A DNA stretch of 64,000 nucleotides from Carex sylvatica (lineage: Eukaryota; Streptophyta; Magnoliopsida; Poales; Cyperaceae). The stretch lies in assembly GCA_964058845.1 (NCBI GenBank), contig CAXKVR010000140.1, forward strand, positions 124,001-188,000. The letters run 5' to 3'. Shown piece by piece: positions 1 through 64,000 of the stretch; within the stretch, counting starts at the first letter, position 1, and each line of letters begins with the position of its first letter. The translations under genes were made by a program, and so were the position numbers. The notes below the pieces were generated by a model that was not told where the DNA came from, did not search any database, and worked only from the letters and a program-made list of their open reading frames with translations.

Positions 1-357
1 ATTTCCGTTTAGATATGGACCGTTCAATCAGAATCCGCACAAATATTAAAGAGGTCCATACATTCCACCTCGAACTGGTTGACTGTGATACTGATCAGAC
101 GATTTGGATCTAAATAGAAATATTCTGTTATCTCAGATGATATAGACAGACTCCATCTTTAAATAAGAATAAATTATGTATTAAAAGAAAACAATTTCTC
201 TCCACGTTCAATAATATAATTATTGTTCTCAAAACAGCACCCTCTTTTTTTCTTTTAGAATAACATTTAAGAGAGGAAAGGACAGCATTCTAAAAAGATA
301 TTTCTTGAAGTTTCATCAGATGTACATTCAACATAATACTATGACCTCTTAACCACC

Positions 358-391
<34 letters not shown>

Positions 392-605
392 CAGGTCCCC
401 CTCTCGGGTCTTTAAATACAACCACATCTCTGACGTAACATTGCAGGGGTAAAATTGCCATTTAATGACCAAAAAAGAAAAGAAAAAGAAAATCAGCCCC
501 TCCTCTATCAGCCAAATGAAATTCCATTAATGATCACATCAAAAGCCTTTTGCAAATTCTTCACTTGTGCCAAATCACAACTTCTGAATACTAAGAACCA
601 CAACT
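1..605. other. 3' flank of NDC1, no gene recognised
   Basis: AT-rich sequence with an A-run near 357-372 and GAAAA-type simple repeats near 373-390 and 472-491. Positions about 88-150 resemble 21117-21176 (shared words around GATCTAAA, TGTTA and CTCAGA-GATAT), which suggests two copies of one dispersed repeat. Short ORFs here are low-complexity and not supported. Confidence 0.5.
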
Positions 606-3600
606 TCAAACAGCACGGTACTCAATGAAATTGAACAGCTTCTGTACAAGAACTGCACGTGCACCAAACAAGGGCTTGCCACCAATCCAGTCCCTATCCA
701 AAGTCATCGACTTCGCACTTGCTTGCATGTCAGCCCAAAACACTGACACAATCTGATAAATAGAAGTCCTAAGTACATCTGCTATTACATAAGACTTGTT
801 GTGCAACTCATGCTGTTTTTTAACCGTAACTGCAGTTACGCGGTAGTCTTTCTTACCAGTGCTCACTGTTGCCCATTTCATAGTTGTGGGGCTTAGGAAC
901 TGTGAGGTGGAGGGCCCACCCGTCTTCTTCCCTATACAGGCCTCAACTGCAAGCAGGGATGCCAGTAGAGTGGTAATAGCAGTTGTGTTGCAACCGGAGA
1001 TCTGAGCAACTCCATAGCGGTCCTCACGGCGTGACCGTGCCGTTAATGCAGCTAAACTCCTAGCCGACCATGCACATATCTGTCTCAGAGGAGAAGTTTT
1101 ACATTAGATTCTGACAAAGACTAGCAAAGATAATTAGTATAAGTTAATTTTCAGTGTAAAAGAAAAGAATTCATCTCTTCCAAGCTAAATACAATGAAAT
1201 AAGAATTAAAGGTATACAATTTGAGATAAGGGCTTGAGAATACAACACCAGTAGTCAACTGCATATTCAAGTGACATCCAATATTTGTTTCAACCAATTG
1301 AGCAAAACAACACAATGGACATAAGGGCTTGAGAATACAACACCAGTAATCTACCGCATTTGCAAGTGGCATCCGTTATTTTCTTTAATCTTTTGAGAAC
1401 TGAACAGGTACCAAATTTAAATCAATGTCTATCTTTTTTCTTCTTTTTCTCAAGTGAATCACACATTTACAAACAAAGTTGGTTCTGTAGATAAAAAAAA
1501 GTTTAGGGGTAATTGTCAACTTGTTAATAAATTTGAGGAATCTTGCTTAGTTTCTGAAAATATGGTAAATGCGGGGTGCAATTTGCAAAAGGAAAGGATG
1601 ATTCAAGTCAACCTCAAAATCATCAAAAGCTCCATTAAGTTTTGAATAAGCATGAGAATCCATGGGCGGGCTCATCTGCTCCAAGAACAAATCCGAACGA
1701 TCTCCATATTTCCCTTCTAGGCCCTCGACAAGCTTGGAGGTGAAATTCTCAAGAGGCCTCAGGCATGCGCTGACAACCCGTCTATATGTCTCACCGCTCT
1801 CCTCAAAAAACGCAGCCCTTCGCCATGGTTCAGTGTTATTCTCTGAGACCATGCACAGGTCAAAATATGCAAGGTGCTGTAGAAGTGATTTTGGAGGGCT
1901 TTGTTCTAGAGCTTCAAGCAGGGTTTCACTCGGGTTGGTCTCTGCAGCAGCTGAGCCTTGTGGTGGTGCAAAAGTGAACCTCCTTGTGTGCACCACCTAA
2001 AGTATTAGAGGGGAAATTTGAGAAATAGAAGGAATGGGTTTGCAGGTATAGAAAATGAATTGTGTATCACTGTATTAGTACATCCATGCATTTTTTTTTT
2101 TGGCATGTAATATTAGTTGACAAAATAGAGCTCAGCATGCAGGTGCACAATGGACTTGTGGGCCTTCTTAATATATCATGTGAATTATTACCAATTTGCT
2201 AGTGAAGTAGTTCTCCATGATTAAAATAATATATAAATAATTTCATGGTATAGTAAGATAACGAAAATCATCATTAGAAGAGTCCATACTTGTAAGGGTC
2301 ACAGAAAATAGATTAAGCACCAAATATAGTATTACTATTTCAGACTTGACTAAAATCAACAATTGCATTAGCTGATGAGTCTATGCTAGTTTTAAAAATG
2401 ATTTTCTAAAAGTAGCAATACCAATAATTTATTAATCCCATGTAACAGAAAGAAAATAAGTTTACAATAATTTAAGGAATATAATGACCTGGAGTAAATG
2501 GTGGCTCATTTCCCAACAGAATGAGACGATGAAGATCCCCAAGAAAACCCTTATCTGGTTATTGACCCATCTACCTATTGTTGCTTTGATTTTGTACTCA
2601 TCATGTAGAAATAAAAGCAACACAAATGAATAGACAAACCCCTGAACTGACATCTTCAGAGCTCTGGGAAACGATAAAAAGAAACCCTTCTTAAAGCTGT
2701 AGAAAAGTGGACGCTGCAAGATAATAAAAACAAATTCATGAAAGGGGTTATTAGCACAATGAAACCTTCTCGTAATTACAATTTCACTAATGAATGGAAC
2801 AACATTTTGGACATCAAACTAATTTGCAATTTAGCACTTTCATATAGCAAAGCCTTTTTTTAATATATCATATAAATGAACAAACTAACTAGATAATCGC
2901 CTTTTATAATAACTGGTAAATGGGATCAACCAATAATGTTTTCAATAATTCCAAATTCAGTTTTAACCATGTCGATTGAAATCATTTGATCTGTACAAAA
3001 ATTTCCAATATCATTTTCAATTGTCAATCTTATATATTTCAAATAGGAGCCTTAATTTTTTTTTTAATTCCCCTAAAACATTACAGGTGTACATACAGCT
3101 TGAGCTCGAAAACAAGGAGGAAAACAAGAAAAAAAAAAACCTGAATAATAGGGAACTTCAAGATCCATCTCTTCCTAAAGAGATAATGAGCACCATACAC
3201 CAACCCAAACACAGCCCCTCTCATCCCCAGTGCATAAGCCCCCTCATCCAAATCCGAGCAAGCCGCAACCACTGAAAAGGTTCCAGCCACCAAGCAAACA
3301 ACCAAGAAGAAGATCGATTTCAGAGATCTCCATGCTGTAAATCCTGAGTCTTCAGTAAAAAACGAGCCAGAAAAACCACCGATGACGCACTTGAAAGTGG
3401 AATTGATGAGAGAAAAGAAGAGCTTAGGAAGAGAGGCAGACGGGACAGGAGAAGGAGACAGTATAATAAGGAAGGAAGAGGAGAGGAGGAGGAGAAAAGC
3501 TTGTAAAGAGAAAAAGGAGAGGAGGAAATCAGAGAGAGAGAACAGGCGGCGGCGTAGCGGGAGGAGGAGGAGCAGGAGAGAAGAAAGAAGGTAAATAGAG

Positions 3601-3689
3601 GCGGTAGAGATGGATTGCCATATGAGAAACCCTAGCCGTCGATCTTTTATAACGGACGGCGGAGATGGGTCAATTGCGGCCGATGACAT
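606..3689 (-). CDS. NDC1: Nucleoporin NDC1 (plant Ndc1/Nup family), 4 coding exons
   Basis: Coding exons on the minus strand are 3689-3141, 2713-2489, 1996-1613 and 1079-606. All junctions are GT-AG in phase 0, giving 543 aa, close to plant NDC1 length. Exon 1 starts at an ATG in a long open frame and carries four hydrophobic spans (about residues 22-46, 52-77, 127-150 and 151-172). Exon 2 adds two more, giving the six-span membrane half typical of NDC1. Exons 3-4 form the soluble C-terminal half, with plant NDC1 signatures such as FAPPQGSAAAETNPSE, LCMVSEN, WRRAAFFEE, EDRYGVAQ and a KPLFGAR motif just before the stop. NDC1 is known as a pore-membrane nucleoporin that anchors nuclear pore complexes in the envelope. 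The first intron is 427 bp and the third is 533 bp with an internal repeat. No frame damage is seen. Identification rests on recalled family motifs rather than an alignment. Confidence 0.9.
1226..1385. repeat. Tandem partial duplication in NDC1 intron 3
   Basis: The phrase ATAAGGGCTTGAGAATACAA occurs at 1226 and again at 1321. Similarity continues for about 60 bp after each copy, so a ~95-bp unit is partly duplicated. It lies wholly inside the intron between the last two coding exons. Confidence 0.75.
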
Positions 3690-3699
3690 GGCCGTCAGA

Positions 3700-3735
3700 A
3701 AGCGAGAAAGAGAGAGAGAAAGAGAAAGAGGGTTT
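3700..3735 (-). promoter_or_regulatory. Pyrimidine-rich leader just upstream of NDC1
   Basis: On the minus strand, 11-46 bp upstream of the NDC1 ATG, there is a CTTTCTCTCTCTCTTTCTC-type tract. Such Y-patches are common in plant core promoters and 5' leaders. No clear TATA box was seen. Confidence 0.4.
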
Positions 3736-3957
3736 TGAGAGTGGGGTTTTGGATTTTGAATGAGCGTGTAGCTCGCCGCTGATCGACAAGGGTAAAAGAC
3801 TAGTTTTGATTGATGGAGTCATGGAGTATTATTATTGCTTAAGAGTTAAGGGTCATGTTTGATTGTGGAATTTTACATTGGAGTAAATTATTTATTTTAA
3901 ATTAAGGTAAAATAAATTAATTATGTTTGATAAAATAAGTTAAATTATATCTCTAGA

Positions 3958-4090
3958 TAGAGTAAATTATTCTAATTGATCTCTTACTCTATCTTACTTC
4001 TTCTATTTTACTTCTGGATAGAGTAACGAGTAAGTTATCCTGATTAATCTCTTATTCTATCTTACTTTTTCTATTTTACTTCTTATTTGA
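3958..4090. repeat. ~65-bp imperfect tandem duplication
   Basis: Two adjacent units carry the block ATCTCTTACTCTATCTTACT / ATCTCTTATTCTATCTTACT followed by TCTATTTTACTTCT. They lie in the spacer upstream of NDC1. No coding potential. Confidence 0.6.
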
Positions 4091-4278
4091 TTCTTTAAAT
4101 ATGAAATAAATAGTTTATCTCTTGCTCCTTCAAATGTTCAATAAGCAGTTGGCCCCAAAACTTATTTAATTCCCAACTTGACTTGACTTGGACTTGACTT
4201 GTCATAAACGGACTGATAACTATCATTGACTACTGATAAACGGACCCAATAACTACCAGGAATTTTCCTCTAGATATT

Positions 4279-4664
4279 CCGATTTTTTTATTATTAGAAA
4301 AAATAAAAAAATATTGACAGGTTATGTTTTTCTGAAATTTCTAAGAAGAATGTTATGATATATAATATTCAGTTATATATATATATATATATATATATAT
4401 TTTTCTTCAACAGTTGTTGTTGTGAAATTTACTTTTAACGAAAAAAATAATATAGTTGAATATTATAAACTATAACATCTAACTATAATATTTTTTTTCA
4501 ACGATTGTTATTAATCAGTTAATAATCAGATTAACTGAACGTTATTGTTTATAACATCCAACTACAAGAGAATATTATAAACCATAACATTCTTCTTATA
4601 TTTTGAAATTTCATAAAATATTACCCTATTATCAATATCTTTTTTCCATTAATAAAAAAATCGG
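4279..4664. mobile_element. Long-palindrome MITE, MULE type (386 bp)
   Basis: The two halves are inverted copies of each other. The left end CCGATTTTTTTATTA matches the reverse complement of the right end, and the match continues inwards through a GAAATTTC..AAGAAGAATGTTATG block to an (AT)n centre near 4374-4400. TCTAGATATT is directly repeated at 4269-4278 and 4665-4674, a perfect 10-bp target duplication. Long terminal inverted repeats with a 9-11 bp duplication point to the Mutator superfamily. No coding capacity. Confidence 0.82.
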
Positions 4665-4680
4665 TCTAGATATTCTGAAT

Positions 4681-4797
4681 TATAATTTTCAATATGCACC
4701 GTTATTTATTCACTCGGGTATTATAATTTACTTGTTCCACTATAATTTTCATGCACCATTATTTGTTATTATAAATTACTTGTTCCATTATTATAAT
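4681..4797. repeat. Tandem duplication next to a MITE
   Basis: Two imperfect copies of a ~60-bp unit both run from ATAATTTTCA(ATATG)CACC to TACTTGTTCCA. No gene. Confidence 0.6.
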
Positions 4798-4997
4798 ACA
4801 GATACACATCTGAATTACATTCATTTAGTACGAAATATAAAAATATTGACCGTTGTTAATAATTATTTTTAACTTTCTGACTTATTTTTCTTAACTCTTT
4901 AAAATTCACGTTGGAATGTTGATGAATACACACTTGTTGTTTTATGTTTCTGCCCTCATTAATCATTATTCACACCAATATAAATATATATTTATTA

Positions 4998-5353
4998 AGA
5001 GTATGGTTTAAATTTCTCATTATTTTATGACTCAATTATGCTCCACATCTTTATCGTCATTTTTAAAGTACAAACAGTCAATCTGATAGCATAATATTTA
5101 TATTAAAATGTATTTTGAGACTAAATTTTTTTTTTTTAATAGGTACAAAATTATTATTTTTGGATGGTTCAAAATCTTTTGATTTTTGTACCAATCTAAA
5201 AAAAAAAAAATTAAAAAAAAATTTGGTCTTGAAGCACAATTTAATATGGAAATCAAGTTGAGTGATTCGGATTAATTATTTGGACTTTAAAACAAAGATA
5301 AAGATGTGGAGTATAATTAGGACAAAAAAATAATTAAACATTTTAACACTACT
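4998..5353. mobile_element. Foldback MITE, MULE type (356 bp)
   Basis: The arms are inverted copies, for example CTCCACATCTTTATC near 5041 against GATAAAGATGTGGAG near 5297, and an oligo-T/oligo-A centre near 5130-5220. TATTTATTA is repeated exactly at 4989-4997 and 5354-5362, a 9-bp target duplication. The outermost few bases of the arms match only with gaps, so the ends are less certain than in the neighbouring elements. Confidence 0.7.
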
Positions 5354-5575
5354 TATTTATTACATAATGTATATACATTGTGGAAGTAATAATTAGGTAT
5401 GCAGGATTCGCCCCTAAGCTATTTACTTTTATTTAACAACTCCAAATATGGCTTTTAATATTTTATTTTTATTTTCTAAAAGGTCAAATAACTATTTTTA
5501 TGAATTTAGTCTGAACATATCATAAATTTTCTTATCCGTCTTTGAATCTTTAGACACGCTTGGTTATTTTGAAAT

Positions 5576-6105
5576 AGGGGAAATTTTCATTTGTACCCCT
5601 AAAAAATCTTGGGGTTATGTAATTTCTCCTCTAAAATTCATAATATCATATTCCTCCCCTTTAATTTTCGAAAGTTTACAAATTTATCTAATTTATTAAC
5701 TTTTCTATTAAAACTCATTTTAAATTTATAAAATTTTCATTTTACCCTTTATTAAATGTGTAAAAAAAATGTTAAGTCTTCTCATTGGTTGATTTTCAAG
5801 GCCAAATAATTCATTTCTCTACTTGTCACACATACATAGTTGCATTTAGACATACGCTTGTGTGCAAATCAAACCGGCCAATGAGAAGATTGAGCATTTC
5901 TCTTAAACATGCTACATATTTTTATTTTTTTTAACAAAGAGTAAAATATATACTTTAGAAATTTAAAATGAATTTTGATAGAAATGACAATAAATTAGGT
6001 AAATTTGTGAGTTTTTGAAATTTAGAGGGTAAATAAGATATTATGAATTTTAGAGGGGGGGCTGCATAATTTTGAAATTTTGAGGAGCATAAACGAACTT
6101 CCCCT
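5576..6105. mobile_element. Foldback MITE, MULE type (530 bp)
   Basis: Ends AGGGGAA.../...TTCCCCT are inverted repeats, and matching continues for over 200 bp on each side (for example CTAAAATTCATAATATC against GATATTATGAATTTTAG). Flanks TTTTGAAAT (5567-5575) and TTTTAAAAT (6106-6114) form a 9-bp target duplication with one change. Non-coding. Confidence 0.8.
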
Positions 6106-6114
6106 TTTTAAAAT

Positions 6115-7070
6115 ATATGCACTCGGCAGTTACTAATTTTGCATTCTAAACATATTTTCAAACCACTCAAAATGCAGATGACTATTATGTAATAATGTTT
6201 ACTTGATAATTGTATAAGGCATACTTAATTATTGTAGAATGCTTATTACATTGTTGTGGAATACATACTTGATTATGTTTTTCTTTCTGAAAAATTAGCC
6301 CAAAAACAATCAAAGGCAAGGAGGTAAAGTTTGAGATATATATATATATTATATATATTTTAAAGGAATGGATTTGGTGAAAGTTGCTTTCAAAAACTTT
6401 TTAGTGTTGTTTTACAATTCGGGTGAATTGAGGGAGCTAAGTGCAATGAGGAAGTGGGAATTGCAATCTTGATTAGTCGCTAATAACGTATATGAATCGA
6501 GAACTAGTATTTAATTTAGTGATAATAATGTATATTTAAAATTCAGATAGCGACTATTTTGAACAACTACTCACCTAATCAAATATAAAACATAGTATAA
6601 AATAGCTCACTAACCTGAGTTAGTACTATTTCTCTATAATCCAAACACATCATATCAATAGTTGGATAATTTGACCTTCAAATTTTACTCAAAAAACAAA
6701 CTACCCGAAGTTCCGAACCATTGAACTTTTGCGTAAAGGTTCGAGGTCGAGCCACCCAACTATTTAATATTCACAAAAGATTTTCTTATCCAAGCTTCAA
6801 ATTTGAAATCTCCTGCACAGAGAACATTATCTTTACTACTAGATTATAGGATGGTTATTTTTTAATGAAATGATGAGTCTGATTGCACGGTACACATATG
6901 AGCTCATATGGACTGTTTAATCGTGAGAAAGGAAGAGGATCTGAATGCAAACACATTCACTAGTACGAGAATGCAGAACTACTCATTTGACAATTTAGAA
7001 AATAGTGATAGAATATTATTAATCGAATTATAAATATATAATAGTGGTAAATAATGCAATATGATTGGTG
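6115..7070. other. AT-rich spacer, no gene seen
   Basis: It holds a short (TA)n tract near 6338-6360. No ORF of note, no RNA gene recognised. Confidence 0.5.
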
Positions 7071-7079
7071 CATAAAAAT

Positions 7080-7485
7080 GAGTAAGGCTAGAGTGCTATG
7101 GATTGCATAAAGAGCTACGGTGCTACGGTTCAATATTCGATATTTTTAAATCCTAACGGTTGATCTGAACCGTTCATCTTGTTCTTCATATTAATATATG
7201 TTTGGAGACCAAATTTTACATTTTTTGAAAGTTTTTTACTATTTTTTTAGATAGATAGAAAATCACTTGATTTAAAAAATTCTGCACCATTCAGATATTT
7301 GATTTTCTAACTATCTAAAAAAATAGTAAACAATTTCCAAAAAATATAAAATTTGGTCTCCAAACACATATTAATATGGAGAACAAGATAAACGGTTCAG
7401 ATCGACCATTAGAATTTTAAAAACTCAAATATTGAGCCGTAGCACCGTAGTTCTCTATGTAACCCATAGCACCCTAACCTTACTC
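7080..7485. mobile_element. Near-perfect foldback MITE, MULE type (406 bp)
   Basis: Terminal inverted repeats begin GAGTAAGGCTAGAGTGCTA on the left and GAGTAAGGTTAGGGTGCTA on the reverse-complemented right. The palindrome extends almost to the centre near 7290. CATAAAAAT lies at 7071-7079 and 7486-7494, a perfect 9-bp target duplication. Of the four spacer MITEs this has the best preserved termini. No coding capacity. Confidence 0.88.
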
Positions 7486-8345
7486 CATAAAAATTGTTGT
7501 TCTTGCGTTATTCGAGTGAAAATATTATTTGGTAAGCTATTTAGTTGAAATAATTCAATGATAATCTAAGTTATGTTCGGATGCCTCCAATATAATGGGA
7601 ATTTATGAGATTTTACAATTAATGGTTTTTTTTTTTTAGGGTTGTTTCTCACTTTCCTCCTTCGCATTCTTCAATAAAAGCTGATAAAAATTAAATGCAC
7701 TTGGACTTCATGAATTTTTTGGAGATGATTAGAGACACACACAATCTCTCTCTCTCTCTATGTACTTTCTCTTGGGTGAGCTTGAATGAAGCAAAAATAA
7801 TACTAATTCGAGAATGATAATATTTTTTTGAGTTATTTAATGTTTGAATGAAGTAAGAATAACACTAACTCACTATTCTTTGTTTGTCTTATGAGTTAGC
7901 TCACTATTTTACTAATCCAACTAAGAATTAAATTAGCTACTATTCTCAAAACTTAAAATTAGTTCTATTCTTACTTTACTTTTACTAAAAAAACATCATG
8001 ATATCTTTTCTCCGGTTTTTTTTTTACTATTTTATGCGCAATTATCAGTCATCTAAAGTTGATTTTTATATTATTTTACTTCATTCATTTTTCTTTTTCT
8101 TTTCTCTTGTAATTTTATACGGATATTAAAAATTGAATTATGATGTTAGACCAATAGTAATAAGAAGAATCATTTAATATACTAATTAAATATATCTTAT
8201 TTAAGTATTAAAAAAGGTTTTTATTTTATGAAATAATAATTAATATGTATTGTTACGTTATAATCCACTTTATTTAATTATATGGAATAATTTTATAATA
8301 TCAGACTTTTTAGAAAAAAATATAATTTTTCACAAATCATAAAAT

Positions 8346-8382
8346 GGCTTTGATGTAATTTTTCACAAATTACATCAAAGCC
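8346..8382. repeat. Perfect 16-bp stem hairpin
   Basis: GGCTTTGATGTAATTT is followed by a 5-nt loop (TTCAC) and its exact reverse complement. It sits in gene-free DNA. It could be a tiny foldback remnant. The stem is too short for a typical plant microRNA precursor. Confidence 0.7.
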
Positions 8383-8559
8383 CTTAGAAAAGTACAAATC
8401 ATAGAAAATAAATTGGCATATCATCAAACGGTCCGAATTCCATTGTGGAGTGGCTTTTCTTGTTTAAGCGTCAAAGTGCTCCTTTTATAACAATATTTGA
8501 ATCATGCGAATACAAAACACAAAAACGAACAAACGAAGAATTAGACAAGTAGTATAAAT

Positions 8560-8670
8560 GCACACATAATCATAAAAAAAAAAAAAAACCTATACATGTA
8601 TTTTAATTGTTTATTATGCACACATAATCATAAAAAAAAAAAACTTATACATGTATTTTAATTGTTTATT
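8560..8670. repeat. 58-bp direct tandem duplication
   Basis: Two head-to-tail copies begin GCACACATAATCAT (8560 and 8618) and end TTTTAATTGTTTATT. They differ mainly in the length of the internal A-run. Confidence 0.85.
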
Positions 8671-9756
8671 CAAGGAGGAATTTTATGTGTACATTTTTCT
8701 ATTGAAACTCTTTTTAAATTTATAAATTTCTCATTTCATCGTTTATTAATTATTCATATGTTGTACATTTGTTTCCCTATTAAATATACTAAAATATAAT
8801 GGACTAGAGTCGATTTAGAAATTTATAATAAAAACATTGTTAATTTTATATCACTTTTCCAACTCATATAATAAAACTTGTGCGGTTCAGTCTTATTTTT
8901 GTGTGCCGTGAAAAAATTGTAAAAATCAATTAATGTTGACAATATTTATATAGTATTTTCAACTATCAAACTAAGTTATAATATCATAATATTTATAGAG
9001 AAAATGATATCAATTATATTTTCTTATATCAATTTAAAATTTTAAATAACTTTATTATTAAAATACTAAAAATTGAAGGTGAGATGAGGGGCGGACCCAC
9101 ATGGTTTTAGGGTGGGCAGCTGCTTCTCCCTAGATTTTGAGTTTTAGTAGAGATCGGGATGTTTCGATTGACTTTGCTCTCCTCTGAATATTTTTTTCGC
9201 CCCATATGGATGTTTGATTTGTAATTCGGGTTAAATTTAGAGTTTAAATTAAAATAAATTTTTTGAATTATGATTAATAATTAGAATTATAAGTTAAAAA
9301 ATCAGAGATTATAAATCAGAATATTGAAAAGTATAAGTTAAAATATTGTTTTCTATCAAGTATCTAATTAACTAATAAATTTAAATTTGATTCAATATTT
9401 TTTTTTGTCTCGCGACGAAAATTCTGAATCCGCACTAATATAGCTATTTAAACCTGAATATTTTTGGATCCACTTTTATCTAAATGTTCAAGTTTTACAA
9501 TAACTTTGAACTCGTCACATGCCCAGATGAGCTGTTCAACGGGTCTTGAGTGCAGAATACTTTTGACTGTGTCAAATGAAATAATTTAATTTGTTAAATA
9601 TTTGTTGGATAATAATTACTAAACTGTTAGTATCTTTGTTTTTCCGTAAACAATACATTAATTATTCTATTAATATAGAGAAAATGTTTCTATTTATAAC
9701 ACTTTGTCCACAATATTAATCTGATCTGATTTTAACTGTCATTAACTGTTGGTCCC

Positions 9757-11179
9757 TGATATCTCACAAACTTATTTATATTCCGACCCATATTTTGTAC
9801 CAAAACCTGTATTTAGAACTATTAAATCGGTCGTATTTCATTGAATATCTATAGAATATGGTACTGCTGCAAATTTGTTCTTATTTTGCAGGAATCGGGT
9901 GAAATCGAGGAGAAATCTGGATTTGAAGAGTTATGACACAGGTAGTACAGCATCTTGTCCGGACCGTATCAGCCTCGACCCGACCAGAACAATGCTGAAA
10001 TTTCAGCATCTGAACTTAAAACAGTGATAACTTTTGACTCATAGCTCCGTTTTGAGTGTATGACCACTTTTCAGAAAGTTTGCGAGAAAATCTACAATTT
10101 GAGCCAGAGACACAGGCACACGGTCCGTGTCAAGCATTTCCATAAACAGATTCAGAATCTGTAAACAAGGCCTATTGAAGGAAGGTCGGCAATCACTCCA
10201 TATAAGCGAGATTTCTTGCACCAGAGAGGGCATTCAGACTATTCTGGAGAGGAGAAAAATACGAGTTTTGCCATAAACTCCATTATCTTTATCTCTTTTA
10301 TTTGTTTTTTGATTATTTTAGATTAGGCTTTTTAGTTTATAGGGTTATGATGTAGTCGAATACTTATTTTTGCTAGTTATTTGATTATGTGTTGATTTTT
10401 GTATTTGCTTGCTTGAGTAACATTTTAATTGCTTATCTGTGTTTGTTTGATTATTATTTCATTTTACCACTAGATGTGGCCATGTTTATAAGGTACTGTG
10501 TCCAAATTGATCTTTCAACCAGACTAAGTATTTGAGGTAGGTTCACAAATTGAAAGGTAGAACCAATAGTAGTCGAGAGGTGAACTTTCCATATATCGAG
10601 AGATTGTGGATACCTTTAGTAAACCACATAAGTAACTTAGGTAATTCAAACCAATAAATGAGAGTTGAGGTTAGAACCCTAAGAGGACAAAATTGTAATT
10701 CTGTTATCGAGTTCATTAAGCCAACAAACAAGAGTTGAGGTTTAGGAACAGCAGGTACGGTCAGTTTACCCTACACAAAGTCAATCAGCGTAGAAATCAG
10801 ATAACAGCAGTATTTACCCGGAGCTGACACGGACCGTGTAAGAAACTACATGGGTCGTGTCAGCCGAGAGACATAGTTGCAGATGAGTCAGAAATCCTGA
10901 AAACCTTTTTATTCTTATTAAACAAAACCTAAAAAATATTTATTGTTTTGAATATTGTTATTTATCTGTTTAAAACCCCAAAATTACTTTTTGCATAACT
11001 TTTAGAGTTTATTTAATCTAAGTAAAGTCCAGTTAAGTTTCAACCGTCCCTGTGGATCGATACCAGATAATACTGCGCGATTAGGATTGTACACTTGCAA
11101 TCTGACTCGAAAGTGTAATCAAGGTTAAAAGGTATAGTTTGCTATAATAAAACTTTGTGCATACACTTTTGTGTGAACA
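9757..11179 (+). repeat. 5' LTR (1423 bp)
   Basis: It starts TGATATCTCACAAAC and ends TTTTGTGTGAACA (TG...CA). It closely matches the LTRs at 12707 and 14227 but lacks about 75 bp around 10247 that they carry. Confidence 0.85.
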
Positions 11180-11185
11180 AGTTTT

Positions 11186-11202
11186 TGGAGCCGTTGCCGG
11201 GG
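11186..11202 (+). other. Primer-binding site for tRNA-Asp
   Basis: TGGAGCCGTTGCCGGGG lies 6 bp after the LTR end. It is complementary to the 3' end of plant tRNA-Asp with one mismatch; the expected start is TGGCGCC. The inverted copy at 14212-14226 keeps GGCGCC. Confidence 0.85.
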
Positions 11203-12706
11203 ACGGCATCGAAATTTTTTGGATTTTGCTTATTTTGATAAATTCTAGATTTTAACTTGTATATTTTTTTTTCTTTTTCTCTCACCACAGGAATAAGCTG
11301 GAATTCGCTCCACCTCCCACGAGCGATTACCATCTGAGCAGTAGAGGATCATTGTCCGACATGGCCCGTACAGGTATGCACACAGACCGTACAGCTCCTC
11401 CATCCTCCAGAACCAGTTGTTCCTGCTCGACTTCCTTTTCACACGGACCGTACAACCCTCGACACGGTCTGTGTACCCTGACCACCTTCCACCTTTCAGT
11501 GAGGCGCCCCCGCTTCATCCCTCACTCAATGTCTCGTTAGTTTCCATATTTTCTTCTATTTACCTTTTCTTGTGTGAATTTAAGCATTGAGGACAATGCT
11601 TCATTCAAGTTTGGGGGGTGGAATAGAAGAAAATTGTATCTGCATTTAGGTCATGTTTATTTTTCGTATGTTTTTCAAACTTTTTAGGATTTATAACCTT
11701 AATGTTTACTTGACCTTAAATAGAATTTGTGATTTTGAACTTAATTGCTTGAGATTGCAAATTTGTCAAGATGTTTTACGAGGTTATGAAAAATAGAGTC
11801 TTGCATAATTGGACTTCATTGTCTGAAAATGCATAAAGTATAAAACTCATGTTTATTTTTCAAAAATTTGCATTTCTAGGTGATAAATTTGTGTGATTGT
11901 TAGAATTAAGAACTTGTTTGAATTTTTTTGATTATGATTTGGATGACCTTGAGAAGTTAAAAATAACCCTATAATTGATCAAAAAATTGTATAGGATGGA
12001 ATGTTTTGAGAAATTGAAAAGACAAAAACCTGAATTGTATCGAAAAAGCGTTTTGAAACTGAACTGTGCCTTTCTAAATAGAGAAATAAGGATTTTTAAA
12101 TAAAATAAAGATTGAGATATCCATTGGTATGAAAGAATACTATTGGATGTGTGTATTCATGGTATATGCAAATGAAATAAAAGAAAATAATAAAAAAATG
12201 GTGTGATGAAACAAATGAAAAGATGGAGAAAATAAGAGTACTGTCAATAAGTCCTATTGGACGTCTTTGAGCTCATCTCCCAAATTTAGAAAACTATAAA
12301 AAAAACTTTAGCATATATCAACACACGAAGTCCGCAACTTTCTAACATAAGCTTATTCTAAGCTTGGGGGGGGGGGCGAAAAAGAAAATCAAGAAAAATC
12401 ACCACAAATGAGGGTATAGTTTCAATGTAAGAATAAAAAATTGATCAATTCGAGTAATTAGTTTTGGCAAATATTAAAGCATCTCAAAATATAAAATTTG
12501 ATTAGTCAATTTGTTGGGTGAATCAAAATTTATCAAAGAAATCCAAATTGTTATCCAAAATGATTCTCGAGATTCTTAACAATAACAAGCTCACATAAAT
12601 TTTTCACATTTAGAATTTAATTTGCATTTAGGTACTCCAAATCTAGCCTGATACCTAAGTTGAGATTTTTGCTTGAGGACAAGCAAGATTTCAGCTTGGG
12701 GAAATT
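11203..12706 (+). other. Non-coding interior of the retroelement
   Basis: About 1.5 kb with no recognisable gag, protease, integrase or reverse transcriptase. It contains three G-rich purine tracts, each after a GTTT/GCTT word (near 11612, 12364 and 12697). The last, CAGCTTGGGGAAAT, directly precedes the 3' LTR and fits a polypurine tract. A 62-codon ORF at 11352-11540 looks accidental. Confidence 0.7.
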
Positions 12707-14203
12707 TGATATCTCGCAAACTTATCTATATTTCGATCCATATTTTGTACCAAAACCTATGTTTAGAACTATTAAATCGATTGTATTTCATTGAATATAT
12801 ATAGAATATTGTACTGCTGCAAGTTTGTTCTTATTTTGCAGGAATCGGGTGAAATTGAGGAGAAATCTGGATTTGAGGAGTTCTGACACGGGCCGTACAG
12901 CATCTTGTCTGGGCCGTACAGCATCTTGTCTGGGCCGTATCAGCCTTGACCCGACCAGAACAATGCTGAAATTTCAGCATCCGAACTTAAAACAGTGATA
13001 ACTTTTGACTCGTAGCTCCGTTTTGAGTGTATTACCAATTTTTAAAAAGCTTGCGAGAAGATCTACAATTTAAGCTAGAGACACAGGCACACGGTCCGTA
13101 TCAACTTCGACACGGGCCGTGTCAAGCATTTTCAAAAGCAGATCCAGAATCTAGAAGCAAGGCTTATTGAAGGAAGGTCGGCAATCACTCTATATAAGCG
13201 AGATTTCTTGCACCAAAGAGGGCATTTAGACTATTCTGGAGCAAACCTAGGATTTGGGAGCGACGGCTCGGCTTGGAGACGAAGTAGAGAGGAGGAAAAT
13301 GCGAGTTTTGCGATGAATCTTCTTCATTCTTCGAGTTTTGCCATGAACTCCATTATCTTTATCTCTTTTATTTGCTTTTTGATTATTTTAGATTAGGATT
13401 TTTAGTTTATAGGGTTATGATGTAGTCGAATACTTTGTTTACTTGCTAGTTATTTGATTATGTGTTGATTTTTGTTTTTGCTTGCTTGAGTAATATTTTA
13501 ATTGCTTATCTGTGTTGTTTGATTATTTTTTGGTTTTACCACTAGATGTGGTTACGTCTATAAGGTACTGTGTCCAATTTGATCTTTCAACCAGACTAAG
13601 TATTTGAGGTAGGTTCACAAACCAAAAGGTAGAACCAATAGTAGCCGAGAGGTGAACTTTTCATATATTGAGAGATTGTGGATACCTTTAGTAAACCAAA
13701 TAAATAACTTAGGTAATTCAAACCAATAAACGAGAGTTGAGGTTAGAACCCTGAGAGGACTAAATTACAATTTCGTTATCGAGTTAATTAAGCCAACAAA
13801 CGAGAGTTGAGGTTTAGGAATAGCAGGTACGGTCATTTTACCGTACACAAAGTCAATCAATGCAGAAATCAGATAACAGCAGTATTTACCCGAAGCTGAC
13901 ACTGACCGTGTAAGAAACTACATGGGTCGTGTCAGCCGAGAGACATAGTTGCAGATGAGTCAGAAACCCTGGAAACCTTTTTATTCTTATTAAACAAAAC
14001 CCTAAAAATATTTATTGTTTTTAATATTGTTATTTATCTGTTTAAAAACCCAAAAGCACTTTTTGCATAACTTTTAGAGTCTATTTAATCTAAGTCAAGT
14101 CCAGTTAATTTTCAACTGTCCCTGTGGATCGATACGTGATAATACTACGCGATTAGGATTGTACACTTGCAATCTGAGTCGAAAGTGTAATCAAGGTTAA
14201 AAG
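12707..14203 (+). repeat. 3' LTR, truncated at its U5 end
   Basis: It starts TGATATCTCGCAAAC after the polypurine tract and follows the 5' LTR to AATCAAGGTTAAAA. It then breaks off where the 5' LTR continues for ~50 bp to GTGTGAACA. It includes a duplicated CATCTTGTCTGGGCCGTA unit near 12900-12945. Confidence 0.82.
13190..13197 (+). promoter_or_regulatory. Candidate LTR TATA box
   Basis: CTATATAAGCG sits mid-LTR. The equivalent position in the 5' LTR reads CCATATAAGCG. It is well placed to mark the U3/R boundary. Inference from motif only. Confidence 0.5.
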
Positions 14204-14226
14204 TGTAATCACCGGCGCCAAAAACT

Positions 14227-15744
14227 TGTTCACACAAAAGCGTATGCATTAAGTTTCAGTATAGCAAGATATACCTTTTAACCTTGATTACACTTTCGAC
14301 TCAGAATGCAAGTGTACAATCCTAATCGCGTAGTATTATCACGTATCGATCCACAGGGACAGTTGAAAATTAACTGGACTTGACTTAGATTAAATAGACT
14401 CTAAAAGTTATGCAAAAAGTGCTTTTGGGTTTTTAAACAGATAAATAACAATATTAAAAACAATAAATATTTTTAGGGTTTTGTTTAATAAGAATAAAAA
14501 GGTTCCTAGGGTTTCTGACTCATCTGCAACTATGTCTCTCGGCTGACACGACCCATGTAGTTTCTTACACGGTCCGTGTCAGCTTCGGGTAAATACTGCT
14601 GTTATCTGATTTCTACATTGATTGACTTTGTGTAGGGTAAAATGACCGTACCTGCTATTCCTAAACCTCAACTCTCGTTTGTTGGCTTAATAAACTCGAT
14701 AACGGAATTGTAATTTAGTCCTCTCAGGGTTCTAACCTCAACTCTCGTTTATTGGTTTGAATTACCTAAGTTACTTATTTGGTTTACTAAAGGTATCCAC
14801 AATCTCTCGATATATGGAAAGTTCACCTCTCGGCTACTATTGGTTCTACCTTTCGGTTTGTGAACCTACCTCAAATACTTAGTCTGGTTGAAAGATCAAA
14901 TTGGACACAATACCTTATAGACGTGGCCACATCTAGTGGTAAAACCAAATAATAATAAAAACAAACACAGATAAATAATTAAAATATTACTCAAGCAAGC
15001 AAACACAAAAATTAACACATAATCAAATAACTAGCAAGTAAACAAAGTATTCGACTACATCATAACCCTAGAAACTAAAAAACCTAATCTAAAATAATCA
15101 AAAATCAAACAAAAGAGATAAAGATAATGGAGTTCACGACAAAACTTGAAGAACGAAGAAGATTCCTCGCAAAACTCGCGTTTTTCTCCTCTCTATTTCA
15201 TCTCCATGCCGAGCCGTCGCTCTGAATGCTCTCTCTGGTGCAAGAAATTTCGTTTATATGGAGTGATTGCCGACCTTCCTTCAATAGGCCTTGTTTCCAG
15301 ATTCTGGATATGTTTTCAGAAATGCTTGACACGATCCGTGTCGAAGTTGACGTAGTTCATGTCGAAGTTGACACGGACCGTGTGCCTGTGTCTCTGGCTC
15401 AAATTGTAGATCTTCTCGCAAGCTTTTCGAAAAGTGGTCATACACTCAAAACGAAGCTACGAGTCAAAAATTATCACTGTTTTAAGTTCAGATACTGAAA
15501 TTTTAGCATTGTTCTGGTCGGGTCGAGGCTGATACGGCCCAGACAAGATGCTGTATGGCCCGTGTCAGAACTCCTCAAATTCAGATTTCTCCTCGATTTC
15601 ACCCGATTCTTGCAAAATAAGAACAAACTTGTAGCAGTACCATATTCTATAGATATTCAATGAAATACGACCGATTTAATAGTTCTAAACACAGATTTTG
15701 GTACAAAATATGGGTCGGAATATATATAAGTTTGCGAGATATCA
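14227..15744 (-). repeat. Inverted LTR copy (1518 bp) with a primer-site stub
   Basis: Read on the minus strand it runs TGATATCTCGCAAAC (from 15744) to TTTTGTGTGAACA (14227). It is followed by AGTTTTTGGCGCCGG, the usual spacer plus the first bases of the tRNA-Asp primer site. It pairs with the LTR at 12707-14203 to form a ~3-kb inverted repeat. Confidence 0.85.
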
Positions 15745-15749
15745 GTCCC

Positions 15750-16254
15750 CACTAATTAATGAGTTTTTAAAGTTGTCCAATTTTAACGATATTTCTTTTA
15801 CACTCATTTTTCGATCTGTCTTTTTTTTTTTTCAAAATAAATTTCTAATCTCTCTCTACAAAAACGAAAATGGCTCTCCCATCTCCCCACACACCCCTCC
15901 CGATCTCACTGCTCCCTCTTCTCTCAACTCCGCTGATGCCGCTGTCGTCTCTCCAGTTCCGATCTCTCTCTCCGTCAAGTTCTTGGGATTGACAGCAATA
16001 ACTATTGACGTCATCTCTCCACACGAGGCATCGTGCTCAACTTTGCCGTGTGAGTAATATTGGATCTCACATTATTTCAATGTCTGATTTGAATTTTTAT
16101 TTATTTTGAATTTGATATTTGAATGCAAAATTACATAGTTCATTTTTGACAAAGAAACTTAGAGATCTAGTCTCTATATTTCATTAATTGGGACACAAGA
16201 TGTGTCAGTTTTACATAAGGTAAAAAGCAAATTAGTTTAAATATCGATTGAGGA
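15750..16254. other. Spacer with an unassigned CT-rich open stretch
   Basis: An open frame covers 15698-16057 (119 codons from an ATG that lies inside the LTR). The part at 15870-16050 is GC/CT-rich and ends at TGCCGT followed by GTGAGTAA, which resembles a splice donor. No protein family was recognised. It may be a gene fragment or chance. Confidence 0.3.
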
Positions 16255-16860
16255 GAGAGGCAATATGGATGAGAGATGAAAGCGAGGCGATATGGAGTAT
16301 TGATCTTGTCATTTTACAGTATTCACCTTATTAATTTTATATATTTATCTTGTAATTTTACAGTATTCATCTTGTGAAAATCTAGAGGAAATAGATGATA
16401 GAGATGCGATATGAAGTATTGATCTTGTCATTTACAATATTCACCCCGTTAATTTTACAATATTCATCTTGTGAAAATATGGAGGAAAGAGATGATAGAG
16501 AGACAATATGGAGTATTGATCTTGTCATTTTACAGTATTCACCCTGTTAATTTTACAGTATTCATCTTGTGAAAATATGGAGGAAAGAGATGATAGAGAG
16601 GTGATATGGAGTATTGATCTTGTCATTTTGCAGTATTCATCCTGTTAATTTTACAGTATTCATCTTGTGAAAATCTGGAGGAAAGAGATGATAGAGAGGT
16701 GATATGGAGTATTGATCTTGTCATTTTGCAGTATTCATCTTGTGAAAATATGGAGGAAAGAGATGATAGAGATGTGATATGGAGTATTGATCTTGTCATT
16801 TTGCAGTATTCATCCTGTTAATTTTACAGTATTCATCTTGTGATTTTACAATATTCATTT
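16255..16860. repeat. Minisatellite, ~97-bp unit, about six copies
   Basis: The marker ATGGAGTATTGATCTTGTCA (one variant ATGAAGT) recurs near 16292, 16411, 16507, 16606, 16703 and 16779. Within units the sub-phrase (C/A)AGTATTCATC(T/C)TGT is itself repeated, with GGAGGAAAGAGATGATAGAG between. Later copies (from 16606) share TTTTGCAG instead of TTTTACAG, so the array spread by local duplication. Confidence 0.88.
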
Positions 16861-17465
16861 TGTAAATAGTTACTAATGTTTAACAATGTGATTGTGAATA
16901 TTTGATGTATTGATGATTTATAGTTAGCATCTGTTAGTTTTACTGTTTACATCTTTTAAATTTATAGTATTGCATTTTGTAGTGTGTTTAAATCAGTTTT
17001 ATAGTGTTTTAGATTTCATATTTACAGTTTTATAGTTTGCATCTGTTAGTTTTATAGTTTACATTTAGAAATTTTACAGTATTGAAGTTTTATAATTTGC
17101 ATCTTTATGTTTTATAGTATGTGTAGTTTTAATTTATAGGATATAGATGCATATATAAATATTAGTAATTGAAGAAAAAAATTATGAATTAAAAAAAAAA
17201 TTAATTAATTTTAATTTTGAAAAAGAAAATTTGATTCAAAAAAATAATTTTGATGCAAAAAAATGAATTTTGTATAATTTTCAAGATTTTTTTGAAAAAA
17301 CTGCAAGTTTGAGAAGTGGTTCAATTTTAAAATGTTCTAGAAGATTTTAAAATTGTCATTAACTATAAGTTAGAGAAGTACATCAAGTGGTTCCGCATCA
17401 AGTACACTTAGTTTGACAAGTTGTGCAAGTTGCAAGTACACAAAGTGGTCCTGTTGAATGTTCAA
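16861..17465. other. AT-rich spacer derived partly from the minisatellite
   Basis: Looser words such as TTTTATAGTTT and GCATCTGTTAGTTTTA recur to about 17130, then A/T-rich sequence. No gene seen. Confidence 0.5.
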
Positions 17466-18480
17466 TTTTTTTTTTTTTCGAAAAGACTTGGTAGATGCTA
17501 CCAAGCAATTGCATATATTAAGATAAAGTTTACATCTCATGTCAAGATCCACATCTCAATACACAAGAGTCTCCTTTTACTTTAGATTACTTGTAAGTTA
17601 CAATTGTCAGCCATATAGTTGCGACCCACAAAACTTCAGCCACAGTTCACTATCCCCCCACGTCCTGTCTGCAAAGATCATCTCAGGCAATCTTTTACCC
17701 CTAAAAATGAATTCATTTCTCAGAAGCCATAAGTTCCAACATACAGCCATGAATCTGACTACCCAAACCTTCTTTGAGATATTGCTTCTTCTTTTAAAGT
17801 GTCTCCACGCCTCCTTCCATATATCCTGTACCGATGTCGATACCGTTAACAATGCCCATGGTTGCAATATAGCCATCCCCCATTTACTGGCAATTACTGA
17901 CCAGACTCTCCTCGCATACCTGCAGTGGCATATTAAATGCACCGCTGTTTCTACCGTCCCCAAATTGCACATTACGCACTCTAGTTGGCAGTGTATTCCT
18001 TCTCTTTATAAAACATCCCTCGTCAGTATCCTTTCTTGCATAAATAAGTGAATACTTTTATCTTTGATGGCGCCCTTCCTTTCCATATTTCATTGAACCC
18101 CTACCGCAGCTTACATTCTGACATCATGACCCTGTACTCTGATGCAGCTGTGTACATCCCATGCGTCGTCCATCTCCACTTCAAAAGATCATGGCCGTCC
18201 ACCAAAGTAATTTGTGCCATTTGTTGGGTGTGAGGGATGGGAACTCAGAGCCTCTCTAAGAGATAGTTGCTGACGATGCAGTCTCAGCAACTTATCCTCG
18301 AATTCTCGTAGAGGTGCTTCTTCCCATGTGTCATACCAAAATGAAATGGAGCATCCATCACCTATTTCTCAAATCGCACTCCAATGAAATAGTGCCTTGA
18401 TCTTCAGTAAACTGTTCCAGAAAAAAGAACCACTGACTTTCCATATCAGAGGTTTGATGGAACTGTTTAAACCTTTAAAG
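17466..18480 (-). pseudogene. LINE (L1-type) 3' fragment with zf-RVT region
   Basis: On the minus strand the sequence ends at 17466 in an A-tail (T-run 17466-17479 on plus). Upstream it encodes the C-terminal zinc-binding region of plant LINE reverse transcriptases: CVMCNLGTVETAVHLICHC and then VW, in an open frame over 17972-17607. Farther upstream (18480-18050) the frame is broken by stops but still shows the FWYDTW motif typical of these proteins. The 5' part is missing. A dead, 5'-truncated insertion. Confidence 0.8.
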
Positions 18481-18844
18481 TGCATTTTTTATAAGATTTG
18501 TTATACAAGTTATAACATTGAATTAGTAGTTTTACATGATTGATGTAAGTCAAATGACAGATTTTCTGTGAACAAACTATAGACAACAAGCTATGGATTA
18601 ATTAGAAGCTTTCATTAATATATACTAATTAACGAGAAATAATCTCTACCTCCTTTCTAGTGGTGCTGCTGGTGCATCACATTTAAAGAAGTAAATTCGA
18701 ATTTGATTGCAACTGGAGCTCAATAAAAATACGTTGTATTATTTTGATAGAATTTGGTAGGAATTTCATTATTCCTTTGTATTTATTTTCGCCCTTTTTT
18801 TTTCTCCAAACATATTATATTATATTTATAATAGAAACAGAACC

Positions 18845-19261
18845 CTAGGTCTGATCTAAGTTGAAATAAATTGAATTACTTCCCTCCAGTGGAAATAATG
18901 GACAGTCTCCAATACATCCATTACATCTCATTGATTTCTTATGAAAAACAGATGCAAACACATCATAATTAAGAAAGTAGGATAAGTAAACCCCATAACA
19001 ACCCATGCTAAACCCTCTGTTGACCCCTTCTTTGCTAGCCTTCAGTATTTCCCAGATGTGTAAAATTTCTTCAAAAGACCTCAAGTCCGTATATCTTGCA
19101 TCGAACTTAATACATAACATGTAAAAATTATAGATGTAAATTTTTATTTTTTCCATAGCTATTTGATCCAAAATAAAATCTATTTCGATCTCATCAATTA
19201 AATGTCTAGCTTTACATTTAAATATTGATATGTAGAATATATGGACATCATCGGAATCCAA
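18845..19261 (-). CDS. Hypothetical 138-aa ORF, doubtful
   Basis: An unspliced ATG-to-stop frame. The product is rich in I, Y, F and D, with a C-terminal cluster MRCNGCIGDCP. No family was recognised, and no promoter or intron support is seen. The length is somewhat unusual for AT-rich spacer, so it is listed, but a chance ORF or gene relic is more likely. Confidence 0.15.
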   Translation of the reverse strand: MDSDDVHIFYISIFKCKARHLIDEIEIDFILDQIAMEKIKIYIYNFYMLCIKFDARYTDLRSFEEILHIWEILKASKEGVNRGFSMGCYGVYLSYFLNYDVFASVFHKKSMRCNGCIGDCPLFPLEGSNSIYFNLDQT

Positions 19262-19922
19262 AGTTTGGTGCCTTTAAAAGCTTAATTTGTTTATTCTTGG
19301 CAAATGGTTTTATGCTAAATTGTCAGATTTTTGCTTGACAATTTAGCTAAAGCGTGTCTTGCACGTGTCCGTGTCAGATACAGACACACGCACATCATAT
19401 ATATATTTTGATGTGTCTATGCTACCTGACCTTCCACACAACTCTGTAATGAATCTTATTTGAACTGATTCAGGCATATAAAGCCTCCTGTACACTCTGT
19501 ATCCTGTCAGTTTGATGCTGAATGAAAAAAAAATTGAAACATTTCATGTCTCTTTCTCTCTAAGAGTTCATTAGGCGTGAAGGGGTTGGAGATATATGTG
19601 CTACACCAATTCATGTAAGTTTGCCAGGTAGAGAACATTAGCAATTGCAGAGAAAGAAAATGAAAGCAAGAATAAAAAAAAGTTGACAACAGAATTTCAT
19701 GGTATATACAGAAAAGGGTTACCTATAGAAAATAGTTGCTATGTATAATTCAGTGACAACATTTATGTTCTTACTACAATTATCTTGAAATCAACAAGAA
19801 TTGAAACAGAGTAACATGTTATACAAGGCACTATCTGATCCACAAAACTAAAAAATAAAAAATATAGAAAAGACACATCCACAAAATTTGTCCCATCAGA
19901 TCCATCAAAACATAATTTTTGT
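19262..19922. other. 3' flank of the TPR gene, no gene seen
   Basis: AT-rich. Contains a compact GTGTC/GACAC cluster near 19358-19392. Nothing coding supported. Confidence 0.45.
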
Positions 19923-20900
19923 TTACCTATCAATTCCATCATAAGAGAAAACTCTAAACTCTGCCTTGTGAACCTTCTCTTCAGTCCTAAAGACCACCAT
20001 GCCCAACCTCCCATTTTTGAAAACAGTCTCAACCTCAATATTGCCACCAGAAAGATCCTTCAATTTCTGAAACACCTCTTTTGCTTCCTTGCTTTTATCC
20101 ATCAAAGAATAAACCACACCCAGCGCAAAATATGACCTATAACCATCTGTGTCCTCAATTCTCAATTCCTCAAAGCTCTTTAGTGCCTCCTCCAATTTAC
20201 ACTGAAAAATTAACATCCAGGCCTTTATGAATCTTATTCCCCGCACCTCTTTCTCCTTGTTCTCTCCAATTGCAATCTCCATCGCTTCTTCTAACCTTTT
20301 GTACATAGACGAGTAATCTTTGGCCAAGTCCATCAAAATTGCATACTCACGCAATGCGTCGAGAGATAATGGCTCTTGGGACAGAACCTCTTCTAGAATC
20401 TTCCTTGCCTTTTCAATTTCATGTTTGTCAGACAGGAGCATAGCTGCAGAGATCTTCCATTCAAACTCAGAGGGACGGCTAGAGATCACCTTGCAAAGGA
20501 GGGAAAGCTTCTCCTCATCGTAAGATGTTGTATCAATCTTGGTGTAGATTATCTTGCGAAGGTCATCGGTTAGTTGTTCATTTGAGTCAAGCAACTGAGA
20601 CAGAGTATAGATTTGGGATTTAGATTCAGGGCTTTCAGATAGAGGGATGGTTTCTACAGTGGATGGAGGAGGGATTGAGGGATCAGCGCGTGCTTTGCCG
20701 GAGAGGAGTGCGGCGGAGGTGGCGGTGAGGAGGACGGCGCTAGAGATAGTGGTGCGGATGGTGAGGAAAAGCGTGTTAGGGGTATTGGAGGATGAAGAAG
20801 CGGTAACAGGAAGGTGTTTTGATTTGTGGAGAGGTCGGGAAATGGAGGGGAGGAGGAGGCGATGCGACGGGATCGGCTTGGCTCCGACAAGGTAATCCAT
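19923..20900 (-). CDS. Chloroplast-targeted TPR protein (chloroplast lumen common family type)
   Basis: A single-exon 325-aa frame from the ATG at 20900 (MDYLVGAKPIP) to TAA at 19923. An in-frame ATG at 21002 would add 34 residues. The inner start is preferred because it gives a normal plastid transit peptide. Residues 1-50 are Ser/Thr/basic and 51-66 are hydrophobic. An ARA site at 70-72 followed by an acidic, proline-rich linker resembles a bipartite thylakoid-lumen signal. From ~110 onwards there are helical repeat units with the WKISAAMLL, EKARKILEEVL and A..YAILM pattern of tetratricopeptide repeats, then GYRSYFALGVVYSLMDKSKEA as a further unit. Plant proteins of this layout are annotated as chloroplast lumen common family or SLOW GREEN-like TPR proteins; their biochemical role is not settled. 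The frame is undamaged. The family call comes from recall. Confidence 0.83.
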   Translation of the reverse strand: MDYLVGAKPIPSHRLLLPSISRPLHKSKHLPVTASSSSNTPNTLFLTIRTTISSAVLLTATSAALLSGKARADPSIPPPSTVETIPLSESPESKSQIYTLSQLLDSNEQLTDDLRKIIYTKIDTTSYDEEKLSLLCKVISSRPSEFEWKISAAMLLSDKHEIEKARKILEEVLSQEPLSLDALREYAILMDLAKDYSSMYKRLEEAMEIAIGENKEKEVRGIRFIKAWMLIFQCKLEEALKSFEELRIEDTDGYRSYFALGVVYSLMDKSKEAKEVFQKLKDLSGGNIEVETVFKNGRLGMVVFRTEEKVHKAEFRVFSYDGIDR

Positions 20901-22311
20901 GGTTTTCGGTTCTTGGCTTTCTTGCTTGCTGAGTAGTTGGGGTTTGGTTTTGGAGGGATTTTTCTCGAGTGATACAAAGTCGAAGGTCGTAGAGAAGAAC
21001 ACATATAAGTTTTGGGCCTACGATATAAGATTCCGCTTATTGGGCCAATACAATAAAAAAGACAGGCTTCCCCTCTAGTTTTAAAGGAATTCATATCCCT
21101 AGCGTAAAGTAATATTTCTGATCGGATGGTCGAGATCTAAACAGATATATTTTGTTACCTCAGAGGATATGGACTCATTTTGAAGGACATGGATTAGGAT
21201 GAATTCACATCTCCTCAGGTTACCTGACTGAGCACAAGTACAATCAGACGGTTGTTTTAGCCTGATACGAATCTCAAAACGAATTCCTACAGTCTCCACA
21301 TGAATCGGATTGAGTCTGATCTGGTCCGTCAGTTTCAATTTGCTCCAGTAGTCCAGTCAGATACCTATCCAATTAGGATAAGGCGGTCCAAGGGGCATTG
21401 GACTAAATTCAGTCTGACATTTAGTTGATGTCCGATTTATATTAAAATTCGTGTGCACTTGATATGTACAAATTTATAATTCTCATGAATTTTGATGCAT
21501 ATCGCAGCTCTTATCTAACATGAGACCGAATTTTATCTAATAAATGCTTTCAATTGAGCACATATTTCTAGCGCTACTGGTTGTTTTACGATTTATCGTT
21601 AAATCTGCCCAAAACAAAACTAAAATTTCCGGTATGAGTTTTCAGTTTTATCGTTAAATCTAGCAAATCATTACTAGTAGATAAAAAAAAGTAAAAAAAA
21701 AAAGTAAGAGTTTCCAAGATTCTTGATCATATCGCATCACCCATGATTTCAACCACCCGATCACACTTTAATCTTTATTTATTATAATCAAACGGCTCAT
21801 ATTTTACATGCTTCTCTTCTCATCTAAAAGCAAAAGTATTTTATAAGCCTGAGATGCAACAAAATACTTAAAAAAGTAATACAAAAGATATAAGCAAATT
21901 TCTTGCGTGATTTACCTTGTTATTTTATATAACACACAACTTTATTCAAAAATTGTTATTTTTTATTCAAATTGTATTATTTTAAAAAAATTAACTTTTT
22001 CTTCAATTAGATATTTCTCTTTCCAAAGCGAAGTCCAAAAATAACCTAGTTCTACATAAAAATGGTTTGTCAGATACAAACTTATTTCAACAATAATTCA
22101 CCAAACCGAGTCTGTTATTATAAATCCAGAAGAAGTATAAATTAATTCCTAAATGCTAAGATCATCAAATGGATTTAAATTACAAGGTAATCCCGAATCT
22201 CAGAAATGTCTTGAATGACACAACTGAATGAATAAAATTCAAAGCACACACTTTCGTATTGGTCTATGGGGGCATATAAATAATAGTTAGAAGAACGAAT
22301 CACCATTTTTG
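20901..22311. other. Spacer between the TPR and TOM1-like genes
   Basis: The first ~100 bp should hold the TPR gene promoter and leader. 21117-21176 resembles 88-150 at the window start, so a dispersed repeat is present. A TTATCGTTAAATCT word is repeated near 21594 and 21649. No further gene seen. Confidence 0.5.
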
Positions 22312-24999
22312 TCAGTGAAGCGGGTTAATCGGGCTAATTTGCCGAGCAGGTAGCTTCCTTAAAATAATTAGAACCAGAGCTGATGGCAAGATTTCAAGTA
22401 GCTGCATGTACCGATAATTTCATTAGTAAAAATTTCAAAAAAAAAAAAAAAGGAAATAAAATTAAAGAAGGAATCCGTACCACATAATATGAGAAATCAA
22501 GGATTGGATGGTTCATGACATCTAGGTCTGCTGACTCATAAAATGCACTAAAACACATCTGCAAGACAGAATTTTGAGATAATACACAATCCATATAATG
22601 AATGGAAAAGAAGCAAACTTCAGTAGTTTGAAAATATTATACAAGAATACTTACCGTAATACACTTCACTAAGAAGCAAGTAGAACATATTATTGCTACA
22701 GAAAAGACCTATAATAGTACTGAAACTGTCAGAAAAAAAACCAGAAAAAGAATATAATCTTTTTTTGTTTTTCTTTTTGCCGTGGTAGCAGTGGGGTGTA
22801 TGTGTGTGAGGGGTTGGGGGCGAGGGCAGGGGTACCTCTTTCATTTTTCTAGCCCTCCCCTGTGACTCTTTTGGATATTGCTGTAACATCATGAAAAGCC
22901 TAGCAATATAGTTAAATAAGAGCGGTTACATTATTGACAAGAAAATTTACAAAATCCAACTCTAGTACTGCATAATTTATCTGCATATAACACCCAATTT
23001 TTCTCTTACTGCAGCATTCTTCATATTTTCAAAAGTTACACCAAGTTTTTTTTTTTTTTTCCAATAATGAACTACTAGTAAAGTATTGTCAGTAAAGAAA
23101 AAAGGACAAATTTCACCCAACATTCTAGGTATTACCTCAATTAGTCACTTAAAACCAAAACTTGGATATACCTTCCGTCAAAAATCTTTATCATATTTGG
23201 CCTCATTAGCTAATTTGAAATCAAATAAAAGGATGATGATGATAATTAAAAGTGGAGCAAAATTGACAATCCTGAACTGTGTCAAATAAATGGTTATTAT
23301 CTTAGAAAGTCCAAAGAACTTTGTGCATTGCATCCAAGTACATAAAATGATGGTTGATGTATGCAAATTTTGTAGTATTGGGTAAAATTTGCCATAAAAA
23401 ACTATGTCTATTTCTCAAAAAAACTTGTCAAAAAAAAAGTAATGCACATAGTCAACAAAATTGATAACAAGACTATAGAATGTCACTAAATACTAACCGC
23501 CCTCCATAGAGAACAAAACCAAAGGCCGCCAAGAATGATACACCTAATTAATTTAAAAAGCAAGAATTTGTCTGGATAAATGAAGCCAGTAGGAAGGTAA
23601 AGAAAAACAGTTTTAATTAACATGAATCAATGGTTCAAATACTTCACCAGAAAGGAATAGCTTGCATAATACGAGCATCGGTTGAATGGGCATCCACCAT
23701 AGCAATGACCACAGGACAATCTGAAACAAATTTTGACCATTAAAAATAATTAAGTTAAAAAAAAAAACAAAAAACAAATTGCCCATGTAATTTAATTAGA
23801 AATTTAGGCAATCAAATACCTGTACTGAATAGACAACTGCATTGATAATGTAGAATGTGGGTTTGAGTGCATCAGTCGACATTGCTCGTGCCTGCAGAAT
23901 TTAGCGAGAAACAAAATTTAGGAAAACCGACATTTGAAAAATGAAACAGACATAAAATGAGTAAAAGAAAGAAGAAAATTGGGCTGAACCTGATAGTAAA
24001 TCTCAGCCCAGAAGAGAACTAAAAGAACATAGGTCGTGAAGAAGGCCAGGCCAGGCAAATCAACAAGAACATGTTGAAATACCTAAAACCAAAATTAAGG
24101 AAAAATAGAACAAAATTAATTATGAACTTGACCTGCCACACTTGGGAACTTTGTTTGAGAACAGCAAAAAACAGTAAGAGATAGTATCATTTCACAATAG
24201 TTGGCAATTATCTTCTTTTGAAGTAGTTTATTTTTATTTATTTTCTGAAATAGGACAATTGCTGGCAGTTATAAAAGGAAATTTGGTGTCTAAAACTTAA
24301 CTAGTGGGATGGTATATCTATATATACAAATTGTTTATATAAATGATGATGAGATTCTATACATGGCACACTATTAAATTTTTTGAAATTAACACTAATA
24401 GCATGCTTATGTTTCTTTCTTGTTGTGATAGTCAATTGATCTTTTCAAATTACAGAGTAATTAAGCCTTAAATCAAATATCCAATGTACACCCTTATTCC
24501 CAAAATATAATTAACAGAAAGGTATAATGAAACAAACCTGAGGCTTTATCTTCTGAACATCCCGTCTAAGCGCAAAGATGACCGATCGGACTAAAAAAGG
24601 AAATAACAAAGTAACTATGTTATTGGAAACTATCACTTAGTAATTTTCACCCAATGCAACTAAAATTAGTACATACATACCAGCACTGACTAAGAAATTC
24701 AACAAGAAGAAAACCTTTTGAGTCGTCCATCCAAACTCAGGAACTCTGTGCTCAATCCTAAATAACTGAATCTGCAATTATGAACGCTTGATTAAAACTT
24801 CTTTCAATTAATATATTTGAGAAAGTTTCAATTAATATCTTTGAAACAAACATACAAGAGCTACAGCCCCAATTAAACCATAGAGCGCAGCAAGGGAATA
24901 GTAGATCAGATCCTGACAAGTGGCGGAGTTATCCACGTCGTCCCACCAACTGGAGCTACCGGTTAGAGCGACCGCCATCTCCGGTAGCAAGGAATCCAT
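22312..24999 (-). CDS. TOM1/TOM3-like seven-span membrane protein, 11 exons
   Basis: Minus-strand exons: 24999-24856, 24771-24681, 24590-24538, 24082-23990, 23891-23820, 23720-23648, 23543-23498, 22899-22836, 22708-22655, 22558-22481 and 22401-22312. Every junction is GT-AG and the frame carries through to 285 aa, the usual length for the THH1/TOM1/TOM3 family. Family signatures include SWWDDV near the N-terminus, [58 protein letters not shown] and ILRKLP near the end. About seven hydrophobic spans are present. Family members are vacuolar-membrane proteins; Arabidopsis TOM1 and TOM3 are known host factors used by tobamovirus replicase, and the normal cellular role is less clear. The middle region ([16 protein letters not shown]) is divergent, so orthology to TOM1, TOM3 or THH1 is not claimed. 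No damage seen. Confidence 0.92.
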
Positions 25000-25498
25000 C
25001 AATCCAGCCAAGCGGACTGGACAAGATTCGCAATTAATTGGAAGAAAAAAAATTTAGCGGAGAAAACGAAATGATGAAGACCGGACACTGGGAGTGAGTA
25101 TCTCTAGGTACCTGACAGTGTAGAATACTCGCAGCCGGGCCGGTGCCAATTTGGAATATAGAGTGTTAGCTTTAAGATTCGTGCCAGATTAACACTGACT
25201 ACTCAGATCTAATACTACACGGTCAGGTATTGCACTGGATTTGTATTCGACGGGCGGACCTTTCAGTAGTTTCATGCAATAATTGCAATTAGTTAGCAAA
25301 GACAGTTTTTAGTTTCTTAGCAAATGGTTTCGGATTGTCTCAAATTTGCAGTCAATAGCCCATTTACATTACTAGGCCCAGGATGTTTTCCCTTGTCAGT
25401 TGGGAAATGAATTTTGGTCCCCTAATTTTTTTAGTTAGCAACCCATAAAATTCGAATTAAATAATTAACATCTTTTAAGTTATATTTCAAAACCTACC

Positions 25499-26346
25499 TT
25501 GGGTTGGAAATGGGAACCTTCGGGCAAATTTACAGTAAAGTCTCTATATAGATTTTTTAATATCAGAGGTATTTGTTTCCCTCAACCTATGTTGTGGTGG
25601 CAACTACCCATCTCATATAAAATTCGGATTTTTATGTGGTTAGTGGCTCGCAATAGAAGTCTTACTAAACAAAATTTGAGAGAAAACGGATGGTAAGGGA
25701 ATACTACTTGTCAATTCTGTCATGAGGTTGAAACGGTTAATCATTTATTTGTTAATTGTAGGCTAACCAAGCAAATTTGGTTTTGAATGGGAAAGAGTCA
25801 AGATTACTTTGCCAATTGGCATTCAGTGACAGATGTTCTCAACTTTGCTTTTACTCTTTCACCCAAAAACCAAACTGTATTTTTTATCATGTTCTGTGCT
25901 CTTTACTGGACCATTTGGAAATTATGCAACGAATATTATTTTCAACATAGTCGAAAAAGACATTTCACACTATTATTTTACTTATTATCTCTCATTACAT
26001 ATTGGATAGGAATTGTTAAGAGACAACTTAGAGAGCTGGTGCAAGCTGATTGGCTGCCTCAAGAACTGGATGCAGAGTGTGGTACAGATCTTGCCATGGT
26101 TATTTACCAACCTCCAGATGATGATGAAGCACCACCTCCCTGTGTGGTTTGACTCTGTAGCTTCACTTTACATATGCTATATAGTTTCTACTTTCTTTAG
26201 GACCTTTGTGCATGTTTGGTTGATTGTCAGATTTTGGTTTGTTGTTATGCTTATAGATATGTTGCGACAGGCTCTTTTTGGTTTGTATTCAACTTTGGTT
26301 ACCATGTTTCTTAAATGAAACGGGCTACAAAAGCCTTTTATCCAAA
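25499..26346 (+). mobile_element. 5'-truncated LINE insertion (848 bp) with 15-bp target duplication
   Basis: ATTTCAAAACCTACC lies at 25484-25498 and again at 26347-26361. Between them is the tail of an L1-type ORF2. It opens with LGWKWEPSGKFTVKSLY, continues through CQFCHEVETVNHLFVNC and IWF (the zf-RVT zinc motif), and carries stops at TGGTAA near 25694 and TGA near 25786. The 3' end is short of A residues. Bounded exactly by the duplication and clearly non-functional. Confidence 0.9.
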
Positions 26347-26384
26347 ATTTCAAAACCTACCACAGTCGGTGTATCAAATTAAAT

Positions 26385-26780
26385 TGGTGCACAGAGTAAG
26401 AATGCGCACCAATTCAGTGTGCCGCACATTATTTTTTTTATTTTTTTTTGTTTTATAATAAATTTAGTACAAATAAATCTGAATTGTGAAGCTCGATATT
26501 TTCCAAATAAATGCACTTGATGGTAGTTGGGAATTTTCTCAGTAATCGGAACAAAAGTAGTATTTTTGTAATAAAGGAGAAATTTAGCTTAATGTATAAT
26601 ATATTTATTTGGCACATAATATCTGCGCAAAGCAGATTTCAGTAATCGGAACAAAGAGAAAACCACTATGTTGCATACTTCCAAAAAACAAATGGATTGT
26701 GCATGAATTTATTGCAAAATAGAAAAAAAAAAAATTTGGTGCGCATACTCAGTTGGCTCACCGAATTGGTACGCGTCAAA
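26385..26780. mobile_element. Possible MITE with ~40-bp inverted ends
   Basis: AATGCGCACCAATTCAGTGTGCC near 26400 pairs imperfectly with the reverse complement of GGCTCACCGAATTGGTACGCG near 26752. Internally AGTAATCGGAACAAA occurs twice (26540 and 26641). No clear target duplication was found, so this is tentative. Confidence 0.4.
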
Positions 26781-27089
26781 AGCGTAGATGATATGATATT
26801 AAATATGACTGATTAGGTGATAATAATTTAATTTCGATTTTCTGAGGTGCTAACTTACAAAATTTTGGGTCTTTGAGCTGGCTTCACAAAGTTCATTTTT
26901 AAACGCGCCTATTGTTTCCACCAAATTATCAAGCAAATTTACGTGTCATTTAATAGTGGCTTGATAAAGCTCTACAAAATGCTTTATGTACGATAAGTAT
27001 GCGACCAATAATTTGTCATCTCATATTTAAAACAAATATCTTCTGGACGTTTTTCTTTCTCATTTTTTATTAATACGTATTTACAACGT

Positions 27090-27975
27090 CAGGTTACTAT
27101 TACCATAACTTTGAGTTATGATAAATAAAAAGAAGATAAATTTAAACTTTGTGAGATTTGTCATATATACTACAAAATAAATACGCATTAACTTCATGTT
27201 ATTAATGTCATAACTTCATGTTATGATAAATGAAAATGGAGATAAATAAAAGTAAATAAAAGAATATGTAAATTGAATAAACAAATAAATAAAGTTAAAT
27301 ATATTAATAACTTCAGGTTATAATAAAATATTTATTTAATAACTTCTGATTATTAAATTACTTGACTACACAATTGTAGAATTTAAAATAACTTTGGGTT
27401 ATATTTTCATTCAATGACCTATAATAACTTCCGGTTATTATATTGATTTTTTATAAAAATTTCTAATAAAATTTCAGATTTTTAATTAAGAATAACTTTA
27501 GGTTATTATTCATCCAGTGACCTATAATAAATGATGGTTATTATATTAAATTTATATTAAAATTTCTAATAGAACTTCAGGTTCTAAACAGAAAGAGTTC
27601 CTAGCCAAAACAGATAGTTCCTGGCTGAAACATAAAGTGCAGAAAAACAGTGTGTTCGGCCAAGGCCGAAACAGATAGTTCCTGGAAGAAACTAAGGCCG
27701 AAATCGATGCACAGGAAAAAAATTGTGTTCGGCTAAGGTCGAAGTAGACAGTTCCTGGCCAAAACTGAGGCCGAAACAGCTGCGCAGAAAAATATTTCTA
27801 ACAATAACTTCAAGTTATTATTTTATTCGAGTAATACGAACTTCGGGTTCTTGAGAAATATTTAGTTGTGATAATAACTTCAAGTTATTACTCTTATTAT
27901 TATATTCAGGTAATAAGAACTTCAGGTTCTTGATAAACATTTAGTTTTGATAATAACTTCAGGTTATTATTCCAT
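27090..27975. repeat. Array of small palindromes (AATAACTTCAGGTTATT type)
   Basis: At least a dozen variants of an 18-20 bp inverted repeat occur, for example AATAACTTCCGGTTATT near 27424, AATAACTTCAAGTTATT near 27805 and 27868, AATAACTTCAGGTTATT near 27953, and the related GAACTTCAGGTTC near 27568 and 27909. Embedded at 27590-27790 are GTTCCTGGCCAAAAC and AAGGCCGAAACAG words and a perfect TTCGGCCAAGGCCGAA palindrome. Confidence 0.75.
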
Positions 27976-28259
27976 CATTCACTTCAAAGAATGATTTTTA
28001 TAAACTATAAACAAATGTAATAAAAAATTTAAATGAAATTTAAATTAATGAAAGATGTAATAATTAATCACACAAATTACTTACATAATAACTTTGCAAC
28101 TTTTTCCGAACAAGTCATGCTCATAACGTGATGTAAAATTAAAATGAAGTTGCAATAAACGTAACGTAAATAACAAGAGAGATAGAGGGAGCAATAACAT
28201 AATTTTATTCTTTTCTTTTGTGTATTCTATATGTGTACATTCTCTATTTACAAAGTCTT

Positions 28260-28267
28260 TATTTATA
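28260..28267 (-). promoter_or_regulatory. TATA box of the LTR-like sequence
   Basis: Minus strand CCTATAAATAAAG. It lies ~63 bp downstream (in transcription sense) of the MULE insertion point, in a context typical of LTR promoters. Confidence 0.5.
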
Positions 28268-28329
28268 GGCTAGAAATAGATATTACAATAATAAAGGAGA
28301 AAATGAATGCCCATGGTAGTGAAATAGTG

Positions 28330-28558
28330 CGGCCATTTTTATTAATACCCAAAAAACAAAACTAAATTTTAAAAATAACCTTAACCAATTTTTTTTTTTA
28401 AAAATAACCCAACCGCCCGGGCCCGGGGCGGCCCAAAAAACAACCCACCCGCCTGGGCCTCGGGCGGGCCACATGGAGAGCAAACCGCCCCCACTGCGGG
28501 CGGTCCAATGGTGAGCAAACCGCCCCAGGGTCGGGCGGTCCACTATGCAGCATTTAAA
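28330..28558 (+). repeat. MULE left terminal inverted repeat
   Basis: A 229-bp end, AT-rich at the tip and then GC-rich with repeated GGGCGG/CCGCCC words (28410-28540), ending GCATTTAAA. It probably holds the promoter of the PMD gene; TTTAAA at its inner edge could act as a TATA-like element. Confidence 0.92.
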
Positions 28559-28812
28559 CCCAGCAGCTCTCTCCCCATTCCCTTCTCTGCCTCCCCTCCG
28601 CACCAGAACCAGGAAAAAGAAAAAAAAAACCCCAGCCCCAGCCAAGTCCGCCCCCACCCCCGCCGCCGGTGCTCCGCCCTTGTCTCCGCCGCTGCTGCGC
28701 CACTCCTCTCCTCTCCCTCGCTCGCTCACTCTCTCTCTCGCTCGTACCTCCCCGCCCACGAATCCGCAACTCTCCGCGGTCTACCTCGTTGGAATTGCTC
28801 CATTTCTCTCGG
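28559..28812 (+). promoter_or_regulatory. Predicted non-coding first exon of the PMD gene
   Basis: CT-rich, GC-rich leader downstream of the terminal repeat, ending at CTCGG followed by GTAAGTTTT, a strong splice donor. The matching acceptor is TGTAAATGTAG ending at 31096, two bases before the ATG. This predicts a 2,284-bp 5'-leader intron. ORFs across this region are overlapping C/G-rich frames with no family features. Confidence 0.6.
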
Positions 28813-28861
28813 GTAAGTTTTCGATTCGATTGAATGCGATTAAGTTGTGTAATTGTTGAAA

Positions 28862-29125
28862 TCGAGTTGATTCGGTTCGATTCGATTCAAATCAATTCGG
28901 TTAAAATCGATTCGGTTCGATTCGGTTAAAATCGATTCGGTTCGATTCGGTTAAAATCGATTTGGTTCGATTCGGTTAAAATCGATTCGATTGTGATTAA
29001 ATTGTGTAATTATTGAAATCGAATTGATTCGGTTGATTCGGTTCGATTCGATTCAAATCGATTCGGTTGATTTGGTTCGATTCGATTCAAATCGATTCGG
29101 TTCGACTCGATTGTGATGAAATTGT
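28862..29125. repeat. GATTCGGTT-type tandem repeat in the PMD leader intron
   Basis: Many copies of TTCGATTCGGTTAAAATCGA-like units with a period near 10-30 bp. They begin just after the donor site and likely grew by slippage. Confidence 0.8.
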
Positions 29126-29295
29126 GTAATTGTTGAATTCTATTCGATTGTGTAACTTATGTAAATGTAATTAAGTTGTGTAATTGTTAAATTCGATTCG
29201 ATTATGAATTGTTAGAATTGGTATAATGTCACGAATTATGGAAATTGGGAGTTATTAATAAATGCTATTAAATTGCAGAAATTGCGGTATTAAAT

Positions 29296-30340
29296 TTTGA
29301 AATTATAATTGCGGTAATTATGTATTTTTTTTTGAAATTATAAATGCTATTAAATTATGTAAATGCTATTAAATTATGTAAATGTTATTAAATTGCGGGA
29401 ATTGCGGGATTAAATTTTAAAATTATAAATGCTATTAAATTATGTATTTATTTTCTTTGAGGTAAAAACGGTAATTCTTACATGCAAAATTTAGTGAAAC
29501 GTCAAATCTTATCAAGGAAAAAAATTCCAACTAATTTGCAGAAATTATGTATTTTTTTTTGAAATTATAAATGCTATTAAATTATGTAAATGTTATTAAA
29601 TTGCGGGAATTGCGGGATTAAATTTTAAAATTATAAATGCTATTAAATTATGTATTTATTTTCTTTGAGGTAAAAACGGTAATTCTTACATGCAAAATTT
29701 AGTGAAACGTCAAATCTTATCAAGGAAAAAAATTCCAACTAATTTGCAGAAATTATGTATTTTTTTTTGAAATTATAAATGCTATTAAATTATATAAATG
29801 TTATTAAATTGCGGGAATTGCGGGATTAAATTTTAAAATTATAAATGCTATTAAATTATGTATTTATTTTCTTTGAGGTAAAAACGGTAATTCTTACATG
29901 CAAAATTTAGTGAAACGTCAAATCTTATCAAGGAAAAAAATTCCAACTAATTTGCAGAAATAATGTATTTTCTTTTGAAATTATAAATGCTATTAAATTA
30001 TGTAAATGCTATTAAATTATGTAAATGTTATTAAATTGCGGGAATTGCGGGATTAAATTTTAAAATTATAAATGCTATTAAATTATGTATTTTTTTCTTT
30101 GAGGTAAAAACGGTAATTCTTACATGCAAAATTTAGTGAAACGTCAAATCTTATCAAGGAAAAAAATTCCAACTAATTTGCAGAAATAATGTTTTTTTTT
30201 TGAAATTATAAATGCTATTAAATTGCGAGAATTGCGGGATTAAATTTTAAAATTATAAATGCTATTAAATTATGAATTTTTTTCTTTGAGAAAACAGTAA
30301 TTCTTCCATGCAAAATTTAGTGAAACGTCAAATTTTATAA
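29296..30340. repeat. ~207-bp tandem array in the PMD leader intron, about 4.5 copies
   Basis: GGTAAAAACGGTAATTCTTA starts near 29461, 29668, 29877 and 30103, with a decayed copy near 30290. Each unit also carries TTAGTGAAACGTCAAATCTT, TTCCAACTAATTTGCAGAAA and TATTAAATTGCGGGAATTGC. Units 1-3 are nearly identical. Confidence 0.9.
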
Positions 30341-30581
30341 AATGGAAATATATATTGTGTGATTATATAAAATATGTTATTTAGTATATAAGTTATGCAT
30401 TTTTTATTTTTTTGAGAAAAGATCGTAGGTAGATAATTTATGTATTTGACTACATTAAAGAGTTAACTATTTGATTACATCAATAGATAAAATTGAATAT
30501 TTAGAGGGGATTGAGAATAAAATAATAAATTATTGTAATATTTAAAAAAAAATTACACAATTTTGTTTCCATATATAATAT

Positions 30582-30672
30582 GTTATAATATATTACAATT
30601 TTATTGTTATAATATATTATAATTTTATTGTTATAATATATTATAATTTTATTGTTATAATATATTATAGTT
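30582..30672. repeat. 27-bp AT-rich tandem repeat
   Basis: About three and a half copies of TTTTATTGTTATAATATATT with small changes, in the same intron. A frame across it gives a repetitive peptide and is not a gene. Confidence 0.85.
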
Positions 30673-31097
30673 TTGGTGATGTTGAAGGTATTTTGAAGTT
30701 GACGAAACACATGTATATATCAATATAAATTAATTTCAAGTAAAACAAATTATTTTAAAGTATATGAAAATTTGTTTAAAAATTACATTTTTTTTTGCAA
30801 GTAAATTATCAATATTTAAGAAAAATATATGTATACTTATGTTTTTTCCAAATTTTATTTGTTTGTCGATTTTCACAATAATTTTTATTTTAAAAAGTGA
30901 ATTTCATACTATATAAAAGTTTATTGAATTTCAGGGTTTGAATTTCATACTATTTTAGGGTTTTAATTGCTTGAATTTGCAGTTCAATTAGGGTTTGAAT
31001 TTGGTTGAAAATATTTATAAATTGTTTCAAATTTCGAATAAATTTTAATTTTTAAAATTTGTGGTTGATTAATATGGATTTTTTTTGTAAATGTAGT

Positions 31098-34000
31098 ATG
31101 CCCAGATCTAGACGGTGGGGAGTACGAGCTGCGCCTGCAGCGGATCCGGCTGCAGCGGGTCCAGATGCCGTGGATCCGAGTGTAGCGGGCACGTCCTCGG
31201 TGGATCCGATTGGAGAGGGTCCGTCGTCATATGAGGATCCGATTGGAGCGGGTTCTCAGGCTGGTTTTACAGATGGTGCGCATGATCCTGACACATTTAG
31301 TCCTCTTCTATGGACCCATCATGTTAAGCACCGCGTCTCATTGGCATCTCTTGAGGTACGTGATTTTTATACTTAATGTAAATAAATAATACTAAAAAAA
31401 TGGCACGATTTGAGTCTCATAAATTGATAATAAATACAGGATGATGTCATGCTTACGGTGAGGCACCGCAGGTCTGAGATTCCGTTCGTTCCCCATGAAG
31501 AAATGCAGCGATGCCTCTTGAACCTTGGGTTGTATCAGCTTGCCACTATGCCGCAGAGTAAGATCGATCAGTCTCTGATGCATGGTCTAGCGGAGAGATG
31601 GCGACCTGAGACCCATACATTTCATCTCCCGGTCGGAGAGATGACAGTCACCCTTGGTGATGTGAGCGCATTATGGGGTTTACCCATTGATGGCGAGCCC
31701 ATAGGTGGCATCTCAGACCATCCAAACCTGCAGAGGATGATACCGGAGTTGTTAGGGTGTGATCCAAATAATCTGCAGAAGAAATTGAAGAAGAAGAAGA
31801 AGAAGGGGGAGGAGGAGGAGGAGTTCCGGTATTCTGGGTACTGTATTTCTCTAAAGGCACTCCGGTCTCACTTCTTTCAGAATCAGATATTTCCTGAGAC
31901 TGCTGACATTGAGGCGGTCCGGAGGTACCATTACACTCGTTAAAGTAACTTAGTAGTTAATCAACAATCTCAATTATTTATATTGATTATTTTATATTGC
32001 AGGTATACTAGGGCGTATGTGCTGGATTTGTGTGGTGCTGTCATGTTCGAGGATTCCAGCGGTGATGCGGTCCCGATTATGTACCTCTCCCTGCTGAGAA
32101 ACATGGAGAAAGAATCGAGATGGAACTGGGGTGGAGCTGTCCTCGCCCACTTATACAGAGGCCTGTGTCATGCCTGTCTGGTAAGTCTGTATTAATATAC
32201 GTTGTAATTGAAAATTGAATAAGACGCACCAAGATTTTATTTTAAGTTAAATTTTCAGGTGAGGAATAAACAGATTTTTGGACCGCTTCTTCTGCTACAG
32301 CATTGGTCGTGGTCACATCTTCCTGTAAATCGGCCAGTTATACCATTGCCACATCCCCGATGGGGAGTTCCTACCCCAGACAGATGCCCCGCGTACGGTG
32401 CCATATGGGGCTGTCATCAGAGTTATGAAGAAACAGGCAGGGGGGTTTCTTATGTTCGAGGTCAGCTCCAGATGCTCCGAGATGCGAATGTCGATTGGTT
32501 TCCGTATCGTACATGGTATCAGCGTAGATGGCTGAGCCCGCTGACACTGGAGCAGACACGACTATGGTATTATCGGGGACCAGTCGTTTGTTTCTGGATA
32601 GTGGAGTATCACTATCCCGATCGGGTGTCTCGACAATTTGGCTTGGATGCTTTCATTCCGGATAACCCGCTGATGGGTAAGGATGATACCGACAAGTTTC
32701 ACAAGTAAGTACTATGTACTTAATTTTATTATCACTTTAATAATGTCACCGTTTCTCTCATTTCTAATTAATTGTACCTATAGTACGGCGCACACCAAGC
32801 CCAAAGTCGACTGGAGACAGCATTTCAGCTTGGAGTACGGCTTGGCTCGACATCCGGATCAGCAGTTATGGAGTCCGCCATCGGGAGCGTCAGTGGGTGC
32901 TGGTCCCGGGGATTTGAGATATGCCGTCTGGTACCAGAGATGGGGCATGCCGTCAGTCTATCTTACGGGCCATTATGGCGACAACCTTCGACGTAGACTG
33001 ATGGATTCATCTGGCAATTACATGCCTTGGGGTCCGATCAATGCTCGCGCGGTAAATACAACTTAAACATACGGTAATTACAAATTGCAAATTTTAATTA
33101 CTTACTGTTGTCATAATCATGTTGTGTGCAGATGTTGACAGCTATGAGAGGAGTTGGACACAGCCTGGTGTGCATGGCGAGGGATGCTTGGCGATATATA
33201 GGATGCCAAATGCTTGAGCACACTGCACCAATCGTGGAGACAGGCGGTTTTGAAGGCCGCCTCGTTGGCATGCTGCGCGATTCTGGGGAGAACATCAATT
33301 GGCGGGATATACAGAAGACACCGCGTAATCCAGATTATCAACCAGAGGCCATATACGCTCAGGATATGCCACCACCTCCTGCAGGTAATTGCAAGTTAAT
33401 ATTAAAAGTAGGACACACACAATGGTTCTATTTTCACCGAATTATTTGTTGTAACTCATTTAACTTTCAATTATGTAGAGGATGACTCGGGTTGGGCGTT
33501 CCACCACTGGGTGTTGAATACACAAGGATGGGACGCTTACAGAAATAAATACGGAGTTCCGGTAGAGCTTGGCCCGGTCAGTTACTGTTTTATATTATTT
33601 ATTGCAGAGTTATTTGTATGTAGCAAAACTGACATTATTTCAATTTAGGATGGAGCACCTCGTTGGAATGCCGAGCCTAGTTTTAGCGTGGATGAGCTGC
33701 CCCCGTTCGATACAGATGCTGAGGACATTGGCTCCCACAGGCCACGATATGGAGTGCAGATGGAGCACGACTACGAGGCTGGAGGGAGTGCATCTCAGAC
33801 TGCAGATGGCTTTGTCTCTGCATTATTTGGTACAGCGCCTCCTGCCACGTATGCTGCAAGCTGGGAGGAAGATCCATGGGAGCTACGTACAGGCCCGGCA
33901 CCCGCAGAGTCAGCTGGTCTATTTGATCCATGGACATCCGGTACAGGTACGCATCACATGTATACGGGAGAGGAGGACGAGGATATGGAGGAGGAGGATT

Positions 34001-34101
34001 TAGGAGATGCGAGTCCGCAGAGGCGCGTGCAGCCGCACAGGGATGGCAAAGGCATAGCGGCTCGTAGGTTGTCTCCCTCCGGCAGGAAACGACGAGGATG
34101 A
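31098..34101 (+). CDS. Plant mobile domain (PMD) protein encoded by the MULE, 8 coding exons
   Basis: Exons: 31098-31355, 31440-31924, 32003-32180, 32259-32704, 32784-33051, 33132-33384, 33479-33576 and 33649-34101. All are GT-AG and the frame is maintained for 812 aa. The start MPRSRRWG sits two bases after a predicted leader-intron acceptor. Residues 1-86 are Ala/Pro/Gly-rich. The PMD core follows, with GLYQLATMP, HTFHLPVGEMTVTLGDVSALWGLPIDG, RRYTRAYVLDLCGAVMF, WGGAVLAHLYRGLC, LLQHWSWSHLP and VDWFPY. A Lys/Glu-rich insert (KKKKKKGEEEEE) interrupts it. The C-terminus is acidic and then basic (RRLSPSGRKRRG), a possible nuclear signal. PMD proteins include Arabidopsis MAIN and MAIL1 and many transposon-borne copies, often mislabelled phosphatase 7 long form; no phosphatase motif is seen here. 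By position it takes the place of mudrB in MuDR. Its role in transposition is unknown. Confidence 0.92.
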
Positions 34102-34447
34102 TTGCAGAGTTTTTTTTATTGTGATGTAGGTCTGACTGTAGTATTTTGAGTTTGCAGCTGTTGTGTTATATGTCTTGGTTTGTTTTATTTTATATTTCAT
34201 GTTGACTTTTATCTTTTTTTTACTTTACATTTCGTCGTTTTTATCTGCGTGCATATCTTTTTGTATGTAGCATTTCGTCATTTCTACTCATTAGTTACTA
34301 CGTAATCATAAAAAATCAAAATATTACATATCATATTAAAAGCCCAACATTACAATTAAAGTTCAACAACACAATTAAAGTTCATATTTTAGTTAAAACC
34401 AAACAAATAAGTTCACACAACACAAGTAAGTTCACACAATAGCAGGT

Positions 34448-37400
34448 TTATCTGCCCCTTCCACCACGTCTCAAAAAACCAATGATGCGACTAGTTCTAC
34501 TGGTACCAACTGCAGGTGCGGCATTACTTGTAGAGGCTTGGCAACTAGATGATTGGCTCGGAGGAGGGGGATGTTCTGTTCTACCAGTTGCTTCAGCAAC
34601 AACTCTAGCATTTTCTCTTTCGTTGTGCTCGTTTATGGCATCTGAACATAGGAACACAATTCAATTAGTAATATAATAAGATCATAAATGAATTTCGTAC
34701 AATGCTACATACCTGCCGTGCGCCTGTCAGAAACAGAACGGCGAGCCCGATTTCCCGACGGTCGCCTACCACCCATCTCGTCCATGGTCATTACAACACG
34801 CTTGTGTCTCCTCCTCCCCTTTCTTATCCATCCTTCTGAAGGAAGTATTCTATCACCGACATATGCAGGCCACTCATGCTGATCGGGATAAGAATGGAAA
34901 GATCCACCCCAAGTGGAAGCAAGGTAATCGGTACGATACATGTCAGCAACATAGTGATCCTCACAGTAGTTCCTCACTCGGCATACAGCCATCACGTGAC
35001 TACAGGGTATGTGACTTAGTTGGGGTCCTTGGCATGTACAGGTTACCGCCCTGGCATCTCCAAATTTAACCACGTACTTGCAAGCCCTCTTCACAAACTC
35101 CATAGTGCCATCTGGTTTGCGACTGGTAGGAGCATATTCATTTGGATTTTGCACTTCGAATTCAGTACCATCATTACCCATCGGGATTACGGTCATAGTT
35201 GCACCTTTCTCCCTGTGTTGTCTTAGTTTTTCCTCCACCCTTGTTGAAAATGACTGATTAATCCTTATTAATTCTGCGGCCTTAGCACGCCGTTCCTGAA
35301 ACCAGGCATTTAACTTGTAGAATGTATCCTCTACAACTGCAGCCACGGGCAACATCCGACTCTGCTTGAATACTGCATTCAGCGACTCCGACCCGTTGGT
35401 GGTCATAATTCCCCAACGCCAACCTCCATCACGGGATTGATATATTTTCTCGTATGCTGGATCTTCGTTTACATCTCTGGGATTATTTTTGCCCACCTTC
35501 ATTAAGTAGAGATTTGCCTTTGGCATGTACTAAAAAAATAAGAAAATAAAATAATATAAGTAAATAATTGTACTAAAAAAACAGTCTTCGGAAAATAAAA
35601 TAATATATGTAAACAATTGAAATATATATACCTTTGCAAAATTTCTAGTCATCTCTACCACCCTTCTCGGTTTTTTCTTTCTGCAATTTTGTCTAAATGT
35701 TTCTAGAACCCACTTGTCATTTCCGGTTGCCTTGGAAAGGTTCTCCGCAACGTGTTGCATACACAACCTGTGCACACACTGCCCAGTACGCGTTGACCAA
35801 CCGTAATCTTCACGATCAAAAACATATTTTATTCCTTTGTGTTGGTCTGATATCACACAGAAAAATTTTTCTTTCCCAATCACCCGTCTTCTTAAAAACT
35901 GCATAAAGAATCCCCTGTTCTCACCATCCTCTTTCTGAACAATTGCAAAGGCCAAAGGTAACAACTGATTCTCAGCATCATATGCACATGCTATCAGTAG
36001 CCTCCCCTCATAACGGCCGGACATGAAGCATGCATCAATGCTGATAACGGGTCTGATGTATGGCACAGCTTGGATACAAGCCCCAAAAGCCCATGCTATG
36101 CCCTTGAATTGCTGAGCTCCCTCTATTAGTACTCCATCCTTATCAAAAAAAGGGCCATGCCATAGTTCATATACGGTCCCGATGTTTGTACTTGCCATGG
36201 CCTGGAGCAATGGTGCCAGATAGCCGTATGAATCCTTCCAACTACCGAATATTCTGCAAACCGCAAGTTCACGACCTCTCCACAGCCTGTTGTATTTTGG
36301 GATTACATATTTGTATTTGTGTCTGACGGTTCTAGCCACCGCCTTGATGCTCATCGATGGATCCAACTTAATGTCCTCCTCAATTGCATCGGCAATTAGT
36401 GATGCCGTCAGCTGTGCATGGTCTGTCCTTGTGGATGCAGACTTACATGTGTGAGGTGGTTCACACTTCCTAATCATCCATGCTTCCCCTGAACCCGCAG
36501 GGGTTGCATAAAGGCGGAACTCGCACCGCGGGTGAGTTTTACATAGCACAACTAACCGTGTTCGCTCTCTTTTATTTATTTTATATTCCCAGTTGCCGTG
36601 TACATGGGTCTCATTGATTTTCTTTACAAGTTCGTCTATGTTTGTATAAAGTTGCCCTGCAGCAAGTTCCTGATTGTATTTAACACGAGGACCAAAGAAA
36701 CTAATGTCTGCCTCTTCGAAAGCTGTAGTATCGTTGAATGTGGTGACCGGATGCTTATTTCCCCGACCTCTAATCGGGAATTTTTCTGCCCTGGATAAAC
36801 CTAGTACATTTGCATCACCATCTGATAAGTCATCAGATTCCCAAACCCCTTGGTATTCATCCCCCGTTTCCATTTCCCTTTCTGGTATGGCATCAATAGC
36901 ATCAACATCAATATCAATATCAGTTCGATTAACGGGTACCGGTCCTGACTCTGGCATAGTTGGAAATCTAGGGATTATGGGTGTCTGTCTGGGTGGTGGT
37001 GGTAACTCTTCAGTATTTTCAGGGGAGTTGTGGTACCCCTGGTTGTCACAAGGGGAGTGCTGGTGGTAAACCTGGTTGTCATAAGGGGAGTGCTGGTGGT
37101 ACCCCTGGTTGTCATAAGGGGAGTGATGCTGGTACCCCTGGTTGTCATATGGGGAGTGATGCTGGTACCCCTGGCTGTCATATGGGGAGTGATGCTGGTA
37201 CCCCTGGCTGTCATATGGGGAGTGCTGCTGGTACCACTGGCTGTCATATGGGGAGTGCTGCTGGTACCCCTGGCTGTCATATGGGGAGTGCTGCTGGTAC
37301 CCCTGATTGTCATAACCTGAATTTTCATAACCTGAAGGTCCAGCCCTAGTAGTACTTGAAGGTCCAGCCCTAGCCCGGAGAACCCTCTTCGAATATATGT

Positions 37401-37701
37401 CCATTACCTGGACCCCACTGGCCGCAAATTGAGTGTACACAACTCTCCACAAATTCGCATCTGTTATTGGAAACCTCACAAAGTAAGGTCTACCCCCCAC
37501 CCCACGTGAGTTGTCAATCCGTGTAGCCAATTCTATTTCATACCTGTTGGGGTTTACAGCAGTCTTTTCGTATATTAGCTCTTTAAGTGCCTGAAATGTG
37601 GTATTTTCATTAACCTCGAAGCCAAATGCAGCATCTTTCGTGTACTGCACGCCATCTTCACTCTTTTGTAACTTGCCGCCCACATACAATGCAACTAACA
37701 T
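34448..37701 (-). CDS. MURA-type (MuDR) transposase, 3 coding exons
   Basis: Exons 37701-35632, 35529-34713 and 34641-34448 join at GT-AG sites to give 1026 aa with no stops. Order: N-terminal PB1-like region (1-110); a Tyr/Gln/His/Pro repeat of 11-residue units such as YDSQGYQQHSP (~130-225); an acidic linker; a MuDR DNA-binding domain (~335-420, with CEFRLYATP); and a MULE transposase core (~550-650) with SIDACFMSGRYEGRLL, a second aspartate in VISDQHKGI, and CVHRLCMQHV. Exon 2 supplies the WRWGIMTTNGSESLN stretch and a SWIM zinc finger (CTCQ...IPCSH). A basic tail RRGGRGR ends exon 3. The protein would bind the terminal repeats and cut and join DNA in the nucleus. A leader intron is predicted (donor at 38200, acceptor at 37717), with the first exon at the right terminal repeat. 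Nothing essential appears missing, although the catalytic glutamate was not assigned with certainty. Confidence 0.95.
37030..37325 (-). repeat. 33-bp coding minisatellite in the transposase gene
   Basis: About nine to ten in-frame 33-bp units encode the YD(S/N)QGYQ(Q/H)HSP peptide. On the plus strand the unit reads TGGTACCCCTGGNTGTCATA. Frame-neutral unit length keeps the gene open while copy number varies. Confidence 0.92.
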
Positions 37702-38039
37702 CTTTTTCTTAACAAACTACATTTAAAAAATAACTTTATAAGTATTACAGTAATTGTACATCAATAATAGATATAGATATCTGAGATTCGCTTCAATCAA
37801 TTTTTGAGTTTCATTTTAAAAAAAAATTGAATAAATTGAAAAAGAAGAACATAAATATAGAACTCAATCAATGTATAGAACTTTAGGTTGTTGAAAATTA
37901 ATAATTAATTAATAAAATTATTTCTGACTAAATGAAATTAAAAACAATTAAGAAATGGAAAAAAATTAGTTGGTTTTCATTGAGAAATATGGTATTATAA
38001 CGGGTACAGTAATCTAATTAGAAAAAATAAAAAAAATAT

Positions 38040-38175
38040 TGCTACAGTAATTACATAGAACAGTAATTGCTACAGTACTTACATAGAACAGTAATTGATA
38101 CGGTAATTGCTACAGTAATTACATAGAACAGTAATTGCGACAGTTAAGTTACATATAATAGAACAGTAATTGCTA
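38040..38175. repeat. Short repeats in the transposase leader intron
   Basis: TACAGTAATTACATAGAACA and GTAATTGCTACAGT words recur four to five times between the predicted donor (38200) and acceptor (37717). Confidence 0.7.
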
Positions 38176-38313
38176 TAATAAAAATAAAAATAAAACATAC
38201 CTTCTGCTACAGTAAAATCGCTTAAAAATCGCCTCTCTCAAACAGTAAAATCGCTCTCAAACAGTAAAATTTCTCTCTGACTTCGTTTACAAATAATGGA
38301 GCCAGGAGAGGCT

Positions 38314-38542
38314 TTTAAATGCTGCATAGTGGACCGCCCGACCCTGGGGCGGTTTGCTCACCATTGGACCGCCCGCAGTGGGGGCGGTTTGCTCTCCATG
38401 TGGCCCGCCCGAGGCCCAGGCGGGTGGGTTGTTTTTTGGGCCGCCCCGGGCCCGGGCGGTTGGGTTATTTTTAAAAAAAAAAATTGGTTAAGGTTATTTT
38501 TAAAATTTAGTTTTGTTTTTTGGGTATTAATAAAAATGGCCG
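38314..38542 (-). repeat. MULE right terminal inverted repeat
   Basis: Reverse complement of 28330-28558, identical as read. On the minus strand its inner edge GCATTTAAA is followed by the predicted transposase leader exon, which ends at GTAGCAGAAG before GTATGTTT. Confidence 0.92.
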
Positions 38543-38551
38543 GAAATAGTG

Positions 38552-38621
38552 GGACAATGAACATGAGAATTAATATTGGGGATTATAGATTGAGCATCCA
38601 TATAAATACTATTTTATAACA
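38552..38621 (-). repeat. Outer part of the MULE-interrupted LTR-like sequence
   Basis: Minus strand starts TGTTATAAAATAGTAT at 38621 and runs to the MULE target duplication. See the partner piece at 27060-28329. Confidence 0.45.
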
Positions 38622-39279
38622 CCTGTTATTTTATTTTTTTTCTAAAGAATGGATCATATTCTTTTACAAAGGGATGTGAATTTTAATATAAAGCATTAAA
38701 TTATTTTCTAAGGTTCAACGGTTCAAAAATGACTCGATTTTGAAAAGAACAGTGACTATGCTTTTAAAGTAAAACTTAATACTTTAATGGTTTATTAAAT
38801 TATTTTATTGTAATTTAATTTTGCGAAAAAAGTTCGAGTTTCTAATCTGATTCAACCAATTCCTAACGATTTGCTCATTTTCGCTTTTCGATGAAAACTA
38901 ATAATATTTCAATAAAACAATGTATCATAAAGAAATTAAACAACGTACAAAGGTGCATCATAGAAAGTGTCTCTTAATATTGTCAGAAATTAAGCACTTC
39001 TTTTTCTTTTTTTTTAAGAAAGAGCAAATTAGCACTTCTTATTTCTCCCCAAATTATCTTATCAAATACCAACGATTGTCATTGGATTCAATGGACGAAA
39101 ATTTCTCACAAAGTCATGCCTAATGAAAGCAGTACTCATTTATCAGAGAAAAGATTGCTTCTGGTATTTTTCATTTAAGAACGAAGAGAATTAAACATGA
39201 TCATGGTTCATCAAATAAACATAAAATGGACTGATATTTCTTTTTCAAACAACCATCAATGCATGTTAATTGGCTATAA
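38622..39279. other. AT-rich spacer, no gene seen
   Basis: Spacer between the LTR-like end and the first HIPP gene, which is read leftward and ends at 39280. No repeat or ORF worth listing. Confidence 0.5.
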
Positions 39280-40065
39280 CTACATGATCACACATGCATG
39301 AACATTATCTTCGTTAAATATCCATGCTGCTTCATCATCAACGATGACTGAATAAGTGGGATCAGGGTAGTAACCGTGCATCGTGGGGTTGTATCCATGC
39401 ACGTAGTAATTGTGTGTAGATGTATACGTATTGTCTTCTAAATATTGTATCGCAAAAGGATAAAATTCTCCATCATACGGTGAAGGCCAGTACTCAGCTT
39501 TTCTACCAGTTCGCCTAACCGCTTTCAACACCTCCTTGCGACCCACGTAACCGGTAACTGTCACCTTTTGCTTGTCCTTGTCAATTTCCACGTTATCCAC
39601 CCCTATGTAAAATATGGCGTATATATATCTGCTGTTACTTTCTAAGATAAGGCAGCCTTAGTTAGGTAAAGGCAAGCAAACAAAACAGATAGAAGAAATG
39701 ATAATTGAACGGATTAATTCTTTAATTAATCCATCATTTAATTGTTGTCATTGCTCATCAAAGTTAATACAAAAATATGAATTTGATGTGATTTGTGATC
39801 TTGATGATGATCGAGTTACTGATAATATGAAATTAACAAATTATTGATTGTTTATGTACAGGAATATCGGTAGAAAAATCATACCATGGAGCTTAGCAAT
39901 TGCTTTTCGTATTCTCTTCAGGCATCCGTCGCAGTCCATGTGAACATTTAGCTCAACAATCTCAACATATATAAATATAGGAGAGGAAAATATTATGTTA
40001 GTTAAGATCTTTTTTCATTCTTTCATCTTAATTTCATGTTTGTCTTAGAGATAACTTACGGACAT
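39280..40065 (-). CDS. Heavy-metal-associated isoprenylated plant protein (HIPP), 3 exons
   Basis: Exons 40065-40060 (only ATGTCC), 39960-39885 and 39602-39280 give 134 aa; all introns are GT-AG. The tiny first exon was chosen because it yields the family's usual MSIVE start in frame. The HMA domain carries MDCDGC (M10, C12, C15), the canonical MxCxxC metal-binding motif, then VDNVEIDKDKQKVTVTGYV and RRTGRKAEYWPSPY. The C-terminus CVIM is a CaaX farnesylation signal. HIPPs bind metals such as Cd, Cu or Zn and attach to membranes; individual roles vary. First of three HMA genes within 7 kb. The six-base first exon is the least certain part. Confidence 0.88.
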
Positions 40066-40665
40066 AGCATCAGAAATGGAACCCTTCTGCTCCCAGAAAC
40101 GAAACATAATTCTATTAATTGCAAGTATATAGTAAGGAACCCCAAAGCTACAGAGGCTTTAATATATAGGTGAGGAAAAGGAAGGAATCGGATGAGAATT
40201 TAAGAAAAAGTGAGATACTCAGATGCAATTTGTTTGCTTTATGTCCCATTGGTAAAAAAGCAAGACAAGATCATGCAATTTGTTTGATTAGTAACAAAAC
40301 AAGCTGATCCATGTTATGTTTTAACTTTACATGACATGCTTCTTGTAGAACTATTGATGATTACCTAATAATGTATAAGATTTATGATAATTTAAGTTGG
40401 AAATAATTACCGTAATTTGAACTGAGAATAAAATTTTGATTCATTCCACTTCCAACGGTAAAGAGAGCACATCAATCAAGTGGAGCCCATTTGTGCCGAT
40501 TGATCTTCAAATATTGCCACCCAAACCCAAACGAATAAGTATCACTTTGGTTGATCAATTTGGAATGGGACCACAATCAGGTGCACAACTATTGTCGCCC
40601 AATAAAGCCCATAATAACAGAAATTGTGGTCCGAATAGGTGGACTTTCTTGGCCCATAATATCAG

Positions 40666-41126
40666 GGTATATTTGAATGGGAGCTAGAATAGTTAAAATA
40701 GTGAGATTTGAGATTAGTATATTAAAATAGAGAAATAATAGTGATTTTCATATTAGTGTAAAAATAATACTATTTGGATTAGTAAAAATGTTGTTTGGAT
40801 TATACATTTGAAATAGTTAATAGCTGTAATTGAGAAAAATAATAATATTAACAATGTGCTAATTAAGAGAAAAGATAGGCAAGTGAGATCTTAGACGAAT
40901 TGTCATGTTATGGAGATGACAAAAGTGATGTCAACTTGTCATTTTGGGACTGTGTTGGTGAAAATATGAAAAAGAAATATATTTTTCTCTCTCTTCATAC
41001 TTTTAAATAGTAACTATTCTAACATTTACAAGAAATAAATAATAACAGATATTATAATTATTAATATTTTTTAGATGCACATTACTATTTCGAATAGTTT
41101 CTATTCTTGACACATTCAAACATGCC
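40666..41126. mobile_element. Probable MITE with ~40-bp imperfect inverted ends
   Basis: The left end GGTATATTTGAATG...AGAATAG matches the reverse complement of the right end (GGCATGTTTGAATG...AGAATAG). The interior is AT-rich and non-coding. No target duplication was found. Confidence 0.5.
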
Positions 41127-43378
41127 AATTGAAGTTAGCCTGTGGATTGAATTGCAAGAAGCTGTTGGCAAATTGGCAAATCCATTATATTCTTCGCTAT
41201 ATTTCTCACTGTCCAAGTGACAGGGTTTCCGTGGATTTCTATGTTTATTTTCATGTAACTAGCGGGTTGCAGCTGGTTTAATTAAGGTACAATGCTCCTG
41301 CGAAGGTACATCTATTTTTTTTGGAAACAGTCCCAAACTCCGATGTTAATTTGGTTAGATTCTGTATTTCTCCGTAGGAATTGCCATATGGCATATTAAT
41401 TATACAACGGTATTAAAATAACCCTGTAATTGGTCTAGACGGCCCACTGCAAGATCGATAATCATCAAAATGTCACAAGAAATATGAGGAGAGCCACGTG
41501 GTGGGTTCCAACAAATTATCAATAATTAAGCACACATTAATTTTTATCTGTATTTTTCTAGATATCAAGCTGGTATACTAAAAAATATGAATGAACTAAA
41601 ATTACAGATCAAATAAAAGCATAGCTTAAACTGTTAAAACGTGAATTACTGAAGTAAAATTTAATTATAAAAATATATTTTACGGAACATAATATAACAT
41701 ACCTTGCATATTTCTCATTACTAAGAAAATGGAAATAATATATAGAGCTCACACATAAACACCTGTACTGGATTTCTAACCAATAAAATTTCTATTGTTG
41801 ATCAGTTAATTAAGAGCTGAGAGAGAAAAAAGAAACGGAGGTTATCTATGGGTGTGGACTAGAGATTGAAGAAATTCATTAATATTTGTTTACATAAAGA
41901 CAGAGATCAAGTCATCAAACTTTTTTATGTATTCATAATAAATCTTTTGAGTTTAATTTCGACATGTTATTTTAATCATTAGATCAAAAGTTAGTTTTGA
42001 ACTTCAATAATAGTTAAAAATATTTATTTTTTAAAAACTAGTTTTTGATTTAATAGCAAATGTATATGTCTACTTATATGAAATGTCATAAGTTCGAAAT
42101 TAAATGAAAAACTTTCATAGATACTTAAATGGAAGTTGGTAGACTATTTCTTCATCTTTCTCTATTAATTTGATTCAATTTTGAATTTTGTTTGAACTTA
42201 ATTCAAGTTCTGATGCTCTTGAGACTGTTTAGTTTCAGTTTTGGACCCTTGTAAAAACTATCTCCACATTTATCAAAACAATAAAAAGGACATTATAGAA
42301 AGGGAAATTTCAATCTTATAGAAGAAGCTGAATTAATAATTCAAATTCTCTGTGTATTTTTTAATGAACAGTAGCTAGTGGGATTTTTTTTGTGACATTG
42401 ATTCAGGTCTGTATGAAATTAAAGAATTTAGGAGCCGAATTTGTTGTGTCTAACCGAATCTATTGATCAAAATATCCATATAATTTATCTATATTGCTAT
42501 AATATTTTTTAATATATCTATAAATAAAAAATTTCTAAATTAAGTCAATTGAAACATTTATAAAATGCCACGTATCAGTCAGAACATGGCATCCTGTCAT
42601 GATTGCAACCCTTTTTGTCTCCGCCGGACTCACTTTACACCTCAAATCACATGGTAGCCAAGCTCTGATCCTGTCAGCTATATCTATAAAGAACCACAAT
42701 TCCAAAACTGATGACACACTTTGCTCCACTTTCCATGCCAAATTATAAAATTCATTAGCCTATGCCCTATAGTGGATGACTAAGCACAAACTAGTGGGGA
42801 AATGCCTCAATTTTTTATTTTTAGAAAACGAAAATCGTTTTTTAGTAAATGAATTGATTTTTTTTTTTCATAAAAAATAACAAGAATTGAATCAAAGTTT
42901 CAGTCCAGACATGTATGAACTGGCTTGACTGAAACTTGGATTCGGTCTTTCTCCTATCACACCACACCATGGACTACACAAGATTTCAAAATTAAGTTGA
43001 TCGGTAGAGCAAATATGTTTGTGTCTCCACAGTCCACATCGGTGAAGATGTTTTTTTTTATAAAAATGAATCAATAGTGCTTGTTTTGTTAAAATACTTA
43101 AAATTAATTTGTTCTATTTAAAAAAAAAATCTTCATGCCATGACTGAAACTTAGTTTGACATTTCATAATTTCGGTGAAAAAATTAATCAATATGTTGTC
43201 TCTGGTAAATCGGTTGTTGATTTCCTAAAAATAAAAAAAATTTGTAACGCCCGCCTCTACAGAACCCATCAACCCACTTCTCATTTTGTGAAAGATCACT
43301 TTATGAAGTCCTATATAAAGGGTGACATACACATTGGTATTAATTGATCAGTTAAGATTCAAAATTAGTGCAATAGCA
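41127..43378. other. AT-rich spacer inside the HMA gene cluster
   Basis: No supported gene. A minus-strand frame at 42535-42741 and another at 42892-43074 show no family features. A TTTCAGTC...GACTGAAA inverted pair lies near 42898-42933. Confidence 0.45.
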
Positions 43379-43865
43379 ATGGCGGATATGCAAATTGTTC
43401 TTGCCGGAAAGAAAATAGAGCCGCAACATGTCGAAATGAACGTGCCTCTCTATTCGTATGGATGCGAGAAGAAGATTAGGAAGGCACTTTCGAGATTAAG
43501 AGGTAATTATTCTATATCTTGTCTATTCTACATAAAAAAAATACACTGAAATTCTTTAATTAATTAAGCTTGATGGGAGAGTATATATATTAATTTGACA
43601 TGTAGGTATACATTCAGTACATGTTGATTATCATGCTCAGAAGGTAACTGTGTGGGGAATATGCAACCGAGATAATGTGCTGGCGGCGATTAGAAGAAAG
43701 CGAAGGGACGCATATTTCTGGGATGAACCGGAGTCTAAAATTGCACCTTCGTCTATGAAATATGATGGGATCGAGCTGGGTAGAAGTTCACGGTTGACAG
43801 CAACTTTAACCGTATATAAATTCAGGAAATCATGGAAGAAGCTGTTTCCTCTGGTATTATACTAG
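43379..43865 (+). CDS. HMA-domain protein with degenerate metal site and no CaaX, 2 exons
   Basis: Exons 43379-43502 and 43606-43865 (GT-AG) give 127 aa. The HMA fold is recognisable: HVEMNVPLYSYGCEKKIRKALSRLRG, then VHVDYHAQKVTVWGICNRDNVL and RRKRRDAYFW. The first cysteine of CxxC is serine (YSYGC, S26/C29). The C-terminus KSWKKLFPLVLY lacks an isoprenylation box. A known subgroup of plant HMA proteins has the same VPLYSYGCE motif, so the loss is likely ancestral rather than a fresh mutation. Classical two-cysteine metal binding is not expected. It lies between two canonical HIPP genes on the opposite strand. Confidence 0.85.
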
Positions 43866-44508
43866 GCTCTGAAGAGATAATTCTGCATGTTCTGTAAATA
43901 GTGCTGAAATAAGCATGTCAATTTTCTTTAGTTATGTTTGAACTGATTTTGTTTTGCCTTTGTTATCAGTCAACAAGTTATTTTCATGCAGCTAGGTTGA
44001 ATCCTAGGCATGTTTCAGAATTATTATTATATTAAACTGGCAAATTGGGCATTCATATGCTCTCCTCTTAAGCAAATTAAATGTTAATTACTAATATAAG
44101 ATTCAAACATAGCAATGTTGAATTTGATCTCTTAGTAAGTTCCTAAGCTAAGCTTAATCAAAGATAAAGACATATGAAGAGGAGTTTGAAAAGACAGTGT
44201 AGTCCTAAATACATAAAACAGGCTTAATTATATACTATTCTACCAACATAGAATTCCCATCCGTTGCCATTTCCATAGCACCCGATGACACGGGGTGCCA
44301 TTTCGTCGCTGACAGATGGACCACAAAAACCCACTTAAGAAAAAAAAGAAAAAAAAAAAAAAAAAAAAAACTACTACGTGGGGCTTGTAGGTCCGCAATC
44401 CAATGGAACATTGTATTTTATGGCAGCGGATTGGAACAACTATATATATATATATATATACAGAAATACAACATACCCTTAGATTATACTTTTCTTAAGA
44501 CATCTTTA
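43866..44508. other. Intergenic, with A-run and (TA)n microsatellite
   Basis: A-rich tract at 44340-44370 and (AT)n at 44441-44460. Holds the 3' ends of two convergent HMA genes. Confidence 0.6.
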
Positions 44509-46188
44509 TCACATAACAATACAAGCATTTACATCATCGTCATTGAACATGTTACTGACACGGTCTTCGCCCCTTGGAGGCGCTGATAGTTGGCCATGTT
44601 TGTCTCCATTGTAACCGTGCTTCCAGTAATTGTAAGTCTGCCTAAACGACTCTTCATCCCGGAAATAATCATTTGCACTGGTGAAATACATAGGAAGGTC
44701 CGGGTTAGGCCAGAACTCAGCTCGTTTTCCTTTTCGTCTCACCTCCTTCAAAATTTTCTGCTGGTCCACATAACCTGTAACAGTCACCTTCTCCATTGGC
44801 AAGTCAACTTCTACTGCATCAACACCTATACAATTAAACAATGATTTGTTGGTATGAAATGATTAATTGCATGATATGAATCTAAGGTGCTAGAAAAGAG
44901 GATGTATTGATATAAGCTGAAGTTACCTCTGAGTTTCAGCAGAGCGTTTTTGACAACCCTTTCGCAACCAGTACAACACATCCTAACTTTAAGATCCACT
45001 GTCTGAAAAAGGAGCAAGGCGAGAACAAATATTGTAATATTTATGTTTTATCGAAGCAATAAGACTATTAAGAATAAAGATTTCAAGAACTATCTTTTCA
45101 AAATTTAAACATAAAACATTAGGTAGTCAGGGGGTTTGGGACCCTCTTCTATAGTACATATGATCTGCACAGCATGGTGACAATGAACAGCTTTGAGTTG
45201 TACTGAGAAATGCAGTAAAAACCAAAATATGCCAAGCAACAAAGTGATGTGTCGTTCGATAATTCTCTGAGACATTTTAACAAATACGTTGCAAGCACTC
45301 TAGAATCAATTTACCAAACATATAAAGTGCACTAATGACAGCACCCACAATACATAATTTACTCTATGAGAAACTTGAACACCAGATCAACCAGACCCAA
45401 TTTATCCTAGACTACCTCTCTCAACATCTACCTCCTTCGCCCATGAGTTATTCCGGGCTCTTTGGGCCCATCTTAGGCCCATCTATTTTGGGCTTCAATT
45501 AAAAAGCAGGCTGAAAACATTGGACTAAAAAACTAATTTAATGCATACTATGAAGCAATGTTTATCTAAAGTAGGTTGTATCCAAGGCCAGTGTTTGATC
45601 TAAAACTGGGCCTATTTCAGATCTATTCTGATACTGATATATATGACACTTATTCATCTGAAAGAAAAAGGGTTCGGTTTTCAACAAAGATAACAAGATA
45701 TATACATATAATTAACAACTACTCTGGATGTTGTCGTAGGTGCCGTGCGTTAGTCTAAGCTATTAGATTTAAAAATGGGCAATCTTGTCAGGAGAGCACG
45801 CTGTTCTAGGCGACGAATATCACACTAGCAATAAATTGATCTGTGCGATATCAACTAATTAATTAGAGCAGTTGATGAATCAAAAACTGCTCACATGGAA
45901 GAAGAACTATCTATAGTGCAGTTCAGTTTTGACATTCATATCCAAAAAATATTGTTTATTTGGGCAAGTGAAACAACAATATGATAGAGATTGGGTAAAT
46001 ATATCGACAGAGTTATTTTGACTTCACGCAGTGCAATATTAATAGAGAAATGAAAAAAAATATAACTGGTGCAGTGCACGAGCCAAAGCAGCTCTGTCAG
46101 TATCTTTTCTCAAAAGAGGTTCCAACTTGAAAGTAGTAAAACAAATTACCTGTAAAGAAAGAGCACGGCGTCCCTTACCCTTGCCCAT
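44509..46188 (-). CDS. Heavy-metal-associated isoprenylated plant protein (HIPP), 3 exons
   Basis: Exons 46188-46150, 45002-44927 and 44825-44509 (GT-AG) give 143 aa. The N-terminus MGKGKGRRALSLQ is followed by TVDLKVRMCCTGCERVVKN, with the metal motif M21-x-C23-x-x-C26. Then come VDAVEVDLPMEKVTVTGYVDQQKIL, RRKGKRAEFWPNP, and a Tyr-rich tail with YNYWKHGYN and MFNDDDVNACIVM. CIVM is a CaaX box for prenylation. The first intron is over 1.1 kb. The layout matches the HIPP subgroup with an MGKG-type leader. Likely a membrane-tethered metal-binding or adaptor protein. Confidence 0.92.
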
Positions 46189-46543
46189 TATCCTTTGTTA
46201 AAGTTTCTTGTTTTCTTTTCAATATATCATGCAACAGCAAGTCCCTACTTGGACTTGCAAAGTGCATGCAACTATAAATATCACGGTAATTAACTTGGTT
46301 GTGTACCTAAGTTTTTAGGTAGAGAAAAAGGGAAGGAAGTGTGCTTGCGATCGAGGAGAACCTTTTGTGGGTCTTATACAAATACAAGACAGACAGCTTC
46401 AGATATATATTCTCACAATTTGGAATTATTATATATTCCATGTTATGAATTTGTCTTTCATTTCAGTAGGAAAGCAGAGGCATAAGAATCGAATAGAATA
46501 TATATATACTTTTGAGTTTTGGATTAATTGAATACCTGCTGAC

Positions 46544-47320
46544 TAGGACTGGCAAAAAAGCTCGTGGCTCGTGGCCCGCTTGGTATTCGCCCGTGACTCG
46601 ATCGGTAACAGCTCGTTCGTTAGTGGATCGAGTTAAAATTAGCTCGCTCGCTACATACTCGAGCCAAAATTACCGAGTTTGAGTTTGGCCTAACTCAGCA
46701 CGAGCTAGCTTGGTCGTTGACGAGTTATTTAATATATATAGTTTAATAGTTTAATCGAATCCGTTAACTTTAGATTGGGGATATTATGGTTTATGGATGT
46801 TATAGCCAGTGTTATGACAATTGCACTTTGGACTGTGTTTAAGTTGATTGGTAATTTTGTATGAAATATGTGTGAATTAATTATAAGCAATTAAGTTAAT
46901 TTGTATGAATTTGTTTGATTTGGTATGCATGAATTTATTCTGTGAATATGTTTGTATGAATTTAGGATTATATTTATATGTATGAATTTAGCTGTAAACT
47001 TAATTTATAGTAGTTGATTTACTTAATTATAATGAATTAAGAGTATTTCTCAGTAATTAGTCATATAAATATTATTTTGTTTTAGCTATAATTGATAAAG
47101 ATGTGTTATAAAAATTTAAGATATAGCAGGAAATAAAATATACAAATTTATAAATATGCCAAGCTAGTAACGAGCTAGCTTGGATAAGCCACGAGTTGGT
47201 CTTGAGCAATAGTTTTAGCTCGGAATCTAAAATTCAAACTCGCTCGCTCAGCTTGATACACCAACAAGCTGAGTACGAGTGTGACCTAGCTCGCTCTTTA
47301 ACAGCTCGTTGCCACCCTTA
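46544..47320. mobile_element. Non-autonomous hAT element (777 bp)
   Basis: Ends TAGGACTGGCAA... and ...GTTGCCACCCTTA are imperfect inverted repeats. CTGCTGAC flanks exactly at 46536-46543 and 47321-47328, the 8-bp duplication of hAT transposons. Subterminal regions are rich in AGCTCG words, the likely transposase-binding repeats. AT-rich non-coding core. Confidence 0.88.
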
Positions 47321-47544
47321 CTGCTGACTGCTGTAGTGGTATTGTTTTTCTAAACATCAGGATTCGTATTTATCTTTTACTTTTTTCAAAAGCAATATGC
47401 CCTTATTCCTACTTTTCTTTTCTTTTTAAAAAGTTTAATTCATAGGAATTATATTGTTCAACTTTATGAAAATATTTTCAGCCTGACATATAGATCAATA
47501 TTCAAATATTCAAACCGTTCAATAATAAAATATCTGAAATATAG

Positions 47545-48172
47545 ATGGGGATATGGGTGTTAATGGGTATGGTACGGGTCGGATAGACATATTTTCATAC
47601 CCATAATCATTAAAATTGACTTTACTCGTAGAGCAGAGATCAATTTTAATGAGTGAGTCACAAGTTAATTATGAGCAATTTATCACCCCTAATCCATACC
47701 CATTAAAAATAAACCTTACCCGTTAATATTATCGGATAACGAAACGGTAGCGGGTAAATAACGGTTACTAATATAATAATTTGTTTTATTATATTTTACA
47801 AATTAAACATCAAAAACTTATTCATTTCTCACATATGTAATTGCATTTCTAATAAAAAAATAAAAATAAATATACAATCAGTTCCAACTAAATTGTTTTT
47901 TTTTTTTATAGAAAAAGATTCAAAAACATGAATATATATTTAAGCGGATTGGAAATTAAATTGAATATATATTTAGATTTTATAATTATCCTATAGAGTA
48001 ACGGGTACGAAATAGTTATTACCCATATCTTTACCCATTTGATTAACAATTTTGTTTTTATCCATACCCATACACAATAAATTAACGAAATAAAAAAATT
48101 TACACGCACCCGCCTTATCGAATACGATATGGGTTGGATAAACGGCTAAAAAAGTACCATTGACACTCCTAG
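47545..48172. mobile_element. Probable hAT MITE, imprecise ends
   Basis: GGTGTTAATGGGTATGGTACGGG on the left and, reverse-complemented, AGTGTCAATGGTAC on the right, with many ACGGGTA/TACCCAT words in both arms. Flanks GAAATATA and GAAATCTA may be a decayed 8-bp duplication. Non-coding. Confidence 0.5.
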
Positions 48173-48924
48173 GAAATCTATAACTTTGTTTTCTTTTTAT
48201 AATATCTATTTAATAGATTTTCACAAGTTGGATAAAATTTTAGAGTAAACTAAGCTAACGGCCTAGCTAGTACTGGCCTGTAGTGTCACTATCAAGAAAT
48301 GCTTAGTTATTTATCTGTTCCTTCATATCCAAAAGTTAAGATTCTAACTTGTAATCAACCGCCTTTTTCTTTCTTTAGGAATCAATCATAGAAATAGGGT
48401 ATTGTCGTCCATTAGTTAAGCATGATCCATCACGGGCACCGCACTGCCTAACATCTCCTCTCCTGTCAATTAATTAGTGGGAATAAGGAATCATTTTCAC
48501 TCTTTTTTTTTTTTGGGATTAATTAATTAGTGCTCCACACGTTGCAATTAAAATTATATACTATAATTAAAAGCAAAGAATATTAAGATAATTAATTTCA
48601 GGAATTTGTTCCAACTATTAAATTAAGCTATAACCTATATATTCATCAGCATATATACTATATTATAAAATGTTTGGATGAAAGAGCGGTTCAGCGGACA
48701 TAAGAACAAATTCAGTCTGATTTTTGATCAGAATTTGTCAAATGTTCAATTGGAGAGCGGTCGCTGTGTTGTATTATCATGGATAAGAGGGCATCTTTCA
48801 TAACTTTATCCTCACAAGGCATGTGTCCTGTGATATTTATCTATCGAATCAGTTCTAATCCTAAATCATGCTTCAATCGAATCAGTTCTAGTAACCGCAT
48901 CGGCATATCGAATATTGCATAATC

Positions 48925-49591
48925 CAGGTAATCCAGGTGTTCAGGATATCTTTTGGAAATAATTGTGGAAGATCAAGGCACTGCCTAAGGTAAAGATTTT
49001 ATTTTGGCTTCTGATTAGGAGGAGGATTCTAACCCAGGAACTACTGACAAGAAGGGGATGCACGGTCATATCCGGTTGCCACCTATGCCTAAGCAGGGAA
49101 TTGAAAAGAGCACATCATCTACTATGATCAGGCCCTTTCTCGGAAAATTTCTGGAGAGGCATACTGGGCCGCTATAATCTGACGTACTCCGCGAACGACA
49201 ACAGGAGCTTACCGAGGATCTGGTGGGAAGATGAAAGAGTATTGAGTCCCACGGTAGACCTGACTTGGGATACGATAATAGCGATAGAATGTTGGGCATT
49301 GTGGAAGAAGAGGAATAGACGTTACTTCTCAAATATTAGAAGAACCACTCAGGTTCTTATTCAGAAAACGTCTCTCGATATCCAACTCTGGAGAACATAC
49401 TGCTGGGTTAGGATAGTTTTTAGTGAATGGGGTTAGTGTACTTGGATCGAAGGGAGTCAGAGTTGATCTCCGTGTATATAAAATAAGACCTAAGGATTAA
49501 TAGAGGTTAATCCAGGTAACCTGACCTTGTATATATTTTTTATTAATACAAAATCATTAGTCGGCACCTGCCACTAATCTAAAAAAAAAAA
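48925..49591 (+). pseudogene. 5'-truncated LINE relic with A-tail
   Basis: Encodes the end of an L1-type ORF2: KILFWLLIRRRILTQELLTRRGC, a CHLCLSRELKRAHHLL zinc region and WALWKKRN, with stops and shifts. Ends in an A-run at 49581-49591, right where the next LINE begins. The 5' limit is approximate. Confidence 0.7.
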
Positions 49592-51983
49592 GCGAATGCG
49601 TATCCTCTGTTGGATAACTCCACAACCACTGTTGCCTTTGACCCAAGATCCCTTTATCCCAGGCCATCTGATTTATCTGATTTAGAAGCACCATACTCTG
49701 AATCAGAGTTAGAAAAGGCCGTGATGGGCTTGCGTGATAACAAAGCTTCTGGGCCGGACGGGCTCCCCAATTAGTTTGTTAAGAAGTATTGGCACCTTCT
49801 CAAGCCCAATCTCATTTAGATTTTGGATGACTTCTACTGGGGAAGGCTTAATTTGTTGGAGTACAATAAAGCCAATATTTTGCTGGTGCCGAAAAAGAAG
49901 AAAAAAGGATCAGCAAACGACTTTCGGCCTATCAGTATCATTAGTCTAATTCCTAAAATCATGTCTAAGATATAATCTAATAGACTTAGCGCACACCTTC
50001 AAAGTCTAATATCATCTAGGCAGACCGCTTTCCTTAAGGCCAACTGATTGCTAAGAATTTCATAGTTACTCGTGAACTGCTTCGACATGTGGATTCAGAA
50101 AAAAGGCCAACTGTGCTAGCAAAGGTGGACTTCTCGAGAGCCTTTGACTCTGTCCAATGGGATTTTCTCATAAGAGTGATGCGCGCAAGGGGCTTCCTCG
50201 ACCGTTGGATAAACTGGATAGCGCAATTGCTGTTCACATCTTCTTCCAGATTGATTGTTAATGGTGATAGCACTGATTTCTTTTGACATGGTCAGGGGCT
50301 CCGGCAAGGGGATCCTATCTCCCATTTACTATTCCTCTTAGCTGCTGACGTGCTGCAACAAATGATAAAAGTTGCTAATGGCCTCCTCCAAACCCCTATA
50401 TCCACTACTATCCAAGAATTCCTTATCGCTCTGCAATATGCAGACGATTCCATCTTCCTAGCACCCTTAAGCTATTTACCAAGATATCAGGCTTAGGGAT
50501 AAACTTCTCCAAAAGCAACTTTGTCCCCCTGAACCTAAGCCCTCAGTAAGTGGAGATTACTAAAGATATCCTTGGTTGCCACCCAACTACACTTCCAATA
50601 ACCTACTTCGGTCTTCCTCTAACCATTACCAGACCCACTAAGTAGTTGTTCATGCCATTAATCAAGAAAATGGAGAAAAAGCTTGAAGGATGGAAAGGCA
50701 AACTGCTTTCAAGGGGAGGGAGACTTCAATTGGTGACATCAGTGTTATCAGCCCTTCCAATCTAATACTCATCAGTTTTCAGATTGTCCAAATGGACAAT
50801 CGACCGAATTGACAGGATCCAAAATAACTTCCTTTGGGGTAAGAGCAATCCGTATTAATGGAGGATTCATCTACTGAATTGGGACATGGAAACCACTCCA
50901 AAGTTGTGGGGAGGTATGGGGATTTCTGATTTACATCTCCAGAACATCGCACTTCTCCTACATTGGTGGTGGCGACTCTGTACTGCCCCTGATGCTCTTT
51001 GGCGAACATTCGCTAACGCCTTGTATAGCAGGAGAGCAACCCCAACTAGACCAAGAATTTGGACTGTCAGAGGATCATTTTTCTGGCACCAGCTTTAGAA
51101 TATCAGAGTTTGGTTTACCTGGTCAACCAGTTGGTTTATTGGAGACAGTAATTCAACCAGTGTTTGGTTCGACAACTGGGATATCACAATTGAACCTCCG
51201 CCTCAGGCCAACCCTCACATCTCTCTCCTACAGACTATGGTAGTTAGGAACCTAGTCCCAACAGAAATAAGATCACTGATTCCAGCACTAACTACGAGAT
51301 GTGCGGATGAGATCCTATGGCGTTGGACTCACTCTGGATTATACTTTGCCATTTCCTTTTACAGTACACTCAAAGGCGGTGGGAAAGTAAGGTGGCAATT
51401 TGGGGAGATCTGGAAATGCAAAATTCCTCTCTCAGTTAAAATCTTCACCTTCCTGGTACTACACGAGAAAATCCTAACCCAAGACAAGCTATGGATAAGG
51501 AATATCCAAGTAGAAATTGGGTGTTATATGTGCCGGGATGACTCAATGGAGACCGCACTACACTTACTGGTACAATGCCCCTATACGAGGCTGGTATGGT
51601 CCTTACTTTCTGTCAATCTTGGCTTGTCCCTGAAGGCTCAGGGGCCTTGTATTATGGATGGGTGGTCTGACTCAAGAAAAGCAAGAGGAACCTCTCTGCG
51701 ATTCAATGGAGTTTGTGGTTCTCTTGTGCCATGTGGCACATCTGGAAGCAGAGAAATGAGAGAGTATTCAGGAATTTTGAGATGACTCCTAATAGGCTAG
51801 TCCAAAAAATTTTGAATGAAGGAAGAATGTGGACTGCTCATTGCTAGGTAGGCAGAATAGCAATGGGTACAACTTTGTATAGGCAAAGATAGAACAGTTG
51901 ATTTTGCATCCTCTGATGTTGTAAATATTATCATATCAATAAAACTCGCAACTTCTGCTTGTTTCTAAAAAAAAAAAAAAAAA
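49592..51983 (+). pseudogene. LINE reverse transcriptase pseudogene with A-tail
   Basis: An L1-type ORF2 fragment in several frames. It shows NKASGPDGLPN (RT start), FRPISIISLIPKIMSKI, VDFSRAFDSVQWDFL, QYADDSIFLAP (the catalytic YADD) and, in the open frame 51237-51785, a C-terminal zinc region CYMCRDDSMETALHLLVQC. Numerous stops and shifts abolish function. Ends in an A-tail at 51966-51983. The endonuclease half is missing. Confidence 0.85.
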
Positions 51984-53539
51984 CCCGAGCCAACCCAATT
52001 CGAGCTGAGTCAAATTTTAATTCGGTAATAACAAATCTAATTTTTTTTTCTCATTATACCCTTGATGTTGGTCTCTCTCTTTCATACATTGATATTCAAA
52101 GTGAACACAGGTTGTTTCATTTGTGCATTAAATTTGCTTGATCGATGGTACGTAGTTACCATATCTTGCTACCCAGTCAAGCATCCCTCCACCCAACCTA
52201 CAAAAAATAGTGAATTGAGCAAACCTGAAGATTAAAAAGGAAAAAAAAAAAATCGAGAATAAGAAGAAATTAGAAAGATATGATATATTGGAAGACAAAT
52301 TCGTAAACAGAAAAACAAATTCAAAAATGCCATTAATTATTTTGATTAACGTCAAGGGAAGTACAAGGAATTTTTAGAAAATAACCAGGTTGTGGCTATA
52401 AAGAAAACCAAAAAGGAAGTTGAAGAGACACATAAAAGAAATTGTGAATGAAATTATTCTTTTTTCAACAATAAACCACAAGCACATAGTTATTAGGTTG
52501 TTGTCTAGGTTTAAAATTCAGAATTCGAATGTTGGTGTATGAGTTTGTCCCCAGTGGAATATCTTTGACTTGCTTCATAGAAAGAGCAAAACAATGTCTC
52601 AATTTCTCTCGGTATTCATCTAAAAATTGCTTTGGAGTCGGCAACCGCTTTATCTCTCAAACTATTTTTCACAGTGATGTTGAATTAGCTGATGATTCTG
52701 TGATGTTGATAAGTCTCTGGAAGTTTCTGATTTTGGAGCTTTAAGTGTTGTTCTGTTATATGAGATTGTCGAGCTTATTCATTTCCACATGGAATTTAGA
52801 CCTTGAATCCATATATATTGAGACAATTACAAAGAAGAGCGATGTATATAGTTTTAAGTAATTTTAGTGCTCATTTAGACAGTTTATCTAAATGAAAATG
52901 GTGAAAGAGAATAATTGATTCAAATGGAGAAAGAAAATGCAGGAGGGTATAATTGGAAATATAAGTTTTAAAAAATGTGAGTTAACTCTAAAGGATAAAT
53001 AAGAAAGAATCGAAAGAGTTGAGAGATAAATATAATACATTGAAGTTTTGAGGGGTAAATAAGAAAATGAGTAAGAGTTGGAGAGTATATAAAAAATTAA
53101 CCCTATTAATTTTGGTTATTCTCTAATGAGGATAATTGGGCCTAATTGGGCTGTTTTAGACCGTCGTACTATTCTGACAAAGCATATATTATCTAATTAT
53201 TTAGGGACAAATACTGCAGCATTTGCCATATATCGACCACGTTTTGGGTCGAGATCAAGCTAGACTGCTAGAGATTCCAACGTGCCCCGATTCGGATATC
53301 TTTTTATTACCTATCTGAACTAAACACTAAGATCCCAAAATTTCATCTAACATTCTTAATATTCACAAAGAATTTTCTAACTGAGTTTCCAACATACAAT
53401 ATTTTATCAGAAGAGTATTATTTTTTATCACTATATTAAAAATTAATGATTGAGTATTATCTATCTTATTATATTGTCTTTCAACTCACAATTGAATGTG
53501 ATATTCCACGCTTTAATATAAATTAACAATCTCAGCGAC
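51984..53539. other. Gene-poor spacer
   Basis: A short minus-strand exon-like piece at 52200-52130 (acceptor TTTTTGTAG then LGGGMLDWVARYGNYVP, then stop) was not assigned to any family. Otherwise AT-rich, with the kinase-like relic listed separately. Confidence 0.4.
52529..52744 (+). pseudogene. Possible receptor-like kinase relic
   Basis: MLVYEFVPSG resembles the hinge of plant receptor kinases (LLVYEFVPNG). Another frame gives KIALESATAL, like the next kinase helix, and IFHSDVELAD recalls the catalytic HRD region. The three match only across frame changes and the essential residues are altered, so this is at best a small decayed fragment of a wall-associated-kinase-like gene. Confidence 0.3.
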
Positions 53540-53890
53540 TAGGGCTGAAAAAAAGCTCGCGGCTCGCTCAAGATCGATCTGAAAATGAGCGAGCTACAAG
53601 CATTTTTTTTTTACTTGAACTCTATGTTAGCTCATTCATAGCTCGCTCGTTTTGAAAATGAACGAGCTCCGAACTACGTCTAACTTGTCTTGCTACCATC
53701 TGGATGGAAAAAAGGTACGCAGCTCGTGGTTTGCTCGGAAAAAAGTTTGCCTCTTTTTTACTTGATCCAAAAATGAACGAGCCACGAACTAATTTTTTAA
53801 TTCGAACTCTAACGTTAGCTTGCTCGTTTTAAAATGAGCGAGCCACAAACTACCCATAGTTCGGCTCAGCTCGATTCGTTGTCAGCCCTA
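53540..53890. mobile_element. hAT MITE with AGCTCG-rich arms (351 bp)
   Basis: Ends TAGGGCTGA / TCAGCCCTA are perfect inverted repeats. The arms carry AGCTCG/CGAGC words like the element at 46544, so the two may share a transposase. No intact 8-bp duplication. Confidence 0.65.
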
Positions 53891-53997
53891 TAACAAAGAA
53901 TGACACTCTTTTAAATGTAATTTTAAATAATCGTTATGCGGTGGTTTATATAAATTTATAAATACATTTGAATTTTTAATTTCGCTAGTAACAATAG

Positions 53998-54185
53998 CGG
54001 CCATTTTATTAATAACTTAAAAAAAAGATTTTTTTTTAAACTGGCCCTGCATCTTTTTTTTTTTTTTAAATGTCTCGACCGTCTGGTTCACGGGCGGCTC
54101 AGATCCCCTAGCAGATCGCCTGAGACAGGGGTGGTCTACTAGAGACCAGACTGCCTGGGAGCCTGCCGGTCCTCTATTTTTTTTT
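53998..54185 (+). repeat. Decayed terminal repeat related to the 28.3-kb MULE
   Basis: CGGCCATTTTATTAATA followed by A/T-runs, then a GC-rich stretch with CGGGCGGCTC and GGGTGGTC words. This follows the order of the MULE terminal repeat (28330-28558) with many changes. No partner end or gene nearby. Confidence 0.55.
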
Positions 54186-54781
54186 TAGAGATATTAATAT
54201 TTTGATTTAAAATAATTTTGTGAAGAAAAACTTTTCTTGTTTAGAGTGTACACAAAAAAGTACGACATTTGATATATTTATGAAGTGATGTTGTAACTCT
54301 TTATAACTTTGATTTGATTTGTTAGTTAGATATCACAAGTCTAAAACACTAATTAAGAACTTGGCCTTGATTCTTAATAATTTATTTTATTCAAATATAC
54401 ACAAGGAAATATAGTTAGATTGCCTCAATGATGTCAACTTTTTGTATTTTTAGAGAATAATTGGATTATTTGATTATTGTCAACATATATCATTTGCTCG
54501 GAGATAGGCAAACGAACACAATAAATAGTAAATTCATTTTAAAATAATTATATGAATAATTCTTGAATAATCTCTAAGGCTTTTGACTAAACAAAATACC
54601 GATCGTTGTTCGTCTACCGTTAGAGATTTGCAAACGGGTACCTCGGGCCGGCAATGGGTAGAAGGGTACGGGTACAACGGGTACTTGGGTAGAACGGGCA
54701 CGGATAGACGGGTTTTTTCTTCTTCAAAAACTCTACCCTACTTGTTCATACCCGTATCCGTCTAGGGTTCTGGGGCCGGGC

Positions 54782-55353
54782 TAGGGATGGCAATGGGCCG
54801 AGCCCACAGGTATTTTACTAAGCCCATGCCCGGCCTGCCCGTTAAAAATTGATGGCCCGCCTGCCCGGCCCAATCTGATGGGCTTGAAAATCTATGCTCG
54901 GCCCGCCCATGGGCCTTTCTCCCAAGCCCATGCCTGCCCGTCCTTGCCTGTCCCAGCCCATGGGCCTACCTGGCCCGCCCATACCTGCTAGCCCATCCAT
55001 ATTCAATCATATCAAATGAACCGTACAAGAAACAAAATAATTCATAATGTAATTTTTCTAATGAAAAAATAATAATTCATAGTTTAATAACAAACAACAA
55101 TGTAATTTTGCTACTGGAGTAACAAAATAATTTATAGTTTAATAGCAAATAAAGATGGCTAGTCTGATTATTATTTTTTAACATACAAGCCCATGGGCTG
55201 CCTGTGGGCTTCGACATAAGCCCAGGCCCGGCCCGGCCCGACTTTAGACCCACCCTTACCTGGCTCATCACAGTGTCGGGCCGACCGGGTAAAGAGCGGG
55301 CCGGGCGGGTAAGACCGGGCCACTGGACCAATTGGGCTTTTTTGCCATCCCTA
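54782..55353. mobile_element. Nested non-autonomous hAT element (572 bp)
   Basis: TAGGGATGGCAA... and ...TTGCCATCCCTA are perfect 12-bp inverted ends. GGCCGGGC flanks at 54774-54781 and 55354-55361. The arms are full of GGCCCG/GCCCATG words. It sits inside the subterminal zone of the larger hAT, so it is the younger insertion. Confidence 0.92.
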
Positions 55354-55364
55354 GGCCGGGCTGT

Positions 55365-55468
55365 CCGGTCCGTTTTATTTTCTGTTTTTGTTTTCTGTTT
55401 TTATTTTTTGTTTTTGTTTTTTGTTTTTATTTTTTGTTTTTGTTTTCTGTTTTTTTCTTCTATTTTTT
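55365..55468. repeat. T-rich simple repeat
   Basis: Repeated TTTTTGTTTT(C/T)TG and TTTTTATTTTTTG units directly after the nested element. Long frames across it are artefacts. Confidence 0.85.
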
Positions 55469-56299
55469 TTACTGTGTCGTACGAATATTATTACGTATTT
55501 ATAATTCGACTTTTAAAATCTAAATAGTTCAATATCAAATAGTGTATATATATACACATAAAATTATCAAGTCACATCTTTATAATTGCTACATAAATAA
55601 AATTTGTAACTTATATATAAAAATTATTCGTGTGAAAATTTGTATATTTATTCGGCTAAGTACAAATCTATTTATTTATTTCTTTACACGAGTCATTTTA
55701 TTATATTTTCAAATTCTCATTCTAATTATATAGTTTCATAATTTATTTATATCTCAAAAAATTTAGTTTACATTTTAAATTGATAATATATTTTCTAAAC
55801 GTTCATTTTAAATTGATAATATATTTTCTAAATGTTCATTTATTTTTAATAGGTTAAATAAAATATAAATAAAAAATATCTTAAATCAATTACTTTAAAA
55901 TAATAAAATATAAATAAAAAAATTATTAAATCAATTACTTTAAAAATAATTATGAATTATTTTAAAATAATAGATTCAAAAATAAAGTTACCCTCCTCCT
56001 TTATTTCGGACTTGGGACCGGCTATGTAAAATAATATAAGGGGAGTTCTAACTTTTTTTTGTTAGTAATTATTCTTTACAATGAATAATTTAAAAAATAA
56101 CCATAAAGATTAAAAGAGGTTAGAAATTTATACCGACACTACCTATCTAGAAGTTTGGATTCATATACCATTGTTCACTCTCTTCCGCACCGTCTGAATC
56201 TAAATTAGCCCCGGGCCACGGCTCGGTACCGCTTTCTTCAGTGTCGACTCCAGATGATAATTCTTGTTGATCTCGATGTTGATTGCACTCTTCAGCATC

Positions 56300-58688
56300 A
56301 ATTCAATATTTCAAGCACACAAGTCTCTAAAAAATATGTGCACCTAACTTACTGTGTTTATCGGAGATGATCCTATTTACCAAACTAAAGTCACTTTCGG
56401 AAGGGACGGTTGACACGAGTATGACAAATACATCGTGAGACATCATCGCTAGCGTTGAATAGGCCCTTGCATTCCTCTTCCACCACATCATGAGGTCAAC
56501 ATCTTCATTTTCGTTGAGCATCGACATATAGCTCGATAACTCATTTGTGGATGTATGTGGTTGGCTCTCCGACTGAAAATATGCTAACAATCCACCACTG
56601 CCAGTGCTCCTGGAAGTGATACTATTAAAAAATAAAAAAATAGTTGACAAATAATGTAGATATTATAAATAATAAAGACTAAAAATACATGTATATTTAT
56701 ATTCATACCTAGCGGCAACACGGGATGAAGACGGGTTTTGATTATCACCCATTCTTGAGTTGTATAAGTTAAACATCTCATCGAACTTTGAATTCATGTA
56801 TGCCTCCCGATTTTGTCTAAATGTAGATTCTCTTTGTACGCTTCAACTATTAAGATCGTGTAATACTTCTTGTATGCCGAGTTGAGACAGCTTGCGATAA
56901 TGGCCAGAAGGGGTATATCTTCCCAATCTTTTAGAAATTTTTGCTTCATGGCATCTATGATTGGTGTGATATATTTATTGTGGGTTTCAGCTTGTTCCAA
57001 TTCAAAATACACCTTGGAGATGCTATAGAGATGTTTTAGCAACTCAAATGACGTCGGTGAGTACGAGCATGACAGTTGGATGGTTGCTGTAAAAAAATTT
57101 CCTAGAAATAAGCTAAGCCTTTCTAGTTGCTCCCATTATCCGCTGGTGGGTTCCAATGCCATTTTCTCGGGGGTGGAGCCTCTCAAAAACTTTCCTATGA
57201 CAACTTTGTAAGGAAGGCATTGGTTCAAAAATTGATAGGTAGAGTTTCAATGGGTATCTATATCCCAAGAAACTTTCAACTTGCTCAATCCAAAGTTGAC
57301 GCACATCGATGCAAATTGTTATTTTCTTTCTTGATTTGAAACAATGTGGTTGAGAGCATCCTTAAATTTAATTATTAATAGTTTTATGACTTCTGTTTTA
57401 AAGCCCACCTTCACGACGAGGTTAAGTATATGGTAAGCACATTTTTGGTGAAACATTGCACCATTCATAATCAGGTTTAATGGTCCTTTAGAAATCTCAA
57501 TGAAGCCTAAGTTGTTACTATTATCGAAAGATATAGAAAAAACCTTGTTATCCAAATTTATCTTAAGGTTATAATATTGTAAAATCTCAATAATGAATTT
57601 GAAAATTACATTTATAGTGTGCGGAGATTCCAACACTCGAAAATTTAATATTCTTTTTTGTAATACCCACTGATCATTGATACAATGCCCGATAACACAA
57701 TAATACCCAAGGCCATGTTTACCGGTAGTCTATATATCAGAGGTAATTGAGACCTTATTATTTTGATATGCAAATATAGCTCGAAGCTCTTGTTTTATAG
57801 TGGTAAACTAGTTTTTTATTTTACTAACCATCTTTCTATAATGGATCCTCTTGTACAATGGTTAAGCACACCCCCGAATGACAAATCGGACAAAACTCGT
57901 GCAACCACTCATACTTATTGGTTGCTCTTTATGGGTAATATACCGAACCAATTCACTAAGAATTCTTGATTCATCGAATTTTGGATTAGTTCTGGTACCA
58001 TCCGGGTTCATAAGGGTTTGGATTTGTCTCGGTTCAGTATCTTCACTTGGAACCTCACCCTTTTTTTGGTGCGTTTCGACATGTCTTTTAAATGATCTCA
58101 TACCACTAGTTTGTTTATACACAAAAAAAGATCTCTTGTAATTTTTTACCTTACATTCAAGGGTTTGCAAAAAGCCATCCGCATCTTTGGTCACCTTATA
58201 CCAAGGAAACCATGGTTGATTGTATTCGAGAGTTATTCTAGTCTTATTTCCTGCTAGTTGTTGTGAGGGGCACTTGTCGAAGAAGGGACACCTTCTTCTT
58301 GAATTTCAGTGACACATGTCGAAGGAGTACCTGAAATAGGGGGAGTGAATTGACTCGATGCTACAGAAGAAGTGCCACCATATGCATACGGTGGTGGCGG
58401 TTGATGTGTTTCTTGTGGAATGAATACGTTTGGATCGTTTGAAGTATAATACGGTGCACTCATTTGGGGAGGGGGGGGGGGGCGGTTGTTGATAATTTGT
58501 TTGTAGCATTTGGTCCCTTCTTTGATAATTTGGTGGATAAATTTGTGGATAATTAGGTGGTGGCATTTGAGAGGAACTATCAAGATAATTTTGTGGTGGC
58601 ATTTCGGGGCCAAAAAGATTGGCCGACATTCTCGCGAGGTCGTCTTGCACCGAATCGCGATAAGATGATATTTTTTCAACCTATTCAA
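56300..58688 (-). pseudogene. hAT transposase pseudogene
   Basis: Minus-strand pieces in order: a Pro/Gln/Asn-rich N-terminus (58688-58260) shifted at a G/C homopolymer near 58466-58482; a BED-finger-like region with RSFKRHVETHQ (58190-57900); a central part with LIMNGAMFHQKCAYHILNLVV (57636-57319); KFLKDWEDIPLLAIIASCLN (57042-56794); and the C-terminal dimerisation domain with DLMMWWKRNARAYSTLAMMSHDVFVI and SESDFSLV (56600-56327). Stops and frame changes between the pieces show it cannot make full transposase. The order fits Ac/Tam3-type hAT proteins. Partial splicing could join some pieces but not all the shifts. Confidence 0.85.
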
Positions 58689-58689
58689 A

Positions 58690-59590
58690 AAAATAAATGT
58701 AAATTACTTAACATATTCAAAAAAAGAAGAATCTAATCTTATTATTTAACCTATCAAAAATAAATCTAATTACTAAACATATTCAAAAACTAAATCTAAC
58801 ATATTTTTTTAACCTATTAAAAATAAATCCAAATTAAAAAAATAGAAATTAAAAACAGATAAAAATATCTTATTTCGGCCTATGTTCCTGGCCAGAACAG
58901 ACTGTTTTGGCCTTTGCAGGGAAGCTGTATTTTATGCAAAGGCCGAAACAGCATGTTTTGGCCAGGAACAGATGCTGAAACAACATATTTTTTTCTGTTT
59001 TTTATTTCTGTTTTTAAGAATAAATTTAATATTTTTAAAATAAATCTCTATTTAAAAATAAATCTAACATATTCAAAATAAATCTAACCTATTCAAAAAT
59101 AAATTTAACCTATTCAAAAATAAATCTAACCTATTTAAAAATAAATCTAAAATTTAAAATAAAAATAAATCTGAATTTGAAAAATAAAATCTAACCTATT
59201 CAAAACAAATCAAATTCACATATTCACAAAAATAAATCTAACCTATTTATTTAACCCATTAAAAATAAATCTGAATTTCAAAAATAAAATCTAACATATT
59301 CAAAATAAATCTAACAAATCTAATTACTTAACAAGTCTAACAAATATAACATAAAAATAAATCTAACAAATCTAATTACTTAACAAGTCTAACAAATCTA
59401 ACATAAAATAAATCTAACAAATCTAATTACTTCACATTCAATAAATCTAGCATAAACTAAATCTAACATTCAATTTAAATTCTAAATTTCTCTACAAAAA
59501 TAAATCTAACAAAAAAATAAATCTAACATCAAATTTAAATTTTAAATTACTCTACAAAAATAAATTAATCTAACATGAAATAACCTTTAA
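58690..59590. repeat. A/T-rich tandem repeat, AAATAAATCTAACCTATTCA units
   Basis: Dozens of diverged 20-25 bp units in the leader side of the hAT transposase. The run is broken at 58860-58990 by a GC-richer hairpin segment. Confidence 0.85.
58885..58970. repeat. 35-bp stem inverted repeat inside the hAT
   Basis: The left arm 58885-58919 (GTTCCTGGCCAGAACAGACT...) pairs with the right arm 58936-58970 (...CATGTTTTGGCCAGGAAC) with about four mismatches and a 16-nt loop. It shares words with 27590-27790. Confidence 0.8.
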
Positions 59591-60193
59591 ATCTCGCGGA
59601 AAAATCTTGCGGGAGGTGCCGAACTTTGTAATTTTTATACCTTCGTAATTATTTTGGCGTATTTGTAGAATGAATTAAATTTAGAACTATACTTTTTTAA
59701 ACAATAAATATAAATTTGAGAATAATAAAAATATTGAGATTGAGATTGAGAGATGAAAATTTTGAGCGAATGAGAGAATTAGATGTGAAAATATTGAGGG
59801 AGAGAGGTGTATATTTATGAAGGTTTGATTGGTGATAATGAAATTTAAATTTTAACAGAAAAAAGTCAAATTCGGTCGGTCCGGGTTTGATTTGATTGGT
59901 CCGGATTAGACTTGAACCCGGGAGGGGGGGGGGGCAATTTGAAAATTTTGAAATTAAAAAAAAATGGTACAACGGGTAGGGTACACGGGCGCGGGTACAA
60001 CGGGCGGGCACGGGTTCAATCCGGTTCGAGTTAGCCCGGGTTTTTTCTAAAAAAACTATGATCGGCCCGTTTCATACCCGCACTCGTGTACCCGTCTATA
60101 CCCAAGCTTGGGTCCGGGTACCCTGGGCAGCGGGCATGGGCGGACCGGTCCAGATTGAGCCTGACCGGGTTTTAGCAAATGTCTATCTACCGT

Positions 60194-60730
60194 GGAACGA
60201 AAACTTAAACTGAATTTTTGAGGCACTAAACGATGTTTTTTTTGAAATTCTAATGCTTCGAATGCCTGGGGTTTTCCTCCGATGTGATATTCAGATCCGT
60301 CTCGTCCCTCCTTTTCGAAAAGTGGTCATACGCACAAATCCAACTTTTCTAGCCAAAGTTATGGCTGTTTAAAGTTTTTTTAAAAGCTTAACTTTGGAAA
60401 TTCATAACTAACTGTAGAAAATCTAAATAAATTAAAATTTATGTCAATTTTGTGTATTTTTTAATACTCTACATGCTGGTGTAATCACTTTTGTATTTTG
60501 GTCTCTATATCAGTCCAGACTGGCTGATTTACCAGCAGAGGTCAAATTTGATATTTTTAGTGCATTGCACTATACCAGTGGCTTTTGCCTAGTGTTTAGC
60601 TGCTGAGTTTGGACTTAGTACCATACCAGAGGTCAGTGTTTAGCTGCCTAGTGTTTAGCTGCCTAGTGTTTAGCTGCCTAGTTTTATATAAATATTAACA
60701 TGAAATCCTTTAATTTTAATTTTATTTAGA
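60194..60730 (+). other. Leader region before copia gag
   Basis: No ORF, and no primer-binding site for tRNA-Met (TGGTATCAGAG) was found. It continues sequence from before the hAT insertion. Four copies of a 16-bp GTGTTTAGCTGCCTA unit lie at 60632-60682. Confidence 0.5.
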
Positions 60731-61492
60731 ATGGCAAACAACATGCTTATCCGTTCCATCCTCGAAAAATGCCCGTTGGAGTGTCATGGTTTCAATTATC
60801 TCGATTGGGAACTCAAACTCCAACTAATCATCAGGTCGGAGGATCTTACAGATATGCTGGTTGAAGATGCACCAGTACTAGGTACAGAACCCACTGATGA
60901 AGAAAAGGCTGTGTCTGAAAAGTACCGCAAGGACGAACTGAACGTTCAAGGTCTCATGTTGGCGAGTATGGCAACTGAACTTACTCGTAAATTCATAAAC
61001 AATTCTCCAAAAGAGATAATCGAACGTCTCTCCAAAATATTCATGGAAAATGCTCGTAAAGAGCGTTCAAAGATCACCCTAGCATTCACTAGGTGCAACA
61101 TGGCGGAAGGGTCTTCCGTCAACCAGCACATGTTAAAAATGCTGGGTTACCTCGAGAAATTGGAGAAGCTCAATGCTCCAATGCATGCTGACTCGGCTGA
61201 GGATATAATCCTTGGTTCATTGCCTCCATCTTACAGAGATGTAGTCATGCATCTTCACTTGCGTGAAAAAACAATGATCTTGGATGAGATCCATCAGACA
61301 TTGAAGCAGGCAGAGGCTGATTTGAATAGGCACAAGGGAGAGAAGAATGTTCTTGCAATCTCCCAAAACAGCAAAAAGGTCCACAAAGGAAAGGGCAAAA
61401 GGAAGATACCCAAAATGAACAAAGGAAAAGGAGGAGCACAAGCGACCACCTCCAAAGGCAAAAAGAAAAATTCGCCAACTCCGCAAACATAG
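60731..61492 (+). CDS. Ty1/copia gag region, ended by an in-frame TAG
   Basis: 253 aa from an ATG. MANNMLIRSILEK...NYLDWELKLQLI, the LTR-copia gag domain (~30-190), and a Lys/Gly-rich C-terminus KGKGKRKIPKMNKGKGG. The frame halts at TAG (61490-61492), immediately before CFYCHELGHFMANC, the zinc knuckle, which continues in the same frame. Related elements normally have a coding codon (usually Lys) there. So this is either a point nonsense mutation in a gag-pol polyprotein or, less likely, a read-through stop. Confidence 0.85.
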   Translation: MANNMLIRSILEKCPLECHGFNYLDWELKLQLIIRSEDLTDMLVEDAPVLGTEPTDEEKAVSEKYRKDELNVQGLMLASMATELTRKFINNSPKEIIERLSKIFMENARKERSKITLAFTRCNMAEGSSVNQHMLKMLGYLEKLEKLNAPMHADSAEDIILGSLPPSYRDVVMHLHLREKTMILDEIHQTLKQAEADLNRHKGEKNVLAISQNSKKVHKGKGKRKIPKMNKGKGGAQATTSKGKKKNSPTPQT

Positions 61493-64000
61493 TGCTTTTA
61501 TTGCCACGAGTTAGGTCACTTCATGGCGAATTGTCCTAAATACAAGGCTGACTTGGACAGTGGAAAAATAGAACGCAAGCGCCCCAAGGTTCAGAAAGGT
61601 ATCTATGTTATTGAAGTTAATTTAACCACCTCTATTCATGATTGGGTAATTGATACTGGATCATGTGCTCATATTTGTGCAAATATGCAGGCACTAATGG
61701 ATAGAAGACATCTCAAGAAAGGAGAAGTCACTTTGAAGGTGGGCAATGGTGTTAGCATCTCAGCAATGGCCATTGGATCGATTCACCTTTATTTATCTAG
61801 TGGTTTAATAATTATTCTGAATAATGTTTATTATGTTCCATCTATATGTAAAAACATTATGTCCGTGTCATGTTTGGACAAGGATGGATATGTATTTACT
61901 ATTTCAAACTCGAGTATGAGTATTTCGAAAGATGGAATTTTCTATGCAAATGCTACTATTCAGGATGGCTTATATTTGCTTGAAGTGAATGATAAACATA
62001 TTCTAAATGTCAATAACAAACGACTCAAAGTATCTCATGAAAATAAGATTCTCTTATGGCACTACCGCCTAGGTCATATAAGCGAGAAACGCATAAAGAA
62101 ATTACAAGAAAGTAATCTTCTTGGTCTCCTTGATTATGATGAAATCGAGACATGCGAACCTTGCTTAGTAGAAAAAATGACAAAGAAATCTTTCAAGAAG
62201 AAAGGTACAAGGGCAAAAGACTTATTGGAATTAATACATTCAGATGTATGTGGGCCAATGAAAACTAGTGCACGAGATGGTTTTAGATACTTCATTACCT
62301 TCACAGATGACTATAGTCGTTATGGCTATGTTTATCTAATGAAGAATAAGAGCGAATCCTTTGACAAGTTCAAAGAATTCAAGAATGAAGTAGAAAACCA
62401 ACTAGGTAAGAGAATTAAGACTCTACGAACTGATCGTGGAGGAGAATACTTGAGTAATGAATTTGGTGCATATCTAAAAGAATGTCGTGTCATACCACAA
62501 TTAACTCCACCCGGAACACTTCAATGGAATGGTGTATCCGAGAGGAGAAACAGAACATTGCTTGACATGGTTCGATCAATGATGTGCCAGACAGAATTGC
62601 CTCTTTATTTTTGGGGACATGCATTACTAACCGCAGCTTACACACTGAACATCATTCCATCTAAATCCATCGAGAAAACTCCTTATGAGTTATGGACAGG
62701 GAAAATTCCTAGTTTGTCTTTTCTCAAGATTTGGGGATGCGAAGCTTACGTCAAACGATTGATGACAACCAAGCTAGAACCCCAAGCGGATAAATGCTTC
62801 TTTATAGGTTATCCAAAAGAAACGAAAGGATACTACTTTTGGCACAAGTCAACTAACAAAATATTAGTTGAAAGGGGTGCAATTTTCTTAGAGAATGAGT
62901 TTCTCAAAAGAATAAAAAGTGGTGGGAGTAGTGTAATACTCGAAGAAACTCAAGAAACACTACAAGACCTCGATCATGTTATGGATAATATTGATACAGA
63001 TCGAAGTATCCCAACCATAGTTCCTATGGCTAGTGGGAGCATGAGTAAACAGGTTCCTCAACCTATTGAGGAAGAGGTTCACACATCACCACATAGTGTT
63101 CAATCCAGTATTAAACCAATTTCACAAGAGATTGTGCAAGAGATTCAAGAGACTCAGGATGAACAGGAAGAGCCACAAGAACTAAGAAGGTCAACAAGAC
63201 CTAGAAAGAAACCCGATTTCTATCTAGGACTTCATGAGATCATGGTAATAGATACCGAAGATCCGACGACCTTTCAAGAAGCAATGAATAGAGATGACTC
63301 AAAATCATGGTATGAAGCCATGCAATCTGAAATGCAATCCATGTATGACAACCAAGTATGGACCTTGGTAGATCTTCCTCAAGGAAAGAAAACCGTTCAA
63401 AACAAATGGGTTTTCAAGAGGAAGATGGACATGGATGAAAACATGACAACATACAAGGCAAGACTTGTAGCGAAAGGGTTTAGTCAAGTTCAAGGGATTG
63501 ACTATGATGAAACCTTCTCGCCTGTTGCAATGTTTAAGTCTATTTGGATATTACTAGCCATTGCTGCATATTATGACTATGAAATATGGCAAATGGATGT
63601 CAAAACAGCATTCCTTAACGGGAATTTGGAAGAGGACGTGTACATGGTACAACCTCCGGGTTTTGAAGATCCAAGTAATGGTGGTAAAGTATGCAAGCTT
63701 CAAAGGTCCATTTATGGACTAAAGCAAGCATTTAGGAGTTGGAACAAGCATTTTGATGATGAGGTTAAACGCCTTGGATTCGTCCAAAGCAAGGAAGAGC
63801 CTTGTGTATACAAGATAGTCAGTGGGAGCTATGTACTTTTCTTGGTCTTATATGTTGATGACATACTATTGATAGGAAACTTTATTCCCTTAATGGAGCA
63901 AACAAAATCTTCATTGAAAGATATTTTCTCAATGAAAGACTTGGGTGAGGCCCAATATATCTTGGGTATTAAGATATATAGAGATAGGTCTCGGAAACTC
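61493..64000 (+). CDS. Ty1/copia pol polyprotein, open to the window edge
   Basis: Same frame as gag, with no stop seen through 64000. Order: zinc knuckle CFYCHELGHFMANC (61493-61534); protease DTGS (61652); GAG-pre-integrase with WHYRLGHIS (62050s); integrase core with HSDVCGPM, TDRGGEY and NGVSERRNRTLLDMVRSMM; and reverse transcriptase with WVFKRK, ARLVAKGFSQVQGIDYDETFSPV, QMDVKTAFLNG and the catalytic YVDD (63851). Gag-integrase-RT order defines copia. RNase H and the 3' LTR are outside the window. RT reads KQAFRSWN where KQASRSWN is usual, a further hint of decay. It has no start of its own and depends on translation from gag. Confidence 0.9.

Follow-up and report, generated by a model that had tools for sequence, protein, structure and literature searches.

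A complete and apparently autonomous MULE, with both ends and both genes intact, was found at positions 28330 to 38542 of the window, by which we mean the whole 64,000-nucleotide stretch of Carex sylvatica DNA analysed here. The second gene, which encodes a plant mobile domain (PMD) protein, was not captured in this copy but has long been a fixed accompaniment of one set of MULEs, where it is paired in one orientation with the gene for the MURA transposase. We put it at only just short of an even chance that the 2 genes form a TIR-driven pair in which MURA is accompanied by a VANC-like, DNA-binding counter-silencer, with the PMD protein reading an array in the leader of its own family.

The earlier note on this DNA had described a young, intact MULE with 2 convergent genes and PMD in the accessory slot, inverted ends identical over 229 bp, a perfect 9-bp duplication, and a 1026-aa MURA-type transposase and an 812-aa PMD protein open across canonical introns, and this description was confirmed throughout. 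The TIR arms were complementary at 229 of 229 positions (100%), GAAATAGTG was present at each flank, and splicing reproduced both protein lengths, with GT-AG borders in 7 of 7 PMD introns and 2 of 2 MURA introns. The splice sites of both genes were predicted from the reading frame, the GT-AG rule and the 7 PMD introns shared with 2 copies of a sister subfamily, in which they occupy identical places. The 9-bp TSD, the long TIRs and a MULE domain scoring above the Pfam cut-off place the element in the Mutator superfamily, and the left TIR is presumed to be the promoter of the PMD gene (Table 1). The window copy is apparently a recent, MuDR-like insertion.

Table 1. Positions of the ends, genes and repeats of the element in the window
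Feature	Position	Strand	Description
TSD, left copy	28321..28329	.	9 bp, GAAATAGTG; flank sequence
Left TIR	28330..28558	+	229 bp; GC-rich internal repeats of 35-36 bp
Putative PMD leader intron	28813..31096	+	Donor GTAAGT (28813) to acceptor AG (last base 31096), with one base between it and ATG; from sequence reading
GATTCGGTT array	28869..29102	+	9-mer, 10 units, single orientation; in putative PMD leader intron
208-bp tandem repeat	29360..30244	+	About 4 copies, inside PMD leader
PMD gene	31098..34101	+	8 exons, 812 aa; PF10536 at residues 116-468
PMD exons	31098-31355, 31440-31924, 32003-32180, 32259-32704, 32784-33051, 33132-33384, 33479-33576, 33649-34101	+	Splicing by frame and GT-AG
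PMD domain part	31860..32180	+	Residues 227-307; site of weak DUF1985 (VANC domain) similarity in relatives, placed by hand in the window protein
MURA transposase gene	34448..37701	-	3 exons (37701-35632, 35529-34713, 34641-34448), 1026 aa; MULE domain at residues 552-654, SWIM at 849-875
33-bp minisatellite	36998..37360	-	In frame in MURA exon 1 (11-aa repeat)
Putative MURA leader intron	37717..38200	-	GTATGT donor at 38200; AAATGTAG acceptor 15 nt 5' of ATG; from sequence reading
Right TIR	38314..38542	-	229 bp, same sequence as left TIR
TSD, right copy	38543..38551	.	9 bp, GAAATAGTG; flank sequence, perfect match to left copy

The PMD domain (PF10536) matched the window PMD protein with 223.9 bits (cut-off 34.9) over profile positions 1 to 317 of 347, and no other Pfam domain was found in this protein at E ≤ 1e-3. 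Its nearest relative was a protein of C. littledalei (62% identity over 70%), while the nearest relative of the MURA protein was found in C. rostrata (92% identity over 83% of the searched part). At the same E-value, the window MURA matched the MULE domain (PF10551, 39.0 bits, cut-off 27.6) and SWIM (PF04434, 24.6 bits, cut-off 19.6), and had no match at 1e-3 to the N-terminal zinc finger DBD_Tnp_Mut (PF03108), which was matched by 35 of 42 relatives at E ≤ 5. It was also noted that the length of the MURA gene varies among intact copies by multiples of 33 bp, the unit of the exon 1 minisatellite.

A search for the TIR in the genome (64 Mb in 950 contigs) identified at least 40 places, and 14 copies, including the window copy, were chosen and read across both genes. 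A perfect 9-bp TSD was present in 11 of the 14 copies, a TSD with one mismatch in one, and none was found in the remaining 2; the TIR pairs were 93% to 100% identical within the 12 copies compared. Both genes were open in 7 copies (the window copy, C844, C78, C282, C475, C559, and C221), in 6 one gene or both contained stops or frame breaks, and in C157 MURA was open and PMD broken by a Ty3/gypsy insertion. The earlier note would have given up its reading had every copy lacked a gene or carried stops, or had the PMD exons been captured in the window copy only; the 7 open copies speak against the former, and the latter is contradicted by the lasting linkage and the purifying selection described below. 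C157 (G000:C157:39806-59426), the closest sister copy, carries the 9.4-kb Ty3/gypsy element in PMD exon 2, with 2 identical LTRs of 2704 bp. Furthermore, the copies at G000:C943:16629 and G000:C170:192321 share the 12-base left flank TGTTACATATTT, which points to a duplicated segment and not to 2 insertions.

The pairing of the 2 genes was far more frequent than chance would give. A convergent PMD was nearest within 12 kb at 110 of the 140 MURA second-exon places among the matches listed (142 rows, with 2 split pairs merged), where about 2.4 would be expected under uniform chance, using 183 PMD places among the matches listed after split pieces and repeats had been dropped. The nearest PMD had the other orientation at 2 places, and 28 had no PMD match within 12 kb. 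MURA identity to the window ranged from 100% down to 46% at these places, and the pairing reached 46%. The identities of MURA and PMD to the window were correlated (Spearman 0.91 for 95 pairs, 0.74 for the 62 closer ones), although the copies do not represent independent observations. In a control analysis, 150 listed MULE-domain places were classified, using 181 PMD places: the 84 family places comprised 74 with a convergent PMD, one with a PMD that was not convergent and 9 with none, whereas the 66 non-family places comprised 10, 4, and 52, respectively. Among the 33 best-scoring places, none of the 32 non-family MULEs had a convergent PMD and one had a PMD in the other orientation. The co-occurrence in related MULEs that the earlier note had proposed as a check was thus observed.

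We consider it very improbable that the PMD gene is a passenger, that is, a host gene captured as in Pack-MULEs and without a role for the element. MULEs do capture genes, and capture of host PMD-C by MULEs was inferred by Ikeda et al. (PMC5418596); moreover, 7 of the 28 unpaired MURA places were free of stops in the searched exon. The other 21, however, carried a stop there, and at the unpaired places C40, C236, and C60 a leader array was located only 2.1 to 3.4 kb from MURA, whereas this distance is about 5 kb in C751; to judge from the positions, an internal deletion would account for the difference. Purifying selection, an open PMD in half of the copies read and the one-orientation pairing with transposases of such low identity likewise stand against it. 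Pack-MULE capture, in the sense of a host gene that is neither maintained by selection nor durably linked, is contradicted by the open copies, the dN/dS values and the convergent pairing.

Both PMD and MURA are under purifying selection, as a further check proposed in the earlier note revealed, with dN/dS below 1 between the halves of the young subfamily and in comparisons with the sister subfamily. Between the halves, dN/dS was 0.15 to 0.36 for PMD and 0.23 to 0.36 for MURA, on few changes (8 copies, C157 included); within them the values were noisier, 0.15 to 0.59 for PMD and 0.18 to 1.38 for MURA, the top value being based on 6 changes. Against the sister subfamily (C751 and C600), PMD exons 2 to 8 gave dS values of 0.38 to 0.39 and dN/dS values of 0.36 to 0.38, and MURA exons 1 and 2 a dS of 0.22 and dN/dS values of 0.21 to 0.22. 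By thirds of PMD, dN/dS was 0.24, 0.27, and 0.72 between the window copy and C600, and between C751 and C600 it was 0.72 for PMD on 28 changes and 0.25 for MURA. Between the window copy and one and the same sister element, dS was 0.38 for PMD and 0.22 for MURA (window positions 31440-34101 and 34713-37701), as would be expected if the 2 genes differed in part in their history or in their rate of change.

What the PMD protein does was approached through its likeness to VANC21, the anti-silencing protein of the Arabidopsis element VANDAL21/Hiun. VANC21 recognises a 9-base motif whose copies are crowded together, all pointing the same way, in the introns and upstream regions of that element, and this motif has turned over by tandem repetition (PMC5735166). 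In models only, the PMD domain of relatives can be overlaid on the part of VANC21 that is bound to DNA. DUF1985 did not exceed the Pfam cut-off in the window PMD, nor in its relatives, where the matches were below it, and filing PMD as VANC was rejected on these grounds.

An array of similar layout is present in the putative PMD leader intron, where GATTCGGTT, with 10 units in 234 bp, is more strongly clustered than any other 9-mer, compared with at most 3 for any 9-mer in 100 shuffles of the leader. GATTCGGTT occurred 5 to 12 times per copy in all 14 copies of the window subfamily, and GAATTGGTT in none of them, whereas the sister subfamily contained 10 (C751) and 9 (C600) units of GAATTGGTT and no GATTCGGTT. 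Short-motif arrays that are non-coding, in one orientation and subfamily-specific were thus found in 2 subfamilies (14 and 2 copies) but not in the divergent element C332, in which a search for either array found none. The double unit of GATTCGGTT was present at 31 places in the genome and the triple unit of GAATTGGTT at 117 overlapping places, while the reversed control sequences of both units were found at 0 places. We regard the GATTCGGTT array as a candidate target of the PMD protein. It is nevertheless quite possible, if somewhat less than an even prospect, that PMD matters and that the arrays are products of slippage or sites for the transposase, uninformative on PMD. The PMD leader is rich in tandem repeats (units of 208, 25, and 24 bp), and the MURA leader region carries repeats of its own (TACTGTAGC and TACTGTTC, 4 each), with a repeat common to both subfamilies. 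On the other hand, the PMD leader repeats of the 2 subfamilies occupy the same location and derive from variants of a single 9-mer, differently homogenised and in a single orientation, and 25 of the 31 double-unit places are no more than 1.5 kb away from a TIR of this family.

Each of the 2 convergent genes starts near one TIR. According to the counter-silencing model, MURA would move the element ends, and the PMD protein would enter the nucleus and bind the short motif that is repeated in non-coding stretches of its family's elements, the candidates being GATTCGGTT in the PMD leader here and GAATTGGTT in the sister subfamily. Bound PMD might then lift or block silencing by the host and thereby permit transcription of both genes, by analogy with VANC for VANDAL elements. 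The earlier note had suggested that PMD may help transposition or counter silencing; the silencing role was a reasonable guess that can now be sharpened, as the fold, the sequence profile and the leader arrays favour a VANC-like counter-silencer, and the helper role becomes the rival.

Maize MuDR has convergent genes, mudrA and mudrB, each starting at a TIR, a 9-bp TSD and a MURA-type transposase, in all of which the window element resembles it; the difference is that PMD here occupies the convergent slot of mudrB. The chief rival, which we judge unlikely, is a PMD protein that, like mudrB, assists the transposase at the TIRs, for instance during re-insertion, and does not affect silencing. 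The mudrB gene is "apparently required for integration" (PMC6446971), and the close PMD-MURA pairing and the modelled DNA-binding fold would fit a helper equally well. Against it stand the 32 best-scoring MULEs of other kinds in the control above, none of which has a convergent PMD, and 2 TIR-only elements, 1079 and 2208 bp long (G000:C316:13697-14775 and C231:129974-132181), with family TIRs, interiors unlike the window element, perfect 9-bp TSDs and neither PMD, MURA nor either array, although these show only that PMD is dispensable in cis. The existence of such elements suggests that the family ends are mobilised in trans, and since they lack both arrays, the arrays are not needed for being moved.

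A decoy is distinctly improbable in our estimation: here PMD would compete for partners of the host MAIN/MAIL1/PP7L complex and weaken silencing without binding its own element. MAIN and MAIL1 are PMD proteins that bind PP7L and silence TEs (PMC7156037), and a counter-silencing role of TE-made PMD has been suggested in a review (PMC8616336), but a decoy alone leaves unexplained both the subfamily-specific 9-mer arrays and the closeness of the modelled fold to DNA-bound VANC21. The host proteins MAIN, MAIL1, and MAIL3 share the PF10536 domain with the window protein; in contrast to it, MAIN and MAIL1 are products of host genes promoting TE silencing, and none of the 3 is described inside TIRs.

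The counter-silencing model draws the window element close to VANDAL21/Hiun, also a MULE with accessory genes, whose VANC21 fold PMD relatives would share according to the models, and whose 9-bp motif arrays are likewise in one orientation, non-coding and different between subfamilies (PMC5735166). The 2 systems differ in that VANC has DUF1985 and DUF287, whereas the window accessory protein is PMD by Pfam, and in that Hiun has 2 accessory genes (VANB and VANC) and the window element one. VANDAL ends are described as non-TIR (PMC13317346) or as TIRs of 46 to 174 bp (PMC6446971), compared with 229 bp here. Features are also shared with MULE groups 47 to 50 of Dupeyron et al. 2019 (MULE-Monocots, MDR, MUDRAVI2, and MUDR), with TIRs, a 9-bp TSD where given, mostly SWIM, and PMD often antisense to the transposase, for which Table 1 of that paper records the presence of PMD only (PMC6446971). 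The earlier note's view of the system as poorly described does not hold for the pairing itself: that paper already tabulates PMD, often antisense, in the majority of members of several groups of plant MULEs, and Ikeda et al. 2017 described MULE PMDs as captured twice and speculated on anti-silencing (PMC5418596). The pairing as such had therefore been reported before; the relevant parts of these 2 papers contain neither tests of selection nor comparisons between copies nor a non-family control, and those of Dupeyron et al. assign no function to PMD.

The plant mobile domain has been termed a domain of unknown function (PMC8616336), and the likeness to VANC makes this long-unexplained family testable. 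We tentatively propose, while holding it to be on balance doubtful, that PMD and VANC form one DNA-binding superfamily, that PMD-MULEs run sequence-specific counter-silencing with the PMD of each subfamily tuned to a 9-bp array in the leader intron, and that MAIN and MAIL1, as relatives of a transposon-borne DNA reader, could read the "DOWN" promoter motif directly. This motif was found in 25 of 26 genes commonly down-regulated in MAIN and MAIL1 mutants (PMC7156037), and whether the MAIN/MAIL1 complex contacts chromatin or the motif has been named an open question (PMC9899485). If the counter-silencing model is true, MAIN and MAIL1 may also be DNA readers, and a fold shared, as modelled, with a DNA-bound anti-silencing protein would make the question open to a direct test of binding. 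The use of an accessory DNA reader against silencing would then not be special to Arabidopsis VANDALs and could be widespread in plant MULEs, because PMD is recorded in the majority of members of several MULE groups (PMC6446971).

A few observations concern more distant members. P0010, P0019, and 16 other PMD proteins showed weak similarity to DUF7745 in Pfam (best E 7.8e-5), which may represent another branch of the superfamily. In a separate lineage, nine copies (G000 C35, C190, C321, C387, C584, C665, C700, C843, and C877) had identical search scores for both genes, and probably stem from a very recent burst or from pieces duplicated in the assembly. Finally, the divergent element C332 (L061), of about 8.3 kb with its own TIRs and a 10-bp flanking repeat, contained a PMD domain encoded without introns in an exon of 474 codons, together with an unbroken MURA frame of 910 codons, so that intron content differs strongly among lineages.
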